A DNA stretch of 64,000 bases. It comes from Bacilli bacterium. GTDB lineage: Bacteria > Bacillota_I > Bacilli_A > RF39 > UBA660. The notes below the pieces were generated by a model. That model worked only from the letters and a program-made list of their open reading frames with translations. It was not told the DNA's origin and searched no databases. Location of the stretch: assembly GCA_017511805.1 (NCBI GenBank), contig JAFWJA010000015.1:573098-637097 (forward strand), given 5' to 3'. Positions 1 through 64,000 of this stretch are shown in pieces. The position numbers and the translations under genes are program-made. How positions within the stretch are numbered: position 1 is the first letter of the stretch; each line of letters opens with the position of its first letter.

Positions 1-453
1 TCTAGTAATAGAATCTGATATAGCCATTGCTGGTATTTCTCCACCAGTTAAAATATAATCACCTATACTTATTTCTTCATCTACAATAGTTTCTATTCTC
101 TCATCAAAACCTTCATAATGACCACATATAATTATTAAGTCCTTTTCTTTAGATAGTTCTTTAGCTTTATCTTGAGTGAACTGTTTACCTTGTGGAGTCA
201 TTAATATAACTTTACTATTCTTCTTTTTTAAATCTTCTACAGCTTCAAATACTGGTTCACATTTAAGTACCATACCAGCTCCTCCACCATAAGGGGTATC
301 ATCTACTTGATTATGTTTATTATTCGCATAATCTCTAAGATTCTTAATATTAATTTTTACTTTATCTTGTTCTATTGCTCTTTTAATAATTGATTCAGTT
401 AAGAATCCATCAAACATATTTGGAAAAAGAGTAAGTATATTTATCTTTAACAT
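1..453 (-). CDS. trmD: tRNA (guanine-N1)-methyltransferase TrmD, C-terminus beyond window
   Basis: Methylates G37 at N1 next to the anticodon, using SAM. The 151 codons present show the trefoil-knot SPOUT signatures: a glycine-rich YGGGAGM near residue 55, HYEGFDER near 112 and [11 protein letters not shown] near 130. The ATG overlaps the rimM stop by one base (TAATG), the usual rimM-trmD coupling. The reading frame is open to the window edge, so roughly the last third of the protein is missing because of the window, not because of a mutation. Confidence 0.95.
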
Positions 454-929
454 TATTCTAGACCCCCTATCTCTATAATGTATATTTTATTATCTTCAAT
501 TTTTATAATAAAGTCTTTAACATATGGAATTAATATGTCACCTACTTTTAATACATCATTAGCTTTTGGATTATATATTACATCAGTTACTTTACCTAGG
601 TTCTTATCACCCATAATAACTTCATAACCAATAAGGTCTTCTATATATACTTCACCGTCATCTAAAACTAAGTCTTCTTTATTTATATAAACTTGTCTAC
701 CTTTTAAATATAGTACATCATTTATATTATTAAATCCCTCAAATGTAACCATATCAAATATCTTATGGAATCTATAACTATTAACTATGAACTCTTCTTT
801 TTCTTTTCCAACATAAAACTTCATACCCTTTTTAAACACTTTATCTTTATGTCTAAAATCAGATAATATTCTAAGTTCACCTTTAATACCATGAGTATTG
901 ACTATTTTACCAATATTTATAAATTCCAT
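453..929 (-). CDS. rimM: Ribosome maturation factor RimM
   Basis: Assists 30S head assembly by binding ribosomal protein S19. At 158 aa it has the normal size, with an N-terminal RimM beta-barrel ([15 protein letters not shown] at the start) and a C-terminal PRC-barrel ([10 protein letters not shown] onwards, ending [10 protein letters not shown]). The start is preceded by AGGTGATAAT. It lies between a SpoU-type methylase gene and trmD. rpsP, often found nearby, is not seen in this window. Confidence 0.93.
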
Positions 930-937
930 ATTATCAC

Positions 938-1663
938 CTACTTATTTAATTCATATAAAATTATAGATGCAGATACTGCTACATTAAGACTTTCACAATT
1001 ACTATTCATTTCTATGTATATGTTTTTATCTACAAGTTTTTTAACTTCTTCACTGATGCCGTTTCCTTCGTTACCCATTATTATAGCATATTTCCCAGCT
1101 TTTTGAACATTTTTTATGTCAAGTCCGTTTACAACATCAGTGCCATATACTGTATAATTATTTTCTTTTAATCTATTTATGATACTAGGTATATCTTCTC
1201 TAACAATATTAAGATGAAAATTCATACCTTGTGCACTTCTAAGTACTTTATTATTATATAGATCTACACTAGATTTACTAAGTACTATGTTTTTAATATT
1301 AAATGCTACTGCACTTCTTAGAATTGCTCCTAAATTACCTGGATCTTGTACTCCATCAAGTATTAATACTGGACTATCTAAATCTAGTTCTGATTTCTTT
1401 ATTTCACAAACACCAATTATATCTACCTTAGATGGCATTTCACTTATTGTACTCATTACTTTTTCAGTAACATATACTTTTTCTACTTCTAAATCTATTT
1501 CTCTTTCACATAAAATAATCTCTTTTAAAGAATTAGATTTATAAGCTTCAAGTACAAGATGTTCTCCTTCAACTAGAAATAACTTTTCACTATCTCTATA
1601 TTTCTTTTCTTTTAATTTTCTTAATTCTTTTATCTTTTTATTATCAACTGACTCAATTATCAT
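938..1663 (-). CDS. TrmH/SpoU-family RNA 2'-O-methyltransferase
   Basis: A SPOUT methyltransferase of 241 aa. An N-terminal SpoU substrate-binding domain (EKLFLVEGEHLVLEA) precedes the catalytic knot, whose three motifs are visible: LDGVQDPGNLGAILRSA, IIMGNEGNGIS and LNVAVSASIILYEL. The target is probably a ribose 2'-OH in 23S rRNA or tRNA, as in YsgA/RlmB relatives, but the position cannot be told from sequence. Its ATG overlaps the TGA of the upstream YgjP-like gene (ATGA), so the two are translationally coupled. This lies in an RNA-maturation operon with rimM and trmD. Confidence 0.88.
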   Translation of the reverse strand: MIIESVDNKKIKELRKLKEKKYRDSEKLFLVEGEHLVLEAYKSNSLKEIILCEREIDLEVEKVYVTEKVMSTISEMPSKVDIIGVCEIKKSELDLDSPVLILDGVQDPGNLGAILRSAVAFNIKNIVLSKSSVDLYNNKVLRSAQGMNFHLNIVREDIPSIINRLKENNYTVYGTDVVNGLDIKNVQKAGKYAIIMGNEGNGISEEVKKLVDKNIYIEMNSNCESLNVAVSASIILYELNK

Positions 1664-2295
1664 TCTTGTAACTCCTTTCTATGTCTTTTATATTCAGGAT
1701 CATTTTCTGAAACTAATTGCCAGAATCCTTTACCATGATCAAAATGAATAAAATGCGATAACTCATGTACTATTACATAATCTAAATACTCTGGTTTTTT
1801 ATATATAAGTTCACTATTTAATGTAACCTTTTTTAACTTCTTATTGCATACACCCCATCTAGTAGACATCTTTCTTATTGTTAAACTTGGATATGGTACA
1901 TCTTCAGTAAATCTATCATAAATAGTATCTAGATGTTCTTTAAATACTTCTTTCATTTGTTTTTTATACCATTTTTCAATATCTGATTTATGTGCTACAT
2001 AAAGAGTATTGTTTTCAAATGTAGACCTCTTCATGGTGTCAATTATTACTACATTTATTATTTCTCCTAGATAATAATAATCTAGTTTTTTTTCTAATCT
2101 TTTTTCCATTTTATTAACTTGTTTTCTTATAAAACTAACATTCTCGTTTACAAATTTCTTAATAAGATAATTTGGTGTTAAATATGATGTAGTTACATAT
2201 ATATTTAGATCTTCTTTAACTCTTAGATAAGTATTTTTAATATGTTTCTTTTCTACTATTACATCATATACTATTCCGTCAATTTCTATCTGCAT
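1660..2295 (-). CDS. YgjP-like (DUF45/SprT-type) zinc metallopeptidase
   Basis: Predicted cytoplasmic zinc-dependent hydrolase of the YgjP/M48-like family. The motif VIVHELSHFIHFDHGKGFW holds HExxH plus the downstream His/Asp-rich stretch, and the preceding MSTRWGVCNKKLKKVTLN is typical of the family. Substrate unknown. I start at the ATG at 2295 (MQIEIDG), which follows AGGTGGTTTT. The longer frame to 2340 would run through the upstream terminator. It ends in TGA, overlapping the next gene. Confidence 0.85.
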   Translation of the reverse strand: MQIEIDGIVYDVIVEKKHIKNTYLRVKEDLNIYVTTSYLTPNYLIKKFVNENVSFIRKQVNKMEKRLEKKLDYYYLGEIINVVIIDTMKRSTFENNTLYVAHKSDIEKWYKKQMKEVFKEHLDTIYDRFTEDVPYPSLTIRKMSTRWGVCNKKLKKVTLNSELIYKKPEYLDYVIVHELSHFIHFDHGKGFWQLVSENDPEYKRHRKELQE

Positions 2296-2324
2296 AAAAC
2301 CACCTGATAATATTTTATCATAAA

Positions 2325-2355
2325 TAAAAAAAATAATCACATTTGTGATTATTTT
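2325..2355 (-). terminator. Rho-independent terminator
   Basis: On the minus strand AATAATCACAAATGTGATTATT is a near-perfect hairpin followed by a T-run. It overlaps the stop of the 124-aa membrane protein gene and closes the HAD-tyrS operon. Confidence 0.8.
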
Positions 2356-2723
2356 TGCTTTCTATTTAATAGTTTTAATGTACAGAATAATATTAAACTA
2401 GCACCTAGAGATATAAAGAAGTTACTCTTGTTAGCTTTATTTATTTTCTCTTTTTCTTTTTTCTCTTCTAAGTAATAAGAAGTACAAGTTTTCTTTCTTT
2501 CTTTATCAAGTTCTTGTATACAAGCTTCATCTGTACATTCATATTCTAATTTATCTATTGTACATACATTCTTAGCATATTCTTCATATGTACCTACTTT
2601 TTCTTTATTTATTATTTTAATTCCTGTTGCTAATGTAATTATGATTGTTATTACTAATCCTACTATTAAAACTGAATTAACTATTCTTAACAATAGATCT
2701 TTTTCTTTTGAAAAATAAGCCAT
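2349..2723 (-). CDS. Small membrane protein with a cysteine-bearing loop
   Basis: Not recognised. A 124-aa protein with two predicted membrane helices (about residues 13-35 and 100-117). The segment between them is charged and carries four Cys (residues about 50-80), which could form disulfides if the loop is outside. The C-terminus is basic (NRKQK). It starts one base after the tyrS stop with AAGGAGGATTAAT inside the tyrS tail, so it is translated from the T-box-controlled transcript. A link to tyrosine or translation is not evident. Confidence 0.75.
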   Translation of the reverse strand: MAYFSKEKDLLLRIVNSVLIVGLVITIIITLATGIKIINKEKVGTYEEYAKNVCTIDKLEYECTDEACIQELDKERKKTCTSYYLEEKKEKEKINKANKSNFFISLGASLILFCTLKLLNRKQK

Positions 2724-2724
2724 A

Positions 2725-3963
2725 TTAATCCTCCTTAAATAGTACTAGATAATATTTCTTTTTACCTCTTCTAATAACTATATATTTATTATATAATGCA
2801 TTAGATTTATTTACAAGATATTCTAAATCAGTAATCTTTTCTCCATTAACACTTATAGAACCATTAGTAATAAATTCTCTTGCTTCTCTTTTACTAGATA
2901 AAATACCAGTATTAACTAATGTATCAACTAAATTAAGTTCAGAATCAATAGTATAAGTATCAACACCACTCATAGCATCTTTTAATTCTTCTTCACTTAA
3001 ATCTTTAATATTTCCACTAAATAAAACTTCAGTTATTTTAATAGCTTTTTTACATTCTTCTTTACCATGTAAATCTTTTATTACTTCACTAGCTAATGTC
3101 TTTTGAGCAAGTCTTTCTTCTGGTCTTTCGCTATGTTTCTTCATAACATCTTCTATTTCTTCTTTTGATAAGAATGTAAATACTTTTAAGTATTCTTCTA
3201 CTTTATCATCTGTTGAATTAATAAAGAATTGATATATTTGATATGAAGAAGTTTTTTCTTTATCTAACCATAAAGCATTACCTTCACTCTTACCAAACTT
3301 TTTACCATTAGAATCTAATATTAATGGCATAGTAAATGCATACGCAGTTTTACCTAGTTTTTTATTTATTAATTCTATACCTGTTGTGATATTTCCCCAT
3401 TGATCAGAACCTTCTACTTGCATAGTTACACCCTTTGTTTCATATAAGTGCATAAAGTCATACCCTTGAAGTAAAGTATAAGTAAATTCTGCGAATGTTA
3501 TACCTGTTTCTAATCTTCTATTAATTATATCTTTTGCAAGCATATAATTAACATTAATATATTTACCTACATCTCTTAAAAAATCAAGAATATTTATATC
3601 TTTAGTCCAGTCATAGTTATTAACTACTTCTACATTACCATCAAATATATCTAATACTTGTTTTTTAATAGATTCAACATTACTTAAAACAACTTCTTTA
3701 TCTATTATTTCTCTTTCTGCAGTTGGTCTTGGATCACCAATCATACCTGTTGCTCCACCAACTAATAATACTGGTTTAAATCCTGCTTTATATAGTCTTT
3801 TCGCAGTTACTAAACTAGAATAATGTCCTATATGTAAAGAATCTGCAGTTGGATCTGTTCCCCAATAAAATGTAGCTTTACATTCATTTAAAACCTTTTC
3901 TAAATCTTCACCTGCTTCATCTTTAATTAAACCTCTCCATTTTAATTCATCATAAAATTTCAT
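2725..3963 (-). CDS. tyrS: Tyrosyl-tRNA synthetase
   Basis: Charges tRNA-Tyr. At 412 aa it is a complete bacterial class I enzyme: HIGH motif as HIGHYSS (about residues 42-48), the tyrosine pocket around GYDFMHLY and VEGSDQWGNI, KMSKS loop as KFGKSEGN, and a C-terminal S4 RNA-binding domain (REAREFITNGSISVNG). The start overlaps the end of the HAD gene. The operon is preceded by a T-box leader whose candidate specifier is a Tyr codon, so expression should rise when tRNA-Tyr is uncharged. Confidence 0.96.
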   Translation of the reverse strand: MKFYDELKWRGLIKDEAGEDLEKVLNECKATFYWGTDPTADSLHIGHYSSLVTAKRLYKAGFKPVLLVGGATGMIGDPRPTAEREIIDKEVVLSNVESIKKQVLDIFDGNVEVVNNYDWTKDINILDFLRDVGKYINVNYMLAKDIINRRLETGITFAEFTYTLLQGYDFMHLYETKGVTMQVEGSDQWGNITTGIELINKKLGKTAYAFTMPLILDSNGKKFGKSEGNALWLDKEKTSSYQIYQFFINSTDDKVEEYLKVFTFLSKEEIEDVMKKHSERPEERLAQKTLASEVIKDLHGKEECKKAIKITEVLFSGNIKDLSEEELKDAMSGVDTYTIDSELNLVDTLVNTGILSSKREAREFITNGSISVNGEKITDLEYLVNKSNALYNKYIVIRRGKKKYYLVLFKED

Positions 3964-4592
3964 AATAATTCCTCCAATTCATTTATATTTTTAATTTTGT
4001 TTTCATATTCATATTTATTATTAGGATCAAGAAGTATTGCTTTAATACCAGCATTTTCTGCTCCTTTAATATCTATCTCATAGTTATCTCCAACCATTAT
4101 ACATTCATCTGGTTTATATGGACCACATGCTTTTATAAAGGCTTCTTTATTTGGTTTATTTAGTACTTCATCAGTAAATACCATATCAACAAAATATTTA
4201 TCTAAACCAAGTGATTTTAATCTAGATTCTTGATTTTCTCTAAACCAATTACTTAGTACTACTAATTCATATTTACTAGATAGATATTCTAGTACTTTTG
4301 ATATAGATTTATCTTCTTCTTTATAACATTTTGCTAGATACTTTATTGCGATATCTGTAAAGTTATCTGGTAAATCAACCTTTACTCTTTCATTTACAAA
4401 ATCATTCATAGCTTTTCTATCATAAATATTATAATACTTTTCATAAATATCAATACCAGCATCTATTTCAAATACATCTTCTTCAGTATGAGGTATACCT
4501 AGTTCATCTAATGCATATCCATATGATTTAATATATTCACTATGCCATGGTATTAAAGTATTATCTTCATCTAATATAATTCTTTTTATCAT
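3960..4592 (-). CDS. HAD-superfamily hydrolase
   Basis: A haloacid-dehalogenase-type phosphatase of about 210 aa. The usual nucleophile motif DxDxT is here ILDEDNTL (LDEDN), followed by a Ser/Thr motif VVLSNWF and acidic motif IMVGDNYEIDI with GDNxxxD. The substrate is unknown, probably a small phosphate ester. The ATG at 4592 follows GGAGG with ideal spacing. A TTG at 4610 is a less likely start. It is the first gene behind the T-box and overlaps tyrS by four bases. Confidence 0.8.
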   Translation of the reverse strand: MIKRIILDEDNTLIPWHSEYIKSYGYALDELGIPHTEEDVFEIDAGIDIYEKYYNIYDRKAMNDFVNERVKVDLPDNFTDIAIKYLAKCYKEEDKSISKVLEYLSSKYELVVLSNWFRENQESRLKSLGLDKYFVDMVFTDEVLNKPNKEAFIKACGPYKPDECIMVGDNYEIDIKGAENAGIKAILLDPNNKYEYENKIKNINELEELL

Positions 4593-4608
4593 AAAGCCTC
4601 CATAAAAC

Positions 4609-4806
4609 AAAAAAACTCCTATGATGTAAGGACTAATTACAGCGGTACCACCTTACTTCATAGAAGACTATGCTCTTAATACTTAACGCGTATACGATTT
4701 AACTCATGACAATGTATATTCATTAATTATATGTTTAAGTTTTCACCAACCACTTAAATCTCTACTTTTCATATTATTAACTACTATTTTGCCAATCAAC
4801 ATTAAC
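4609..4806 (-). promoter_or_regulatory. Tyrosine T-box leader
   Basis: Minus-strand leader with the diagnostic T-box AGGTGGTACCGCT (about 4641-4653). The competing terminator is a long stem, CTATGAAGTAAGG paired with CCTTACATCATAG (arms 4651-4663 and 4619-4631), followed by seven T. Upstream are AGAGA and GTTGGTGAAAACTT elements typical of stem I. GAATATACA at about 4713-4721 holds TAT and TAC, both Tyr codons, as candidate specifiers. Uncharged tRNA-Tyr should favour read-through into the HAD-tyrS operon. Confidence 0.93.
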
Positions 4807-4812
4807 ACTTTA

Positions 4813-4841
4813 ATTTTAATATATTATTTTTTTAAAGTCAA
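4813..4841 (-). promoter_or_regulatory. Sigma-A-type promoter for the tyrS T-box operon
   Basis: TTGACT (4836-4841), a 17-base spacer and TAAAAT (4813-4818) on the minus strand. It lies inside the 3' end of the DUF488 gene. Predicted transcription start is near 4806, giving a leader of about 200 bases that fits the T-box. Confidence 0.75.
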
Positions 4842-5357
4842 ACATTTTCTTCTTGCTAAATTCTTTTCATACAATTTTTTTATAATATCAAAATTATTAA
4901 TATCAAATTCTTCTTTTATGACATCTTCTAGTACTAGTTTTAAATAATCCGGTCTATTTACCTTTCTTACTGTTTCTCTTCTAGGATTTTCTATTACTTC
5001 AGATGTAGAAATATCTAAAAATAATTCAAACCAAAAGGCAACAAGATGTCTATGACAAAATTCATCTGGTCTTTCATAACAGAGTAATATAGAACCATCC
5101 GGTATCATTTTCATTACTTCTTTTGGATCAAGTTTACTTAGTACTTGTCTATAATATTCTCTTACATAGTATTTATCACTTGCTTCTTTTGGAATCTTAC
5201 CTAAACTATTATGCCAAACCATCCAAAATTCTTTTTTAGGAGCAAGTATCGGAAGAGATGTTCCTGTAAAACCTGCTCTTTTACCTCTATCTCCTGAAAT
5301 AGATATTCCGTTTTCTGTTATACAATTTTTGTAATTAGAAGTCATAATTCTACACAT
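4824..5357 (-). CDS. DUF488-family protein
   Basis: A 177-aa protein resembling DUF488 proteins: an N-terminal substrate-like loop, then LLCYERPDEFCHRHLVAFW, the family's Cys/His motif. DUF488 function is unknown, and stress or nucleic-acid roles have been suggested for relatives. GGAGG lies six bases before the chosen ATG (MCRIMTS). The gene stands alone between the YtxH operon terminator and the tyrS promoter, which sits inside its last codons. Confidence 0.75.
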   Translation of the reverse strand: MCRIMTSNYKNCITENGISISGDRGKRAGFTGTSLPILAPKKEFWMVWHNSLGKIPKEASDKYYVREYYRQVLSKLDPKEVMKMIPDGSILLCYERPDEFCHRHLVAFWFELFLDISTSEVIENPRRETVRKVNRPDYLKLVLEDVIKEEFDINNFDIIKKLYEKNLARRKCLTLKK

Positions 5358-5375
5358 ATTTTACCTCCAAACTTC

Positions 5376-5402
5376 AAAAAAAAGAAGACAATTAATCTTC
5401 TA
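5376..5402 (-). terminator. Rho-independent terminator
   Basis: AGAAGATTAATTGTCTTCT plus eight T on the minus strand. The ytxH-like stop codon TAA forms part of the loop. Confidence 0.75.
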
Positions 5403-5793
5403 GTTTCTTTAATATTTCTTTTAATACTTTAACAGTTTCAGCTTTAGCTGCTTTAGCTGTCTTTTCAAGAACTGGTGTTCCCTTTTCTTTAGCATAAACA
5501 ACTAAATCTTCTGCTTTAGCTTTTATTTGTTCACCTTTTTTAACAGCTATTGCTTTTACTTTTTCTTTATCTAAATCTTTTAATTCAGCTTTAATTTCAG
5601 CAACTTTCTTTTCAATGTTTTCTTTAACTTCTTTAGGATCTACTTCTTTAGCTTTATTAACTAATTCAGTGAATTTTTCAGCTAATGATTTTCTTAATTC
5701 TTCCCCTTTTTTTGTAGTGAATAATAAAGCAATACCAGCACCTATACCTGCTCCTAATAAGAACTTACCTGTTCCTTTTCCCATATTATTCAT
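5392..5793 (-). CDS. YtxH-domain protein
   Basis: 133 aa: a short glycine-rich membrane segment (GTGKFLLGAGIGAGIALLFTT, here residues 6-26) followed by the YtxH signature KKGEELRKSL and a long Lys/Glu/Ala-rich helix, probably a coiled coil. YtxH proteins are membrane-associated and induced by general stress in bacilli. Their biochemical role is unknown. It is last in a four-gene operon and overlaps the DUF948-like gene by eight bases. Pairing of YtxH with DUF948 proteins is common in Firmicutes. Confidence 0.8.
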   Translation of the reverse strand: MNNMGKGTGKFLLGAGIGAGIALLFTTKKGEELRKSLAEKFTELVNKAKEVDPKEVKENIEKKVAEIKAELKDLDKEKVKAIAVKKGEQIKAKAEDLVVYAKEKGTPVLEKTAKAAKAETVKVLKEILKKLED

Positions 5794-6073
5794 CCTCCTC
5801 TTTTTTTATTTTTTTCTTTTTGAATAAACTTTCAAAAAATCCAACAAAACCACCTATTATTGTTTCTGTAGCTGCTGTTATCTTATCGATAGTTACTTCT
5901 ACTATTGAAAATAGCCCATCTAATGCTCTAACTTTTTTATCTACATTATCTACTATTCCATCAACTTTTTTAAGTGTTTTAAGTGCTTTAATACATAATA
6001 CAATAAGTAGTGTTATTAAGATGATTAATAGTATATATATTATTATAGGCAATATATCCTTCAAATATTCCAC
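5786..6073 (-). CDS. DUF948-like membrane protein
   Basis: 95 aa: one N-terminal transmembrane helix (about residues 8-30) then an amphipathic stretch (LKKVDGIVDNVDKKVRALDG) resembling DUF948, and a short Phe/Lys-rich tail. The start codon is GTG and overlaps the previous TAG by one base (TAGTG). The Shine-Dalgarno GAGGAGGAT lies in the acidic C-terminal codons of the upstream gene. Likely a membrane partner of the YtxH protein. Function unknown. Confidence 0.7.
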   Translation of the reverse strand: MEYLKDILPIIIYILLIILITLLIVLCIKALKTLKKVDGIVDNVDKKVRALDGLFSIVEVTIDKITAATETIIGGFVGFFESLFKKKKIKKEEDE

Positions 6074-7134
6074 TAATCGTCATCCTCCTCATCTTCATCA
6101 TTATACATATTATCTATTAAATTAAATAAATCTTCTTTTTCTTCAGTTTCTTTTTCTTCTTTAGCTGCTTTTTTAGATTTCTTTGCTCTTCTACTTGTTC
6201 TAGTCTCTTTAACTATAGCAACATCAGGAGTAAAAACATCTTCTTCGTCTTCTTCCGGTTGTTCTTCTACTTCAGGTTCTGTTTTTTCTACTTCTACAGT
6301 TATTTCTGGTTCTTCTATTTCAATATTTGTTTCAGTAGGTTCTTCATCTTCAAATGTAATTATTACATCTTCTTCAGCATTATGTTCTTCTTCTTTATAT
6401 TCATCTTCTACTGTATCTTCAATATTGTTTTCAATAACTGGTTCTTCTTCATCTAAATTATAAAAAATATCTTTTGATCCAGTTAATGTTTTTTCTATTT
6501 CTTCATCTAATTCTTTATAAGCTTTATTTCTAACAGAATCAAAATCAACTATCTTCTTTTCTAATGAAAATTCTTTGGTCTTACTAAGATTCTTTTCTTT
6601 AACATCATCCACAGTATAATTCTTATCTAAAATACCATATACTGGTGAAATAACTGGTGATGGTTTAAATCTATGAGGACCTTCATCTACAACTTCTTTA
6701 ACTGGTTCTCTACTAGTAGTACTAATATTTTCATATCTACTAGGAATAACTGGTCTAGTATATGTCTTTTTAGGTTCTTCTTTAGGCCTTTCTTCTTCCA
6801 TAACCTTTTCGCCTTCATCAAAGATGTCATCACCTAAATCCATAGGAAAATTGAAAGTTCTTTCACTCTTAAATAACTCTCTTTCAGATAGATTTTCTTC
6901 CTTTTTAACAACAGGTAATTCTTCTGGAACTTCTATTCTTCTTTCTTGTTCCATTTCTTCCCTTTGTTGTTTTTCTATTCTAGCTTTTTCCATTTTTTCC
7001 ATGGCTGCTCTTTTACGTTCTTCTCTTTTTTGTTCTTTTAATCTTCTTTTTTCCTCTTCTTTACGTGCTTCTTCTGCTTCATCTACTTCTACTTCTTCAT
7101 AAAAGAAGTTTTTAACTTTGTTAAGTAAACTCAT
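6073..7134 (-). CDS. Highly charged, low-complexity protein of unknown function
   Basis: Not recognised. 353 aa, no signal or membrane segment. Residues about 17-75 are an alternating Lys/Arg/Glu helix (likely coiled coil). The middle (about 95-240) has scattered conserved-looking islands such as FNFPMDLGDDIF, RPVIPSRYE and RFKPSPVISPVYGILDKNY. The last 120 residues are extremely acidic, closed by a basic patch (TRTSRRAKKSKKAAK) and DEDEEDDD. The overall design suggests a flexible cytoplasmic scaffold. The Pro-containing VISPVYG islands resemble short peptide-binding sites (inference). Operon with a lipoprotein, DUF948 and YtxH proteins. Confidence 0.7.
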   Translation of the reverse strand: MSLLNKVKNFFYEEVEVDEAEEARKEEEKRRLKEQKREERKRAAMEKMEKARIEKQQREEMEQERRIEVPEELPVVKKEENLSERELFKSERTFNFPMDLGDDIFDEGEKVMEEERPKEEPKKTYTRPVIPSRYENISTTSREPVKEVVDEGPHRFKPSPVISPVYGILDKNYTVDDVKEKNLSKTKEFSLEKKIVDFDSVRNKAYKELDEEIEKTLTGSKDIFYNLDEEEPVIENNIEDTVEDEYKEEEHNAEEDVIITFEDEEPTETNIEIEEPEITVEVEKTEPEVEEQPEEDEEDVFTPDVAIVKETRTSRRAKKSKKAAKEEKETEEKEDLFNLIDNMYNDEDEEDDD

Positions 7135-7144
7135 CTTATCACCT

Positions 7145-7834
7145 CTAATTATCCTTGTCCTGTTTTATTTCTTTCTTTTCAATTAGATCAGCTGCATCAT
7201 CACCATCATATTGACCATACTCATCATCATATTTTAAGAAATTATCACTAGTAACTTCTTTAGTTTCAAATATATTATATTTTTCACTTTCACTTAAGTT
7301 ATATTTCTCATCACCAAGTAATTGTTCAACTATATCATCATTATATTTAATACTTGATAATATATATGCCATATTATTTAAAGCATCTTTAAGATTTGCT
7401 TTTTTAACTTTACTTTCTATCTTTGCATAATTGAACATCATTTCTACGTAGTAGTATTTCCCTATATCATTTACTTCTACATATCCTTCTTTATTATTAT
7501 ACTCAAATTTCTTTGATAAATAAGCATTATTATTCTCTTCATAACTATTTTTTACTACATGATAGTAACTAACTACATCAGCATATAAATAGTAAATATC
7601 TCCATTTGATAATAGTTTTTGATTAAAATCATTTACTTCAAAAACAGATACACCATTTGGTAAGAAGTATTGAAAACCAATAGCTCCTTTATTTGTATAT
7701 TTACTCTTTCTTGATAAAATTGCTTCTATATTTTTGATGTAATCACTACTACTGATGTTAACTATCTTGCAAGCAGTACTACAAAAAACTGTAATTACTA
7801 CTAATAAAAATAGTAAAACTTTACGTTTGTTCAT
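7145..7834 (-). CDS. Putative lipoprotein
   Basis: 229 aa with a lipoprotein signal: MNKRK, hydrophobic core, then STAC lipobox with Cys at residue 22. The mature part is rich in Tyr, Asn and Asp, with no domain I recognise. The segment GAIGFQYFLPNGVSVFEVND suggests a beta-rich extracellular fold. The acidic C-terminus ends in a charged tail. First gene of the operon leading to the YtxH gene. The next start follows 10 bases after its stop. Confidence 0.72.
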   Translation of the reverse strand: MNKRKVLLFLLVVITVFCSTACKIVNISSSDYIKNIEAILSRKSKYTNKGAIGFQYFLPNGVSVFEVNDFNQKLLSNGDIYYLYADVVSYYHVVKNSYEENNNAYLSKKFEYNNKEGYVEVNDIGKYYYVEMMFNYAKIESKVKKANLKDALNNMAYILSSIKYNDDIVEQLLGDEKYNLSESEKYNIFETKEVTSDNFLKYDDEYGQYDGDDAADLIEKKEIKQDKDN

Positions 7835-7867
7835 TTAAACACCTACTTTTATCTATATTATTATATC

Positions 7868-7898
7868 AAAAAAAAGTACATTATTAAAGTACTTTTTT
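7868..7898 (-). terminator. Rho-independent terminator after trmB
   Basis: AAAAAGTAC, eight-base loop, GTACTTTTTTTT on the minus strand. The T-run is followed immediately by GATATAAT, a likely -10 box for the lipoprotein operon. Confidence 0.78.
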
Positions 7899-7902
7899 AA
7901 AA

Positions 7903-8532
7903 TTAATCTTTATAAGCCTCTAATCTGTTAATCTTGATACCTTTTTCTGTAAATTTCTTTTCATACTCAGTCATAATATTTCCTTCAAAATTACTATTAA
8001 CTAGGTCTAAACTTATATTTTTTAATTTATATCCATAACAAGATAATGACTCTATTGAAAACTCGAATAAGTTTACATTATCTGTCTTCATAAATATCTT
8101 TTTATCCTTCTTAAAAACCTTATCATAAACAGTTAAAAATCTTTCATGAGTAAGTCTTCTTTTAGCATTTCTTGTTTTTGGCCAAGGATCAGAAAAATTA
8201 AGATAAATAAGATCTATTTCTTTATCAAATACTTCATCTAATAATCTAGCATCCATTCTAATAAATCTAAGATTAGGAATATCTTTTTCTATCTTATTAA
8301 CTGCGTACATTAAAACAGTATCATACATTTCTATACCAATAAAATTCTTATCTGGATATGTTAATGCATTTTCTATTATGAAGTTACCTTTTCCACAGCC
8401 TATTTCTATTTCAATAGGATTTTTATTACCAAAATTCTTAGACCATTTTCCTTTATTAGATTCAGGATTCTTAACCACATATTTAGATTCTTCTAATATA
8501 CTTTTAGCATTCTTATTATTTCTAAGTCTCAT
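7903..8532 (-). CDS. trmB: tRNA (guanine-N7)-methyltransferase
   Basis: Makes m7G46 in the tRNA variable loop using SAM. 209 aa, with the SAM-binding motif IEIGCGKGNF, an acidic NLRFIRMDA and the TrmB signature LNFSDPWPKTRNAKRRLT followed by FMKTDN. It is the last gene of an apparent operon with three transglutaminase-like paralogues, 26 bases after the last of them, and is followed by a terminator. Confidence 0.93.
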   Translation of the reverse strand: MRLRNNKNAKSILEESKYVVKNPESNKGKWSKNFGNKNPIEIEIGCGKGNFIIENALTYPDKNFIGIEMYDTVLMYAVNKIEKDIPNLRFIRMDARLLDEVFDKEIDLIYLNFSDPWPKTRNAKRRLTHERFLTVYDKVFKKDKKIFMKTDNVNLFEFSIESLSCYGYKLKNISLDLVNSNFEGNIMTEYEKKFTEKGIKINRLEAYKD

Positions 8533-8558
8533 AAACTCACCTATATAATTATAAATTA

Positions 8559-9224
8559 TTATTTACTTAATTTAAATACTTTTTCATTCTTTTTTATATC
8601 TTTCATTATTTCATCTCTATAACATAAATAAAACTTTGAAGATAAACTATTTAATTGTTTTATGTATTCATAATCTTCTTTAAAATCTTTACCTGATACC
8701 TCATTTATAACTTTATAATCATTTATTTCTATATAGTCTTCTTTTTTCATAGCTACATTTTTTGAATAATCAAATACTATTTCCATACCTTCAATACAAC
8801 CAACAAATACTGCATGTAATATTTTATCTTTATTATTATCTATATACCCTATCATGATCTTACAATCATCTTCATAATTATATGCCATACTCATAGAAGT
8901 TTGAATACATTTTCCTTTTCTATTATCACTTCTTAGATCTTCTCTTATTTCATCATCGAAAAAAGTATCTAATAAAGCAAAATAATATTTTAATCCATTT
9001 TTACTAGCTGAAAAACCTCTTTTTTCTCTTTTAAATACATTCGCATGTTCTAATATATATTCAATATCCCTATCATCTAACTTTGTAAATTCTTCTATAG
9101 CACACATTAAGAATTCTCTATCATTTTCAGCAAATCTAGGTCCTTTATATTCGTCCATAAAAAACATTTCATATGTATTATTATTGATACCATCTTGTGT
9201 ACTACTTTGATCGTTTCTTTCCAT
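8559..9224 (-). CDS. Transglutaminase-like cysteine-fold protein, paralogue A
   Basis: About 221 aa, no signal peptide. Contains GKCIQTSMSM (Cys), IMIGYIDNNKD, KILHAVF (His) and MEIVFDYSKN (Asp), which is the Cys...GY...His...Asp layout of transglutaminase-core or arylamine acetyltransferase-type folds. A tail, YLCYRDEIMKDIKKNEKVFKL, is shared with the two upstream paralogues. The family is not one I can name, and activity and substrate are unknown. I prefer the ATG at 9224, seven bases from AAAGGTGA inside the upstream gene. The ATG at 9230 is too close. Confidence 0.75.
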   Translation of the reverse strand: MERNDQSSTQDGINNNTYEMFFMDEYKGPRFAENDREFLMCAIEEFTKLDDRDIEYILEHANVFKREKRGFSASKNGLKYYFALLDTFFDDEIREDLRSDNRKGKCIQTSMSMAYNYEDDCKIMIGYIDNNKDKILHAVFVGCIEGMEIVFDYSKNVAMKKEDYIEINDYKVINEVSGKDFKEDYEYIKQLNSLSSKFYLCYRDEIMKDIKKNEKVFKLSK

Positions 9225-9861
9225 TTTCATTCACCTTTAATACTTTATTATTCTTCTTTAAATCTTTCATTATTTCATCTCTATATAATAGATATATTTT
9301 TAATGGAATAGTTCCAATTGATTCTATATATTTAAAATCTGATTGTAATTCATTACTAGTAATAACATTTAATTCTTCAAATTCAGTTAAACTGTAATAA
9401 TCTTGTTCCATCATTACTAAATTCTTAGTAAAATCATATACTATTTCATCATCTTCATAAATAGCGTGTATTATCTTTTTTTCAGAATAATGAATATAAC
9501 CTATTCTTACATTTCCTCTTTTTCTATCTAATGCCATTTTTATAGATTCAGGACAACATAATTTATATCTCGCTTTTGTTCTTAATTTAGATGCTACTTC
9601 ATGATTAGAATATTTATCCATTCTATCAAACATATATGGTCTATATCCGACAGTATAAAAATAAGCACCATCTTTTTTTATTATTACTCTACTTGAATCT
9701 AATAAAAACTCTTGTTCTTCATCATCTAATAAAGTAAATGCTTCTATTGCTTTTAAAGCATCTTCTTGGCAGCTATCAGACTCTTCATTTATTTTATAGA
9801 CACCTTTACCTAGTAATAAATCAAATGTATTACTATTCATTCCGTTATCTTTTATAATCAT
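9202..9861 (-). CDS. Transglutaminase-like cysteine-fold protein, paralogue B
   Basis: 219 aa. Same layout as its neighbours: KLCCPESIKMAL (Cys), VRIGYIHYSEK, KIIHAIYED (His), EIVYDFTKNLVMMEQDYY (Asp), then the conserved tail IYLLYRDEIMKDLKKNNKVLKVN. It has two adjacent Cys at the predicted nucleophile position, where the others have KC. Identity to the neighbours outside these motifs is modest, so the duplication is old. Overlaps paralogue A by over 20 bases, starts 10 bases after paralogue C, with GGGGGATCAT before the ATG. Confidence 0.75.
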   Translation of the reverse strand: MIIKDNGMNSNTFDLLLGKGVYKINEESDSCQEDALKAIEAFTLLDDEEQEFLLDSSRVIIKKDGAYFYTVGYRPYMFDRMDKYSNHEVASKLRTKARYKLCCPESIKMALDRKRGNVRIGYIHYSEKKIIHAIYEDDEIVYDFTKNLVMMEQDYYSLTEFEELNVITSNELQSDFKYIESIGTIPLKIYLLYRDEIMKDLKKNNKVLKVNENGKKRSK

Positions 9862-9870
9862 ATGATCCCC

Positions 9871-10533
9871 CTATTTTAATTTTAATACTTTTTCTTTTCT
9901 TTTTAATTCATTCATTATTTCATCTCTAAAACATAGATATGCCCTAGATGATAAGTTATTAAAATATTTTTTTAATATCTTTCTATCTTTTAAAAAGTCT
10001 TTACGACTTATTTTTTGAAATATTCTAAAATTAGTTAATCCTACATAATCTTCTTCATCCATAATTAGATTCTTAGTATAATCTATTATTTTAGTTTTAC
10101 CATCTTTTTCATATTCAACAACTGAATGAAGTATATCTTCATCTTCTATAGATATATAACCTGTTAAAACATGTGCTTCTTTTAGTGAACCAAGTAATGA
10201 AATACTCATTTCATGACATTTACCATATCTTTTATGAGATTCTAATTCTTGTCTATGTTTATAACCTTTTACTTGATCAGATAACTTTTCAAATACTATA
10301 TCCATTTCCCCATTAACATAATGATATATCTTATTTTTATTTATTTTAATAGTTCTAGGTTTACATTGAGGCTTTTCTCCTCTTGATAATCTAAATAATT
10401 TTTCTGCTGTTCCTAAACTAGAAAACTCTATATCAACTAAATACCTGCCATTATGATAAGGTACTTTTCTTTTTCTTTTTGGTGCGAATACATATTTATC
10501 TGTATTATCATTTATTTCATAGTGATAAGTCAT
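9871..10533 (-). CDS. Transglutaminase-like cysteine-fold protein, paralogue C
   Basis: 220 aa and first in the operon. Motifs: RYGKCHEMSISL (Cys), HVLTGYISIED, ILHSVVEYEKDG (His), IIDYTKNLIMDEEDYVGL (Asp) and tail AYLCFRDEIMNELKRKEKVLKL. The N-terminus is more basic than in A and B (APKRKRKVPYHNGRY). Start chosen at 10533, after CAAGGAGATATTAAT. The extension to 10587 would overlap the promoter boxes at 10559-10587. Cytoplasmic by sequence. Function unknown. Confidence 0.77.
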   Translation of the reverse strand: MTYHYEINDNTDKYVFAPKRKRKVPYHNGRYLVDIEFSSLGTAEKLFRLSRGEKPQCKPRTIKINKNKIYHYVNGEMDIVFEKLSDQVKGYKHRQELESHKRYGKCHEMSISLLGSLKEAHVLTGYISIEDEDILHSVVEYEKDGKTKIIDYTKNLIMDEEDYVGLTNFRIFQKISRKDFLKDRKILKKYFNNLSSRAYLCFRDEIMNELKRKEKVLKLK

Positions 10534-10558
10534 ATTAATATCTCCTTGATAAGCGTTT

Positions 10559-10587
10559 ATTATATAGTATTTACTATATAAAGTCAA
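10559..10587 (-). promoter_or_regulatory. Sigma-A promoter for the transglutaminase-like/trmB operon
   Basis: TTGACT (10582-10587), 17-base spacer, TATAAT (10559-10564) on the minus strand, about 20 bases before the Shine-Dalgarno. The -35 box begins right after the terminator T-run of the ABC exporter gene. Confidence 0.8.
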
Positions 10588-10612
10588 AGAAAAAAGAGAT
10601 TACTCTCTTTTT
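10588..10612 (-). terminator. Rho-independent terminator of the ABC exporter gene
   Basis: AAAAGAGAGTAATCTCTTTT plus T-run. The stop codon TAA of the exporter gene is the hairpin loop. Confidence 0.78.
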
Positions 10613-12279
10613 CTTGTAAGTTCTTCAAAGTATTCATTATTTCTTTTTAAATCATCATATTTACCTGAATCAATTACTTTTCCATTTAATACTACAAATA
10701 TTTCATCAGCATTTTCAATAGTGTTTAATCTGTGTGCAATTACTATTAAAGTTTTGTTTTCTAGATAATTGTTTATATTCTTCATTACTACTTTTTCAGT
10801 TATGTTGTCCACCTGAGAAGTAGCTTCATCTAATATAACAACATTTGCTTTATCAAAGAATAATCTAGCAAGACCTATTCTTTGTCTTTCACCACCTGAA
10901 ACAAGTATTCCCTTTTCACCTAAGTTAGTGTCTAAACCATCTGGTAATTTTTTATAAAATTCCTCTAAACAAACTAGTCCTAAAACCTTTTCTATTTCTT
11001 CATCTGATACCTTTTTATCAAACACTATATTTTCTTTTAGAGTTCCATCAAAAATAACTGAATCTTGTGATAAATAAGAAACATGATCATAATAAGAATT
11101 TAGATCTATTTCATTTAAGTTTGTACCATCTACTAATACTTCTCCCTTTTTAGTCTTTATTAAACCAGATATTAGTTTTATTAATGTAGATTTACCTGAT
11201 CCTGTTGTTCCAACAAAAGCTACATAAGAACCAGATTTTATTTTTAGAGAAACATTATTAAGAACTTTCTTATTTTCATATGAATAGTCTATGTTCTTTA
11301 ACTCTATGTTTCCATCTAGTTTTTTTAATTTTAAACCAGAATCAATGTTTGAAACATCTTTTAAATCTAATAGTTTTATAAATTTATCAACAGCTTGTTT
11401 GTTTAATTTGTAATCTATGTATTCAACATTAAATATAGCAATTGGTTCATAAGCCTTTCCTAGTAATGTTATTATGGCTACTATTTCACCTATAGTTAAA
11501 CTCTTACTATAAAATGCATATAAAAGCATTATTACTTTTAATATTCCTACTAATATGCCAAATGCTGTAAAAAATATTTCATGAATCATTTTTATTCTAG
11601 TTTTACCATCAACTATGTTTTTAATACCTTTTTCAGTTATTTTTATTTCACTATCATACTTCTTATTAGTTCTAAATATAACTAACTCCATAAAACCACG
11701 TAATAAGTGTTTATTTAACATTTCTTGATTAGTTAATACTTTTTCTTTAACAGAATATAATTTCTTTAAAAGTATCTTTGTCACTATCATAACAAGTACA
11801 TAACCTAATGCTACAAATAATAATAGTTTTAAATCTATTATAGCAATGTATAATAAACTGAATAATGCTGTTGGTAATAAATATCTAACTAGTTTAAAAT
11901 GAAAGTTAATTAGATTATTAGAGGCTGCTTCTGAACCTTCATTTACTCTTTCAGTAATAAGACCTGTTCCTAGTTTTTGGTATTCTAAATAATCAATTGT
12001 TTTCATTTTCTTTAATGCTTGTAGTTTAAATGATAATGGTAATCCTTTTTGTAATTGTTGTTCTGGATAGTTTTCAATGTATCCCACTACTAAATTAACA
12101 AGCATTACTATTCCAAATATTATTATTAAAGTTATACTTAAATCACCATCAAATGAATCGATTATTCTTTGAAATAAATCTACTTCAAATACATTTAAAA
12201 AGTTAGCAATGATACCTATTAATACATAAAATATTATGAATTTCTTGTATTTTTTTAATACTTCTTTGTACAATTTCAT
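10600..12279 (-). CDS. ABC exporter, fused permease and ATPase
   Basis: 559-aa half-transporter that should work as a dimer. Six transmembrane helices fill residues 1-300. The ATPase follows with Walker A GTTGSGKST (about 356), Q-loop SYLSQDSVIFDGT, signature VSGGERQRIGLARL, Walker B VVILDEATS and H-loop IVIAHRL, all intact. The family includes drug, peptide and lipid exporters, and substrate cannot be told. It is a single gene (no partner half-transporter adjacent) with a 190-base structured leader and its own promoter. Confidence 0.88.
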   Translation of the reverse strand: MKLYKEVLKKYKKFIIFYVLIGIIANFLNVFEVDLFQRIIDSFDGDLSITLIIIFGIVMLVNLVVGYIENYPEQQLQKGLPLSFKLQALKKMKTIDYLEYQKLGTGLITERVNEGSEAASNNLINFHFKLVRYLLPTALFSLLYIAIIDLKLLLFVALGYVLVMIVTKILLKKLYSVKEKVLTNQEMLNKHLLRGFMELVIFRTNKKYDSEIKITEKGIKNIVDGKTRIKMIHEIFFTAFGILVGILKVIMLLYAFYSKSLTIGEIVAIITLLGKAYEPIAIFNVEYIDYKLNKQAVDKFIKLLDLKDVSNIDSGLKLKKLDGNIELKNIDYSYENKKVLNNVSLKIKSGSYVAFVGTTGSGKSTLIKLISGLIKTKKGEVLVDGTNLNEIDLNSYYDHVSYLSQDSVIFDGTLKENIVFDKKVSDEEIEKVLGLVCLEEFYKKLPDGLDTNLGEKGILVSGGERQRIGLARLFFDKANVVILDEATSQVDNITEKVVMKNINNYLENKTLIVIAHRLNTIENADEIFVVLNGKVIDSGKYDDLKRNNEYFEELTRKRE

Positions 12280-12308
12280 ATACTTCTCTCCTTTTATTAT
12301 TCTTTAAC

Positions 12309-12472
12309 GTGGTATATAAAAAGAACCTCCTTTCATAAACAGCAAAAACTACCACAAATTTTACTGTGATATATTTTGCCATTCATGAGGAGATTCTAAG
12401 GTTCTCATCATTACTAACCTAAGCAAATGCTTTTATGGCAATTTAACGCGAATGGACGAATTACTAAATTGC
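12309..12472 (-). promoter_or_regulatory. Structured leader of the ABC exporter, candidate attenuator
   Basis: About 190 transcribed bases precede the exporter ATG. GCAATTTA and TAAATTGC can close a first stem (12465-12472 with 12438-12445), and GCCAT with ATGGC closes a second multi-branched element (to 12378). AACCT (near 12400) can pair either with AGGTT upstream (12416-12420) or with AGGTTC downstream (12323-12327), which is followed by a T-run. GTGGTA and TACCAC (12350-12355 and 12309-12314) form a further stem. It contains AAAGGAGG (12326-12333) with no start codon at normal distance. I cannot match it to a known riboswitch class. Confidence 0.5.
12361..12411 (-). CDS. Possible 16-residue leader peptide
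   Basis: ATGATG opens a 16-codon frame (MMRTLESPHEWQNISQ) ending in TAA, entirely inside the exporter leader and overlapping the strands that switch partners. The upstream region has only a weak AGG. Small leader ORFs commonly control drug-exporter genes by ribosome stalling, so it is listed, but it may be chance. Confidence 0.25.
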   Translation of the reverse strand: MMRTLESPHEWQNISQ

Positions 12473-12507
12473 AATTTAATATTACCATTTTTTATTATTT
12501 TTGTCAA
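12465..12507 (-). promoter_or_regulatory. Promoter with palindromic start-site element for the ABC exporter
   Basis: TTGACA (12502-12507), 17-base spacer, TAATAT (12479-12484). Directly downstream is a perfect 14-base palindrome TAAATTGCAATTTA (12465-12478) covering the predicted transcription start, well placed for a repressor operator. The -35 box overlaps the T-run of the preceding terminator. Confidence 0.75.
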
Positions 12508-12533
12508 AAAAAGACAAATTATTATTTGTCTTT
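12506..12533 (-). terminator. Rho-independent terminator of the sugar transferase gene
   Basis: AAGACAAATAATAATTTGTCTT followed by TTTTT. The TAA stop lies in the hairpin and the T-run merges with the next promoter's TTGACA. Confidence 0.8.
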
Positions 12534-13094
12534 TGATTGCCTTATTACTTCAATTGGTGTTTTTAGTAATATTTTTAAATCTTGCATAAATCCAAAATTA
12601 TCATAATAAATAGTGTCATATTTTAATTTATTTTTATGTGCCATATATTTACCACCTTTAACATATGCAAGTCCAGTAATACCTGGTCTTACTAAATATC
12701 TTTTATTATTTATTTTAACATTAGGTAATGTCTCACCTGGTATAAAAGGTCTTGGTCCAATAAAACTCATATCACCTTTTAAAATATTAAATAATTGTGG
12801 TAGTTCATTTAAATGACTTTTATCTATAATATAAGAAAATCTAGTATATCTTTCTTTTCTAGGCAAATCATCAGAATCTAATTTCTTAGTTCTAAATTTA
12901 TACATTAAGAATTTTTTCTTATTTAAACCTTCTCTATATCTTCTTTGATTCCATAGTGGTCTACCTAAATTAATAAATAAACATAAAGAAACAATAATCA
13001 TAATAGGAAAAGTTATTATAATTAATATCAAAGAAAAAAATATATCAAAAAATCTTTTAATATACCAATAAATACCTTTAACATGTTTTTTCAT
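12522..13094 (-). CDS. PglC-type polyprenyl-phosphate sugar-1-phosphate transferase
   Basis: Small monotopic phosphoglycosyl transferase (190 aa): one N-terminal hydrophobic reentrant helix (residues about 15-38), then FLMYKFRTK, SHLNELPQLFNILKGDMSF, IGPRPFIPGE and RPGITGLAYVKGG. It transfers a sugar phosphate from a nucleotide sugar to undecaprenyl phosphate, starting a surface glycan. The expected GLxRRxSLDELPQ-type stretch is divergent, but the core is intact. No glycan cluster is next to it; the flippase at 15.6 kb and the glycosyltransferase at 43 kb could be partners. Confidence 0.88.
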   Translation of the reverse strand: MKKHVKGIYWYIKRFFDIFFSLILIIITFPIMIIVSLCLFINLGRPLWNQRRYREGLNKKKFLMYKFRTKKLDSDDLPRKERYTRFSYIIDKSHLNELPQLFNILKGDMSFIGPRPFIPGETLPNVKINNKRYLVRPGITGLAYVKGGKYMAHKNKLKYDTIYYDNFGFMQDLKILLKTPIEVIRQSKDK

Positions 13095-13112
13095 AGTTTT
13101 CCCTCATAGGAG

Positions 13113-13141
13113 ATTATATCACTTAATTTTTTTATTTACAA
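13113..13141 (-). promoter_or_regulatory. Promoter of the sugar transferase gene
   Basis: TTGTAA (13136-13141), 17-base spacer, TATAAT (13113-13118) on the minus strand, about 20 bases upstream of the ATG. Confidence 0.65.
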
Positions 13142-13176
13142 TCTTTTTTTTAATAATTTTTTTAACAAAAATCACT

Positions 13177-13205
13177 CACTATTTTTAGGTAAAATACATA
13201 TAGTA
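13177..13205 (+). promoter_or_regulatory. Possible sigma-K/sigma-E-like promoter of the 77-aa gene
   Basis: CAC (13177-13179), 17 bases, CATATAGTA (13197-13205) fits the sigma-K pattern AC-N16/17-CATAnnnTA. The position suits the AAAGGAGG at 13219 and ATG at 13233. No good sigma-A -35 is seen. In AT-rich DNA such matches occur by chance. Confidence 0.35.
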
Positions 13206-13232
13206 AAATGAATAGAAAAAGGAGGATTTTTT

Positions 13233-13466
13233 ATGAATAATATGTATGGAATGCCTGGTTTTGAGAGTTATAATATGATGAATTTCCCTTATCCAAATAT
13301 GGGATATTCTCCTATGAATACACCTTGTCAAAATAATATGGATAATAAAATAAAGCAATTAGAAAAACAAATAGATAATTTACAAAATAGAGTTTCTAGA
13401 TTAGAAGAAAATATGTATCCAAAAGCAATAGATTACTCTAATACAACTTATCAAAGTATGATGTAA
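13233..13466 (+). CDS. Small Met/Asn/Pro/Tyr-rich coiled-coil protein
   Basis: 77 aa, not recognised. Residues 1-37 are rich in Met, Asn, Pro, Tyr and Gly, with repeats of the type YPNMGY. Residues 38-62 form a heptad coiled coil (IKQLEKQIDNLQNRVSRLEENM). The composition resembles small spore-coat or inclusion proteins, and a sigma-K-like promoter lies upstream, but both are suggestive only. Strong AAAGGAGG before the ATG. It stands alone on the plus strand and converges with the 462-aa repeat protein at a shared terminator. Confidence 0.72.
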   Translation: MNNMYGMPGFESYNMMNFPYPNMGYSPMNTPCQNNMDNKIKQLEKQIDNLQNRVSRLEENMYPKAIDYSNTTYQSMM

Positions 13467-13492
13467 AAAAACAATTCTTTCGAATTGTTTTT
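13465..13492. terminator. Bidirectional terminator
   Basis: AAAAACAATTCTTTCGAATTGTTTTT works on both strands, between the 77-aa gene and the repeat-protein gene. The stop codon of the latter lies at its edge. Confidence 0.85.
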
Positions 13493-14879
13493 ACATTGTT
13501 CTAGCACTCTTTGAATAGCTAGCTTCTTCAGCCATAGCTTCTGCTTTTTTCTTTACTTTTTGTACTATTTGTAATAATGATTCTTTAAATTGTAAATCAG
13601 AACTACTTATTCTCTTTTCATATTCATCTAATATATCAAAAATATTTTTATAATCTATTCCTTGGAATTCAGTAGATACATTTATATCTTTATTAAATAG
13701 ATTTCTATCAGATAACATAGTATTAATAAAATCTAAATCTTGAGCAATTCTTAAATCTGTTTTTTTATCACTTGATGCATTTTCAATATTTTGTGTTGAT
13801 TTAATATATCTTCCTCTAATAATAGATTTAATTGATTTATCTGGGAAAGAATATAATTGTTCATACATTTCATTAGTTATTTCTTCAGCAGAAATTACTA
13901 ATTGACAATAATCTACTAATTTTTGTTCATATTCCATTTCTTTATCTAAAGCCGCTCTTCTAGAGCCATCATCAACACCTGTCATACCATGTTGATCTAC
14001 ATCTTTATATGCTGAATCAAAGTCTGGATCTATACTTAATCCTCCGCCTATTTGCGTATTAGGTAATCCATGTTGATCTATATCTTTATATGCTGAGTCA
14101 AAATCTGGGTCTATACTTACTCCTCCACCTAACTCTGTATTAGGTAATCCATGTTGATCTAATGCTCTATACACAGCATCAAAATCAGAATCCATGCTTA
14201 CTCCTCCACCTATTTGCGTATTAGGTAATCCATGTTGATCTAATGCTTTATATGCAGAATCAAAATTTGGATCTATACTTACTCCTCCACCTATTTGTTC
14301 TCTAGGAACATCTCTTTGAAGATAACTACTACCACCATAATTATTCGTAGGAGTTGGAATACTAACTGGTGAAGATATAGGATTATATGTTCTTGAATAT
14401 GTTTCTGAAGCACGTGTATTAGCTCTTTCAATTGGAGTCATAGTTCTTCTTGTTTCATCTTTTTTAGGTTCTTTAGATTTTCTTTCCTCAGCATCCCTTA
14501 TTAGAATATCATCACTATTATATTCATGTAAATAATTTGTTAAATCATCTAAAGGATTATCTATTCTAGAAGCTAATCTTCTTTTATCTTCTGACTCTAA
14601 AGTTGAATAAGAATCAAATAAGTTTCTAACTGTAGTTGAATCAACAATAAAATTTGATTTCATTTTTACTTTAGAAATTAATTTAGTAATCTTGGACATA
14701 ATTGCGGGTCTCTTCTTAGTTGGACTACTAATATATTTAGAAATTAGTTTTCCTAATTTAGCTCCTAATTTTGGATCTTTTTGACTTATTAACCTTTTAC
14801 AAGCATCAATTGATATTCTTGTTTTTTCTCTTGATTTTCTATATCTTTCTATTTCTCTATCATAATCCATATAATCCAC
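13491..14879 (-). CDS. Repeat protein of unknown function with four 27-aa repeats
   Basis: 462 aa, no signal or membrane segment. Residues 1-100 are basic and helical. Residues about 190-300 hold four 27-aa repeats of the type GGGVSIDPDFDSAYKALDQH with HGLPNTQ as the end of the unit. The rest is an acidic-basic mixed helical domain (about 330-455). The N-terminal basic domain (SKYISSPTKKRPAIMSKIT) could bind nucleic acid or membrane. No family recognised. Stop codon lies at the shared terminator. The upstream neighbour is a membrane-anchored protein. Confidence 0.7.
   Translation of the reverse strand: MDYMDYDREIERYRKSREKTRISIDACKRLISQKDPKLGAKLGKLISKYISSPTKKRPAIMSKITKLISKVKMKSNFIVDSTTVRNLFDSYSTLESEDKRRLASRIDNPLDDLTNYLHEYNSDDILIRDAEERKSKEPKKDETRRTMTPIERANTRASETYSRTYNPISSPVSIPTPTNNYGGSSYLQRDVPREQIGGGVSIDPNFDSAYKALDQHGLPNTQIGGGVSMDSDFDAVYRALDQHGLPNTELGGGVSIDPDFDSAYKDIDQHGLPNTQIGGGLSIDPDFDSAYKDVDQHGMTGVDDGSRRAALDKEMEYEQKLVDYCQLVISAEEITNEMYEQLYSFPDKSIKSIIRGRYIKSTQNIENASSDKKTDLRIAQDLDFINTMLSDRNLFNKDINVSTEFQGIDYKNIFDILDEYEKRISSSDLQFKESLLQIVQKVKKKAEAMAEEASYSKSARTM
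13978..14302 (-). repeat. Four tandem 81-bp coding repeats
   Basis: The element CCATGTTGATCT recurs at 13987, 14068, 14149 and 14230, exactly 81 bases apart, so the repeat is in frame and 27 codons long. Units differ at several third positions and a few residues. Confidence 0.9.
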
Positions 14880-14918
14880 CTCTATTATATTTATATCATA
14901 TTTTTATAAATAATTCTA

Positions 14919-15617
14919 TTATTGACACTTATCATGTTTTAAATATTGTCCTAAAGTGTCAATTACTTTTGTATCTTCTAGTTTTACTCTATCACTATTA
15001 ACATCATATTTATATTCAGTTATTACTCCTAATTCAGTATCTAATTTCTTAACTTGATCACTACATAATATATATGAATTACCATCAAGTTCAACTGAAT
15101 ACTTATGATTAATTCTAGATCCGGTAACAACTAACTTCCCATTATTAATTTCGAACTTATAAGGAATCATACCTTTTTCATTTTCTAGTTCATGTATTTC
15201 ATCTATCTTTTCACCTGAATAAGAATATACAAATATTTTAGTACTTCTTTCATCAGTATTTTGATCTTGTTTTAGTATTATTGCTTTATTGAGAATAGAT
15301 ATTAATCTAGTATCTCCAGTTGTTCCATCTTCCATAACATATTTATCATTTATACTTAATTTATATCTATAATAGTTTAAACTATCAAAATCTTCTACTC
15401 CAATAAATTCTAATTTTAGTTTTAAATTATCATTAAATTTATATTCTTCTATATCACCTTTTTTATGATGAGATAAATCTAATTTAAAATTAATATTATC
15501 TTCTGATGATATATTAATACTTAATTCAAACTTATCAGATTTATTATCTCTAATAAATAGAAAATAGAATCCTACTAACAAACCTGCTATTAATATTACT
15601 ATTAAAAATTTCTTCAT
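14919..15617 (-). CDS. Membrane-anchored extracytoplasmic protein
   Basis: 232 aa: an N-terminal helix (about residues 4-22) as signal anchor or uncleaved signal, then a beta-rich, Asp/Asn/Lys-rich domain without recognised family. The ATG overlaps the stop of the flippase gene (ATGA), indicating co-translation, so a role in envelope or spore-coat glycan synthesis is plausible but not shown. Confidence 0.65.
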   Translation of the reverse strand: MKKFLIVILIAGLLVGFYFLFIRDNKSDKFELSINISSEDNINFKLDLSHHKKGDIEEYKFNDNLKLKLEFIGVEDFDSLNYYRYKLSINDKYVMEDGTTGDTRLISILNKAIILKQDQNTDERSTKIFVYSYSGEKIDEIHELENEKGMIPYKFEINNGKLVVTGSRINHKYSVELDGNSYILCSDQVKKLDTELGVITEYKYDVNSDRVKLEDTKVIDTLGQYLKHDKCQ

Positions 15618-17263
15618 GATTGACCTCTACTCTTTTTTCTTTTAAATTTACCTAATATTCTATTAACAGTTTCTTTACCAAATACTTTTTTAAATATTGG
15701 TTTATATGTTATTGCAAAGTAAATACCTGCTCCTACTACACCATATAGAATTGCTATAAAAATAGCTTTAGCTCTACCTGAAACTACAACTGGTACAACC
15801 TTATTTAATAATACTAAGCATACTAACATTACTAATGTTGCAGCCATAATCTTCATTGTAGTAATTAAAGATTCTTTTAAACTTATATTCATCTTTTTAG
15901 ACATATAAATCATAGAAATAATAAATGTAGAACATGTTGCAGTTATAGTTGCTGCTATATTACCACAATATGGTCCTATACCTATTTTATAAGCTAGTAT
16001 CATTAATGGATATTGTAATATTAGTTTTATTATTACTTCTAAGAATAAACTATAGAATACTACTTTATACTTATCCACAGACTGCATTATAGTAAGTGTT
16101 ACAGTATAGAGTGCGGATGTTAATCCATTAAATATAAATACACTAAATACTTCTGCTGCTAAACCATGATTACCATAGAATATCTCCCATATAGGTTTTG
16201 CGAGGAATGACATTCCAACCGTTAATGGTATAGCTATATAAAGTAATAATTCATATGATTGGTTTATATATTTAGTTACAGTCTTTTTATCTTTTCTAAC
16301 ATAACTATCTGTAATATGAGGAAGTAAACTAACAACTAATCCTGTTGCTAATGCTGTTACTACCATACATAATTTAGATCCCCATGTAGTTAATGTACTC
16401 ATTACTATTTCAGCATCATTTACATTAAATCCTGTATCATTAACAAGTATCTTAACAACAGTAAACATATTAATAATTTGACATGCATTTCCAACAACAT
16501 CAATCATAACAAATGGGAATGCATATTTTAAAATCTTACCCCAAATCTCTTTAGTAGTAATTTTTAATTCTTCTTGTTTTGGTTCACCTATTGGTACAAA
16601 GTCTTCTTTGTTTTTAGTAATATTTCTTTTTAAATAAAGGTACGCAATTAAACCACCTATTGTTGCTCCAAAACATGCAACTGATACAGCCCATGTTGTA
16701 TTACCTGTAATAGCAAGCATTACCCATGAACCAAATACTACTACTATAACTCTAAATAATTGTTCAACTACTTGGCTTAATGAAGAAGAAGTTATATATT
16801 TATTTCCTTGTAGATATCCCCTAGCAATAGCAAGTGATGGTATTACTAAAAGTGCTGTTGCTATTACTCTTATAACAAATGTAATATCTTCTATTGTGTT
16901 ACCACCTTCTATATCACCTATAATAGCTTTAGCAAGTGGTTCTGCGAATATAACTAGTATTAAGAATATTAATAATGCAAATAACATTATTGCTCTTTTA
17001 CCTAGTTTATATACTCTTTCTCTAGTATGATAATATCCTTTAGCGTTATATTCACTAACTACTTTTGAAATAGCAAGAGGAATACCTACTGTTGATAAGG
17101 ATAAGAATGTACTATAAATAGTATATGCATATCCATATAGTGCTCCTCCTTGATCACCTATTATCTTATAAAATGGTATAACATATACTATACCTATAAA
17201 CTTAGTAAATATTATCGCAAAGGTGGCTATTACAGCTCCTTGCATAAACGAATTCTTCTTCAT
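15614..17263 (-). CDS. SpoVB/MurJ-like lipid flippase, polysaccharide transporter family
   Basis: About 549 aa with some 14 transmembrane helices, of the MOP/PST superfamily. The start MKKNSFMQGAVIATFAI, followed by FIGIVYVIPFY and a GDQGGALYGYAY loop, is typical of Firmicute SpoVB/YtgP-like flippases that move lipid-linked precursors across the membrane. Arg/Lys-rich cytoplasmic tail (KFKRKKSRGQS). ATG at 17263 is eight bases after GAGGTG. Lies directly after cse60 in the scpA operon. Confidence 0.85.
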   Translation of the reverse strand: MKKNSFMQGAVIATFAIIFTKFIGIVYVIPFYKIIGDQGGALYGYAYTIYSTFLSLSTVGIPLAISKVVSEYNAKGYYHTRERVYKLGKRAIMLFALLIFLILVIFAEPLAKAIIGDIEGGNTIEDITFVIRVIATALLVIPSLAIARGYLQGNKYITSSSLSQVVEQLFRVIVVVFGSWVMLAITGNTTWAVSVACFGATIGGLIAYLYLKRNITKNKEDFVPIGEPKQEELKITTKEIWGKILKYAFPFVMIDVVGNACQIINMFTVVKILVNDTGFNVNDAEIVMSTLTTWGSKLCMVVTALATGLVVSLLPHITDSYVRKDKKTVTKYINQSYELLLYIAIPLTVGMSFLAKPIWEIFYGNHGLAAEVFSVFIFNGLTSALYTVTLTIMQSVDKYKVVFYSLFLEVIIKLILQYPLMILAYKIGIGPYCGNIAATITATCSTFIISMIYMSKKMNISLKESLITTMKIMAATLVMLVCLVLLNKVVPVVVSGRAKAIFIAILYGVVGAGIYFAITYKPIFKKVFGKETVNRILGKFKRKKSRGQS

Positions 17264-17271
17264 AAACACCT

Positions 17272-17439
17272 CTATTTATATATTATTAATGCTGAAAAAC
17301 AGTATATTTGTTCTTCAGAAAACATTGCTATACTAACTTGATATTTAATATCAATTATTTCTTCATGTTCTTCTAAAAACTCATTAATCTTTTCTTCTAA
17401 ATCTTTTTCATGACCTTCATCAAATACTTTTACTTTCAT
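17272..17439 (-). CDS. cse60: Cse60-family sporulation protein
   Basis: A 55-codon gene shorter than usual ORF cut-offs. It reads MKVKVFDEGHEKDLEEKI, then an acidic helix, IIDIKYQVSIAM and a C-terminal EEQIYCFSALIIYK, which matches the small Cse60 family of Bacillota (sigma-E-dependent in B. subtilis). Function unknown. AGGTGATAAT precedes the ATG. It lies between a lipoprotein gene and the flippase gene in an apparent operon, eight bases before the flippase start. Supports spore-forming ancestry. Confidence 0.85.
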   Translation of the reverse strand: MKVKVFDEGHEKDLEEKINEFLEEHEEIIDIKYQVSIAMFSEEQIYCFSALIIYK

Positions 17440-17472
17440 ATTATCACCTATAATATGATATCAATTTAAAAG

Positions 17473-17937
17473 TTATTTTTTTGTCACATAATATACCTTT
17501 TTATTCTTATTATTACTATCTTTATACTTAACTAATACTTTGATATTACATTTTAATTCATTAATATCACCAGTATAATCTATATAACCAACAAGTATAA
17601 TTCCTGCTGGTTTTTGACCTACTTTTAAGTTCTGTTTTTCATCAAAAATACCAATACTTGGAAATATATCATCAGTTTTTAAATCATGATACATAACTGC
17701 TTCTACATCAGTTATATCTTCTTTTACATTATCTATTATTACTTGATATCTAACTTCTTTATCTGTTAATCTATCAAATTCTAAACTTATATCAAATGGT
17801 ATATCTTCACTAGATTTATCTATTTTTTTAACTTCATCTATATAATTATTATATGTTTTTAAATACTCATCTTCTTTATTATTATTACAACCACAAAATA
17901 ATAAAACTAATAAAAGTATTATTAAATATTTTTTCAT
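17473..17937 (-). CDS. Putative lipoprotein
   Basis: 154 aa with lipoprotein signal: MKKYLI, hydrophobic core and LFCGC lipobox (Cys 17). The mature part begins NNNKEDEYLKTYNNYIDEVKKI and continues as a beta-sandwich-like segment (RYQVIIDNV, IILVGYIDYTG, LVKYKDSNNKNKK). No family recognised with confidence. Its ATG overlaps the phosphorylase stop by one base (TAATG). Confidence 0.72.
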   Translation of the reverse strand: MKKYLIILLLVLLFCGCNNNKEDEYLKTYNNYIDEVKKIDKSSEDIPFDISLEFDRLTDKEVRYQVIIDNVKEDITDVEAVMYHDLKTDDIFPSIGIFDEKQNLKVGQKPAGIILVGYIDYTGDINELKCNIKVLVKYKDSNNKNKKVYYVTKK

Positions 17938-18596
17938 TAAATAACCTCAAGTAAATAGTCTTCCACAATATTCTTTATGATAATTGGTGCATATTCTTCA
18001 TATACATCATATTGTTCTTCGTATTTACCATTTGTTGATGGTCTATCACTTATTCCTTTAATAATAATTATATCTATATCATTTATTTTACAAACTTTAG
18101 CTATAGCAGCTGATTCTGTATCAGATGCTAGCATTGAAGTTTCTTTAACCATCATGTAATCATTTTTAGTAACTAATGATTTATCACTAGTACCAAGTAA
18201 TCCATCTAAATAATCCATAGATACTCTAACTGGATCTAATTCTATAACAGTACTTTCTTTTATTAATGGTTCTATTTCCTTAATAGTTAAATCATATTCT
18301 GCGACTAAAGTAGGAATAATTATATCACCATATTCTACTTTATCTGATACTGCTGTAGCTGAACCAATATGAACTACTTTTTGAAGTGAAAATTTATCTA
18401 TCATATATTGAGTTGATGCAGCTGCTGTTACTTTTCTACCAGCACATCTATAGAATAATACGTCGTTGTTATAAATATTAATTATAAAATATTCACCATA
18501 TGGATATTTTTCTATTTTACTTTGAACAATATTATATATTTTTAATAGTTCTTCCCATTCCATTCTGGATGTAATAACTACTCCTGTATGAACCAT
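17937..18596 (-). CDS. Nucleoside phosphorylase/MTA-SAH nucleosidase-superfamily protein
   Basis: About 219 aa of the PNP/UDP phosphorylase fold. Visible are VHIGSATAVSDKVEYGDIIIP (oligomer and phosphate/base region) and MLASDTESAAIAKVCKINDIDIIIIKGISDRP, with the Glu-Ser ribose-binding motif and catalytic Asp. Closest to MtnN-like nucleosidases, but lacks a clear FxGVAG. Substrate undetermined. Start chosen at 18596 (MVHTGVV), preceded by GAGGGTGAATA. A longer frame would overlap scpB. Confidence 0.78.
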   Translation of the reverse strand: MVHTGVVITSRMEWEELLKIYNIVQSKIEKYPYGEYFIINIYNNDVLFYRCAGRKVTAAASTQYMIDKFSLQKVVHIGSATAVSDKVEYGDIIIPTLVAEYDLTIKEIEPLIKESTVIELDPVRVSMDYLDGLLGTSDKSLVTKNDYMMVKETSMLASDTESAAIAKVCKINDIDIIIIKGISDRPSTNGKYEEQYDVYEEYAPIIIKNIVEDYLLEVI

Positions 18597-18597
18597 A

Positions 18598-19155
18598 TTA
18601 TTCACCCTCTTCTTTATATTTTGATTGGTATAAATCATCATCTTCTAATATTTCTACTTCTTCTAAATCTAATTCTGGTAATTCATCTATTCCACTTAAA
18701 TTAAAATAATCTAAAAAAAAGTCTGTTGTTTTATATAGATTTGGTCTACCAGGAAGATCACTTTTACCTGCTGTTTCTATAAGACCTTTTGCTATTAAAT
18801 TACGTATCATTTGAGTACTATTAATACCTCTAATATCATCTATTTCAGATCTAGTAATTGGTTCATTATATGCAATTATCGCAAGTGTTTCAAGCGCTGA
18901 TTCTGTTAAATTATTACTAGTTTCTAATGCTAGTTTCTTTAAATATTCTTTTTCTTTTTCTTTAGTAACTAGTTTATAACTATTACCAAGTGTTCTAAGT
19001 TCTATTCCAGATTCTTCACTTTCATATTTAGTACTTAATTTACTAATTAAATCATCTAATTCTTTTTCTTCTATTTCTAATATATTTAATAATTCTTCTT
19101 TAGTAAGTCCTTCACTACCTACCGCAAATAATAACGCTTCTAAACTACTAATCAT
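18598..19155 (-). CDS. scpB: Segregation and condensation protein B
   Basis: 185 aa with two winged-helix domains. LEALLFAVGSEGLTKEELL at the N-terminus and ESALETLAIIAYNEPITRSEIDDIRG in the middle are hallmark ScpB motifs. Binds the ScpA kleisin and regulates SMC chromosome compaction. An acidic tail follows residue 165. Overlaps scpA by four bases. Confidence 0.95.
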   Translation of the reverse strand: MISSLEALLFAVGSEGLTKEELLNILEIEEKELDDLISKLSTKYESEESGIELRTLGNSYKLVTKEKEKEYLKKLALETSNNLTESALETLAIIAYNEPITRSEIDDIRGINSTQMIRNLIAKGLIETAGKSDLPGRPNLYKTTDFFLDYFNLSGIDELPELDLEEVEILEDDDLYQSKYKEEGE

Positions 19156-19874
19156 TTTGCACCTTCTTTTTTGCTTATTATAATATTGTTAAAGTTGTTT
19201 TCTTGTATTATATTTATCTCACCTAATTTAGCCATTTCTAGTATTGATAAGAATGTAACAACTACATATTCTTTAGTCTTTATTTCAAATAAATCAAAGA
19301 ATGATACTTTCTTTTTAGTACTAAGAATTTTTCTAATATCTCTTGTTCTATCAGTAACAGATATTTCTTTTTTAGTAATCTTAGTACTAATTGGTTTTTC
19401 TGCTTCTTTTCTTTGTAAGAATTTACTTAATGCTTTCATTAAATCTTCTACTGAAACAGATCCATCATTCTCTATATAACTATCAGATAGTTCTTTAAAA
19501 TTAAGAGGTTCTTTTGTATATACTTCTTTTCTTTCAGTTTCTAGATTTCTAAATGTTTCAACCATATCTTTATATTTTTGATATTCAAGTAATCTATTAA
19601 CTAATTCTTCTCTAGGATCTTCTTCCTCTTCGTCTTCTTCTGTTTTAGGAAGTAACATCTTAGATTTAAGTTCTATTAATTCACTAGCCATTACTAAATA
19701 TTCAGACGCTATATCTAAATTCATTTCTTTCATCTTATTAATAAAATCAACGTACTGTCTAGTAATCTCTTCTATCTTAATATCATAGATACTCATCTTT
19801 GATGTTTTTATTAAATGCAAAAGTAGATCTAATGGTCCCTCAAAATCGTTAATAACAAAATTTGTCTCCATCAT
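19152..19874 (-). CDS. scpA: Segregation and condensation protein A (kleisin)
   Basis: About 240 aa. The N-terminal FEGPLDLLLHLIKTSKMSIYDI is the SMC-neck-binding kleisin signature. MASELIELKSKMLLP and a C-terminal winged helix (FDLFEIKTKEYVVVTFLSILEMAKLG) close the SMC ring. Start at 19874 or 19871 after GGTAGGTGAT. The upstream in-frame codons to 19892 lack a ribosome binding site. A TATAAT box at 19897-19902 suggests this is the first gene of the scpA-scpB-phosphorylase-lipoprotein-cse60-flippase operon. Confidence 0.95.
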   Translation of the reverse strand: MMETNFVINDFEGPLDLLLHLIKTSKMSIYDIKIEEITRQYVDFINKMKEMNLDIASEYLVMASELIELKSKMLLPKTEEDEEEEDPREELVNRLLEYQKYKDMVETFRNLETERKEVYTKEPLNFKELSDSYIENDGSVSVEDLMKALSKFLQRKEAEKPISTKITKKEISVTDRTRDIRKILSTKKKVSFFDLFEIKTKEYVVVTFLSILEMAKLGEINIIQENNFNNIIISKKEGAK

Positions 19875-19913
19875 ATCACCTACCTTACACATATATATTA
19901 TAACATATTTTTC

Positions 19914-19942
19914 TTGATATATATAGGTTTTTATCTTATAAT
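19914..19942 (+). promoter_or_regulatory. Sigma-A promoter of the RNHCP gene
   Basis: TTGATA (19914-19919), 17-base spacer, TATAAT (19937-19942). The ATG at 19949 lies seven bases after the -10 box, where transcription should begin, so the mRNA may be leaderless. Confidence 0.7.
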
Positions 19943-19948
19943 TTAATT

Positions 19949-20266
19949 ATGAAAAGATTTAATATGATTGATGAAAATTTTGTTTGTGAACATTGCCATA
20001 AAGAAGTATCTAAATTAGGATATACCGCAAGAGATCATTGCCCTTATTGCTTATATTCTAAACATGTTGATATTAATCCTGGTGATAGAAATAATCCTTG
20101 TAAAGGACTATTAAAACCAGTATATATAGAAAAATATAAAGATACTTTTAAAATAATATATGAATGTGAAAAATGTCGTAAAGAACATAAGAATATAATG
20201 GCTAATGATGATAACTATGATTTAATAATTGAGTTATCACAAAATGAGTATAAAAAAAAGGATTAA
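19949..20266 (+). CDS. RNHCP-domain zinc-ribbon protein
   Basis: 105 aa. CEHCHKEV, RDHCPYCLYSKHVD and a third CEKCRKEH give three pairs of Cys ligands. The middle matches the RNHCP domain, named after a conserved RNHCP stretch (here RDHCP) followed by CLxSxHVD and PGDR. Members are small cytoplasmic proteins of unknown role, and zinc binding is inferred from the Cys pattern. No Shine-Dalgarno precedes the ATG. A second Met at codon 6 also lacks one. Convergent with the carrier gene. Confidence 0.85.
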   Translation: MKRFNMIDENFVCEHCHKEVSKLGYTARDHCPYCLYSKHVDINPGDRNNPCKGLLKPVYIEKYKDTFKIIYECEKCRKEHKNIMANDDNYDLIIELSQNEYKKKD

Positions 20267-20286
20267 TAATTAATCCTTATTTTTTT
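20252..20286. terminator. Bidirectional terminator
   Basis: AAAAAAAAGGATTAATAATTAATCCTTATTTTTTT between convergent genes. Each strand has a T-run after the hairpin, and both stop codons are inside it. Confidence 0.82.
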
Positions 20287-21953
20287 GCAGTTTTTTTAGT
20301 AGTTGGTTTCTTTGCTGGTTTTTTAGTAGCAGCTTTTTTAGTTTCAACTTCTTTTACTTCTACTTCTTTTACTTCTTCTTTTTTAACAACTGGTTCATCA
20401 TCTTTTTCTATTTTAAATACTATTTTTTTAGAAAATACTAATTTCATTAATATAATTAATACTAAACCAATTATTAATAATGATAAAGCAATTATACCTA
20501 TTACATCAAATCCTTCTATTATTAATTTAGTAACTACTAATATTGTAATTAATAATACTCCGAAGAATTTTAATATGTATTTTAACCAATCTTTATATTT
20601 TATATCAGTATAATGTAATCCAAATAGTAATAAAATACTAACTGGAGATACAATCATAAATACAGAATAAATTGATTGATATACAACTGAAATTAAATTC
20701 ATTGTATCTGCATCTTTAGCAAATTTAACACTTGAACTAATTGCTACTAAAGTGAAATTAGTTGCATATGTATATTCTGAAATATTTAATGCTGATACTA
20801 ATGCAGTAGTTCCTACTGTAAATATATTAATAGCAGTTTTAGTTACACCCATTGTTAAAGTATAATAAATTCCTGAATTCATAGTTAATACAATTACTAA
20901 ATAAGATAGAACTGTAATAGCCATATATGGAACTGCTTTTTTAATTCCTTCTACTAATACATCAACAGACCAAACTTTATATACAATTGCTAATACTATA
21001 TCAACAACTATAAATAATACTCCAGCATTAATTAATTGCCATGACCCAAATGCTGCAATTGCTGTAGAATTACCTACTATTGCATCAAATATTGATACTT
21101 TTAAGAATTCAGCTTCTCTAATTGAAGTTAAGAAATCTTCAAATCCAGTAATACCAAAGTATTCATTCCAAGGGAAGAATCCCATAAATAATAATACGAA
21201 TACTACACCAAAAGTAATATAAATTGGTAATAGTTTTGTTTCTTTTGATTTAACTATTTCTTTTTCTGGTGTTGGTTTCTTATTGAACAACAATATAAAT
21301 GCTATTAAGAATACAAGTACTATAGCAGTAATAACTACTTTTGCTAACATATTATCCGAATATGTTATTTCAAGTGACTTAAATAAATAGCTTGAATATA
21401 TTGCCCCTGCTTGTCCTAATAGTAATGCTCCTACTGTTGAAATAACAGATACTTCTTTTGAATAACCTAATCTTCTAATAACTGAAATAAGGAATGGTAC
21501 AAAGATTGCTAATGCGATCATTTCTCCTGTTACAGAACTAAATAATCCTAATACTAGTATAGTTAATACTATAAATAAAGGTTTATTCTTTTTGAATGCA
21601 AAAGCTGTATTATCAACTAATCCTTCATACTTTCCTGACTTTTTAATAATTGCATAAAATATTCCTACAATTGCTAAATAAACAATCATAGTAATTGATA
21701 AATTAAGTGCTGTTGATATATTATTAAATAAACTAGTTATTCCCATAGGTACAACAGCATCTGCTGTTACAGTACCATAATTGTAATCTATCATACTACC
21801 AGGAATTAAATAACTTAAAACCATAAGTAATACAACAACACATATTAATACTCTAAAAACATTATTTTTTTCACTTTTTGTCTTTTTATAATAATAAACT
21901 GCTCCTACTGCTAGTGCAAGAAATATTATTATCTTTATAATTGTTTCTAACAT
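20277..21953 (-). CDS. YfcC-like membrane carrier with basic C-terminal tail
   Basis: 558 aa with about 12 transmembrane helices, resembling the YfcC/C4-dicarboxylate anaerobic carrier group of the ion-transporter superfamily (VVPMGITSLFNNI, GLFSSVTGEMIALAIFVPFLI, LLLGQAGAIYSSY). Substrate uncertain; relatives are linked to C4-dicarboxylates or basic amino acids. The final 60 residues are unusual: an acidic-to-basic linker with EVKEVEVKEVE then a Lys/Ala/Pro/Thr tail of histone-H1 type (KKPAKKPTTKKTAKK). AGGAGGAGATTAA precedes the ATG. Confidence 0.72.
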   Translation of the reverse strand: MLETIIKIIIFLALAVGAVYYYKKTKSEKNNVFRVLICVVVLLMVLSYLIPGSMIDYNYGTVTADAVVPMGITSLFNNISTALNLSITMIVYLAIVGIFYAIIKKSGKYEGLVDNTAFAFKKNKPLFIVLTILVLGLFSSVTGEMIALAIFVPFLISVIRRLGYSKEVSVISTVGALLLGQAGAIYSSYLFKSLEITYSDNMLAKVVITAIVLVFLIAFILLFNKKPTPEKEIVKSKETKLLPIYITFGVVFVLLFMGFFPWNEYFGITGFEDFLTSIREAEFLKVSIFDAIVGNSTAIAAFGSWQLINAGVLFIVVDIVLAIVYKVWSVDVLVEGIKKAVPYMAITVLSYLVIVLTMNSGIYYTLTMGVTKTAINIFTVGTTALVSALNISEYTYATNFTLVAISSSVKFAKDADTMNLISVVYQSIYSVFMIVSPVSILLLFGLHYTDIKYKDWLKYILKFFGVLLITILVVTKLIIEGFDVIGIIALSLLIIGLVLIILMKLVFSKKIVFKIEKDDEPVVKKEEVKEVEVKEVETKKAATKKPAKKPTTKKTAKK

Positions 21954-22052
21954 TTAATCTCCTCCTATTTTTTTAAAATTGTTTTTCAGTTATTCAAAAT
22001 TTAGCATTCACCTCTACTTTAGACCAATATAATTATACCACAAAATATATAT

Positions 22053-22082
22053 AAAAAAAAGAGAATTAATAATTCTCTTTTT
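22053..22082 (-). terminator. Rho-independent terminator
   Basis: AAGAGAATTATTAATTCTCTT followed by eight T, closing lysS and the 119-aa gene. A TATAAT for the carrier gene follows about 20 bases downstream. Confidence 0.8.
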
Positions 22083-22440
22083 ATTTCCAATTTATAACTG
22101 TATTTAAACCATATATATTTAAATTCTTTTCTTCTACAGCAAGTCCCATTAATTCACTTTTATCACCTTTTGGTGCATATGTTCTTGTTGTATGATAAAC
22201 TGGTATAAATACTGTACTAACTACAAATATTATAAACATAGCATATATTATATTCTTATTGATTTTACTAAAGAATAAAATACCAAATCCTATATTTAAT
22301 AATTCAATTATAGTTAATGTTAAATAATTAATACTACTAGTATCATAATTATTTTTATATATTATATTAAGTGTTATAAATAATATAATATGAACCAATA
22401 TGTTTATAGCCCAGACAGCCCTAAATAAATTCTTTTTCAT
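22081..22440 (-). CDS. Small four-helix membrane protein
   Basis: 119 aa, not recognised. Four hydrophobic helices (about residues 8-26, 37-55, 63-80 and a weaker one), with short loops, and a polar C-terminus (YAPKGDKSELMGLAVEEKN). It follows lysS by three bases, so it shares the lysS transcript. No known function. Confidence 0.65.
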   Translation of the reverse strand: MKKNLFRAVWAINILVHIILFITLNIIYKNNYDTSSINYLTLTIIELLNIGFGILFFSKINKNIIYAMFIIFVVSTVFIPVYHTTRTYAPKGDKSELMGLAVEEKNLNIYGLNTVINWK

Positions 22441-22443
22441 TTA

Positions 22444-23916
22444 TTATTTCCTTTCTACTGGTTTCATAGTTGGGAATAATATTGCATCCCTTAATGTTTC
22501 AAGATTATATGCGATCATCATTAATCTATCTATACCAAATCCAAGACCTGAAATTGGTGGCATACCTTGTTCCATAGCAAGTAAATAATCTTCATCTAAA
22601 TCCATAGTCTCATCATCACCTGCTTCTTTTTGTGCAAGTTGATCTTCAAATGTACTTCTTTGAATAGCTGGATCAACTAACTCTGAATATGCATTACATA
22701 TTTCTGCTCCCATAATAACAACTTGGAAACAATCAACTGCATTAGCATTATCATCATTTCTTCTAGCAAGTGGTTTTAAACTAGCTGGATAATTATACAT
22801 AACAACTGGTCCAACTATATTTGCTCTTAATAACTTTTTATATAAGAAATCTGTTAATTGAGGAATAGATTTATATTCATCCATATCCTTTAAACTAAAG
22901 AATCCTTTTTCAACAACTTTATTCTTGAATTCATTAACATCAGTTTCATTTAAGAATTCAAATCCAAGTATTTCATTCATTTTTTCTATATAATTAATTC
23001 TTTCCCATTCTTTACCAAAATCGATAGTATTTCCTTGATATTCTATAACAGAAGATCCTGTTAAGAATTCCATACTTTCTTTCATTAAATCATGGAAGAA
23101 TTTAATATTATCTTCAAAATCCCAATAAGCAGCATACCATTCTATTTGAGTAAATTCTGGATTATGTTGTGGATCCATACCTTCATTTCTAAAACATTTA
23201 GCTACTTCATATACTCTATCAAATCCACCAGCTATACATTCCTTTAAATAACATTCTGGTGCTATTCTTAAATTACAATCTAAATCAAGTGCATTATAGT
23301 GAGTATAGAATGGTTTTGCAGATGCTCCAGAAACTGAAGTTTGTACTATTGGTGTTTCAACTTCTAAGAATCCATGTTCATTTAAGAACTTTCTAACAAA
23401 GAAATAATATTTACTTCTTCCTAAGAATATTTTTCTAGATTCTTCATTCATCATTAAATCTACATAACGTTCTCTATATTTAGCTTCTACATCAGTTAAT
23501 CCATGGAATTTTTCTGGAAGAGGTCTAAGTGATTTACCTAAGAATTCAAAATTCTCTACTCTTAAAGTTTTTTCTCCTGTTTGAGTAGTAAATATTTCTC
23601 CTTCTGCTCCTATAAAATCTCCACCATCAATTAACTTCTTAAAGAATTCATATCTTTCTTCTCCAAGTAAGTCTACTCTAAATTCTAATTGGAATACATC
23701 TTCTATATTTCTAATTTTAACAAAAGCTAGTTTACCCATTTTTCTAGCAAAAGCAATTCTTCCACATACTTTAACATTTTTAGTTCCATCTTCTAATTCT
23801 TTAGCTTCACTAAGTGTATGTGTTCTTTCATATTTTGCAGGATATGGATTACATACCTTTTTAATTTCTTCTAACTTCTCTCTTCTAATAACTTCTTGTT
23901 CACTTAATTCTCTCAT
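22444..23916 (-). CDS. lysS: Lysyl-tRNA synthetase, class II
   Basis: About 490 aa, complete. N-terminal OB-fold (VKVCGRIAFARKMGKLAFVKIRN region), then class II motif 1 (FFVRKFLNEHGFLEVETP), motif 2 (CFRNEGMDPQHNPEFTQIEWY) and motif 3 (GLGFGIDRLMMI). Attaches Lys to tRNA-Lys. I use the ATG at 23916, five bases after AGAGGTGG. The GTG at 23925 would overlap that site. No T-box is visible upstream; dusB ends only about 40 bases away. Confidence 0.96.
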   Translation of the reverse strand: MRELSEQEVIRREKLEEIKKVCNPYPAKYERTHTLSEAKELEDGTKNVKVCGRIAFARKMGKLAFVKIRNIEDVFQLEFRVDLLGEERYEFFKKLIDGGDFIGAEGEIFTTQTGEKTLRVENFEFLGKSLRPLPEKFHGLTDVEAKYRERYVDLMMNEESRKIFLGRSKYYFFVRKFLNEHGFLEVETPIVQTSVSGASAKPFYTHYNALDLDCNLRIAPECYLKECIAGGFDRVYEVAKCFRNEGMDPQHNPEFTQIEWYAAYWDFEDNIKFFHDLMKESMEFLTGSSVIEYQGNTIDFGKEWERINYIEKMNEILGFEFLNETDVNEFKNKVVEKGFFSLKDMDEYKSIPQLTDFLYKKLLRANIVGPVVMYNYPASLKPLARRNDDNANAVDCFQVVIMGAEICNAYSELVDPAIQRSTFEDQLAQKEAGDDETMDLDEDYLLAMEQGMPPISGLGFGIDRLMMIAYNLETLRDAILFPTMKPVERK

Positions 23917-23953
23917 TTTTTCCACCTCTAAACTTTTTTAATTATATCATATT

Positions 23954-24925
23954 TTATAGTGTTTTCCTATATTCTTCAAGTATTTTTAGCAATTCTTCTT
24001 TAGTTTTACAGCTAAATATACTTTGTTTTATTTTAGTACTACCAGGTATTCCTTTAATATAGTTTGCCATAATAGTTCTCATTTCAAGAACTGCTACCTT
24101 TTCTGGTTTAATTTCAAGTAGATATTCAAAGTGTTTTTTAGCAATATCTAACTTCTCTTTATCACTAATTTTATCTAACTTTTTACCTGTTTCTAAGTAA
24201 TAAGATATCTCTTTAAATATAAATGGATTAGATAGTGCTGCTCTTCCTATCATAACTGCATCACAACTTGTTTCATTCATCATTTTAATTGCATCATCAA
24301 CGCTTTTTATATCACCATTACCTATTACTGGAATACTAACTGCTTCTTTAACTTGTTTTATAATATTCCAATCTGCTTTACCAGAATAACCTTGTGCTCT
24401 AGTTCTAGGATGTACTGTAATAGCACTAGCACCAGCTTCCTCTATTATTTTAGCTACTTCTACAGCATTAATACTATTACTATCCCAGCCACTTCTTATT
24501 TTAACTGTAACAGGTACATCTACTGCTTCTACTACTGCACTAACTATTTCTTTTATCTTACTAGGATTTTTTAGTAATGCAGAACCTGCTTGTGATTTAA
24601 CAGCAACTTTAGGTACAGGACATCCCATATTTATATCAATAATATCTGGTTTCATTATTTCCATAACTTTTTTAGCAGCGAATACAAAACTTTCTTTATC
24701 ACTACCAAAAATTTGCTGTGCAAGTGGTCTTTCTTCTTCAGTCATTTTAAGCATATCTATAGTTTTTTCTGAACCATAATATATTGCTTTATCAGAAACC
24801 ATTTCAGCAAATAATAAACCTGCACCCATTTCTTTAACTATTCTTCTAAATGCACTATTACAAAAACCAGCCATAGGTGCTAAACAAATATTATTTTTAA
24901 TTTCTACATTCCCAATCTTAAACAT
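23954..24925 (-). CDS. dusB: tRNA-dihydrouridine synthase
   Basis: 323-aa FMN-dependent enzyme reducing uridines in tRNA. TIM barrel with [38 protein letters not shown] (catalytic Cys in MGCP), [20 protein letters not shown] and IPVIGNGDI. Typical Firmicute DusB length. Next to lysS as in many Bacilli, where dus and lysS are often neighbours. Confidence 0.93.
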
Positions 24926-24944
24926 AATATCACCGACATATAAA

Positions 24945-25820
24945 TTATAACATAAAAGTTATTCTTTCTAGTATTTTATTAAGTTCTTTTTCATCTTCTA
25001 TTTTATTAATACAAGTAGTCTTTTTACCTATATCTTTTATTGATGATCCTATATTATATACATCTTTTCTATCTATAATTAAGAATCTATCATGAAATGA
25101 ATCATTATTTAAAAATGTAACATTACTATATTGGCTTTCATATTTTTTTATTAAAGACTCATCCAAATTCTTAGAAATTATTATTACTCTATTACAATAT
25201 TTGCTTACTATATCTAATAATTCTTTATTGGCATAGTTATCTATAATAATTAGTTCTTCACTAATTCTTCCAAATATATTTAAAAGCATTGAATATGCAT
25301 CATATATTTCACCTTCAAAAAAAATATTATTTCTATTTACATTCTCTATTTTAGAAATTCTATTATCATGATCAATTAATATATCTTGTTGTTTTAAAAC
25401 CAAATTATTTATATATTTTTGATCTATAATATTATTGTTAACTAAATAATCTTTCATCTTTTTAAATGCTCTTATTAAGTTTTTACTTTGCTCTATTGCT
25501 TTTTTACCCTTTAGAATTGTCATAACCATATAGACTCCTTGTTCAGTAAATACATATGGTAAATATCTTCTTCCTCCATAATTATTTAAACTTGAGGTCA
25601 CATTTTGTGACCTTAGAATATTATTCATTTCACTTTCAGTCAATTTAAACATAAATTCTTCATCAAATTTATCAATATTTCTTTGTACTTGTTGATTAAA
25701 AGCTTTTGTAGTATATCCATAATACTTAGCTAAATCACTATCCAATAGAACTTGTATGCCTCTTATAATAAAAATCTTGTCTTCAATATTTCCTTCAATA
25801 ATTGCTATTTCTTTTGACAT
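24945..25820 (-). CDS. ORF6N DNA-binding domain fused to a PLD-type phosphodiesterase domain
   Basis: About 291 aa. Residues 1-125 form an ORF6N domain ([43 protein letters not shown]), found in phage antirepressors and bacterial islands. A helical linker follows. Residues about 185-285 resemble a single phospholipase D-like half: [19 protein letters not shown] and [19 protein letters not shown], which contains HxRxxxxD. The fusion is known in bacterial mobile or defence-type loci. Nuclease activity is inferred. ATG at 25820 follows GGAGGTTATATT. The longer frame from 25856 crosses the promoter. Confidence 0.85.
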
Positions 25821-25876
25821 AATATAACCTCCATAGATTATATTCTCCGTAAACAATCAAAATTCCCTTATTATTG

Positions 25877-25905
25877 AAAAAAAAAGAAATATTATTATTT
25901 CTTCT
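25877..25905 (-). terminator. Rho-independent terminator after the helicase gene
   Basis: AGAAATAATAATATTTCT followed by nine T. It overlaps the last codons and is nearly identical to the one at 28190-28216. Confidence 0.75.
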
Positions 25906-28156
25906 TTCTATTTAATTGATTCATAAAATCATCGGATATTTCTTCTCTATTTGGTAATGATTCACCATTATATTCATTTAATAAAGTTTGGAATCTATTT
26001 AGGACTTCTGTTTTCTTTTGTAGTTTATTTTTTTCAGTTATATCCTCTTTTTGTGATCTATCATCAACAGTATCTGGCATCCATTTTATTTTTAAATCTT
26101 CCAATAGTCTTATTTGTTCATCTGTCAATTTTCCATCTGCTTTTCCTTTATAAATTTGTCTTTGACGAATAATCCATCGGCCTAAGTTAAATCCATCTTC
26201 GTATCTTGGATCACCTTCTTTTAATTCTGTTACCCCATCTAATGTTACAAATTTTGTTTTAACTTCTAAGTTCCCATATTGTTCATAGTATTTTTTTGCT
26301 AATTCATATTTTTTCATCCATTCTTGCATTAGATCTATATTTTCAAATCTCATTCCTATTTCTTTTAATAGTCTTATTTGTTCCTCTGTCAATTTTCCAT
26401 TACCATTTCCTTTATAAACTTGTCTTTGTTTACTAATCCATTGGCCTAATTTAAATCCATCTTCGTATCTTGGATCACCTTCTTTTAATTCTGTTACCCC
26501 ATCTAATGTTACAAATTCTGTTTTAACTTCTAAGTCCCCATATTGTTCATAGTATTTTTTTGCTAATTCATATTTTTTCATCCATTCTTGCATTAGATCT
26601 ATATTTTCAAATCTCATTCCTATTTCTTTTAATAGTCTTATTTGTTCCTCTGTCAATTTTCCATCTGCTTTGCCTTTATAAACTCGTCTTTGAGTTCTAA
26701 TCCATAGGCCTAATTTAAATCCTTCTTCGTATCTAGAATCATCTTCTTTTAATTCTGTTACCCCATCTAATGTTACAAATCCTTGTTTAACATCCAAGTT
26801 CCCATATTGTTCATAGTATTTTTTTGCTAACTTATACCAATCATCCCATGAAAATTTTGAATCTACTTTTAATGTTTCTAATATGTCTATTATTTCTTTT
26901 TTTTCTTCTAGTACTTTAAATCCTTCTTTTATTTTTAATAATATTTCATTATCTGGATAATCTTTATTTGGATTACCATTTTCTCTACTAATTATAATAT
27001 CATCAATTAGTTTTTCTACTTGATCTTTTACCTCTATAATCGAATCTAGTGAGCTTGAATTATTTACTATATCAAATACTAATGGATGTTCATTATGACC
27101 TACTGAAAGTGCTCTACCCAATTGTTGCATATAAACTATTGGAGAAGATGTTGGTCTAAACATGATTACTCCATCAATATTATCTACATGTAAACCTTCA
27201 TTTAACATCTCTATTGAGAATAATAATTTTATTGTTTTTCTTTCATTATTTTCAAAATATTCAATATAATATTGATTTAATTCTTTTCCTTGATCAGAAT
27301 ATACTTCACTAATTTCAATATCTGGATTAGTTTTTTTAAACCATTCTTTACATTTTTCTTCCATGTCTTTCATGTGTTCTTTATTTCTACAAAAGACAAT
27401 AAATCTTCCATTTTTATTTTGAATATTTTTAGCAAATATTTCATCTAATCCTTCAGATTCTTGTAACTCTTTTTTAGCTTGATTTAATAATTTTTGATAT
27501 TCTTCTGCTTGTTTTCTATCCTTGTAATTATCTATTTGTTTTTGTATTTCATCTATATCTTCTTCAAAAGAATAAAGTGTACTTATATATGTTGGAACTG
27601 GAAGTATACCTTTTACTATAGCTTCTGGAAGTGTCATTTGACTTGCTATATCACCCTCAAATATTTCTTCTGACATATCTCTCATATCATCAAGATATCT
27701 TATTGGAGTTGCTGTTACTCCTAATACTTTTGCATTAGGATTATTATCCATTATTGCTTTTACTCCTGCTCCCCAAGTATCCGCACCTATTCTATGAAAT
27801 TCATCACATATTATACAATCATAATTACTTGTTTGATTTTTAGCACTCGCATATGTTGAAAGCGTAATATTAGGTAATCTACTAGAAACTAAATCATTTA
27901 CTTCTTTTTGGGACATTCTACTTGTATCAACTTTTAATATTTGTTCTGCAATATTTGTACAAAATTGATCTAATATTACATTAGTTGGTGCTAGTAATAA
28001 GATGTTCTTATTAATATTATCATCTATAAATTTTAATGATATAAAAGATTTACCTGTTCCAGTAGGATGAATAACACATGTTTTATTACTAGTTTTAAAA
28101 TGTTCTTCTACTTGTTCATACGCTTCTTTATTATGTTTATATAATTCTACTGACAT
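25895..28156 (-). CDS. SF2 DEAD/DEAH-type helicase with three helicase-associated repeats
   Basis: 753 aa. Walker A HPTGTGKSFI (residues 30-39), CDEFHR box (about 108), motif III-like GVTATPIRYL, then a second RecA-like domain ending QQLGRALSVG (motif VI). Residues about 434-695 are three near-identical 88-aa helicase-associated domains (KKYYEQYGNLEV, GFKLGQWISKQR, GKLTEEQIRLLKEIGM), followed by a basic tail ending NRKKK. The helicase-associated domain is thought to bind nucleic acid. Role unknown. Not a housekeeping helicase; it sits among accessory genes. Confidence 0.9.
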   Translation of the reverse strand: MSVELYKHNKEAYEQVEEHFKTSNKTCVIHPTGTGKSFISLKFIDDNINKNILLLAPTNVILDQFCTNIAEQILKVDTSRMSQKEVNDLVSSRLPNITLSTYASAKNQTSNYDCIICDEFHRIGADTWGAGVKAIMDNNPNAKVLGVTATPIRYLDDMRDMSEEIFEGDIASQMTLPEAIVKGILPVPTYISTLYSFEEDIDEIQKQIDNYKDRKQAEEYQKLLNQAKKELQESEGLDEIFAKNIQNKNGRFIVFCRNKEHMKDMEEKCKEWFKKTNPDIEISEVYSDQGKELNQYYIEYFENNERKTIKLLFSIEMLNEGLHVDNIDGVIMFRPTSSPIVYMQQLGRALSVGHNEHPLVFDIVNNSSSLDSIIEVKDQVEKLIDDIIISRENGNPNKDYPDNEILLKIKEGFKVLEEKKEIIDILETLKVDSKFSWDDWYKLAKKYYEQYGNLDVKQGFVTLDGVTELKEDDSRYEEGFKLGLWIRTQRRVYKGKADGKLTEEQIRLLKEIGMRFENIDLMQEWMKKYELAKKYYEQYGDLEVKTEFVTLDGVTELKEGDPRYEDGFKLGQWISKQRQVYKGNGNGKLTEEQIRLLKEIGMRFENIDLMQEWMKKYELAKKYYEQYGNLEVKTKFVTLDGVTELKEGDPRYEDGFNLGRWIIRQRQIYKGKADGKLTDEQIRLLEDLKIKWMPDTVDDRSQKEDITEKNKLQKKTEVLNRFQTLLNEYNGESLPNREEISDDFMNQLNRKKK
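26071..26853 (-). repeat. Three tandem 264-bp repeats in the helicase gene
   Basis: GTTCATAGTATTTTTTTGC recurs at 26281, 26545 and 26809, exactly 264 bases apart. The 5' and middle units are almost identical at DNA level, with the linker ENIDLMQEWMKK also copied, implying recent duplication or gene conversion. Confidence 0.92.
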
Positions 28157-28189
28157 ATTTATACACTTCCTTTATTTTAATTATAACAT

Positions 28190-28216
28190 AAAAAAAAGAA
28201 ATAATATTATTTCTTC
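28190..28216 (-). terminator. Rho-independent terminator after the 140-aa gene
   Basis: AGAAATAATATTATTTCT followed by eight T. The hairpin arm codes for the last residues (HRKKK) of the small basic protein. Confidence 0.78.
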
Positions 28217-28599
28217 TTTCTATGTAAACCTTTTCTTTTATATTTAGGTAAAAACTTATTCTTCATTTTTCTATATACTTTACAAGCAATTTGTTTTTCT
28301 TTTTGATACTCAATTAATTTAGTAATTGCATCACTCTTATTTAAATCTCTTGTAACAGAATTTATATCTTCAATTATTTTAACTCCATTTTCACCCTTAG
28401 CTATTTCTAGGTTTGTATTTCCTAATTTAGTTCTTAATAATTGGTTTTCCACATAATAATCAAAATTAGAATCAAATAATCTAAATCTAATTATAGTAGG
28501 TATATTATTTTTATATATTGAATGTATGTTATTAACAAATTTAGTTATTGTATCATCTATTTCTTTTGTTTCTAAATTAGTAACAATATTTAATGACAT
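28207..28599 (-). CDS. Small basic protein next to the Fic gene
   Basis: About 130 aa, not recognised. An N-terminal alpha/beta segment (LNIVTNLETKEIDDTITKFVNNIHSIYKN) is followed by a positively charged C-terminus ending KYKRKGLHRKKK. Start unclear: ATG at 28599 (11 bases after the Fic stop) or 28629 (overlapping Fic). Neither has a good Shine-Dalgarno. Since it is co-transcribed with the Fic gene, it could be a regulator of the Fic protein, but there is no antitoxin-type (S/T)xxxE(G/N) motif that I can see. Confidence 0.6.
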   Translation of the reverse strand: MSLNIVTNLETKEIDDTITKFVNNIHSIYKNNIPTIIRFRLFDSNFDYYVENQLLRTKLGNTNLEIAKGENGVKIIEDINSVTRDLNKSDAITKLIEYQKEKQIACKVYRKMKNKFLPKYKRKGLHRKKK

Positions 28600-28609
28600 A
28601 TTTTCTATA

Positions 28610-29341
28610 TTATTCACTTGAATCACCATTTTCTGGTTTAGTAAAAGTATATACTTTTACACACTTTTCTGGTCCTTCTCTTTTTTGACCAAATTCTGCA
28701 CCACAAAGTTTTCTATAATATTCTTTTATATATTCTAATTCTAATTTAGATCTTTTTTCTAAATATTTAGTCATACCCTCTACATCATAATCATCTATAT
28801 AACTAAAATATTCATCTGTATCTTTACCAGGTATTATTACTGGTGCTTTTTGTTGTGAATATAAATTATAACTAGTTAATATTCTAGCAGATCTTTTATT
28901 ACCATCTTCATATGGTTGAGTTCTTACTATTTCAATATGTAATTTAGCTTCTCTTTCATATGTAGGTAAAGCTGACCATATATTTCTATATGCATTAAAT
29001 AATGAATACATAGCTTCAGGAATTCTTCTTGGTGAAACTGGTTCAATATTTTTAGATTTAGCAACCGCTACTTGTGTTGTTCTAAATCCTTTATTAAATT
29101 TCTCTCCATTAACCCTATAAGATATTTCATTTAAATCATATGGACTAAGTCTATCAGGATGATTTTCTATAATCCATTTAAATGCATCTATATTATTTTC
29201 CATTTCTAAGTTTCCATCAAAAGTAGTAATCATTTCTACATCTTTATTCTCTAATTGCATATTCGCAATAGCTTGTCTTAATGCATAGCTTTCAATATAC
29301 TTTTTAAAGAATTCATCATCTGTTAAATATCTCTTTTCCAT
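28610..29341 (-). CDS. Fic-family protein with altered active site
   Basis: About 243 aa with a Fic fold. The signature usually read as HPFxDGNGR is here TQPYEDGNKRSAR: Asp-Gly-Asn and Arg are kept, but the catalytic His is Gln. The helix before it, LHIEIVR, and the following LTSYNLYS fit the fold. Known Fic enzymes transfer AMP or phosphate to hydroxyls. With Gln at the base position, activity may be lost or changed. ATG at 29341 follows AAGGGGTG. Promoter at 29371-29399. Confidence 0.82.
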   Translation of the reverse strand: MEKRYLTDDEFFKKYIESYALRQAIANMQLENKDVEMITTFDGNLEMENNIDAFKWIIENHPDRLSPYDLNEISYRVNGEKFNKGFRTTQVAVAKSKNIEPVSPRRIPEAMYSLFNAYRNIWSALPTYEREAKLHIEIVRTQPYEDGNKRSARILTSYNLYSQQKAPVIIPGKDTDEYFSYIDDYDVEGMTKYLEKRSKLELEYIKEYYRKLCGAEFGQKREGPEKCVKVYTFTKPENGDSSE

Positions 29342-29370
29342 ATATAAACACCCCTTCAAAAGTAGTGAAT

Positions 29371-29399
29371 ATACTATCATATTTTATAAATAAAGTCAA
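29371..29399 (-). promoter_or_regulatory. Sigma-A promoter of the Fic operon
   Basis: TTGACT (29394-29399), 17-base spacer, TAGTAT (29371-29376) on the minus strand, 30 bases before the Fic ATG. Again immediately after a terminator T-run. Confidence 0.78.
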
Positions 29400-29437
29400 A
29401 AAAAACATCTGATTTCAACAACTGTTGATTTCAGATG
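29398..29437 (-). terminator. Rho-independent terminator of nifJ
   Basis: CATCTGA, AA, TCAACA, GT loop, TGTTGA, AA, TCAGATG, then eight T on the minus strand: a long stem with a symmetric AA/AA internal loop. Strong. Confidence 0.85.
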
Positions 29438-29448
29438 AATCCACTAAG

Positions 29449-29492
29449 GGATTACGTCTGATTCGCTAGATTCAAACGTATCCTTTTTTTTA
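29449..29492 (+). terminator. Second hairpin, plus-oriented T-run
   Basis: GGATTACGT, 17-base loop with nested complementarity, ACGTATCC then TTTTTTTT in the plus direction. Sits between the nifJ stop and the nifJ terminator. No plus-strand gene ends here, so its role is unclear. Confidence 0.4.
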
Positions 29493-29534
29493 TTGTATGA
29501 AGTTTCCTTCATTACATACATAATATCATAAATA

Positions 29535-32500
29535 CTATTTTTCTTCAAGTTTTTCTAAAGACTTATAATATTCAAATCTTTCTTTAGCATTATTTAAATT
29601 ATCTTCTAATAATTCTTTCGCATGTTCTAAATTAACTGCGCTAATCATTTTATATCTAGTTTCATTTGCTAAGAATTGACCATATAATGAGAAGTCTGGT
29701 TCTTTAAAATCTAGATTAAATTCTTTAGTACTAGAGTTATATCTAAATAATGGGAAGTAACCACATTTAACTGCTAGTTCTTCTTCTTTTATTGAACATC
29801 CCATACCGCCTTTTATACCATGATTTATACATGGTGCATATGCAATTATTAATGATGGTCCATCATGATTATTAGCTTCATTAATAGCTTTAATAGCTTG
29901 GTTCATGTTAGCACCTAAACTAATTTCAGATACAGTTACATTTTTATATTGCATCATCATTCTAGCTAAATCTTTTTTAGATGTAGTTTTACCAATAGAT
30001 GCGAATTTAGCAACTGCGCCTTCTCTAGTACTCTTACTAGATTGACCACCAGTATTTGAATATACTTCAGTATCTAGTACTAATATATTTACATTTTGAT
30101 TAGTACTCATAACATGATCTATACCAGAGAATCCTATGTCATAACTCCATCCATCTCCACCGATAATCCAAACTGATTTAGCAGGTATATATTCTTTTAT
30201 AGATTCTAATTCTTTTACTTCTTCATAATCTATATTTTCCATTACTAATTTAGTCTTCTTATAATCATTTTTATTCTCTAACCATATATTAAATAGTTCT
30301 TTATTTTTATCACTAACTGTTTCCATATTTTTATTTATTATATTTTCTATTTTTTCTCTCATAATAGAAACAGTTAAACTCATACCATATCCATATTCTG
30401 CATTATCTTCGAATAATGAATTGGACCAAGATATATTATATGGAGAACTTGGCATAGAACCACCATATATAGATGAACATCCAGTTGCATTCGCTACTAT
30501 TAAGCCTTCTCCTACTATTTGAGTAAGCATTTTAATATATGGAGTTTCACCGCATCCAGCGCAAGCTCCTGAATATTTAAATAATGGTTTATTAAATGCT
30601 AATCCTTTAACTATATTTTCTGGATATAAATGTTTATTAGTAGCTTTGATCTTATTATTAGCTCTTTCGCTGCATTCATTCTTTTCCATAGTAATAGTTT
30701 CTCTTGGACAAACTGATGAACATACCCCGCATCCTGTACAATCATCATAACTAAATTCTAATGCAAATTTAAATTCTGGTTTACCAGGTACATCTATTGT
30801 TTTAATATTTGGATTTTCTTTTAATTCATCTTCAGATAAAATCTTTGGTCTTATTACTGCATGTGGGCAAGCCATAACACATTGATTACAACTAATACAT
30901 TTTTCTGTATTCCAACAAGGTAACATTTCTGCGATATTTCTCTTTTCTAATTTAGAAGTATTTACTTCAAAAGTTCCATCATCATGAGTAATAAAGTCAC
31001 TTACCTTTAGTGAATCTCCTTTTAAATGAGAAATTGCATCAAGAACACCTTGTGGTTTATATTCTTCTATTTTTAATTTTTCCCAAGATGAATCTACTTT
31101 TTCTTCAACTATATTTTCTTCAACATTTTTAATTGCGTTAATATTGTTATTAACAATATCTTCACCCTTTTTACCAAACTTATTTTTAATACTTTCATGC
31201 ATCTTTTCAATAGCTAATTCATATGGAAGTACTTTTGTTATTTTAATAATTGCTGCTTCCATAATAGTACTAATTTTATTTGGAATACCATTTTCATTTG
31301 CTATTTTATTAGCGTCAATTGTATATACTTTTACTTTGTTTTTAGCAATATAATATTTTAAATTATCTGGAAAATCTATTAGTTTTCTACTTGTATTAAC
31401 AATAAATATTCCATTCTTTCTAATATTTGAAATCATATCATATTTATCTAAATAAGAGTCTTTAGTACAAACTATAATATGAGCATCTTTTACATAGTAA
31501 CTAGATTTTATTTCTTCTTTACCTATTCTAAGATGAGACATAGTTACTCCACCACTCTTTTTAGAATCATATTGATTATATCCTTGTACATATCCATTAG
31601 TATTATCTCCTACTAAAGTAATAATATCTTTAGTAGCAGTAACCATACCATCAGATCCATATCCATATACAAGCATTTCTATATTTTTACTCTTTATTTT
31701 AATATCAACTTTATCTAAACTCTTATTTGTAACATCATCTACTATACCTATAGTAAATGAATTAATAGGTCTTTTCTTATCTAAATTACTAAATACTGCA
31801 TTTATATCAGATGGTTCTGTATTCTTACTAGATAGACCATATCTACCACCAATTACTTTTATCTTTTTACCAGCATCATTAAGTACATTTACAACATCTA
31901 AATATAAAGGTTCTGCTGATCCAGATTCTTTAGTTCTATCTAGTACTGCGATTTTCTTAACAGTATTTGGTAATGCTTTTAAGAAATATTTAGAAGAAAA
32001 TGGTCTATATAATCTAACAATAATTAAACCTACTTTTTCATCTTTAGAATTTAATTCATCAACTACTTCTTTAACAGTATCACAAACTGATCCCATAGCT
32101 ACTATTATTTTTTCAGCATCAACTGCGCCATAGTAATCAAATGGATGATAATCAGTTCCAAACTTTTTATTAACTAGTTCCATATATTCATTTACTATTG
32201 ATGGCATTTCATCATAGTATTTATTTCTAGCTTCTATATTTTGGAAATATACATCATCATTTTGTGTAGTACCTCTAATTTGTTTTTTAGCAAGACTACT
32301 ATTTTTTCTAAACTCATTTATTAAATCAAAATCTACTAGCTCTTTTACCTCTTCTTCATCAAGAACATTTATCTTAGATAATTCATGACTAGTTCTAAAT
32401 CCATCAAAGAAATTAACAAATGGTATTCTTCCTTTAAAAGTACTTAAATAAGAAATTAAAGTCATATACATAACATCTTGTACATTAACAGATGAAAGCA

Positions 32501-32912
32501 TTGAATAACCAGTTTGTCTAACTGCATATATATCAGAGTGATCTCCAAATATACTAAGTGAATGAGTTGCAATAGTTCTAGCCGCAACATTTATTACTGA
32601 AGGTAATAATTCACCCGCTATCTTATACATATTTGGAATCATTAGTAAAAGTCCTTGAGATGCTGTATAAGTTGATGCGACTAAACCTGTTTGAAGTAAA
32701 CCATGTACAGTACCTATCGCACCTGCTTCACTTTGCATTTCTACTACTTTAACTTTATCTCCATATAAATTAGTTTTACCTTTATTAGACCATTCATCTA
32801 CTTTTTCTGCCATAGTAGATGCTGGTGTAATTGGGTATATAGATGCTGCATCACTAAACATATATGATATATGTGCGCATGCACTATTTCCATCCATAAC
32901 TTTAAATTTCAT
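29535..32912 (-). CDS. nifJ: Pyruvate:ferredoxin (flavodoxin) oxidoreductase
   Basis: Single-chain PFOR of about 1125 aa that oxidises pyruvate to acetyl-CoA and CO2 and passes electrons to ferredoxin. Domains in order: N-terminal TPP pyrimidine domain (YPITPASTMAEKVDEW), transketolase-C-like domain, gamma domain, two [4Fe-4S] motifs (CISCNQCVMACPH, CTGCGVCSSVCPR), and C-terminal TPP-binding domain with CAGCGETPY and GGDGWSYDIGF. An intact anaerobic energy enzyme. Start chosen at 32912 (MKFKVMDGN) after AGGTGATTTAT. Confidence 0.96.
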   Translation of the reverse strand: MKFKVMDGNSACAHISYMFSDAASIYPITPASTMAEKVDEWSNKGKTNLYGDKVKVVEMQSEAGAIGTVHGLLQTGLVASTYTASQGLLLMIPNMYKIAGELLPSVINVAARTIATHSLSIFGDHSDIYAVRQTGYSMLSSVNVQDVMYMTLISYLSTFKGRIPFVNFFDGFRTSHELSKINVLDEEEVKELVDFDLINEFRKNSSLAKKQIRGTTQNDDVYFQNIEARNKYYDEMPSIVNEYMELVNKKFGTDYHPFDYYGAVDAEKIIVAMGSVCDTVKEVVDELNSKDEKVGLIIVRLYRPFSSKYFLKALPNTVKKIAVLDRTKESGSAEPLYLDVVNVLNDAGKKIKVIGGRYGLSSKNTEPSDINAVFSNLDKKRPINSFTIGIVDDVTNKSLDKVDIKIKSKNIEMLVYGYGSDGMVTATKDIITLVGDNTNGYVQGYNQYDSKKSGGVTMSHLRIGKEEIKSSYYVKDAHIIVCTKDSYLDKYDMISNIRKNGIFIVNTSRKLIDFPDNLKYYIAKNKVKVYTIDANKIANENGIPNKISTIMEAAIIKITKVLPYELAIEKMHESIKNKFGKKGEDIVNNNINAIKNVEENIVEEKVDSSWEKLKIEEYKPQGVLDAISHLKGDSLKVSDFITHDDGTFEVNTSKLEKRNIAEMLPCWNTEKCISCNQCVMACPHAVIRPKILSEDELKENPNIKTIDVPGKPEFKFALEFSYDDCTGCGVCSSVCPRETITMEKNECSERANNKIKATNKHLYPENIVKGLAFNKPLFKYSGACAGCGETPYIKMLTQIVGEGLIVANATGCSSIYGGSMPSSPYNISWSNSLFEDNAEYGYGMSLTVSIMREKIENIINKNMETVSDKNKELFNIWLENKNDYKKTKLVMENIDYEEVKELESIKEYIPAKSVWIIGGDGWSYDIGFSGIDHVMSTNQNVNILVLDTEVYSNTGGQSSKSTREGAVAKFASIGKTTSKKDLARMMMQYKNVTVSEISLGANMNQAIKAINEANNHDGPSLIIAYAPCINHGIKGGMGCSIKEEELAVKCGYFPLFRYNSSTKEFNLDFKEPDFSLYGQFLANETRYKMISAVNLEHAKELLEDNLNNAKERFEYYKSLEKLEEK

Positions 32913-32942
32913 ATAAATCACCTATTATTAATTATACCATAT

Positions 32943-32971
32943 TTGATTTAAGATTTACATTATTATATAAT
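32943..32971 (+). promoter_or_regulatory. Sigma-A promoter of the ylmH-like gene
   Basis: TTGATT (32943-32948), 17-base spacer, TATAAT (32966-32971), then GAGGTATTAAT and the ATG at 32989. The divergent nifJ has a TATAAT in the same gap. Confidence 0.75.
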
Positions 32972-32988
32972 TAATTTGAGGTATTAAT

Positions 32989-33669
32989 ATGTATAAAATT
33001 GATAAAAACTTTAATAGACTTTTAAATGGAGATTATACTTACTTTTTAAATCCAATTGATGTTATGGAGTTAAAAGGTAAATTAAAAGGTATGAACTATA
33101 AAATATATAGTCCTACTAAAGATGCTGAAAAAGTAATTTTTTATAATAAAAAAGAACCAGAGTTCTCGTTATATGAAATAGAAACTAATAATAATTTAAG
33201 GCATCAAGAAATACTTGGTTCATTATATGCATTAAATATAGATGAATCTTTATTTGGGGATGTTATTATTGATGATGGTCATTATTATGTATTTATTATG
33301 GAACAAATAGAACAGTTCTTTGTATCTGAATTTAAAAAAGTTGGTAATTATAATATTAAGTTAAAGAAATTAGATAAAGATTATTTAAAAGATTATGAAA
33401 GAAAATATGAAGAACTAGAGTTTATAGTATCTAGTCTTAGAATAGATACAATTATATCTAGAATAGTAAAATCTAATAGAGATTTTACTAAAGAAAAAAT
33501 GAAAGATAGAGAAATTCTTTTAAACTATGAATATCTTAAAAATGATTCATATAAGTTAAGAGAAGGAGATATTTTTTCTATTAGAAAGTTTGGTAAATAT
33601 AAATTTATAAAAATTACTAATACAACAAAAAAAGATAATTATGTAGTACTAATACATAAGTACTTATAA
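32989..33669 (+). CDS. ylmH: YlmH-like S4 RNA-binding protein
   Basis: 226 aa. The middle (LRHQEILGSLYALNIDESLFGDVIIDDGHYY) is typical of YlmH, and residues about 145-215 form an S4 RNA-binding domain (SLRIDTIISRIVKSNRD, REGDIFSIRKFGKYKF). In Bacillus, ylmH is next to divIVA and the protein has been linked to stalled-ribosome rescue. Here it stands alone, without the ylm/sep cluster. The stop codon lies in a terminator shared with murI. Confidence 0.82.
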   Translation: MYKIDKNFNRLLNGDYTYFLNPIDVMELKGKLKGMNYKIYSPTKDAEKVIFYNKKEPEFSLYEIETNNNLRHQEILGSLYALNIDESLFGDVIIDDGHYYVFIMEQIEQFFVSEFKKVGNYNIKLKKLDKDYLKDYERKYEELEFIVSSLRIDTIISRIVKSNRDFTKEKMKDREILLNYEYLKNDSYKLREGDIFSIRKFGKYKFIKITNTTKKDNYVVLIHKYL

Positions 33670-33680
33670 TTATCTTTTTA
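33627..33680. terminator. Bidirectional terminator, ylmH-like and murI
   Basis: AAAAAAGATAATTAT and ATAATTATCTTTTT are inverted arms around about 23 bases. Works on both strands, and both CDS ends lie inside it. Confidence 0.75.
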
Positions 33681-34383
33681 ATAACTCATAAAATAAATCT
33701 TCTTTATTATTAGATGAATCTATAAAAGTTATTTCTTGCTTACTATTAGTAATAAGTCCTTTTTCTTCCATTACTTCTTTAGTATGTTTAGCAACACCTA
33801 GACTACCATCATAGAAATTAACAGGACCTAATACTTTAGATATTTCTTCTTTAATAAGTGGATAATGTGTACAACCTAATACTACATTTTTAACACCTTT
33901 ATATTCCCCTATTTTATTATTTAGATACTCTATTATTTTATCTTTATTACCTTCTTCAATTAGATCAGCAAGACCTGAACAAGAAAGTAAAATAGTATTA
34001 TGATTATCATATTTATTAAATAAAGTTTTAAATTTATCACTATTTATAGTAGCTTTAGTAGCCATTACTAAAGTCTTTTCATCATCAAGAACTGATTTAT
34101 AAGCTGGTTCTATTGCGATTATTGGAATACTATATTTATTTCTTAAATAGTCTTTTGCGATAGCAGAAGCAGTATTACACGCAATTACTATAATAGTACA
34201 TCCTTTATTAATTAAAAACTCCACTACTTTATCAGAAATATCTATTATTTCTTCATTAGTTTTATCGCCATATGGATTATTAATTGAATCTGAATAATAT
34301 ATATATTTCTCATTAGGTAATAGTTTTAATAATTCTTTTAATACTGTTACTCCACCTATACCTGAATCAAATACTCCTATCAC
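33670..34383 (-). CDS. murI: Glutamate racemase
   Basis: About 237 aa, makes D-glutamate for peptidoglycan. IGVFDSGIGGVTVLKELL at the start, the two catalytic Cys in VIACNTASAIA and VLGCTHYPLI, and YSDSINNPYG are present. Slightly shorter than the usual 265 aa. I prefer the GTG at 34383 (GVFDSG directly follows), with AGGTG seven bases upstream, over the GTG at 34392. A TATAAT lies just after the glmS terminator. Confidence 0.93.
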   Translation of the reverse strand: MIGVFDSGIGGVTVLKELLKLLPNEKYIYYSDSINNPYGDKTNEEIIDISDKVVEFLINKGCTIIVIACNTASAIAKDYLRNKYSIPIIAIEPAYKSVLDDEKTLVMATKATINSDKFKTLFNKYDNHNTILLSCSGLADLIEEGNKDKIIEYLNNKIGEYKGVKNVVLGCTHYPLIKEEISKVLGPVNFYDGSLGVAKHTKEVMEEKGLITNSKQEITFIDSSNNKEDLFYELLKR

Positions 34384-34410
34384 GTTAATCACCTATTTAA
34401 ATTATACCAC

Positions 34411-34441
34411 TAAAAAAACTAGAAATAAATCTAGTTTTTTT
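34411..34441 (-). terminator. Rho-independent terminator of glmS
   Basis: AAAAACTAGATTTATTTCTAGTTTTTTT on the minus strand, overlapping the glmS stop codon. Confidence 0.82.
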
Positions 34442-36221
34442 ATTCAACAGTAACTGATTTAGCTAAATTTCTTGGTTTATCTATATCACATTTATTATAT
34501 TTAGCAACATGATACGCAATTAATTGAAGAGGTATTACATTTATAATTGGTTGTAATAATGGATTAACTTCTGGCACTACTAATTTAGTACTATAAAAGT
34601 CTCCTTCTCCTTTAATTTGATTAGTTGTTAAATATATTACATTTGCTCCACGAGAATTAACTTCTTTTAAATTACTTATAGTTTTATCCGCAATTAATTT
34701 ATCACTTACTATACCTATAACTGGTGTTTGTTCTTCAATTAAAGATATTGTTCCATGTTTTAATTCTCCTGCAGCATATGCTTCACTATGAATATAAGAT
34801 ATTTCTTTTAATTTTAATGAACCTTCCATAGCAAGAGCGTAATCTATTCCTCTTCCTATAAAGAATATATCTTTATGTTTATATATTTCTTTTGCTACTT
34901 TTTTGTATTCTTCTTCATTATCTAATACTTCTTGCATAATAATTGGTAATTTTTGTAAATCTTCCAAATAATCTTTTATCTCTTTTAATTTAGAAGCATC
35001 TTTTGAATTCTTTGCTAATGAATATGCAATTTTAGATAGTACTTCTAATTGAGCAGCATATGCTTTAGTTGTTGCTACTGCTATTTCACTACCTGCTAAA
35101 GTATAAACTCTATTATCTACTTCTCTAGCTATACTACTTTCTTTAACATTAATTATTCCTAATGTATCAGATCCCATTTTCTTAGCTATTTTAACTGCTT
35201 CTAATGTATCTGCAGTTTCTCCTGATTGAGATATAGCTATTACTAATGTTTTATTATCTAAGAATAATTTTTTATATCTAAATTCACTTGCTATTTCTAC
35301 ATCAACTGGTATATCTCCATATTTTTCTATTAAACTTTTACCAACTAAACCAGTATGCATAGCACTACCACATGCTACTATACATATACGATCATAATTA
35401 CTAATATCAGGTATATCTGTAAGAGCTGTTTTTTTAATTACTTCTGGTTCTTCATATATTTCTTTTTGCATAAAGTGATCATATCCACATTTACTAATAC
35501 TTAATGCATCACCTTCAAATGTTCTTGGTTTACGATTAACTTTATTATTTTCATTATCAAATACAGTTACACTATCTTTATTTAAAACAGCGTAATCTCC
35601 ATCTTCTAAGATAATATATTTATTAGTATAATCTATTATCGCAGGTACATCAGATGCGATAAATTTTTCATCTTTACTTATACCTATTATTAATGGACTA
35701 TTTTTCTTAATTGCGTATAAATTATCTTTATCATTATCTAGTATTAAACCAATTGCATAAGCTCCTTTTGCTTTCTTTTTAAATTCACTTATACTTTCTT
35801 TTATATCACCTGTTTTTTGATATAAATAATCTAATAAAGCACATGCTACTTCAGTATCAGTTTTAGATTTAAACTCATAACCTTTTTTTATTAATTCTTC
35901 TTTTAGTTCTATATAGTTTTCTATAATACCATTATGTACAATAGTAACTGAACCTGAGTGATGTGGATGAGCATTTACCTTATTTACTTCACCATGAGTA
36001 GCCCATCTAGTATGACCTATTGCTAAATTAGAAGAAGTAATTTCAACACTTTTTCTTAAATCCGCAATACGTCCTTTTTCTTTTATAATATTTAATTTAT
36101 CATCAGATATAAAAGCAATACCTGCTGAATCATAACCCCTGTATTCTAAATGTTCAAGTCCATTTAAAACGGACTCTACCCCCTTGTTTTGGCTTCCTAT
36201 ATAGCCTATAATTCCACACAT
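34440..36221 (-). CDS. glmS: Glucosamine-6-phosphate synthase
   Basis: Makes glucosamine-6-phosphate from fructose-6-phosphate and glutamine, the first step to UDP-GlcNAc. The mature protein of 593 aa begins MCGIIGYIG, where Cys1 is the glutaminase nucleophile; the ATG at 36221 follows GGGAGAAAATATTT. Two SIS domains follow (SQSGETADTLEAV, SYIHSEAYAAGELKHGT), ending AKSVTVE. The frame is open upstream to 36362, but that part is ribozyme, not protein. Confidence 0.96.
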   Translation of the reverse strand: MCGIIGYIGSQNKGVESVLNGLEHLEYRGYDSAGIAFISDDKLNIIKEKGRIADLRKSVEITSSNLAIGHTRWATHGEVNKVNAHPHHSGSVTIVHNGIIENYIELKEELIKKGYEFKSKTDTEVACALLDYLYQKTGDIKESISEFKKKAKGAYAIGLILDNDKDNLYAIKKNSPLIIGISKDEKFIASDVPAIIDYTNKYIILEDGDYAVLNKDSVTVFDNENNKVNRKPRTFEGDALSISKCGYDHFMQKEIYEEPEVIKKTALTDIPDISNYDRICIVACGSAMHTGLVGKSLIEKYGDIPVDVEIASEFRYKKLFLDNKTLVIAISQSGETADTLEAVKIAKKMGSDTLGIINVKESSIAREVDNRVYTLAGSEIAVATTKAYAAQLEVLSKIAYSLAKNSKDASKLKEIKDYLEDLQKLPIIMQEVLDNEEEYKKVAKEIYKHKDIFFIGRGIDYALAMEGSLKLKEISYIHSEAYAAGELKHGTISLIEEQTPVIGIVSDKLIADKTISNLKEVNSRGANVIYLTTNQIKGEGDFYSTKLVVPEVNPLLQPIINVIPLQLIAYHVAKYNKCDIDKPRNLAKSVTVE

Positions 36222-36239
36222 AAATATTTTCTCCCATAC

Positions 36240-36382
36240 AAAAAAATTTATGCATGATATATCCTCTGTTATAATTTTGATTTTATTTTTTAGATTATAT
36301 CTTACGTTTGCATACTCCGTGATAGCATCCGCCGAATTTTCGATAACTATCAACCTCGTCACCTTTTATTAGGTCTGGCGCT
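36240..36382 (-). ncRNA. glmS ribozyme
   Basis: Self-cleaving riboswitch responding to glucosamine-6-phosphate. Minus-strand consensus pieces in order: AGCGCCAGA (cleavage expected before G at 36381), GGTGACGAGGTTGA, TTATCGAAAATTCGGCGG, ATGC and the 3' part CATGC at about 36248. Cleavage exposes 5'-OH RNA for degradation, lowering GlmS. Located between its own promoter and the glmS start. Confidence 0.95.
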
Positions 36383-36427
36383 ATTTATTAGTAATTCCTC
36401 CATATTATCCAATAAATTTACAACATC

Positions 36428-36455
36428 ATTATAACATATTATTTGAAGAAATCAA
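36428..36455 (-). promoter_or_regulatory. Sigma-A promoter of glmS
   Basis: TTGATT (36450-36455), 16-base spacer, TATAAT (36428-36433). About 40 nt of RNA would precede the ribozyme cleavage site. The -35 box overlaps the T-run of the tRNA-Arg terminator. Confidence 0.75.
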
Positions 36456-36476
36456 AAAAAGGGATTTCTCCCTTTA
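36453..36476 (-). terminator. Terminator downstream of tRNA-Arg
   Basis: AAAGGGAGAAATCCCTTTTTTT on the minus strand, eight bases after the tRNA 3' CCA. Confidence 0.85.
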
Positions 36477-36483
36477 TTTTTCA

Positions 36484-36560
36484 TGGTGTTCTCGGGCAGA
36501 ATCGAACTGCCGACCTATCGCTTAGGAGGCGATTGCTCTATCCTACTGAGCTACGGGAAC
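36484..36560 (-). tRNA. tRNA-Arg (anticodon CCT)
   Basis: 77 nt with encoded CCA. Starts GTTCCCGTAGCTCAG, anticodon arm ATCGC-CTCCTAA-GCGAT with CCT reading AGG, T-arm GTTCGATTC. Acceptor arm pairs except one C-A mismatch (position 5 with 68). Stands 14 bases after the stop of ymfH and is probably processed from that transcript. Confidence 0.95.
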
Positions 36561-36574
36561 AAAAACTATGTTTA

Positions 36575-37876
36575 TTATAACATAGTCTTTTTATTTTTTT
36601 TCATAATAACAATAGATTCATTATCAGTATTAATCTTATTTGTTATTTCTTTAAATCTATCATAATTTAAATTACTCTCTATCTTTATAATATCATTTGA
36701 TATTTTGTTATAGAATTCATATTCTGCAGTTAAGAAACGCATTATACCATTAATACTATTAAATTGATAGTTCATATCAGATATAATTGTTTTCTTATAT
36801 AAATCAAATAGTTCTTTAGTATAGTCTTTTTTTAATAATTGTTCTTTTAATAAAGAAATGAATTTATTTGTTTTTTCAGTAAAGGTAGAAAGATTAAAGA
36901 TAACATATTCTTCATCTTTTACCTTTTCTGTCAGTACATTAAAATCAATATCTTTTTTAATAATCTTATCTTCTTTTAGTTTTAAATTAAAACTAGATAA
37001 TAATCCTATAACTATATCAAAGAATATAGTGAAATAGTCTAATACTTCTATTTTAGAAGCATTAAAATAACTAAGTTTAAACTTAAGTGAATAACATACT
37101 CTTGTTTCATTTACATTTCCATATATTATTTCCTTTTTTGTTCTTACTTTTTCAGTTTCCTCATATTCTTTTTTTATTATTTTAAAATCCTTTTTAAATT
37201 GTTTATTCTTTTGATTATTTTTTACTAACTCTATTATTTCATTTTCATCTTCATTAGTAACAATTAATAATGCCATATTACTAGGATGATAAAATGAATT
37301 ATAACATCTATATAAATCTTCCTTAGTAATAGACTTTATATCATCCATAGAACCTATTATTGTATTTTCATAGATAGAAGATTTAAATAAATTTTTAAGA
37401 ACTGCCTCAGAGAATAGTCTATATGGATTATCTAAATCCATTCTTGCCTCTTCTAGTATTATTCCCTTTTCTTTTTCAACATTTTGATCAGTAAAATATG
37501 GACTTTGAACATAATCTAATAAATAGTTTAAGTTTTCTTTAAAATTATTAGGTCCTTTAAATATATATTTAGTACTTTTATAACCAGTCATTGCATTTAC
37601 ATAAGAACCACTCTTTTTATAAAAATCATGAACACTTTCTCCTGTTTCTTGCTCAAATAATTTATGTTCTAGAAAATGCGCTATACCTGAAGGCATCTTA
37701 ACCATTTTATCTTCATTTATAGGAATAAATTCTACATCTTTACCACCAAAATTAGTCATAAATGTTGCAAATGAAGAATGAAAATTATTCTTCTTTAAAA
37801 CATATACATCTAAACCATTATCTAATTTTTCATAGTATACTGTCTCATTTACAATATCTAATTTTATTTTTTTCAT
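36575..37876 (-). CDS. ymfH: M16-family zinc peptidase, catalytic subunit (YmfH-like)
   Basis: 433 aa. Inverted zinc motif HxxEH as AHFLEHKLFE near residue 70, with a downstream Glu in EEARMDLDNPYRLF, as in active M16 proteases. N-terminal beta-alpha domain (GLDVYVLKKNNFHSSFATFMTNFGG) is typical. Pairs with the YmfF-like protein encoded directly upstream (start overlaps its stop, TAATG). Substrate unknown. Confidence 0.9.
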   Translation of the reverse strand: MKKIKLDIVNETVYYEKLDNGLDVYVLKKNNFHSSFATFMTNFGGKDVEFIPINEDKMVKMPSGIAHFLEHKLFEQETGESVHDFYKKSGSYVNAMTGYKSTKYIFKGPNNFKENLNYLLDYVQSPYFTDQNVEKEKGIILEEARMDLDNPYRLFSEAVLKNLFKSSIYENTIIGSMDDIKSITKEDLYRCYNSFYHPSNMALLIVTNEDENEIIELVKNNQKNKQFKKDFKIIKKEYEETEKVRTKKEIIYGNVNETRVCYSLKFKLSYFNASKIEVLDYFTIFFDIVIGLLSSFNLKLKEDKIIKKDIDFNVLTEKVKDEEYVIFNLSTFTEKTNKFISLLKEQLLKKDYTKELFDLYKKTIISDMNYQFNSINGIMRFLTAEYEFYNKISNDIIKIESNLNYDRFKEITNKINTDNESIVIMKKNKKTML

Positions 37877-39126
37877 TAATTAACCCCCTTTGATAAATGT
37901 ATAAAGTCTAATTCTATTTTTTTACCTAGATTAATTAATTCTTCTTTAGTTACTGATTCATATTCTTTTTTTAAATCTTCATAATAATATAAATTATCTA
38001 AAACTACTCCACATAAATTATTAAGAATACTTCTTTCATCATCATCTATTTCATATAAACCAGAATACAAACTTTCTTTTGTACCATTTATTTCTTTATC
38101 TGTTATATTACCATTTATCATTTCATTCATTTGTTCTTTAATAACTGTTACTGTTTTTTTATAGTTTTTACTCTCTATACCAGCCTCTATAAATAAAATT
38201 GACTGAGAAGAATAACTATTGGAATGTGCATAATATACTAAAGAATGTTTTTCTCTAACATTTTTAAATAATTTCGAAGAACTACCTCCTAATATATTAT
38301 TAAAAATAGGTAATACTACTAATCTTTCTCTTTCAGTTATATTAATAAATTTATATACCATGAATAATATAGATTGATTAAACGTAGTTTCTTTTATTAT
38401 TTCTCTTTCTTTTTTTACTTTAGATAAATTATACCTATTTATTAATTCATAATCATTCTTTTTGATTTTATTTTTCAAATTAGACTCTATTATTTTAAAG
38501 AATTCATCATCAATATCTCCTACTACAAATACTATTACTTTAGAAGACTTTATTCTATCTACATAATACTCATATGCTTCTTTTGGATCTACTTTTCTAA
38601 TATATGATTCTTTTAATCTTGTATCAATTGCTATAGGTATGTTATCTTTTATTTGACCCATTGCATTAAAATATGCACAAAAAGAAGAATCTTCTCTTTG
38701 CAATTTAGATCTAGTAATTAGTTTTCTTTTAGAAATATCTAAATTTGATTTATCAAATTTACCATCCTTAGCATTAGGATTAAATACTATATCATAATAA
38801 AAATCTAATGTTTTTTTATTCATTCCTTTTTCTGTAAATTTGTCATTTAAAAAATTTAGTAAAAAACTCTTAGTATGTTTATCACTAAAATAATCATAAA
38901 TTCCAATATTTGGTTCATATAATTCCAAAAACTTTTTACTCATTAATATTTCATTATCACATTCTTTACATGTATTAACTAAATATTCTGAGATTACTTT
39001 TTCTTTTGTTATATTAGTTTTACTATAATCATTTATGAATAATGTATTTACTGTTATAGTCTTAAACTTATCTTTTTTTATGTAATACAAATCATAATTA
39101 TCAAAACTTATTTTTTTATATTTCAT
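37876..39126 (-). CDS. ymfF: M16-family protein, non-catalytic partner (YmfF-like)
   Basis: 416 aa. M16 fold recognisable from KGMNKKTLDFYYDIVFNPNA, the conserved IAIDTRLKESYIRK region and FNNILGGSSSKLFKNVREKHSLVYY, but no HxxEH, as expected for the structural half of a YmfF/YmfH pair. Begins eight bases after deoD stops. Confidence 0.88.
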   Translation of the reverse strand: MKYKKISFDNYDLYYIKKDKFKTITVNTLFINDYSKTNITKEKVISEYLVNTCKECDNEILMSKKFLELYEPNIGIYDYFSDKHTKSFLLNFLNDKFTEKGMNKKTLDFYYDIVFNPNAKDGKFDKSNLDISKRKLITRSKLQREDSSFCAYFNAMGQIKDNIPIAIDTRLKESYIRKVDPKEAYEYYVDRIKSSKVIVFVVGDIDDEFFKIIESNLKNKIKKNDYELINRYNLSKVKKEREIIKETTFNQSILFMVYKFINITERERLVVLPIFNNILGGSSSKLFKNVREKHSLVYYAHSNSYSSQSILFIEAGIESKNYKKTVTVIKEQMNEMINGNITDKEINGTKESLYSGLYEIDDDERSILNNLCGVVLDNLYYYEDLKKEYESVTKEELINLGKKIELDFIHLSKGVN

Positions 39127-39134
39127 AATATCAC

Positions 39135-39842
39135 CTACATAGTTGATAAAGATTCAAGTCCTATTTTAATCATATCATCTAGTTTCTTTTCTCTTTCTTC
39201 ACTAGTTAATTGTTTAGCTGAAACAAAACTATCTGATATAGTTAATACACACGCACTCTTTTTATTAAAATGTTTCGCAGTTAAAAATACTACATATGAT
39301 TCCATTTCTACTGCCATACATCCATGTTCTGTTTTCATTTTTTCACTAATATCATCTTTTGTATAAAAATTATCAGATGAATATACTTTTCCTTTTTTTA
39401 ATAGTATACCCATTTTTTTAGATGTATCTTCTATTTTATTATTTAGTTCCTCATCTGAAACAATAGTATCAGTATTAGAACCTTCTAAATTATCATCATA
39501 AATAGTATCTGAATATGATTCAGTTACTAGTAATAAATCACTTACTTCAAGTTCTTCAGTATAAGAACCAGCTGTACCTAATCTAATCATTACATCTACA
39601 TCATATTCATTAAATAATTCATATGTATAAATACCCGCAGAAGGTATACCCATACCATGAGACATAACACTTATTCTTTTACCATTATAATAACCTGTAT
39701 ATCCAAACATTCCTCTTACTTCATTAACTAGTTTATAGTCTTCTAAATAGTGTTCTGCGATATATTTAGATCTTAATGGATCACCGCATATTAAAACTAA
39801 GTTAGATATATCTTCTTTTTTCGCACCTATATGTGTTGACAT
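39135..39842 (-). CDS. deoD: Purine nucleoside phosphorylase, DeoD type
   Basis: 235 aa hexameric-type enzyme. VLICGDPLRSKYIAEHYLED, the phosphate/base-binding RLGTAGSYTEEL and AVEMESYVVF (Glu-Met-Glu for ribose) and DSF (catalytic Asp in TISDSFVSAKQ) are intact. Splits purine (deoxy)nucleosides for salvage. A TATAAT (near 39865) lies just before AGAGGTGATAAT, so it probably starts the deoD-ymfF-ymfH unit. Confidence 0.94.
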   Translation of the reverse strand: MSTHIGAKKEDISNLVLICGDPLRSKYIAEHYLEDYKLVNEVRGMFGYTGYYNGKRISVMSHGMGIPSAGIYTYELFNEYDVDVMIRLGTAGSYTEELEVSDLLLVTESYSDTIYDDNLEGSNTDTIVSDEELNNKIEDTSKKMGILLKKGKVYSSDNFYTKDDISEKMKTEHGCMAVEMESYVVFLTAKHFNKKSACVLTISDSFVSAKQLTSEEREKKLDDMIKIGLESLSTM

Positions 39843-39871
39843 ATTATCACCTCTATTAAAAATTATAACAT

Positions 39872-39899
39872 AAAAAAGAATGAGTGATAACTCATTCTT
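39872..39899 (-). terminator. Rho-independent terminator
   Basis: AAGAATGAGTTATCACTCATTCTTTTTT on the minus strand after the 315-aa gene. Confidence 0.82.
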
Positions 39900-40845
39900 A
39901 GTTTATATTCCATTTTGGTGGATAGATATAATCAATCTTTTCTGATTTAGGTTTATAATGTTTTTTTATTTTAGTCCTGTTTGATTTTAAACTAGGTACT
40001 TTTTCTCTTAAATATTTATCTAGTTCACAAAATAAATTTTGACAATCTATCAACTGTAAGGGTCTATTACCTATTCTTTTAAAATTTAGATTTAGTCTTT
40101 TAAATTCTTTATCTTGATTTAGATACATATATTTAATAATATCTTCATTTGACATATTACCTTTATCAATAAAACACTTTTTAATACCTCTAAGTGAACC
40201 TGGACCTGGTACTGTAAATTCATCTTCTGACCAGTTTACTACTTCACTATAATTTATATCTGTTACTAATTGATAAGCCATAAAATTACCTATTAATGGA
40301 TAAGATTTTATTATATTAAATCCTTCTTCCATAGTTTTAGCCTTTTTTATTTTTTCATCCATTTTATCTATGTTAAACATTTTATTTAAAAGAGCTAGAT
40401 GATTATCATGTTTTCTATCATACCCAAATGCTTTATTTGCGCATGATATATATGCATCATTATATATTTTAGTACCAGATGTAATAGCGTGTTCTAGTAC
40501 TTTTGAATATTCTTTTCGATTAAAAGTATCTAAAGTAATATCATTAAAATGTTTTAGTAATAATTCCCATGTTGATTCCTTATTAAATAACTTAAATAGA
40601 ATTATTCTAAATATCATATCTTTGTCTTTATACTTTTTACCATTATAAATAACATTTTTAAGTAAGTACTGACTTACTCTATCATTTACTCTATAACTAT
40701 TACAAAACTTATATTCTTGTAGTATTATATCATCAGTCCATGGAGGTAATTCTCCATTTTTCTTTTTAATAAAAATATTTTGCCTTTCACATGCGAAGTA
40801 CCAATATAAATCATATATTTCTTGTCTTTTTTTCATATTACTCAT
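39898..40845 (-). CDS. Homologue of thymine-hypermodification (aGPT-PPlase/HMUDK helical) proteins
   Basis: 315 aa. Reads as the helical family linked to phage DNA thymine hypermodification, called alpha-glutamyl/putrescinyl thymine pyrophosphorylase or 5-hmdU kinase helical domain: YWYFACERQNIFIKKKNGELP (first 20 aa quoted in part), PWTDDIILQEYKFCNSYRVNDR, GNFMAYQLVTDINYS and FTVPGPGSLRGIKKCF. A basic tail follows. In phages these act on modified bases. The bacterial role is not known and I do not assign one. Overlaps the YjjX-like gene by eight bases, so translation is coupled. Confidence 0.8.
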   Translation of the reverse strand: MSNMKKRQEIYDLYWYFACERQNIFIKKKNGELPPWTDDIILQEYKFCNSYRVNDRVSQYLLKNVIYNGKKYKDKDMIFRIILFKLFNKESTWELLLKHFNDITLDTFNRKEYSKVLEHAITSGTKIYNDAYISCANKAFGYDRKHDNHLALLNKMFNIDKMDEKIKKAKTMEEGFNIIKSYPLIGNFMAYQLVTDINYSEVVNWSEDEFTVPGPGSLRGIKKCFIDKGNMSNEDIIKYMYLNQDKEFKRLNLNFKRIGNRPLQLIDCQNLFCELDKYLREKVPSLKSNRTKIKKHYKPKSEKIDYIYPPKWNIN

Positions 40846-41374
40846 CTATTCTTTTGTACATAGTTGAAATAGCACATAGTACTGAATCAGTAAATTCATC
40901 TTCTCTTTTATAACAACCATGAGTAAGCATACCATTAGTTCCATAGTTACTTACTTCTTCATCTGTACTTCCCATATATTTCGCAACTACATCAGATAAT
41001 CTTTCATCTTTTGATAAGTTACTAATTATTTCTTTAGGTACACCTATTTTAGCGCTACAACCATATGAATATGTTTTAGAATTATTATTATATACTAAAG
41101 TCCAACCACATAAAAATGTTTCATCAAATGTTTTAGTAAGTATACCTTCCATTGCAATATATAAATCAGCATCACTAACTTGTTTTAATGCATCTTCTAT
41201 TCTATTTTTACAACCAGTAATACCTTCTTCATCACCTATTGGTGTTTCAGATACACCAGACTCTGTATTTATAGATACTATTTCATAATCTTTTATAAAA
41301 TCTTTTAATACATTTTCCACAGCTTTATTTTTTGCTTTATTTTTTGAACATATTACTACTTTTATTTTAGACAT
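40838..41374 (-). CDS. Inosine/xanthosine triphosphatase-like protein (YjjX/DUF84)
   Basis: 178 aa. VVICSKNKAKNKAVENVL (nucleotide loop of the ITPase-like fold), ETPIGDEEGITGCKNRI and AMEGI with Glu metal ligand match DUF84/YjjX. Related enzymes hydrolyse ITP, XTP or oxidised purine triphosphates. Pairing with a possible base-modifying protein suggests nucleotide house-cleaning (inference). Preceded by AGAGGTGTTAAT. A TATAAT is just downstream of the sortase terminator. Confidence 0.85.
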   Translation of the reverse strand: MSKIKVVICSKNKAKNKAVENVLKDFIKDYEIVSINTESGVSETPIGDEEGITGCKNRIEDALKQVSDADLYIAMEGILTKTFDETFLCGWTLVYNNNSKTYSYGCSAKIGVPKEIISNLSKDERLSDVVAKYMGSTDEEVSNYGTNGMLTHGCYKREDEFTDSVLCAISTMYKRIDE

Positions 41375-41399
41375 ATTAACACCTCTATTTAAATTATAT

Positions 41400-41428
41400 C
41401 AAAAAAAAGAAGAAATTCATCTTCTTTT
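41400..41428 (-). terminator. Rho-independent terminator of the sortase gene
   Basis: AAAAGAAGATGAATTTCTTCTTTTTTTT on the minus strand. The T-run is followed at once by GATATAAT. Confidence 0.78.
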
Positions 41429-42032
41429 ATTGAGCACTTGCTTTTACAACTATTCTAGTTTTACCACCATCTTCACATGTTATTAAAGTAGCATGTAATC
41501 CATCATAAGTAGTATAACTAGATATATCGTCAGGAGCAACATATCTTAATACTTCATATACAGTATATTCAACTTGTCTACCTGAAGTATCAGTTATATA
41601 TATTTTATCTCCTCCAACTAATCTATGAACATTATACATAAATAATGATCTACCTCTAAAATTATGTCCTACTATTACAAATCCACCTGGTTCATTTAAT
41701 TCTGATCCAAATGATTTAATAGTACCTACATTCATCGCATCATATGTAAATTCTTTTAATATAATTGAACTAAATCCTATCTTTGGTATATCTATAGAAC
41801 CTAAAATAGTATAACTTTGGTAAGCTATTCCACCAGATTCTCCTCCACCAGTTTCTTCTGTTGTCGGATTAGTTTCTTGGTTCTTTATTTCATTTTCAAA
41901 TACATCTAATGCATCACTTTCTAAACTTACTAATTTTCTTTCTCTAAAGGTATCATATATCATTAAAAAAGAAAAAAAGTATAAAGAAAATATAAACATA
42001 AATATTAAAAAATTTAATGACTTTTTAACCAT
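41427..42032 (-). CDS. Sortase
   Basis: 201 aa transpeptidase. One N-terminal membrane anchor (residues 7-28), Glu/Thr/Gly-rich linker, catalytic domain with IDIPKIG, VIVGHNFRG (His), LITCEDGGKTRIVVKA (Cys in TxTC, Arg). Length and lack of a C-terminal helix point to a small class-D/E-like housekeeping sortase. No LPxTG-type substrate is visible in this window. Confidence 0.9.
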   Translation of the reverse strand: MVKKSLNFLIFMFIFSLYFFSFLMIYDTFRERKLVSLESDALDVFENEIKNQETNPTTEETGGGESGGIAYQSYTILGSIDIPKIGFSSIILKEFTYDAMNVGTIKSFGSELNEPGGFVIVGHNFRGRSLFMYNVHRLVGGDKIYITDTSGRQVEYTVYEVLRYVAPDDISSYTTYDGLHATLITCEDGGKTRIVVKASAQ

Positions 42033-42095
42033 ATATAATCACCTTATATTCTCTATCCTATTATAAATAATACCATAATTATTATTTTTTTTCAA

Positions 42096-42137
42096 TAAAA
42101 AATACCAAGTATCAAATTATTATGACAACTGGTATTC
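42096..42137 (-). terminator. Terminator of spo0A
   Basis: AATACCA and TGGTATT arms about 20 bases apart, the second followed by TTTTTTA on the minus strand. The spo0A stop lies inside. Confidence 0.65.
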
Positions 42138-42860
42138 TAATTTTAATTTATCAGCCACTGTTACTATAAATTCACTATTAGTAGGTTTGGCTTTATCATA
42201 ATCTACACTATGACCAAATACTTCTTCCATCAAGTCTAAATTACCTCTATTCCAACTTACTTCAATTGCGTGTCTAATAGCTCTTTCTACTCTAGAAACT
42301 GATGTATTATATTTATCTGCTATTTCAGGATATAATTCTTTTGTTATTCCACCTATAATAGATGGATCATTATATAAAAGCATTATTCCTTCTCTTATAT
42401 ATTCATATCCTTTTATATGAGATGGTACTCCAAGTTCATGTAATAGCTTAGTAAGATTTAGTTTTAAATCTTTATTATTAACACTTTTACTCTCATCTAT
42501 ATTTAATATTTTATTCTCTAAATCTTTTAATTCAAATGGTTTTATCATCATATAATCAATACCTAAGTTAGCAACTCTTCTAATTACTTTATCAGAATTA
42601 AAAGAAGTCATAACAATTATATCTTTTTCAATATTGTTATCTCTTAAGTATTCTATAAAACTAAAACCATCTTTCTTTGGCATAACTAGATCTAACAAAA
42701 TTAAATCTATATCTTTATTCTCATTTAATTTTTTTAAACCATCCTCTCCATCATATGCCACATATTTAATATTTATACTACTGTTACTGCTAAAATAATC
42801 TTGAATAGATTTTACAAACTCTATATTATCGTCTACTACTAAAATGTTTTTCATTTTCAT
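42120..42860 (-). CDS. spo0A: Sporulation master regulator Spo0A
   Basis: 246 aa response regulator. Receiver: acidic pair VVDDN (residues about 8-12), phospho-acceptor Asp in LILLDLVMP (about 56), Lys in MIKPF (about 108). Spo0A_C domain: [20 protein letters not shown] and recognition helix [20 protein letters not shown], diagnostic of Spo0A rather than other regulators. Activates or represses genes at 0A boxes. First Met chosen (AAGGAAATTT). Third codon is also Met. spoIVB is not adjacent. Confidence 0.96.
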
Positions 42861-42896
42861 AAATTTCCTTTTCTCCTTTTTTTAGCGTCCTTTTTA

Positions 42897-42902
42897 ATTA
42901 TA
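42897..42902 (-). promoter_or_regulatory. -10 box of spo0A
   Basis: TATAAT on the minus strand, no good TTGACA at 17 bases upstream (GATGAAA at that distance), as often seen in activator-dependent promoters. ATG is 37 bases downstream. Confidence 0.55.
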
Positions 42903-42933
42903 CTACATAATATGATTTTTTCATCTATATTTT

Positions 42934-42952
42934 TTTGACAAACTTTGTCGAA
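42934..42952. promoter_or_regulatory. Two inverted 0A boxes upstream of spo0A
   Basis: TTTGACAAACTTTGTCGAA: on the plus strand TTTGTCGAA (42944-42952) fits the 0A box TTTGTCRAA, and the other half (42934-42942) is the same motif on the minus strand (TTTGTCAAA). Centre is about 53 bases upstream of the predicted spo0A start site. Confidence 0.6.
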
Positions 42953-42980
42953 AAAAAAAGAATAATTATTTATTCTTTTT
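42951..42980 (-). terminator. Rho-independent terminator of the glycosyltransferase gene
   Basis: AAGAATAAATAATTATTCTTTTTTTTT on the minus strand. Confidence 0.75.
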
Positions 42981-44216
42981 TTCTTTCTTTTCTTTAGAAC
43001 TTTTACTAAAAATATTTTTAATTTGATTAGTTAGTTTCTTTTCATTATATGTTTTTATAGTATCTTTATATACTTCAAATACTTGTTTACCAAATTCTAA
43101 AGATGAATGATTTTTAGATAGTTCTAGTGACTTATCAGACATTTCTTTATATAGTTTTTTATCATTATATAGTCCTAAAACTTCATCTATATATTCTTTA
43201 TCAGTTTTAAATAAATATCCATTTACTTTATGTTCAACAGCATCAACAAAACTATCATCTCTAATAGCTAAAACAGGTAAAGACGCTGCCATTGCTTCTA
43301 GTACTGTTAAACCTTGAGTTTCAGTAGTAGAGAATGTAACATATACATCCATTAATTGATAATATATTTGAACTGTTTCAATTGGTACTTTTAAAGTAAA
43401 TATAACATTATCTTCTATACCTAAATCTCTTGTTAATTGCTGTAATTCTTCTCTATCTGGTCCATCACCTACAATTAATAATTTAGAATTAGGTATACTT
43501 TCTAATATAGTTTTATAAGTTTCTATTATTTTATCAATACTTTTTTCTTTAGCTACTCTAGCAACAGTACCTATAACAAAATCTTTTTCTTTTATTCCAT
43601 ATTGTTTTTTATATTTAGATACTAGTTCTTTTGAAAATTTAGTTTTATCAAATCTTTCTATATCCATACCAGTACCAATAATATTAATCTTTTTATTAGC
43701 TTCATATTTATTAACAAAAATATTATATATTTTTCTTGATGGCACAATTAATTCTGTTACTGTTTTATCACAATAAAATTTAGTTAAATATTCAACAAAT
43801 CTCTTACTAGTCTTATCAAAATAACCTTTTGTTATATAATAAATATAATCTTCATACATAGTATGATATGTATGAACAAGAGGTATATTTAATTGTTTTG
43901 ATACTAATCTAGAAAAAGTACCTATACCAAATTCAGTTTGTGAATGGATTATATCTAGTTTCCATTTTCTAATTTGATTAATAGCTCTACCTGAATATAT
44001 ACCTGTTAATCTAGCATCATATATACCTATTGGTAAACCTGGTATATATATTATTTTATTTTCTTCATCATTAATATACTTAAAATTATCTAGATTAGCA
44101 GTTACTATATAAACAGTATGGCCTAGTTTTTCTAATGCTCTTTTAAGCATTAATTCACTAGTAACTAATCCTGAAACATAAGGTAAATATGTATCTGTAA
44201 ATATTCCTATTCTCAT
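42966..44216 (-). CDS. GT4-family glycosyltransferase, probably diacylglycerol glucosyltransferase
   Basis: 416 aa GT-B enzyme. N-terminal IGIFTDTYLPYVSGLVTSELML, middle LIVGDGPDREELQQL and C-terminal ETQGLTVLEAMAASLPVLAI (EX7E motif) match the glycolipid-forming group related to 1,2-diacylglycerol 3-glucosyltransferase. Sugar and acceptor are not certain. Basic C-terminal tail (KSSKEKKEKKNK) could hold it on acidic membranes. Operon with pgk and a flippase-like gene, both upstream. Confidence 0.85.
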   Translation of the reverse strand: MRIGIFTDTYLPYVSGLVTSELMLKRALEKLGHTVYIVTANLDNFKYINDEENKIIYIPGLPIGIYDARLTGIYSGRAINQIRKWKLDIIHSQTEFGIGTFSRLVSKQLNIPLVHTYHTMYEDYIYYITKGYFDKTSKRFVEYLTKFYCDKTVTELIVPSRKIYNIFVNKYEANKKINIIGTGMDIERFDKTKFSKELVSKYKKQYGIKEKDFVIGTVARVAKEKSIDKIIETYKTILESIPNSKLLIVGDGPDREELQQLTRDLGIEDNVIFTLKVPIETVQIYYQLMDVYVTFSTTETQGLTVLEAMAASLPVLAIRDDSFVDAVEHKVNGYLFKTDKEYIDEVLGLYNDKKLYKEMSDKSLELSKNHSSLEFGKQVFEVYKDTIKTYNEKKLTNQIKNIFSKSSKEKKEKKNK

Positions 44217-44217
44217 G

Positions 44218-45219
44218 TTATTCCTTCTTTCTATACGCTATTAATGTTAATCCTCCAATAACCATTCCTAAATAATAAGTAATCATTCTCCATAATAACA
44301 TAGATGCGGATAATAAACCACCTGAGAACAATACTCCAAAGAATGTAGTATATGCATATTCTAGACCACCTGATCCACCTGGAATTGGAACAAATGATCC
44401 AATTAAGAATGTATAACCAGATAATACTAAACTGTTAATAAGAGTTAAATCTTCACTACCTAGCGCTAAGAATATAAATAATGGAATTGCATATAAACAT
44501 AACAAACTTAATATGTTATATGTAAAACTAAGCATAGTATTTCTAAAATTATTTTTCATAATAGCGGTACTATTATAAAATTCATCTAACATTCTAGATG
44601 CTTTTTCTTTCTTCTCTTCTTTATTCTTAATAAACTTAAATTTAAATATAAAATTAAAGAACTTGTTAAATATTTTAGTATTAGTTTTCTTACCTCTTGA
44701 TAAGAATATTATTAAAGCCATTATAGAAATATTAATAATATAACCAATTATAACTATTCTTCTTAATACTAAATTCTCAGGTATAATTTCCAAATAAATA
44801 TTTGATACTAAAGCAATAGTACCCATAAGAATTAACGCAAACTGATATGTTATAAAGTTTTGTAATAATGAGTTAGATGAATCACTAACTTTAAATCCTT
44901 CTTTTCTTAGGAAATAAACTTGAAATGGTTGACCACCTGATGAAAATGGAGTTATTCCATTAAAGAACATTGCCATAGTCATTAACTTAAAACATGACAT
45001 TTTTTTATAATCTGGTTTTACTTCTCTTAAAAAATTATATTGCGCAAGTGATTGAAAGAATATATTTAATATATAAAGACCACATGCCGCTAAAATCCAG
45101 AAATAGTTAATATTAACAAAATAATCCACTACTGAATTAAAATTATCTTTTACTGAAAAGAATACTACTATAAATGAAACTAAAACTAAAATAATAATAT
45201 TAATCTTCATCTTTTTCAT
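44218..45219 (-). CDS. Lysylphosphatidylglycerol synthase TM-like (YbhN/AglD) membrane protein
   Basis: 333 aa with about eight transmembrane helices. Motifs FFNGITPFSSGGQPFQVYFLRKEG and GSFVPIPGGSGGLEYAY are characteristic of this membrane family (flippase or lipid-glycosyltransferase domain without MprF's aminoacyltransferase half). Likely moves or modifies lipid-linked sugars with the adjacent glycosyltransferase. ATG overlaps the pgk stop (ATGA). Confidence 0.85.
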   Translation of the reverse strand: MKKMKINIIILVLVSFIVVFFSVKDNFNSVVDYFVNINYFWILAACGLYILNIFFQSLAQYNFLREVKPDYKKMSCFKLMTMAMFFNGITPFSSGGQPFQVYFLRKEGFKVSDSSNSLLQNFITYQFALILMGTIALVSNIYLEIIPENLVLRRIVIIGYIINISIMALIIFLSRGKKTNTKIFNKFFNFIFKFKFIKNKEEKKEKASRMLDEFYNSTAIMKNNFRNTMLSFTYNILSLLCLYAIPLFIFLALGSEDLTLINSLVLSGYTFLIGSFVPIPGGSGGLEYAYTTFFGVLFSGGLLSASMLLWRMITYYLGMVIGGLTLIAYRKKE

Positions 45220-46340
45220 AAGAACACTCCTGGTAATTCTTTACCTTCTAAATATTCTAGACTTGCTCCTCCACCAGTTGATATTATAAAATTGTTGTCT
45301 TTTAAATATTTATTAATTGCGTTAATAGTGTCCCCACCACCAGTTACTACAATACCTTTATTATTATTTAAGATATTTAATAGTTCTTTAGTACCATATT
45401 CATAACCTTCTTCAAATACACCCATTGCGCCATTAAAGAATATAGTATTAGAGTTATCTATTATTTCTTTATAACTTTCTATAGTCTTAGGACCTATATC
45501 ATAACCAATATCATCATTATTCATATCTTCTATGTTTTTAAGTACTTTATCTTGAACATAATTATCTTTTATTAAAACTATTTTATCTTCATATTTATTT
45601 AGTACTTCTTTAACTATAGGTACATATTCTTCTTCACAAATAGATTTACCTATATTAAAACCTTTTGCTTTTAAGAATGTATATACCATTCCACCACCTA
45701 TTAACAAGTGATCTACTTTTTCTATTAAATTATTAATTACCTTTATTTTATCAGATACTTTAGCTCCACCTATAATAACTGTATAAGGTCTTTTTACGTT
45801 CTTTACTAATTTATCTAGATTATTGACTTCTTCTTCAATTAAGAACCCATTATAGGATGGTAAAAACTTACTTATTCCTACATTAGAAGCATTATCTCTA
45901 TGTGCAGTACCAAATGCATCATTTATAAATATATCTCCAAAAGAAGCAAAGAATTTAGATAGTTCTTCATCTGATTTAGATTCTTTTTTATTATCCACAT
46001 CAAAGAATCTAGTATTTTCCATCATTATTATTTTATTATTATTTATTACTTCAACAGGATTATTATAATCACAAAAAGCAATATCTCGTTTTATTAATTT
46101 ACTTAAATAATCACAAACAGGTTTTAACGATTTGTCTTTCTTATCTTCTTCAGTTTCTATTCTACCTAGATGTGATAATATAACTACTTTACTAGCTCTA
46201 TCTAATATATAGTTTAATGTTTTTAAACTTTTTTCTATTCTAGTAGTATCCAAAATAGTACCATTTTTAATTGGTACATTATAATCAAATCTAACAACTA
46301 CTATTTTATTATTTAAACTTGCTTCTTTAATTGTTTTCAT
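45216..46340 (-). CDS. pgk: Phosphoglycerate kinase
   Basis: About 374 aa, slightly short of the usual 395. N-domain VVVRFDYNVPIKNGTILDTTRIEKS, Arg-rich LSHLGR, and C-domain GGGDTINAINKY and ISTGGGASLEYLEGKELPG are intact. Catalyses ATP formation from 1,3-bisphosphoglycerate. Start at 46340 after AGAGGTAGTAAC. The upstream frame to 46403 overlaps a terminator and -10 TATAAT. Stop is TGA. Confidence 0.95.
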   Translation of the reverse strand: MKTIKEASLNNKIVVVRFDYNVPIKNGTILDTTRIEKSLKTLNYILDRASKVVILSHLGRIETEEDKKDKSLKPVCDYLSKLIKRDIAFCDYNNPVEVINNNKIIMMENTRFFDVDNKKESKSDEELSKFFASFGDIFINDAFGTAHRDNASNVGISKFLPSYNGFLIEEEVNNLDKLVKNVKRPYTVIIGGAKVSDKIKVINNLIEKVDHLLIGGGMVYTFLKAKGFNIGKSICEEEYVPIVKEVLNKYEDKIVLIKDNYVQDKVLKNIEDMNNDDIGYDIGPKTIESYKEIIDNSNTIFFNGAMGVFEEGYEYGTKELLNILNNNKGIVVTGGGDTINAINKYLKDNNFIISTGGGASLEYLEGKELPGVFL

Positions 46341-46380
46341 GTTACTACCTCTACTTAAAATTATAGCATGAAATTGAATA

Positions 46381-46410
46381 AAAAAAAAGAATGTATAATA
46401 CATTCTTTTT
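46381..46410 (-). terminator. Rho-independent terminator of the Ig-domain protein gene
   Basis: AAAAAGAATGTATTATACATTCTTTTTTTTT on the minus strand. The stop codon lies in the 5' flank. Confidence 0.82.
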
Positions 46411-47722
46411 ATCGAACAGTTACTGATACTGTTGCTGTTTTTCCATTTGAAGATGAAATTATTATTTTTGTTGATTGACCAGATGCAAGTCCTTTAACGT
46501 TACCAGAACTATCTACTGTTGCTACTGCAGGATTCATAGATGTATAAGTTAATGTCTTATTTGTAGCATTACTTGGTTGAACAGATGCATTTAAATTCTT
46601 AGGTGAATTAACTGATACAGTTATTGATGTACTAGGTACACTAATACCTGTTACTTCAACAGTAGTTGGTTGTGGTGGATCTGGATTAACTGGAGGATCT
46701 GGATTAACCGGTGGATTTGGATTAACTGGTGGATCCGGATTAACTGGAGGATCTGGATTAACTGGAGGATTTGGATCTACTTGTGGTGGAGTACTACAAT
46801 CTTTAACTGTATACTCTCTACTAGCTTCTCCTATATTTCCAGCCTTATCTGTTACTGTATATTTAATTGTAAATGTTCCAGCAGAACCTGTATTAACACC
46901 ACTTATTTTAACATTATTAGTAATATCTCCATCTACATCATCATGAGCTGAATAACCATATACTCCATCTTTAGATGTATCTATACTTTCATTAATACAT
47001 ACTGTTTGATGAGTAGATGAATTCTTAAATGTAATTACTGGTTTTACAGTATCCTTTTTATTAGTAGATTTACCTTCTTTAACTTCAACAGTTCTCTTTT
47101 TAGTTGCTTTATTACCAGCTTTATCTGTTACTGTATAAGTAATAGTATAAGTACCTACTTTAGTAGTATCTACTTTACCAGTTGAAGTAATTTTCTTAGT
47201 TAAATCTCCATCTACATTATCCATTGCTGTAGCACCTGGATCAGTAAATTTCTCATTTAATCCTACTTCCATTTTTTCTTCACCTAATAATGTGATTACT
47301 GGTTTTGTAGTATCATTTTCTGATTGACCTTTATCTGTATTTTCTGACTTAGTACTAGTTGAACCATATCCTGGTGTAGTATATACATTACCGCATTTTA
47401 TATATGCTTTACTCTTTAAAGTTGTATCTTGTTCTGCGATAACATATCCTATACATGCATCATTATATTTTCCAGTCATTGCACCAGAATTATATAAAGA
47501 TTTAATATCTATCTTCTTATATTGACCTTCTTCTAGTTTAATACCCTCGATTAATAAATGATTAGATACTACATTAGTAGTAATAGATTTTTCTAATTTA
47601 ATATATTCATTTTTTAATCTAGACTTATTAATCATAATAATAGCTACTATTATACCTATAACTAATAGTACACTAGCTATAATAATAATTTTTGTCTTCG
47701 TCCAAAACTTTTGTACTTCCAT
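46409..47722 (-). CDS. Surface protein: signal anchor, two DUF5011 Ig domains, PVNPDP spacer, Big2 domain
   Basis: 437 aa. Membrane anchor (residues 12-31), then a pilin-like segment with DACIGYVI and YIKCGNVYTTPGYG shared with the 131-aa neighbour, two DUF5011-type immunoglobulin-like domains (DNVDGDLTKKI, YTVTDKAGN twice), six Pro-Asn-Pro spacer repeats, and a bacterial Ig-like type 2 domain (VPSTSITVSVNSPKNL to SVTVR). No LPxTG signal. Probably anchored through the N-terminus. May bind the cell wall or other surfaces. Confidence 0.85.
   Translation of the reverse strand: MEVQKFWTKTKIIIIASVLLVIGIIVAIIMINKSRLKNEYIKLEKSITTNVVSNHLLIEGIKLEEGQYKKIDIKSLYNSGAMTGKYNDACIGYVIAEQDTTLKSKAYIKCGNVYTTPGYGSTSTKSENTDKGQSENDTTKPVITLLGEEKMEVGLNEKFTDPGATAMDNVDGDLTKKITSTGKVDTTKVGTYTITYTVTDKAGNKATKKRTVEVKEGKSTNKKDTVKPVITFKNSSTHQTVCINESIDTSKDGVYGYSAHDDVDGDITNNVKISGVNTGSAGTFTIKYTVTDKAGNIGEASREYTVKDCSTPPQVDPNPPVNPDPPVNPDPPVNPNPPVNPDPPVNPDPPQPTTVEVTGISVPSTSITVSVNSPKNLNASVQPSNATNKTLTYTSMNPAVATVDSSGNVKGLASGQSTKIIISSSNGKTATVSVTVR
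46674..46793 (-). repeat. 18-bp tandem repeats coding PVNPDP
   Basis: Six in-frame units (GGATCTGGATTAACTGGA and variants) encode the Pro/Asn/Asp spacer between Ig domains. Length may vary between strains by slippage. Confidence 0.85.
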
Positions 47723-47733
47723 CTTTTTCCCTC

Positions 47734-48129
47734 CTAATACTCTTCAATATATCCTGGAGTCATATAACCACCTGTACAACTTATATAAGCTTCATAGGTA
47801 GTTTCATATTCACCATCTATATTTTTTTGATTATTAATAATAACATAACCTTCACACTTATCTGCTAAATCATTTTGTAATAATGCAGATTTCTTTAATA
47901 AGTTAATATCTAATTTTGTTTCTTTTCCATTAGTTATTGTAATCTTATTAAGTTTATTAACATAAGTTTGTGTTGCTCTTACTATTTCACTTTCAAATTC
48001 TATATATTTATCATCACTATTAGAATTTCTATTCTTAAAAGATAATAAAACAATTACTAAGACAATAACTACTAGAAAGAATAAAATAATATGTAATCTG
48101 GTTATATGTTTTTCTCTTTCTCTTTTCAT
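47734..48129 (-). CDS. Membrane-anchored pilin-like protein, paralogous to the next gene's N-terminus
   Basis: 131 aa: charged N-terminus, membrane helix (residues 13-31), then YIEFESEIVRATQTYVNKL, ADKCEGYVIINNQ and YISCTGGYMTPGYIEEY. The Cys pair and the GYxTPGY ending match the first 120 residues of the Ig-domain protein, so both share an extracytoplasmic module. ATG overlaps the gap stop TGA (ATGA). Confidence 0.72.
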   Translation of the reverse strand: MKREREKHITRLHIILFFLVVIVLVIVLLSFKNRNSNSDDKYIEFESEIVRATQTYVNKLNKITITNGKETKLDINLLKKSALLQNDLADKCEGYVIINNQKNIDGEYETTYEAYISCTGGYMTPGYIEEY

Positions 48130-49127
48130 ATAATATCACCCAAGTATTTACATGTTCTGATCATTTGTGAAGTATATCCCATTTCATTATCATACCATAC
48201 AGATATTTTTATTAGTTGTTTATCCCCATTATTAACAACTTTAGTTAAAGTAGAATCAAATATACCACCATTAGTAGTTCCTACTATATCACTAGATACT
48301 ACTTCTATATCAGTATAACCTATTGTATCATTTTTATTATCAAAAAACAATTTATTAATTTCTTCTTCAGTTACAATCTTTTCTACTTCACAAGTTAATT
48401 CTATTAATGAACCAGATATTACTGGTACTCTAACAGCAGATCCATCTAATTTACCATCTAGGTCTTTAATAACTTTACCAATTGCTTTAGCTGCACCCGT
48501 TGAACTAGGTACTATATTAGATGCAGCTGCCCTTGCTCTTCTTAAATTACCTTTTCTATGAGGTAAATCTAATAGATTTTGATCATTAGTATATGCATGA
48601 ATTGTACTCATATAACCAACTACTATTTTATAATTATCATTTATTATTTTAGCAGCAGGTGCAAGTGCATTTGTAGTACAACTAGCAGCAGATATAATTA
48701 CATCATCTTTATCTATATCTTCATGATTAACATTATAAACTATTGTCTTAACATCTCCATCACTAGGAGCAGATACAATTACTTTTTTAGCTCCAGCATT
48801 AATATGTTTCATAGCTAAATCTTTTTTAGTAAATACTCCTGTACATTCAAGTACTATATCTACATCTAATTCTTTCCATGGTAAATTTTCTGGTTCACTA
48901 TCTTTAAACACTTTAATCTTTTTACCATCTACTATTATATTTTCATCATCAAAACTTACTTCCTTATCAAATACACCTTGAGCTGTATCATATTTTAATA
49001 AGTGAGCAAGCATATTTGTATCTGTTAAATCATTGATTGCTACTACTTCCATATTTTTTTCTTCTAATATTTTTCTAAGTGCTAAACGTCCTATTCTTCC
49101 GAACCCATTAATTGCTATTTTAATCAT
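48126..49127 (-). CDS. gap: Glyceraldehyde-3-phosphate dehydrogenase
   Basis: 333 aa, standard. NAD-binding INGFGRIGRLALRKI, catalytic SAASCTTNALAPAAKI, RVPVISGSLIEL and ISVWYDNEMGYTSQM. Converts glyceraldehyde-3-phosphate to 1,3-bisphosphoglycerate. Shares its transcript with two surface-protein genes and, further downstream, pgk (which has its own -10). Ends in TGA. Confidence 0.97.
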   Translation of the reverse strand: MIKIAINGFGRIGRLALRKILEEKNMEVVAINDLTDTNMLAHLLKYDTAQGVFDKEVSFDDENIIVDGKKIKVFKDSEPENLPWKELDVDIVLECTGVFTKKDLAMKHINAGAKKVIVSAPSDGDVKTIVYNVNHEDIDKDDVIISAASCTTNALAPAAKIINDNYKIVVGYMSTIHAYTNDQNLLDLPHRKGNLRRARAAASNIVPSSTGAAKAIGKVIKDLDGKLDGSAVRVPVISGSLIELTCEVEKIVTEEEINKLFFDNKNDTIGYTDIEVVSSDIVGTTNGGIFDSTLTKVVNNGDKQLIKISVWYDNEMGYTSQMIRTCKYLGDII

Positions 49128-49136
49128 GTTATCCTC

Positions 49137-50774
49137 CTATTCAAAGTAACCATTACCTATAAATTCTCTTAATATAGAATCTCTTGGAATACAATCACTA
49201 GGTATTGGTAATATTGTTTTTAATAAATTAAGTAATCTTATTGCATCTTTATAACATTCATCAGTTTCTTCAACTACATATAATAATGGTTCAACATATA
49301 CTTTTAACACATTTAACTCATAGAATAATGCTGTATTGAATATAGCATCTGCTTCATCTTGGAATGGAAATACATTATTTTCTTCTCCTTCTCTAACATT
49401 TGCCCATGTTTCTAATTCTTCTTTAGCATTATATCCTCTTGTTCTATTATCTCTAACTATTCTTCTAAGTAATCTAATATCACTAGTTTTTAATCTATTA
49501 TGATTATCTAGATTTAATACTGTTAATGGAGATAAATAAATCTTAAACTTTTGTTTCTTATCAATAGAAGAAGTTAATTCTTCATTTAATGCATGTAATC
49601 CTTCAATAATAAGAATTTCATTTTCTCCTAGAGAGGTTGCGTCACTCTTATATTCACCTTTACCTAAAGCAAAGTTATAAGTAGGCATCTTAACTTTTTC
49701 ACCTTTTAATAATTTTGCTAAATCTTTATTAAATAGATCTAACTTAATTGCATTAATAGATTCAAAGTCATAAGTTCCATCTTCTTTTTTAGGAGTTTTT
49801 TCTCTATCAACAAAATAATCATCAATAGACATAGTCTTTGGTTTAATACCAAATTCTTTTAAGTATAATTGTAATTTCTTAGATGTTGTTGTTTTACCAC
49901 TTGATGAAGGACCAGATATTAATACTACTCTAACACTTTTATTATCACTAATTTGTTTAGCTATCCATGCCAAATGACCATTTTGATAATTCTCTGCTAG
50001 ATATATGTATTCATTTATATCACCAGTAGATATAATATGATTTAGATCACAAATGGATGATATACCTAGTCTTTTACAATACTTAGAATATTCATTAAAT
50101 GCATTAAATAATTTTTCATGATGCTTATAAGTCACTTTGCCAGTATATACATTTGGATATGAAAGTACAAAACTATTATCATCGATAATACTTATTTTGT
50201 ATTCTTTAATATATCCTGTAGATATAGGTAAACTATTAAAGAAATAATCATATGTATTATCTAATTTATAAAGATTAACATTTGTATTAGTATTATATTT
50301 TAAAATATTAACTTTATCATATTCTCTTTGTTTTTCATAAAACTTAATTGCTTCTTTTCTATTAATTAAAAGTTTATCTATTGATAAATCTTTTTCAATT
50401 AATTCATCTACTTTATTTTTTACCTTTTCTATTTTAGATTCATTAATTCTAATATCTGTGCTTATATATACACCTTTATCAATAGAATGTTCTACTCTGA
50501 TTCTAGAACTATAGACATCTTTAAAAGCTTTAATTAATATAAATAATAATCCGGATTCATATACTTTATTTCCAATAACTGATGTTCTATCTTGAAACTC
50601 TACAGTACAGCTATTAAATATTTTTTGATTTAATTCAGTTATTAAACCATTTACCCTAGCAATTATTATTTTCTCTTTAAACTCTTTTTGAAAGTCTTTT
50701 GAAATGTCTAAAAGAGATATACCATTTGGATATACATATTTATTATCCTTATATTTTACCGTAACACTAAGCAT
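49137..50774 (-). CDS. Uridine kinase-like nucleoside kinase with N-terminal TGS-like domain
   Basis: About 545 aa. Residues 1-65 resemble a TGS/ThrRS N-domain (SVTVKYKDNKYVYPNGISLLDI), followed by an editing-domain-like region, then a uridine kinase/phosphoribulokinase domain with P-loop SGPSSSGKTTTSKKL (near residue 275), SIDDYFVDREKTPK and IIEGLHALN. Nucleotide substrate not certain. Start at 50774 after AGAGGTGGGAAT. Upstream of gap in an apparent operon. Confidence 0.85.
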   Translation of the reverse strand: MLSVTVKYKDNKYVYPNGISLLDISKDFQKEFKEKIIIARVNGLITELNQKIFNSCTVEFQDRTSVIGNKVYESGLLFILIKAFKDVYSSRIRVEHSIDKGVYISTDIRINESKIEKVKNKVDELIEKDLSIDKLLINRKEAIKFYEKQREYDKVNILKYNTNTNVNLYKLDNTYDYFFNSLPISTGYIKEYKISIIDDNSFVLSYPNVYTGKVTYKHHEKLFNAFNEYSKYCKRLGISSICDLNHIISTGDINEYIYLAENYQNGHLAWIAKQISDNKSVRVVLISGPSSSGKTTTSKKLQLYLKEFGIKPKTMSIDDYFVDREKTPKKEDGTYDFESINAIKLDLFNKDLAKLLKGEKVKMPTYNFALGKGEYKSDATSLGENEILIIEGLHALNEELTSSIDKKQKFKIYLSPLTVLNLDNHNRLKTSDIRLLRRIVRDNRTRGYNAKEELETWANVREGEENNVFPFQDEADAIFNTALFYELNVLKVYVEPLLYVVEETDECYKDAIRLLNLLKTILPIPSDCIPRDSILREFIGNGYFE

Positions 50775-50888
50775 ATTCCCACCTCTTATATTCTTTACCT
50801 TTATTTTAACACAAAATATCATTATTTGTCACTAAAATATATACATATTTACACTTATAAATACTATTATATTAATAGGTGATTAAAT

Positions 50889-51467
50889 ATGTTTATTCCA
50901 AATATATTAGAAAAGACATATTCTGGTGAAAGAGTATATGATTTATACTCTAAATTATTAGAAGATCGTATTATATTTATTACTGGTGAAATAAATGATA
51001 ATCTCTCTAATATAGTTATATCTGAACTATTATATTTAGATTCTATTTCTAATGATGAAATCAGTATTTATATTAATTCTCCTGGTGGATCTATAACAAG
51101 TGGTATGGCTATATATGACACAATGAATTATATAAAATCAGATGTATCTACTATTTGTATTGGTATAGCAGCATCTATGGGGGCATTTCTTTTATCCAGT
51201 GGAAAAAAAGGAAAAAGATTTATATTACCGAATGCTGAAGTTATGATACATCAACCTCTTGGAGGAGCATCTGGTCAAGCAACAGAAATAAAAATAGTCG
51301 CAGAAAGAATAATTAAATTAAAAGAAAAAATAAATAAGATTCTTTCTAAAAATACTAATCAAACTATAAAACAAATTGAAAAAGATACTGAAAGAGATTA
51401 TTATATGAATTCAGATGAAGCATTAAAATATGGTATTGTTGATAAAATAATAAAAAAGAATGAATAA
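50889..51467 (+). CDS. clpP: ATP-dependent Clp protease proteolytic subunit
   Basis: 192 aa with the complete triad: Ser in [14 protein letters not shown], His in [17 protein letters not shown], Asp in [10 protein letters not shown]. Oxyanion region [17 protein letters not shown] present. N-terminal [24 protein letters not shown] is normal. Partner is likely ClpC encoded at 53.8 kb. On the plus strand with AGGTGATTAAAT before ATG. No CtsR site seen. Confidence 0.95.
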
Positions 51468-51480
51468 TCATTCTTTTTTA
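51452..51480. terminator. Bidirectional terminator, clpP and the YugP-like gene
   Basis: AAAAAAGAATGAATAATCATTCTTTTTT between convergent genes. Stop codon of clpP lies in the loop. Confidence 0.85.
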
Positions 51481-52167
51481 ATCTCTATTTCTATCACTAA
51501 ATAATAGTACTAATCTTAATACTTCTAGTAATGAAGTTATTAACCCGGCAACATAGGTAAATGCAGCTGCTCTTAAAACTGAACTAGAACCATCATGTTC
51601 TTTTTCAGTAATAAGACCAAGTCTTAATAATTCTTTTTTAGCTCTTTTACTAGCATTTAATTCACATGGTAATGTAATTAAATGAAATACAACCGCTAAA
51701 GACATAAGAATTATACCTACTAAAAATAGATTTGCTAATGAAAATATTAATGAGACAATAATAACAATATAACCTATTGTATTACCAAAATTAACAAATG
51801 GTACTAATGTATTTCTAATTTTAATTGGAACATAACCTGTTTTATATTGTATAGCATGTCCACATTCATGAGCTGCTACTGAAACAGAAGCTATACTTCT
51901 TCCATCATATATGTCATCTGATAAACTAACTAGTTTTTTACTATTATTATAATTATCTGTTAATTCACCACTTATCTTAGTAATATTAACATCATTTATT
52001 CCATTTTCTCTAAGTATTCTTTCAGCAACTTCTCTACCAGTCATACCTGATTCAACATTTATTTTTTTATACTTAGCATATTTAGATCTTAATACTATTT
52101 GAGCAACGGATACAATTAAAACTGATACAATTATCAAACCATATTCTATTAAATAGTAGCTTGCCAT
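51478..52167 (-). CDS. YugP-like neutral zinc metallopeptidase
   Basis: 229 aa membrane protease. First helix 7-26, then SVAAHECGHAIQYK with HExxH (zinc, near residue 97), two more helices and an LPCELNASKRAKKELL motif holding the third Glu ligand. Matches the YugP/DUF-type neutral metallopeptidase family. Substrate unknown. Overlaps the cysS 3' end by 19 bases. Confidence 0.88.
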   Translation of the reverse strand: MASYYLIEYGLIIVSVLIVSVAQIVLRSKYAKYKKINVESGMTGREVAERILRENGINDVNITKISGELTDNYNNSKKLVSLSDDIYDGRSIASVSVAAHECGHAIQYKTGYVPIKIRNTLVPFVNFGNTIGYIVIIVSLIFSLANLFLVGIILMSLAVVFHLITLPCELNASKRAKKELLRLGLITEKEHDGSSSVLRAAAFTYVAGLITSLLEVLRLVLLFSDRNRD

Positions 52168-53546
52168 ATTATCTCTACTCCTTCTCTAGTATCTTTTATT
52201 TGAACACCTAAATCTTCAATTTGTTTTCTAACTTCATCTGCTTTTTCATAATTTTTTTCTTGTTTATATTTATTTCTTTCTTCAATTAATTCTTTTACTT
52301 TAGATTCTAATTCTTTATCTATTTCTTCACTTTTTAATAAGTCTAATGATAATACTTTATCAAAACTTTCTATTAATTTTAACTTAGTATCATTACCTAT
52401 ATCTGCTTTTAAAACATCATAAAGTACTGTTAATGCATTTGCAGTATTTAAATCATTTTCTAGTGCTTCTTTAAACTTATTATTATAAGTATTAAAATCT
52501 TCTTCTATATAATTACCATCTTGTTTAATACTTAGTACTTTATTCCTTAATTTATTTAATGTATCTTGGTTTTGTTTTAATGCATCATAATTAAATACTA
52601 ATTGTTTTCTATAATGAGAATTTAAACACATTAATCTATAAGCAAGTGGATCATAACCATCTTCTTTTAATTTAGTTACTGTAAGTATAGCTCCTGCTGA
52701 CTTACTCATTTTACCTGTTTCATCTAATAAATGTTCGTTATGGAACCAATAGTGACACCATTTATGACCTAGATAACCTTCACTTTGAGCAATTTCATTT
52801 GTATGATGTGGAAAAATATTATCTACTCCACCACCATGTATATCTAAATATTCACCTAAGTATTTAATTGATATACCAGTACATTCTATATGCCATCCTG
52901 GATATCCTTTTCCAAATGGTGAATCCCATTGTAATTCATGATTTTCAAATTTAGATGTAGTAAACCAAAGTACAAAGTCATTTTGATTATGTTTATTACT
53001 ATCTTCTTCTACACCTTCTCTTACTCCTACAACCATTTCATCTTCTTTATGATTAGTAAGAACATAATAGTCATCTAACTTAGTAGTATCAAAATATACA
53101 TTACCACCAGATTCATAGGCATAACCTTTATCTAATAAAACTTGTATTATTTTTATATATTCATCTATATTATCAGTCGCAGGTGATACTATCTCTGGCA
53201 TTTTATTATTAACTAGACTAAAATCTTCAAAAAATGCATCAGTATAAAATTTAGCAATTTCCATTGCAGTTTTATGTTCTTTTCTAACTGCTTTAAGCAT
53301 TTTATCTTCACCAGAATCTGAATCAGATGTTAAATGGCCTACATCAGTAATATTCATACATCTAGTAACTTCATATCCAATATATCTTAATGTTTTATCT
53401 AAAATATCATGACCTATATAGTTTCTTATATTACCTATATGTGCATAACTATATACTGTTGGTCCACATGTATATATCTTAACTTTTCCTTCTTCATTAG
53501 GTTTAAATTCTTCAACTTGTCTTGTTAAAGTATTATATAATTTCAT
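52149..53546 (-). CDS. cysS: Cysteinyl-tRNA synthetase
   Basis: 465 aa. HIGH-type motif YAHIGNIRNYIG, zinc site with CGPTVY and GWHIECTG, then DETGKMSKSAGA (KMSKS), followed by the DALR domain. Complete. No T-box is visible in the short upstream gap, so it is not tRNA-Cys leader controlled here. ATG follows GGGTGATATT. Confidence 0.96.
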   Translation of the reverse strand: MKLYNTLTRQVEEFKPNEEGKVKIYTCGPTVYSYAHIGNIRNYIGHDILDKTLRYIGYEVTRCMNITDVGHLTSDSDSGEDKMLKAVRKEHKTAMEIAKFYTDAFFEDFSLVNNKMPEIVSPATDNIDEYIKIIQVLLDKGYAYESGGNVYFDTTKLDDYYVLTNHKEDEMVVGVREGVEEDSNKHNQNDFVLWFTTSKFENHELQWDSPFGKGYPGWHIECTGISIKYLGEYLDIHGGGVDNIFPHHTNEIAQSEGYLGHKWCHYWFHNEHLLDETGKMSKSAGAILTVTKLKEDGYDPLAYRLMCLNSHYRKQLVFNYDALKQNQDTLNKLRNKVLSIKQDGNYIEEDFNTYNNKFKEALENDLNTANALTVLYDVLKADIGNDTKLKLIESFDKVLSLDLLKSEEIDKELESKVKELIEERNKYKQEKNYEKADEVRKQIEDLGVQIKDTREGVEIIWQATI

Positions 53547-53593
53547 AATATCACCCTCATTTAAATATATAAAAATTATATCATAATTTTAAT

Positions 53594-53621
53594 ATAAAAA
53601 CTATTCTATTGAATAGTTTTA
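53594..53621 (-). terminator. Rho-independent terminator
   Basis: AAAACTATTCAATAGAATAGTTTTT on the minus strand. The TAG stop of the 61-aa gene is in the loop. Confidence 0.78.
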
Positions 53622-53791
53622 TTTTTCATTTTTAATACTTTTTTATTAGATTTAATAATATAATCTATTTCTTTATCTTGTGCCTTTTTATAAGCATTTA
53701 ATATTTCATTTTTTTCTCCAAACAATTTACTACCTCTTGGTACTTTTAATTTTTGATTACTACCCTCAATTGTAACTATTACTTTTTTCAT
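53606..53791 (-). CDS. Small basic protein of unknown function
   Basis: 61 aa, not recognised. A beta-like N-terminus (VIVTIEGSNQKLKVPRGSKLFG) and a Lys-rich helix (KKAQDKEIDYIIKSNKKVLKMKNK). The first part resembles a TGS-like beta-grasp strand order, but is too short to call. ATGs before AGGTGATTAT (GGTGATTATATG). It follows clpC by 29 bases and is ended by its own terminator, so real and probably in the clpC transcript. Confidence 0.6.
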   Translation of the reverse strand: MKKVIVTIEGSNQKLKVPRGSKLFGEKNEILNAYKKAQDKEIDYIIKSNKKVLKMKNKTIQ

Positions 53792-53820
53792 ATAATCACC
53801 AATTTCATTATATCATAAAA

Positions 53821-56037
53821 CTATTTGAATATTACTCTAACTAGTCTTTGATCAAGTTCTTTTCTTACTAATCTATATAGTTTTCTAGCACCATATACTT
53901 TATAATTACTATCTGTTTTTATATTATTTATTTCTTCTAAAGTCAGATTTAAATTGCATTTATTCTTTTTATTATATTTATCTAGTTCATTATAAATAAT
54001 CTTATTAATATCAACTTCATTTAATTCATTAAAAGTAACTATTTCATCTATTCTATTTAAGAACTCTTTTGAAAAATAATTACTTAACTCATTTTTAGTT
54101 TTAGAATTAAAACCTATACTGTTTTTATTAGAATAAATATTAGTAGTCATAATTATTAAAACATTATCAAATCTAATTTTATTACCTTTATTATCATAAC
54201 AATAACCTTCATCTAGTATATTTAAAAAGAAATTAATAATAGAAGGATTTGCTTTCTCTATTTCATCTAATATAAGTACTGAATATGGATTAGTTCTAAT
54301 TTGTTCTAGTAAATTATTATTATCATCATAACCTATATATCCAGATGGACTACCTATTAGTTTATTTATACTCTCTTTTAAAGAGTATTCATTCATATCT
54401 ATTTTTATTATATTATTTGTTATTAATGATGCATATTTCTTCGCTAAAGATGTTTTACCTACTCCAGTAGGTCCAGAAAATAATATTGAATAACTTTTGT
54501 TAGAATCTTTAATACCAAGTTTAATCTTTTTAGTTATTTCTATTAATGTATTAATTGCGTTATCTTGACCTATTACTTTTTTTAATAAAGAGTTTTTAAT
54601 ATTATCAATCTCATTAATAAGACCTTCATCTGTTGTTATTATAGGTATACCTGTTTTTTTACTAATTATTTCTCTAACATCATCTACTTTTACTTTTTTA
54701 ACCTTTTTTCTTTTTAATAATTCTAATTTATCTTTTTTACTTATTAAATCTAATTCTTTATCTTTAATTAGACTTGCTTCTTTATATTTTTCTTTTGTTA
54801 ATAATCTTTTTTTAGATCTATATAATTTATTTAGTTCATTATTAATATTAATTATTTCTTTTTCTTCTTTATTAGAACTAAGAGATACTTTAGATGATAC
54901 TTCATCTAAAATATCTATAGATCTATCTGGTTCATATCTATCAAATATATATCTATTACTTAGAGTAATAATTTCATCTATTATCTTTTCCTCTATAATA
55001 ACACCATGATAACTTTCATATATATTTTTTAAATTCATTAAAATAGATTTTAAATTCTTTTTATCTGGTTCATCTACTAATACTTTTTGAAATCTTCTAT
55101 CAAAAGCTCTATCTTTTTCTATAAACTTTTTATATTCAGTTAAAGTAGTAGAACCTATTACTCTTATCTTACCTCTTGCTAAAACAGGCTTAAGTATATT
55201 TGATGCATCTATTGCACCTTCAGCAGATCCCGCTCCCATAACCGTGTGCATTTCATCGATAAAAAGTATAATATCAGTATTAGAAACAAGTTCATTAATA
55301 ATCTTTTTTAATTTTTCTTCAAATTCACCTCTATATTTAGTACCTGATATTAAGGTAGCCATATCTAGTGATATAATCCTTTTATTTTGTAAAACAGGAA
55401 CTTCATTATTAACAATTCTTCTTGCTAATTCTTCAACAAGAGCTGTTTTACCTACACCTGCATTACCTACTAATATTGGATTATTTTTAGTTCTTCTTGA
55501 TAGTATTTCAATCATTCTATTTACTTCATTATCCCTTCCAATAACAGGATCTATTTTATTATTTATTACTTCTTTATTTAAATCTATACCTAGTTCTTCA
55601 ATTAATAATTTCTTAGATTTCTTTTTTTGATTTAAATCTCTTGCTATTTTATCTAAATCAATATTCATATTAACTAGTAATCTATACGCTACTCCATCAC
55701 CTTCATTAATTAATGAAGAAAAAATATTAGTTAAAGTTATTTCATCGTTATTATCTTTTGAATTAATAACTACTCTTTCTAATATCTTTTTTAGTAATGG
55801 TGTATATAAAAACCATTCTGCTTTTTCAGTACCTATACCAACTACTTTTATTAATTCATTTTTAAATAACTTATAAGATAAACCATATTTTTTTAATTTA
55901 TTGTTAAGATTACTTTTTATAGATAAAATACCTAAAAGAAGATGTTCACTACCTACAAATGGATGTTTTAATTCAATCATTTCTTTTTTTGCTAAACTTA
56001 GGGCTTTTCTTGCTTCTTCACTAAAATTACCAAACAT
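53821..56037 (-). CDS. clpC: ATP-dependent Clp protease ATPase subunit ClpC
   Basis: 738 aa, somewhat shorter than the usual 810. N-domain (EEARKALSLAKKEMIELKHPFVGSEHLLLGI), first AAA+ with GNAGVGKTALVEEL, DEMHTVMGAG, UVR-like middle segment (KEKYKEASLIKDKELDL), second AAA+ with FSGPTGVGKTSLAKKY and LILDEIEKAN. Unfolds proteins for ClpP. AAGGAGG before ATG. No CtsR operator or mcsAB genes are seen nearby. Confidence 0.94.
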   Translation of the reverse strand: MFGNFSEEARKALSLAKKEMIELKHPFVGSEHLLLGILSIKSNLNNKLKKYGLSYKLFKNELIKVVGIGTEKAEWFLYTPLLKKILERVVINSKDNNDEITLTNIFSSLINEGDGVAYRLLVNMNIDLDKIARDLNQKKKSKKLLIEELGIDLNKEVINNKIDPVIGRDNEVNRMIEILSRRTKNNPILVGNAGVGKTALVEELARRIVNNEVPVLQNKRIISLDMATLISGTKYRGEFEEKLKKIINELVSNTDIILFIDEMHTVMGAGSAEGAIDASNILKPVLARGKIRVIGSTTLTEYKKFIEKDRAFDRRFQKVLVDEPDKKNLKSILMNLKNIYESYHGVIIEEKIIDEIITLSNRYIFDRYEPDRSIDILDEVSSKVSLSSNKEEKEIININNELNKLYRSKKRLLTKEKYKEASLIKDKELDLISKKDKLELLKRKKVKKVKVDDVREIISKKTGIPIITTDEGLINEIDNIKNSLLKKVIGQDNAINTLIEITKKIKLGIKDSNKSYSILFSGPTGVGKTSLAKKYASLITNNIIKIDMNEYSLKESINKLIGSPSGYIGYDDNNNLLEQIRTNPYSVLILDEIEKANPSIINFFLNILDEGYCYDNKGNKIRFDNVLIIMTTNIYSNKNSIGFNSKTKNELSNYFSKEFLNRIDEIVTFNELNEVDINKIIYNELDKYNKKNKCNLNLTLEEINNIKTDSNYKVYGARKLYRLVRKELDQRLVRVIFK

Positions 56038-56093
56038 AGAATTCCTCCTTAATACATTCTATGAAAATAATGGTATTTTTAAGAAAAAATATT

Positions 56094-56125
56094 CAAAAAA
56101 AAATTAACTATTTTTGTTAATTTTT
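56094..56125 (-). terminator. Rho-independent terminator of the Ntdp-like gene
   Basis: AAAATTAACAAAAATAGTTAATTTTTTTTT on the minus strand, overlapping its stop codon. Confidence 0.75.
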
Positions 56126-56640
56126 TTTAATTCATTATATTCTTTTTCATATTTCCTAATTACATCTTTATTAAAAGGAAATTCTTTGTAGTTAAATCTT
56201 TTTATTAATTCTTTTAATTTAAATTTAAGAATTTCTTGTAAATCTTTTGGATATTTCATTATTTTTTTATGATAATCATATTCAGATTCATCTAATATTT
56301 TATAAGTATTATCAGGAAATACTCTAAGATCCAAATCGTAATCAATAAACTTAATAGTATAATTTTCTATAATAACTGGAGATGCGATATTACAGTAATA
56401 ATAAATACCTTTTTTCTTTAATTGAGCCACTACATTATACCAATTGTTTTTAAAATAGAATAAGATTGCTGTTTCTCTAGTATGCCAACTTTTTCCAAAT
56501 ATTTTTGTCACTTTAGTATTTCTATTTCCAAAAACATAATATTCATCCGTTTCTTCTAAAAGTACTGCTTCATCCCATGTTTTATATAATTTCCCATTAT
56601 GTTTATATCCATGAATTTTATATACTTCACCTTTCTTCAT
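56104..56640 (-). CDS. DUF402 nucleoside tri-/diphosphatase (Ntdp-like)
   Basis: 178 aa. EVYKIHGYKHNGKLYKTWDEAVLLEET at the start, ILFYFKNNWYNVVAQLKKKG and the metal-site YYYCNIASPV followed by KFIDYDLDLRVFPD match the DUF402 family, which includes the staphylococcal nucleoside tri/diphosphatase Ntdp. Acts on nucleotide tri/diphosphates, in relatives. Single gene with its own terminator. Confidence 0.85.
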   Translation of the reverse strand: MKKGEVYKIHGYKHNGKLYKTWDEAVLLEETDEYYVFGNRNTKVTKIFGKSWHTRETAILFYFKNNWYNVVAQLKKKGIYYYCNIASPVIIENYTIKFIDYDLDLRVFPDNTYKILDESEYDYHKKIMKYPKDLQEILKFKLKELIKRFNYKEFPFNKDVIRKYEKEYNELKKINKNS

Positions 56641-56686
56641 TTTATTATTCCTCGTTCCTTGTAATATTATACCTTAAAAGATAAAT

Positions 56687-56714
56687 AAAAAAAAGAGAAA
56701 AATATTCTCTTTTA
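56687..56714 (-). terminator. Rho-independent terminator of the CtpA-like gene
   Basis: AAAAGAGAATATTTTTCTCTTTTTTTT on the minus strand. Confidence 0.78.
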
Positions 56715-56717
56715 CAA

Positions 56718-57947
56718 TTATTCATTAATTATTTCTATTGCTTTTTGTAATTGATTATCATTTTCCTTTGTTGGATTATGCTTATAATCATCTGATAATT
56801 CAATTTCTATATCTGGTTCTATACCTACTTCATTTATACTATTACCATTACTTGTTAACCATTCTTCAACAGTATATTTAATTAATGTTCCATTTTCTAA
56901 TTCTTTTGTTTCTTGTACACTACCTTTTCCATATGTTTTTACGCCTACTAACGCAGCATGATATTGTTCTTGCATACAAGAAGCCATTATTTCTGATGCA
57001 GACGCACTATTTTCATCTACTAATACAACTACTTTATAATCTTTTTTATCATCAGTATCTCCATAAAGTTTTTGTACATCATCTCTTTTTTTCATTTGGT
57101 AAATTACAGTTTTAGTATCAACAAAATTATCTAATACTTTAGTTACTGAATCTAAGTATCCTCCACCATTACCTCTTAAATCAATTATTAGTTTTTCCAT
57201 TCCTTGTTCTTCTAAACTATCTAGTGCTTCTGAAAATTGTCTACTAGTTAATAAACCAAATAAATCTATTGAAATATAACCAATATTATCATCTAACATT
57301 TCAGAACTAACTGATAACATAGTTATTATATCCTTTGTTACTTCAAAAGTAATTTCTTCTTCATCTCTTCTAACAACAATAGTAGCTTCTCCTTTTTCCT
57401 TACTTCTAAGATAAGACGCTACTTCATCAGTTGTTTTACCTTTAGCTGATTCTCCATCAATTGATACAAATATATCTCCAGGTTTTAATCCCACTTTTTC
57501 AGCTGGTGAATCATTAAATACTTTTACTATTATTACTTCTTCATCTGTAGTTTGCATTATTTCTGCACCTACACCATAATACTCTCCTGATAATTGAGTT
57601 TCAAAATTCTCTTTAGCATCTTCATCAAAGAAAATAGAATGAGGATCACCTAGAGCTTTCATCATACCATCAATCGCACCATTTATTAATACATCATCAT
57701 CTACATCTTTATAATAGTATTCTTTAATAGTAGAATATGTTTCATATAAAGAATCATACTTATCATCACCATTAGACATTATATTAATAGTTTTTGTCTT
57801 TTTAATTATAATAGAAATTAATAAACCTATTGCTATACCAAACAATAAAAAACATAAATACTTTATATATTTAATATCAGTTTTTATTACAATTGGTTCT
57901 TCTTTTACTTCTTTTTTTTCAGTTTTTTCTATTTTTTTTCTTGCCAT
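56718..57947 (-). CDS. ctpA: C-terminal processing (S41) serine protease
   Basis: 409 aa. Basic N-terminus, one membrane anchor (about residues 28-48), PDZ domain (GEYYGVGAEIMQT to GLKPGDIFVSIDG), tail-specific protease domain with LIIDLRGNGGGYLD and the catalytic Ser in NSASASEIMASCMQ and Lys in GVKTYGKGSVQET. In spore-formers such proteases can process SpoIV-type proteins; here the role is unassigned. Confidence 0.92.
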   Translation of the reverse strand: MARKKIEKTEKKEVKEEPIVIKTDIKYIKYLCFLLFGIAIGLLISIIIKKTKTINIMSNGDDKYDSLYETYSTIKEYYYKDVDDDVLINGAIDGMMKALGDPHSIFFDEDAKENFETQLSGEYYGVGAEIMQTTDEEVIIVKVFNDSPAEKVGLKPGDIFVSIDGESAKGKTTDEVASYLRSKEKGEATIVVRRDEEEITFEVTKDIITMLSVSSEMLDDNIGYISIDLFGLLTSRQFSEALDSLEEQGMEKLIIDLRGNGGGYLDSVTKVLDNFVDTKTVIYQMKKRDDVQKLYGDTDDKKDYKVVVLVDENSASASEIMASCMQEQYHAALVGVKTYGKGSVQETKELENGTLIKYTVEEWLTSNGNSINEVGIEPDIEIELSDDYKHNPTKENDNQLQKAIEIINE

Positions 57948-57973
57948 ACTTTATCACCATATTAATTTTAACA

Positions 57974-58002
57974 TAAAAAAAACTATTATTAAATAGTTTT
58001 TT
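57974..58002 (-). terminator. Rho-independent terminator of the 177-aa gene
   Basis: AAAAACTATTTAATAATAGTTTTTTTT on the minus strand, overlapping the stop codon. Confidence 0.76.
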
Positions 58003-58534
58003 ATTTGTTGAAAACATTTTTTATTTCGTCTTCACCTTCAACATATTCTGTTACAGTTTTATTAGAAATTTTTATTAATGTTGGAGCTTTGATTTTTAAA
58101 TCTTCATATCCAGTTGGACTAGTATTACTATCTTCTTTAACAATATAATTATTATTTAAAGATATCTTTGAATTAACAACATATACTTTTAATGCATTTT
58201 CTTTTCCTGAATATAAACTCTTCCAACTATTTACCATAGTTTTAGTATCAGATACGTCATATACTAAAACATAGTATTCTTCTTCTTTTTGATCAAATAT
58301 TTGACCCGCTAAAATAGTATTATTATCTATAACAACTTCTGTTTTCTCTTCTTCATCTCCACCAAATTTAATTGTCTTTGTTATAAAAATACCTATAACT
58401 AAATAACTTGCAATCGATACTAATAAAACTAATCCTAATGTCATTACAAATCTATTAGCGTAATTTGTATCTGTAACAGTATTCTTTGCCTTTTTTTCCT
58501 TTTTTAATCTTTTTAATGTTTGCTTTCTATTCAT
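58001..58534 (-). CDS. Membrane-anchored protein with possible thioredoxin-like domain
   Basis: About 177 aa: Lys-rich N-terminus (RKQTLKRLKKEKKAK), one transmembrane helix (about 28-52), extracytoplasmic region. EEYYVLVYDVSDTKTMVNSW and ENALKVYVVNSKISLNNNY followed by IKAPTLIKISNKTV resemble a thioredoxin fold (with the cis-Pro in KAPTLIKI), but no CxxC, so redox activity is unlikely. Start at 58534, GGTGAGACAT before it. Confidence 0.68.
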   Translation of the reverse strand: MNRKQTLKRLKKEKKAKNTVTDTNYANRFVMTLGLVLLVSIASYLVIGIFITKTIKFGGDEEEKTEVVIDNNTILAGQIFDQKEEEYYVLVYDVSDTKTMVNSWKSLYSGKENALKVYVVNSKISLNNNYIVKEDSNTSPTGYEDLKIKAPTLIKISNKTVTEYVEGEDEIKNVFNK

Positions 58535-58570
58535 ATGTCTCACCAAAAACATTATATCATAAATAATAAG

Positions 58571-58597
58571 AAAAAAATAGATATTTAAATCTATTTC
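58571..58597 (-). terminator. Rho-independent terminator of the LolA-like lipoprotein gene
   Basis: GAAATAGATTTAAATATCTATTTTTTTC on the minus strand. The stop codon is in the 5' flank. Confidence 0.76.
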
Positions 58598-59586
58598 ATT
58601 ACCGCTACTGGTGATATACTTTCTGCCACTTGCATCATTTCTTCAGTTGTTAAACTATCTGATGATAAATAGTACTCTATTCCATTAGATATAAAGTTAA
58701 TTGAATTACTAGATAATGCTCCTACTGTATCAGTTATAAAGTTTGGTTCTCCGCTTACAGGAATGTCTACAATATCATCTTCTATTGCTACTGTTTCTTG
58801 AACAAGTATGAATGGTGATTCTCCTTGGAAAGTAAGAATTACTCTCTCTCCATTTTCTAAAGCTACATTTTCTTCTGAAGATAAATAAGTTCCACTAGGT
58901 AAATACATAGGATATATTGGATCATCTATTTCATTCATAGTCTCTTTAGTTTCATCAGTTTCTACTTCAATATTTTCTTTAACATCAAAGTACTTATCAT
59001 TGAAAGTAGCTCTCTTATCAAATTCATCATAAGTAATCTTCATTTGTTTTCTATTATCTTCATCAAATACTTCTACTTTTTCAATATTTAATTTTTTATT
59101 TAAATATATCTTTTCTTTTACTAGGTTTTTATTATTTGAGTAACCTAATTTAGTTTCAACTATATAAGTATTGTCTTTTGTTGTTAATTTCATATCTTTA
59201 TCACTATTTATATCTTCTACTAATGATTCATATAGATATATTTGAGAACTATTCTCAGGCCAATTACTTTGAAATTTAAAACTCTTTTTAAGTGATGGTG
59301 TTAGTACATATACTCCATCATCATTCTTTAATATTATTTGTTCATGATTATTATTCTTATTAATTAATACAACCTTATATTTATCTTTATTTCTAGATAC
59401 TTCAACACTATATTTGTATGTATTATCCCCATTATATATTTCCATATTTCCTAACATATGATAACCTTTAAAACTTTTTACTTCCTTATTTAAATCACTT
59501 TTTAAACTATCTTTATCATATTTTTGACATCCAGTAAGCATAATTATAAAACCAGTAATAAATATCATTAAAAATATTTTTTTCAT
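58591..59586 (-). CDS. LolA-like lipoprotein
   Basis: 331 aa with lipoprotein signal MKKIFLMIFITGFIIMLTGC (Cys at residue 20). Residues 30-200 look like a LolA-type fold (HMLGNMEIYNGDNTYKYSVEVSR, KMKITYDEFDKRATF region), followed by a DUF4367-like C-terminus (YLPSGTYLSSEENVALENG, LTTEEMMQVAESISPV). LolA-like lipoproteins of Firmicutes include spore-germination proteins such as GerS. Role here not known. Confidence 0.72.
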   Translation of the reverse strand: MKKIFLMIFITGFIIMLTGCQKYDKDSLKSDLNKEVKSFKGYHMLGNMEIYNGDNTYKYSVEVSRNKDKYKVVLINKNNNHEQIILKNDDGVYVLTPSLKKSFKFQSNWPENSSQIYLYESLVEDINSDKDMKLTTKDNTYIVETKLGYSNNKNLVKEKIYLNKKLNIEKVEVFDEDNRKQMKITYDEFDKRATFNDKYFDVKENIEVETDETKETMNEIDDPIYPMYLPSGTYLSSEENVALENGERVILTFQGESPFILVQETVAIEDDIVDIPVSGEPNFITDTVGALSSNSINFISNGIEYYLSSDSLTTEEMMQVAESISPVAVMK

Positions 59587-59644
59587 AAAACACCTCTTTT
59601 AAATATTTTCATTAAATTATATTTTTAATTTAATAAAAATATTC

Positions 59645-59671
59645 AAAAAAAAAGAACTATTAAGTTCTTTA
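59645..59671 (-). terminator. Rho-independent terminator of the deacetylase gene
   Basis: AAAGAACTTAATAGTTCTTTTTTTTT on the minus strand. Confidence 0.8.
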
Positions 59672-61090
59672 ATTATTTACACCATGATGGGCTTTTGGTG
59701 AACTTGGTGTTAACTTATCAAATGTATATCCATTAGCTTGTCCATATTGAATTATTCTTTCAACAGCATCTACTGAATACTCTTTGATATCATGTTGAAG
59801 AACAACAGAACTACCTTCTTTTAAAGTGGATACTACATTATTATATACTTCATCTGCGGTAGTTGCTGATCCAGCATCATCTGAATCTACATTCCAGTCA
59901 TAATATTGATAACCACGTTTTTCAAATTCATCTACTAGTATACTCATAATATGTATTCCACCATCGTAATTAGCACTTATCATATTTGAACTACCACCTG
60001 GGAATCTAACCATAGTAGAATTTAATCCTGTTAGATTTTTAACTCTATATTGAACAGCATTTAGATCTTCAAAATAACTATCTACACTTGAATATAAATA
60101 TGAATAAACATGAGTTGCAGTATGAAGCGCAACTGTATGCCCTTCATTATATTCCCTTTTTATAATGTCATCTGGTCCATTTGTAGTAACAAAGAATGTT
60201 GCTTTAACATTATATTTTTTTAATACATCTAATAGTTTGCCTGTATATTGAGATGGTCCATCATCAAAAGTAAGATATACTACTCTTTCCCCACTATTAA
60301 CATCATATACATTTATTATTCTTTCTTCAGTACTTTCATTATTACTAGAATCTTTAGCGGTATATGTAATTGTATAAGAACCCGCTACTGAAGTATTAAA
60401 ACTACCTTCTGTTTTTACTTTTACTTCCCCATCACATTTATCTTCTGCTTTAGCACCTTCATCTTCATAACTATCATTTACTCTAAGACTAACTACTCTA
60501 TTTCCATTTAAAGTAATAACAGGTCCATCTTTATCTTCTTTAACTGGATCTTTAATTTCTTTTACTGCCTCATTCTTACTTGAATCAGATACTGTTATTA
60601 TTATTTTATTATCTTTATATTCAACTTTAGCTTTATCAGTAATATCACCATCATAATTATCTGTAACTGTAAAATTAACTGTATTTATTTTACCATTAGG
60701 ACAAATAGAAGCAGATTCTACTTTTATAACTGGTTTTTCTTTATCAACTATTTCTACTTCTTGAACTATCTTTTTCTTTTTACCATTATATTCTATTTCA
60801 TATGTTACTTTTTGCTTACCTAACTTAGAAGTATCTATATCACCTATTCTTTTTATTTTAGCTTTTTTACAATCAAACATATTTCCATAACACGCAGTAA
60901 AATCATCTCCATTATATTTACCCTTATAATTAATTGTTATATCACCATTATAACCTTTTAGATTTAATTGATTTTTAATGCACTTAAAATAGCCTAATAC
61001 TCCTAATAATATTAAGCTCACTATGAAGATAAAAACCATTAGATGTTTTCTTTTGTAGTTTTTCTTTACTCTCTTTTTCTTACTACTCAT
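59669..61090 (-). CDS. Polysaccharide deacetylase with DUF5011 Ig-like domains
   Basis: 473 aa. Anchor helix 19-38, two or three bacterial Ig/DUF5011 domains (about residues 50-260, e.g. ITLNGNRVVSLRVNDSYEDEG and SYTITYTAKDSSNN), then a NodB domain: YLTFDDGPS (metal Asp), HTATHVYSYL (zinc His), RFPGGSSN and DWNVDSDDAG. Likely deacetylates peptidoglycan or another surface GlcNAc polymer. Lipid or TM anchored by the N-terminus. GAGGGTAGTCT before the ATG. Confidence 0.9.
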   Translation of the reverse strand: MSSKKKRVKKNYKRKHLMVFIFIVSLILLGVLGYFKCIKNQLNLKGYNGDITINYKGKYNGDDFTACYGNMFDCKKAKIKRIGDIDTSKLGKQKVTYEIEYNGKKKKIVQEVEIVDKEKPVIKVESASICPNGKINTVNFTVTDNYDGDITDKAKVEYKDNKIIITVSDSSKNEAVKEIKDPVKEDKDGPVITLNGNRVVSLRVNDSYEDEGAKAEDKCDGEVKVKTEGSFNTSVAGSYTITYTAKDSSNNESTEERIINVYDVNSGERVVYLTFDDGPSQYTGKLLDVLKKYNVKATFFVTTNGPDDIIKREYNEGHTVALHTATHVYSYLYSSVDSYFEDLNAVQYRVKNLTGLNSTMVRFPGGSSNMISANYDGGIHIMSILVDEFEKRGYQYYDWNVDSDDAGSATTADEVYNNVVSTLKEGSSVVLQHDIKEYSVDAVERIIQYGQANGYTFDKLTPSSPKAHHGVNN

Positions 61091-61184
61091 AGACTACCCT
61101 CAAGTATATTATAACACTTTTTTTGCTTTTTAAAGAATAATTTTTATTTATTTGACTATCATAATAATGTATAAGGAGGATTAG

Positions 61185-61385
61185 ATGAAAACACTAGAAG
61201 CTATTGCGATTACACTAGTAATAATAGGCGCAATAAATTGGGGATTAATTGGTCTTTTTGATTTTAATCTCGTTACTTTTATATTTGGTGGAAATGATAG
61301 TATATTTACAAAAATAATATATATTCTTGTAGGTATATCTGGTTTACTATGTATAAGAGTATTAATAGAGTTATTTGAAGATTAA
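61185..61385 (+). CDS. DUF378 small membrane protein
   Basis: 66 aa, two transmembrane helices: LEAIAITLVIIGAINWGLIGLF and IIYILVGISGLLCIRVLIEL, with the conserved INWGL motif of DUF378. Function unknown. AAGGAGGATTAG precedes the ATG. Single cistron convergent with truA. Confidence 0.88.
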   Translation: MKTLEAIAITLVIIGAINWGLIGLFDFNLVTFIFGGNDSIFTKIIYILVGISGLLCIRVLIELFED

Positions 61386-61416
61386 AAAAAGAAGTATTAA
61401 TATTTTACTTCTTTTA
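61384..61416. terminator. Bidirectional terminator, DUF378 gene and truA
   Basis: AAAAGAAGTAAAATATTAATACTTCTTTTTTT (minus direction) with T-runs at both ends. Both stop codons are inside or at the edge. Confidence 0.75.
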
Positions 61417-62131
61417 AGTATAATCCAGTTGCAACTGCAGTTTTAGTTGTAACTTTTTTTTCTGTATTTTTTAAATAATATGGTATCTTACCAGGTTCCA
61501 CTTTATCTAATGCAACACTAATTAGATAACCACACATTATTCTAACCATATATTTTAAGAACCCATTACCAGTAAAACTAAATACTATATAATTACCAGT
61601 TTTCTTTACTGATGCATCATATATTATTCTTCTGCAATCTTCTTTTTTATCTTGATTAGAACAAAATGATGAAAAATCATGTTCTCCTATAAAATCTTTT
61701 ATTTCAGATTTTAATATATTTATATCAAGAGGCTTACATAATTGACATACATAATCTTTTTCAATAGGATTATATTCTCCAATATTCACTTTATATATAT
61801 AAGTCTTTTCTTTAGCCATATATCTGGCATGAAATTCATTACTTACTTCTTCTACATCAATTACATGTATTGAATCTGGAATCAAGCTATTTAGTGCTCT
61901 TTTTAACTTATAAGGGGTGATATTAACATCTATATCTGCATGTCCAACTTGCATAAAAGCAGATACTCCTTTATCTGTTCTCCCAGAAGAAGATATCTTA
62001 GTAATTTTATCATTATTAATATACTTTAAGGCATTCTCCATAATACCTTGAACCGTATTTAATACATGTTTTTGTTTTTGATATCCATCAAATTTAGATC
62101 CATCATAACTAAACGTAATTTTGTATCTCAA
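61397..62131 (-). CDS. truA: tRNA pseudouridine(38-40) synthase
   Basis: 244 aa. TTG start codon after AAGGTGATAAA. Catalytic Asp in SSGRTDKGVSAFMQVGHAD, plus LNSLIPDSIHV, RYMAKEKTYIYKV, FCSNQDKKEDCRRII and FTGNGFLKYMVRIMCG. Modifies anticodon-arm U38-40. Lies after two ECF-type ATPase genes, the place it has in many Firmicutes, but EcfT gene between them is missing. Confidence 0.94.
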   Translation of the reverse strand: MRYKITFSYDGSKFDGYQKQKHVLNTVQGIMENALKYINNDKITKISSSGRTDKGVSAFMQVGHADIDVNITPYKLKRALNSLIPDSIHVIDVEEVSNEFHARYMAKEKTYIYKVNIGEYNPIEKDYVCQLCKPLDINILKSEIKDFIGEHDFSSFCSNQDKKEDCRRIIYDASVKKTGNYIVFSFTGNGFLKYMVRIMCGYLISVALDKVEPGKIPYYLKNTEKKVTTKTAVATGLYLKEVKY

Positions 62132-62135
62132 TTTA

Positions 62136-62822
62136 TCACCTTATTTCTCTATATAAAGTCTTAATTAATTCATTAATAGAATCTACATTATCTATATTAA
62201 TATTATTACTTCTTATCTTTCTAATAAATGTAACTATATTTGGTATTCTTATATTCTTCTTCTCTAGTATATCATAATTTAAGAATACATCAAACTTATT
62301 ACCATATAATAATACATCGCCATTATCTACTATTATAGCTTCATCTATAAACTCATATATATCATCTATATTAGAAGTAACAACAAATATTGTTTTTTTA
62401 AAAAACTTTTTTAATTTAATAAATAGTTTTAATATTTTAGTCTTATTATTTGAATCAAATGCATCTAACATTTCATCAAAAACAATTGTTTCTGGATTAC
62501 ATAATAGAATTGATGCGATTAATACTTTTGATAATTCACTTTCACTAATATCATATACACTCTTATTTAATATAGATTTATCTATATCAAGCATTTTAAT
62601 TATTTCTTCTTTTCTATCATCTAATTCATCTAACCTATATTTATATTTTCTAACATAATACTCTATTTGATCTTCAACTATATTTTTTTTAATAACATCT
62701 ATATTAATAATACCTATATTTCTATTCTTTTCAAAATTATTGATAAATGTTGATTTACCTGCGCCACTATTACCTGTAACACCTATTATTTTATTCTTAT
62801 TATAATACTTCTCTATTTGCAT
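62136..62822 (-). CDS. Degenerate ECF-type ABC ATPase, EcfA2 position
   Basis: 228 aa. Walker A GVTGNSGAGKSTFINNF is intact and Walker B TIVFDEMLDAFD keeps Asp-Glu, but the signature is ISESELSKVL instead of LSGGQ-type, and the H-loop His is replaced (FVVTSNIDDI). Lacks the C-terminal part usual for EcfA. Position before truA suggests descent from ecfA2. ATG overlaps the upstream ATPase gene by 10 bases. Confidence 0.75.
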   Translation of the reverse strand: MQIEKYYNKNKIIGVTGNSGAGKSTFINNFEKNRNIGIINIDVIKKNIVEDQIEYYVRKYKYRLDELDDRKEEIIKMLDIDKSILNKSVYDISESELSKVLIASILLCNPETIVFDEMLDAFDSNNKTKILKLFIKLKKFFKKTIFVVTSNIDDIYEFIDEAIIVDNGDVLLYGNKFDVFLNYDILEKKNIRIPNIVTFIRKIRSNNINIDNVDSINELIKTLYREIR

Positions 62823-63592
62823 AATTCACCTATCATATCATCTATATTATTAATTCTATTTTTTATTAAATCATACATTATCAACTTATCTGATACTTCT
62901 ATTTCCCAAGGTAATTTAATATTTAGATCTTCGTTATTAATTAATTCTTCATATGTTCCATCAAAAGAAATCTTTTTATTTTTAATAAATAATATTCTAT
63001 CTGATAAAACTAAATCTTCAACATTATTAGTTGTTGATATTATAGTTATTTCATTCTTTTTAGCATAATCTTTTATATAGTTAAATAATTCCATTCTTTT
63101 ATCAAAATCTAGTTTTGCAAAAGCATTATCCAAAAATATAACTTTAGGTTCTTTCATTATTGTCTTAATTAAAGAAACTATTTGATTTTCTGCATAAGAT
63201 AATGACTGAGGTGATAAATTTTCTAAATATAATAAATTAAATTTATCTAATAATTTTTTAACTTTATTTATTTCAAAAGCGCTAACGCTCTTTTTATCTT
63301 GTAATATCTCACTAATAACAGTCTTAGAATAAAACTCATTATAAGATGTTATTAAAGATGTTTTTCTAGAAACTTCTTCAACATTAAATTTATTTATTTG
63401 AACATTATCTATTTTAATATTATTATCACTAATAATAAGTCCACTAAGTAGTTTTATAAGAGTTGATTTACCTACTCCATTATTTCCTATAATTGAAACA
63501 TAACTTCCTTTTTCTATTTCAAGATTTATATCTTTAAATAATAATCTATCAACATTACCATAATTAAGGTTATGTGTTTCAATTATATTCAT
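62813..63592 (-). CDS. Degenerate ECF-type ABC ATPase, EcfA1 position
   Basis: About 259 aa. Walker A GNNGVGKSTLIKLLSG is intact. Signature is LSYAENQIVSL. Walker B has FLDNAFAKLD, with Asn where the catalytic Glu normally sits. H-loop reads STTNNVED, no His. C-terminal region shortened. ATG at 63592 follows GAGGTGAGTAGC. GTG at 63601 would overlap it. Likely forms a pair with the downstream ATPase. Confidence 0.75.
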   Translation of the reverse strand: MNIIETHNLNYGNVDRLLFKDINLEIEKGSYVSIIGNNGVGKSTLIKLLSGLIISDNNIKIDNVQINKFNVEEVSRKTSLITSYNEFYSKTVISEILQDKKSVSAFEINKVKKLLDKFNLLYLENLSPQSLSYAENQIVSLIKTIMKEPKVIFLDNAFAKLDFDKRMELFNYIKDYAKKNEITIISTTNNVEDLVLSDRILFIKNKKISFDGTYEELINNEDLNIKLPWEIEVSDKLIMYDLIKNRINNIDDMIGELCK

Positions 63593-63633
63593 GCTACTCA
63601 CCTCTAATAAGTCTATATTATACTTTATTATTC

Positions 63634-63665
63634 AAAAAAAAGAAATTACTTTTTAGTAATTTCTT
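63634..63665 (-). terminator. Rho-independent terminator of the DUF1292 gene
   Basis: AAGAAATTACTAAAAAGTAATTTCTTTTTTTT on the minus strand. Stop codon lies at its 5' edge. Confidence 0.82.
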
Positions 63666-63915
63666 AAATTCCTTCTTGTTTTAATCTTATTCTTTCATCA
63701 AATAATGGAGCAATATTTTTTAGTAATTCTTTATCTTCAACATCTGATAAAACTAATTTACCATTTTTTATTTCTTGTAATACTATTTTAATATCACTTT
63801 CATCTTCAACATTAAGTATTAAATCATATGTATCATATTCATATAGTATATCTTCTAAAACAAAATATTGTTTTCCATTTTTTAATGTAACTAATTCATA
63901 TTCTAACTTATCCAT
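63664..63915 (-). CDS. DUF1292-family protein (YrzB-like)
   Basis: 83 aa acidic protein: YELVTLKNGKQYFVLEDILYEYDTYDLILNVEDESDIKIVLQEI, with a repeated acidic beta-hairpin arrangement typical of DUF1292, then DVEDKELLKNIAPLFDERI. Function unknown. Usually near alaS/yrrK; here the neighbours upstream are out of view. GTAGGAGGTTAAT precedes the ATG. Confidence 0.75.
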   Translation of the reverse strand: MDKLEYELVTLKNGKQYFVLEDILYEYDTYDLILNVEDESDIKIVLQEIKNGKLVLSDVEDKELLKNIAPLFDERIRLKQEGI

Positions 63916-63924
63916 ATTAACCTC

Positions 63925-64000
63925 CTACATTAATGCCTTTAAGAATGGGAACACATGTCCTTCCATTACATCTTCAGATTCATATATAACACTTATTACA
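63925..64000 (-). CDS. C-terminal end of an unidentified gene
   Basis: Twenty-four codons and a TAG from the window edge, ending EGHVFPFLKALM. The frame is open to the edge and its stop is followed by the DUF1292 Shine-Dalgarno (TAG overlaps GTAGGAGG), so the two genes form an operon. Too little is visible to identify it. Confidence 0.55.
   Translation of the reverse strand, partial: VISVIYESEDVMEGHVFPFLKALM

Follow-up and report, generated by a model that had tools for sequence, protein, structure and literature searches.

The window, a stretch of 64,000 nucleotides, carries three neighbouring genes on the minus strand that encode transglutaminase-like paralogues of about 220 residues each: P3 (9871-10533, 220 aa), P2 (9202-9861, 219 aa) and P1 (8559-9230, 223 aa). 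An earlier note on this DNA had proposed such a trio, and open reading frames, mutual E-values and motif alignment all confirm it. The three proteins are 30-36% identical to each other with E-values down to 1e-33, and a search of the genome with P1 retrieves P2 at E 1e-32 and P3 at E 1e-23 as the only other family copies. At the level of sequence, their paralogy is thus far above chance. The reading frames of P2 and P1 share 29 bp if P1 starts at ATG 9230, the start that yields 223 residues. The ribosome-binding site touches this first ATG and ATG 9224 is therefore a possible alternative start. The motifs picked out in the note (GKC/CC, GYI, LHA/LHS, DYTKN/DFTKN and the RDEIM tail) were all found in register, the variants in the three paralogues being RKGKC, RYKLCC and RYGKCH, followed by the common GYI, by LHA, IHA and LHS and by DYSKN, DFTKN and DYTKN. 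The putative triad consists of C106 (codon 10216-10218), H136 and D151 in P3, with spacings of 30 residues from Cys to His and 15 from His to Asp, and of C108, H139 and D154 in P1, while in P2 it is contained in RYKLCCPES, IHAIY and YDFTKN. A further N-terminal motif common to P1-P3, G[IM]NxNT[FY]xLLF, was missed by the earlier reading; it also occurs in many single-domain members of the family and is recognisable where the second domain of the fusion proteins described below begins.

A sigma-70-like promoter, TTGACT-17-TATAAT, lies ahead of P3 on the minus strand (10559-10587). It matches the consensus in 11 of 12 positions and is the best promoter match of the region. In the goat-ileum relative L062, both hexamers, the AAGGAG ribosome-binding site and ATG 10533 are kept and the spacer differs, which speaks for a genuine promoter and for ATG 10533 as the start of P3. 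The strong promoter suggested previously is thus supported, and position 10587, the outer end quoted for the trio, is where its -35 hexamer begins and not a gene start. The stretch from P3 to trmB showed no terminator-like site, in line with the run into trmB noted before, and P1-P3 are probably transcribed from their own promoter on into this gene.

The gene trmB for tRNA guanine-N7 methyltransferase (7903-8532, minus strand) is the downstream neighbour of P1, and read-through from P1 into it is probable. A general linkage with trmB, to which the earlier note gave too much weight, did not hold up: the arrangement is seen only in the window genome and two close relatives. The site next to trmB holds three copies in the window and in L062, a single copy in L063 and none in G038, G214 and G251, in which the flanks are largely conserved. 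As genomes of the same genus carry zero, one or three copies at this site, co-function with trmB as a general trait was rejected. Members at other loci adjoin unrelated genes and are also inserted between nusG and rplK and between trmD and rplS, as single genes set in the operons in the form nusG-X-rplK and trmD-X-Y-rplS. The proximity of trmB is incidental; it is a neighbour and not a conserved partner. The conserved translation operons interrupted in this way are found at L012 1300-1989, L067 709-2148 and L068 1288-2719. In individual cases, other members adjoin genes for RNA modification or translation, such as a pseudouridine synthase (L009) and a YlbM-like HIGH nucleotidyltransferase (L058). 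The window genome contains two TrmB genes (window 7903-8532 and G000:C6:276580-277086); each of the five genomes examined within the genus has two, and three genomes of the family from other genera have one.

Upstream of P3 resides a gene for an ABC transporter (10600-12279, minus strand), which is missing at the equivalent place in L062 and is for this reason not considered part of the system. Its match to the PADLOC model mad3 probably reflects a generic ATPase. Together with a sugar transferase it fills the region 10600-13094 between P3 and a small plus-strand gene (13233-13466). This block is missing from G251 and other genomes of the same genus, and L062 has the sugar transferase and lacks the transporter. 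Further upstream, a minus-strand gene (13491-14879) encodes a protein of 462 residues, for which no clear Pfam family was found and in which a unit of about 28 residues (GGGVSIDPDFDSAYKALDQHGLPNTQI-like) recurs several times almost unchanged. An adjoining ABC transporter could point at RiPP leader peptidases resembling the lasso-peptide B2 protein (Transglut_core3, PF13471), which have the same Cys...G...H[SA]W order, and one family member weakly matches Transglut_core3 at E 0.2. An hhalign comparison with Transglut_core3 members returned a Prob of only 1.4%, on the basis of just two template sequences, neither a precursor nor a cyclase gene was seen near P1-P3, and the 12 bp between the P3 promoter and the ABC gene offer no room for a precursor. 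With the transporter absent from the L062 locus as well, a role as lasso or RiPP peptidase finds support neither in this two-template comparison nor in the gene context seen; we set it aside as highly improbable.

Searches of P1-P3 against Pfam, NCBIfam and PHROG gave no significant match, and none of the window proteins reached the curated Pfam cut-off for Transglut_core (PF01841), for which the best weak match of a single member was E 0.07. Matches to NCBIfam TenpIN and LiaK and scattered PHROG matches were discarded as not significant and inconsistent in family. In the PDB, the three-sequence profile weakly matched Fic proteins (E 0.006), a match that was gone with 12 sequences and is taken as chance. 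Alignment by hhalign of a 31-sequence profile with Transglut_core domains from the same class yielded a score of 36.5 (P 4e-5, Prob 69%) and superimposes C106, H136 and D151 on the Cys, His and Asp of the transglutaminases. For comparison, 300 column shuffles scored 9.9 on average and 17.1 at most, and the reversed profile scored 17.2. A profile search for remote homology, as recommended in the note, therefore came out in its favour, and points at homology to Transglut_core with the presumed catalytic residues in register.

Structure prediction, the second check it had named, agrees as to the fold. From input alignments of only eight sequences, AlphaFold produced a confident core for P3 (residues 60-218, pLDDT about 87, blocks mostly above 80) and a better model for P1 (mean pLDDT 82.8, pTM 0.80). 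The order of elements is common to both models, and in both the Cys starts a helix, the His sits on the second following strand and the Asp ends the next strand. VIA comparisons with the P1 model gave SseI (Z 7.1, 3.3 A, 97 residues), LapG (Z 6.3, 4.7 A, 100 residues), a papain-like CDI toxin (Z 5.6, 3.0 A, 82 residues), TglA (Z 5.4, 3.4 A, 85 residues), protein-glutaminase (Z 5.2, 3.5 A, 95 residues) and NAT (Z 5.0, 3.5 A, 84 residues). The matches of the P3 model are similar. Nearly all of the best matches are papain- or transglutaminase-like cysteine enzymes, among them also PeiP, PeiW, staphopains, NTAQ1 and CPR-C4, and a viral structure library returned similarly weak papain-fold matches. 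Foldseek found nothing in the PDB at E below 0.05 and no structural match attained Z 8; since the top Z of 7.1 lies within the range of a mere common arrangement, no single solved family is claimed. The P1 and P3 models nevertheless fit the fold of papain-/transglutaminase-like cysteine enzymes with an ordered Cys-His-Asp.

Across 31 family members, which apart from the 84% identical L062 orthologue of P3 share only 21-33% identity with it, the sole invariant residues are R102, C106, G125, H136, D151, N155 and E205 (P3 numbering). The proposed Cys-His-Asp core is thus made up of exactly those residues that are invariant family-wide, and profile alignment and the structural neighbours of the AlphaFold models agree with it. 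A broader set of 61 domain rows shows the Cys retained in 48 of 56 and the His in 48 of 53, with Asp and Asn155 each present in 56 of 58. Loss of Cys or His in homologues, regarded by the earlier note as telling against the core, does occur in the first domains of fusions and in a few degenerate single proteins. Such losses in several domains might indicate binding proteins that retain nothing but the fold. Outside the first halves of fusions, nearly every domain retains Cys, His and Asp despite divergence elsewhere to 21-33% identity, which makes a purely non-catalytic family very improbable.

Eight of the aligned domains lack the Cys. One belongs to L013, and the other seven form the first domain in a two-domain fusion (L008, L009, L010, L011, L014, L043 and L054). 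All seven first domains have lost both Cys and His, yet they retain most other conserved positions. The second domains carry the full triad, except in L054, where a stop downstream of the Cys interrupts the second half. Judged from the sequences, the combination of an inactivated first half with an intact second half is a recurrent architecture. In the tree, however, the six intact fusions cluster on a single branch, and they may go back to a single event. Separate genes in tandem recur as well, in the window, L062, L019 and L067/L068.

With the three-sequence profile, 19 of the 145 genomes from the family gave a match, and with the 12-sequence profile 81 of the 288 from the order did; every one of the matched genomes falls in the GTDB family of the window itself. 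Samples of the class and phylum contained no convincing member outside this family, and beyond it the 31-sequence profile recovered only two fragments with E about 1e-3, one of them full of stops. The named relatives are metagenome assemblies, i.e., Bacilli bacterium RGIG2368 from goat ileum, uncultured Erysipelotrichaceae RUG13038 and Bacillales UBA5578. The lineage probably corresponds to RF39-type gut Bacilli, the small genomes of which have been described (PMC7301438). A literature search on the protein family itself returned nothing relevant. Apparently, we are dealing with an undescribed, lineage-restricted family inside a well-known superfamily. P1 and P2 are sisters in the tree (support 100/98), and P3 joins the lone copy of L063 at moderate support (90/84). 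The duplications behind P1-P3 predate the split of the window species from L062. Pairwise Nei-Gojobori dN/dS between the window and L062 amounts to 0.20 for P3, the most conserved copy, 0.40 for P2 and 0.53 for P1, the fastest evolving one, as compared to 0.13 for trmB. All values are below 1 and therefore consistent with purifying selection, which is weakest on P1.

The patchy presence in the order, the varying copy number at one site within a genus, the fast divergence of P1, the single-gene insertions into conserved operons, the fusions with an inactivated first domain and the papain-like CDI toxins among the structural matches would all suit a function in conflict or defence. In such a unit, either an intragenomic toxin/immunity or an anti-phage one, the triad enzyme would cleave or deamidate a host or phage protein and be restrained by sister copies or pseudo-domains. 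We consider this rather unlikely, as P1-P3 have no match among PADLOC models of known anti-phage systems, no defence neighbours were seen, the triad is kept in all three window copies and P3 is conserved to roughly the same degree as its neighbours. Nor did phages, plasmids or viral contigs yield any relatives, in a search sensitive to close sequence relatives only, and an origin from a mobile element was rejected on this basis. A related and bolder proposal, to which we likewise assign a small chance, sees a rapidly diversifying, lineage-specific family of cytoplasmic transglutaminase-like enzymes that would work as active/inactive partner pairs, either encoded in tandem or fused behind a pseudoenzyme half, and would have spread as single-gene inserts in chromosomes of one gut bacterial family, with a role in intracellular conflict or regulation.

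Instead, P1-P3 are very likely small cytoplasmic cysteine enzymes of the transglutaminase-like branch of papain-like proteins that would use Cys, His and Asp for catalysis on an intracellular substrate. Their presumed cytoplasmic location follows from the lack of an evident secretion signal. The computed support covers the fold class, the invariance of Cys, His and Asp together with R102, N155 and E205, as well as the purifying selection acting on each of the genes. In the proposed mechanism, Cys106 at the helix start would be the nucleophile, His136 would serve as its base and Asp151 would orient His136. Cys106 would attack an amide, be it that of a peptide or isopeptide bond or that in the side chain of a glutamine, and the resulting thioester acyl-enzyme would be resolved by water or an amine. 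The substrate is probably an intracellular protein or peptide, hydrolysis would be favoured over cross-linking, and P1-P3 may have separate targets or, the other option raised in the earlier note, may form a hetero-complex. About a quarter of the sampled genomes in this order of uncultured bacteria with small genomes hold a member of a family that is unnamed in the family libraries searched. The strict triad amid strong divergence and the repeated fusions with a pseudoenzyme make up a clear, testable set of enzymes, and the substrate, once found, would inform on little-known bacteria.

Among known systems, LapG and other BTLCP proteins (Peptidase_C93) belong to the same fold class with structural Z of 4.9-6.3. 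LapG is periplasmic and calcium-dependent, whereas P1-P3 are without an evident signal peptide and no lapD-like neighbour was seen. The best structural match is SseI, with Z 6.3-7.1 over 93-97 residues of a papain-like core, although Tox-PLDMTX gave no Pfam sequence match for P1-P3. The catalytic domain of SseI (Tox-PLDMTX) is a probable glutamine deamidase (PMC10318531). Identity to it is only 15-19%, and SseI is a secreted effector domain, in contrast to the family described here with neither secretion signal nor effector context. Transglut_core proteins share the Cys at the helix start, the His, as part of an H[AS]W-like motif, on the strand that follows and the Asp on the next strand. The present family scores below the Pfam cut-off and is set apart from them by its small stand-alone proteins, an invariant Arg four residues before the Cys, a DxxxN motif at the Asp and a C-terminal helix with an invariant Glu.
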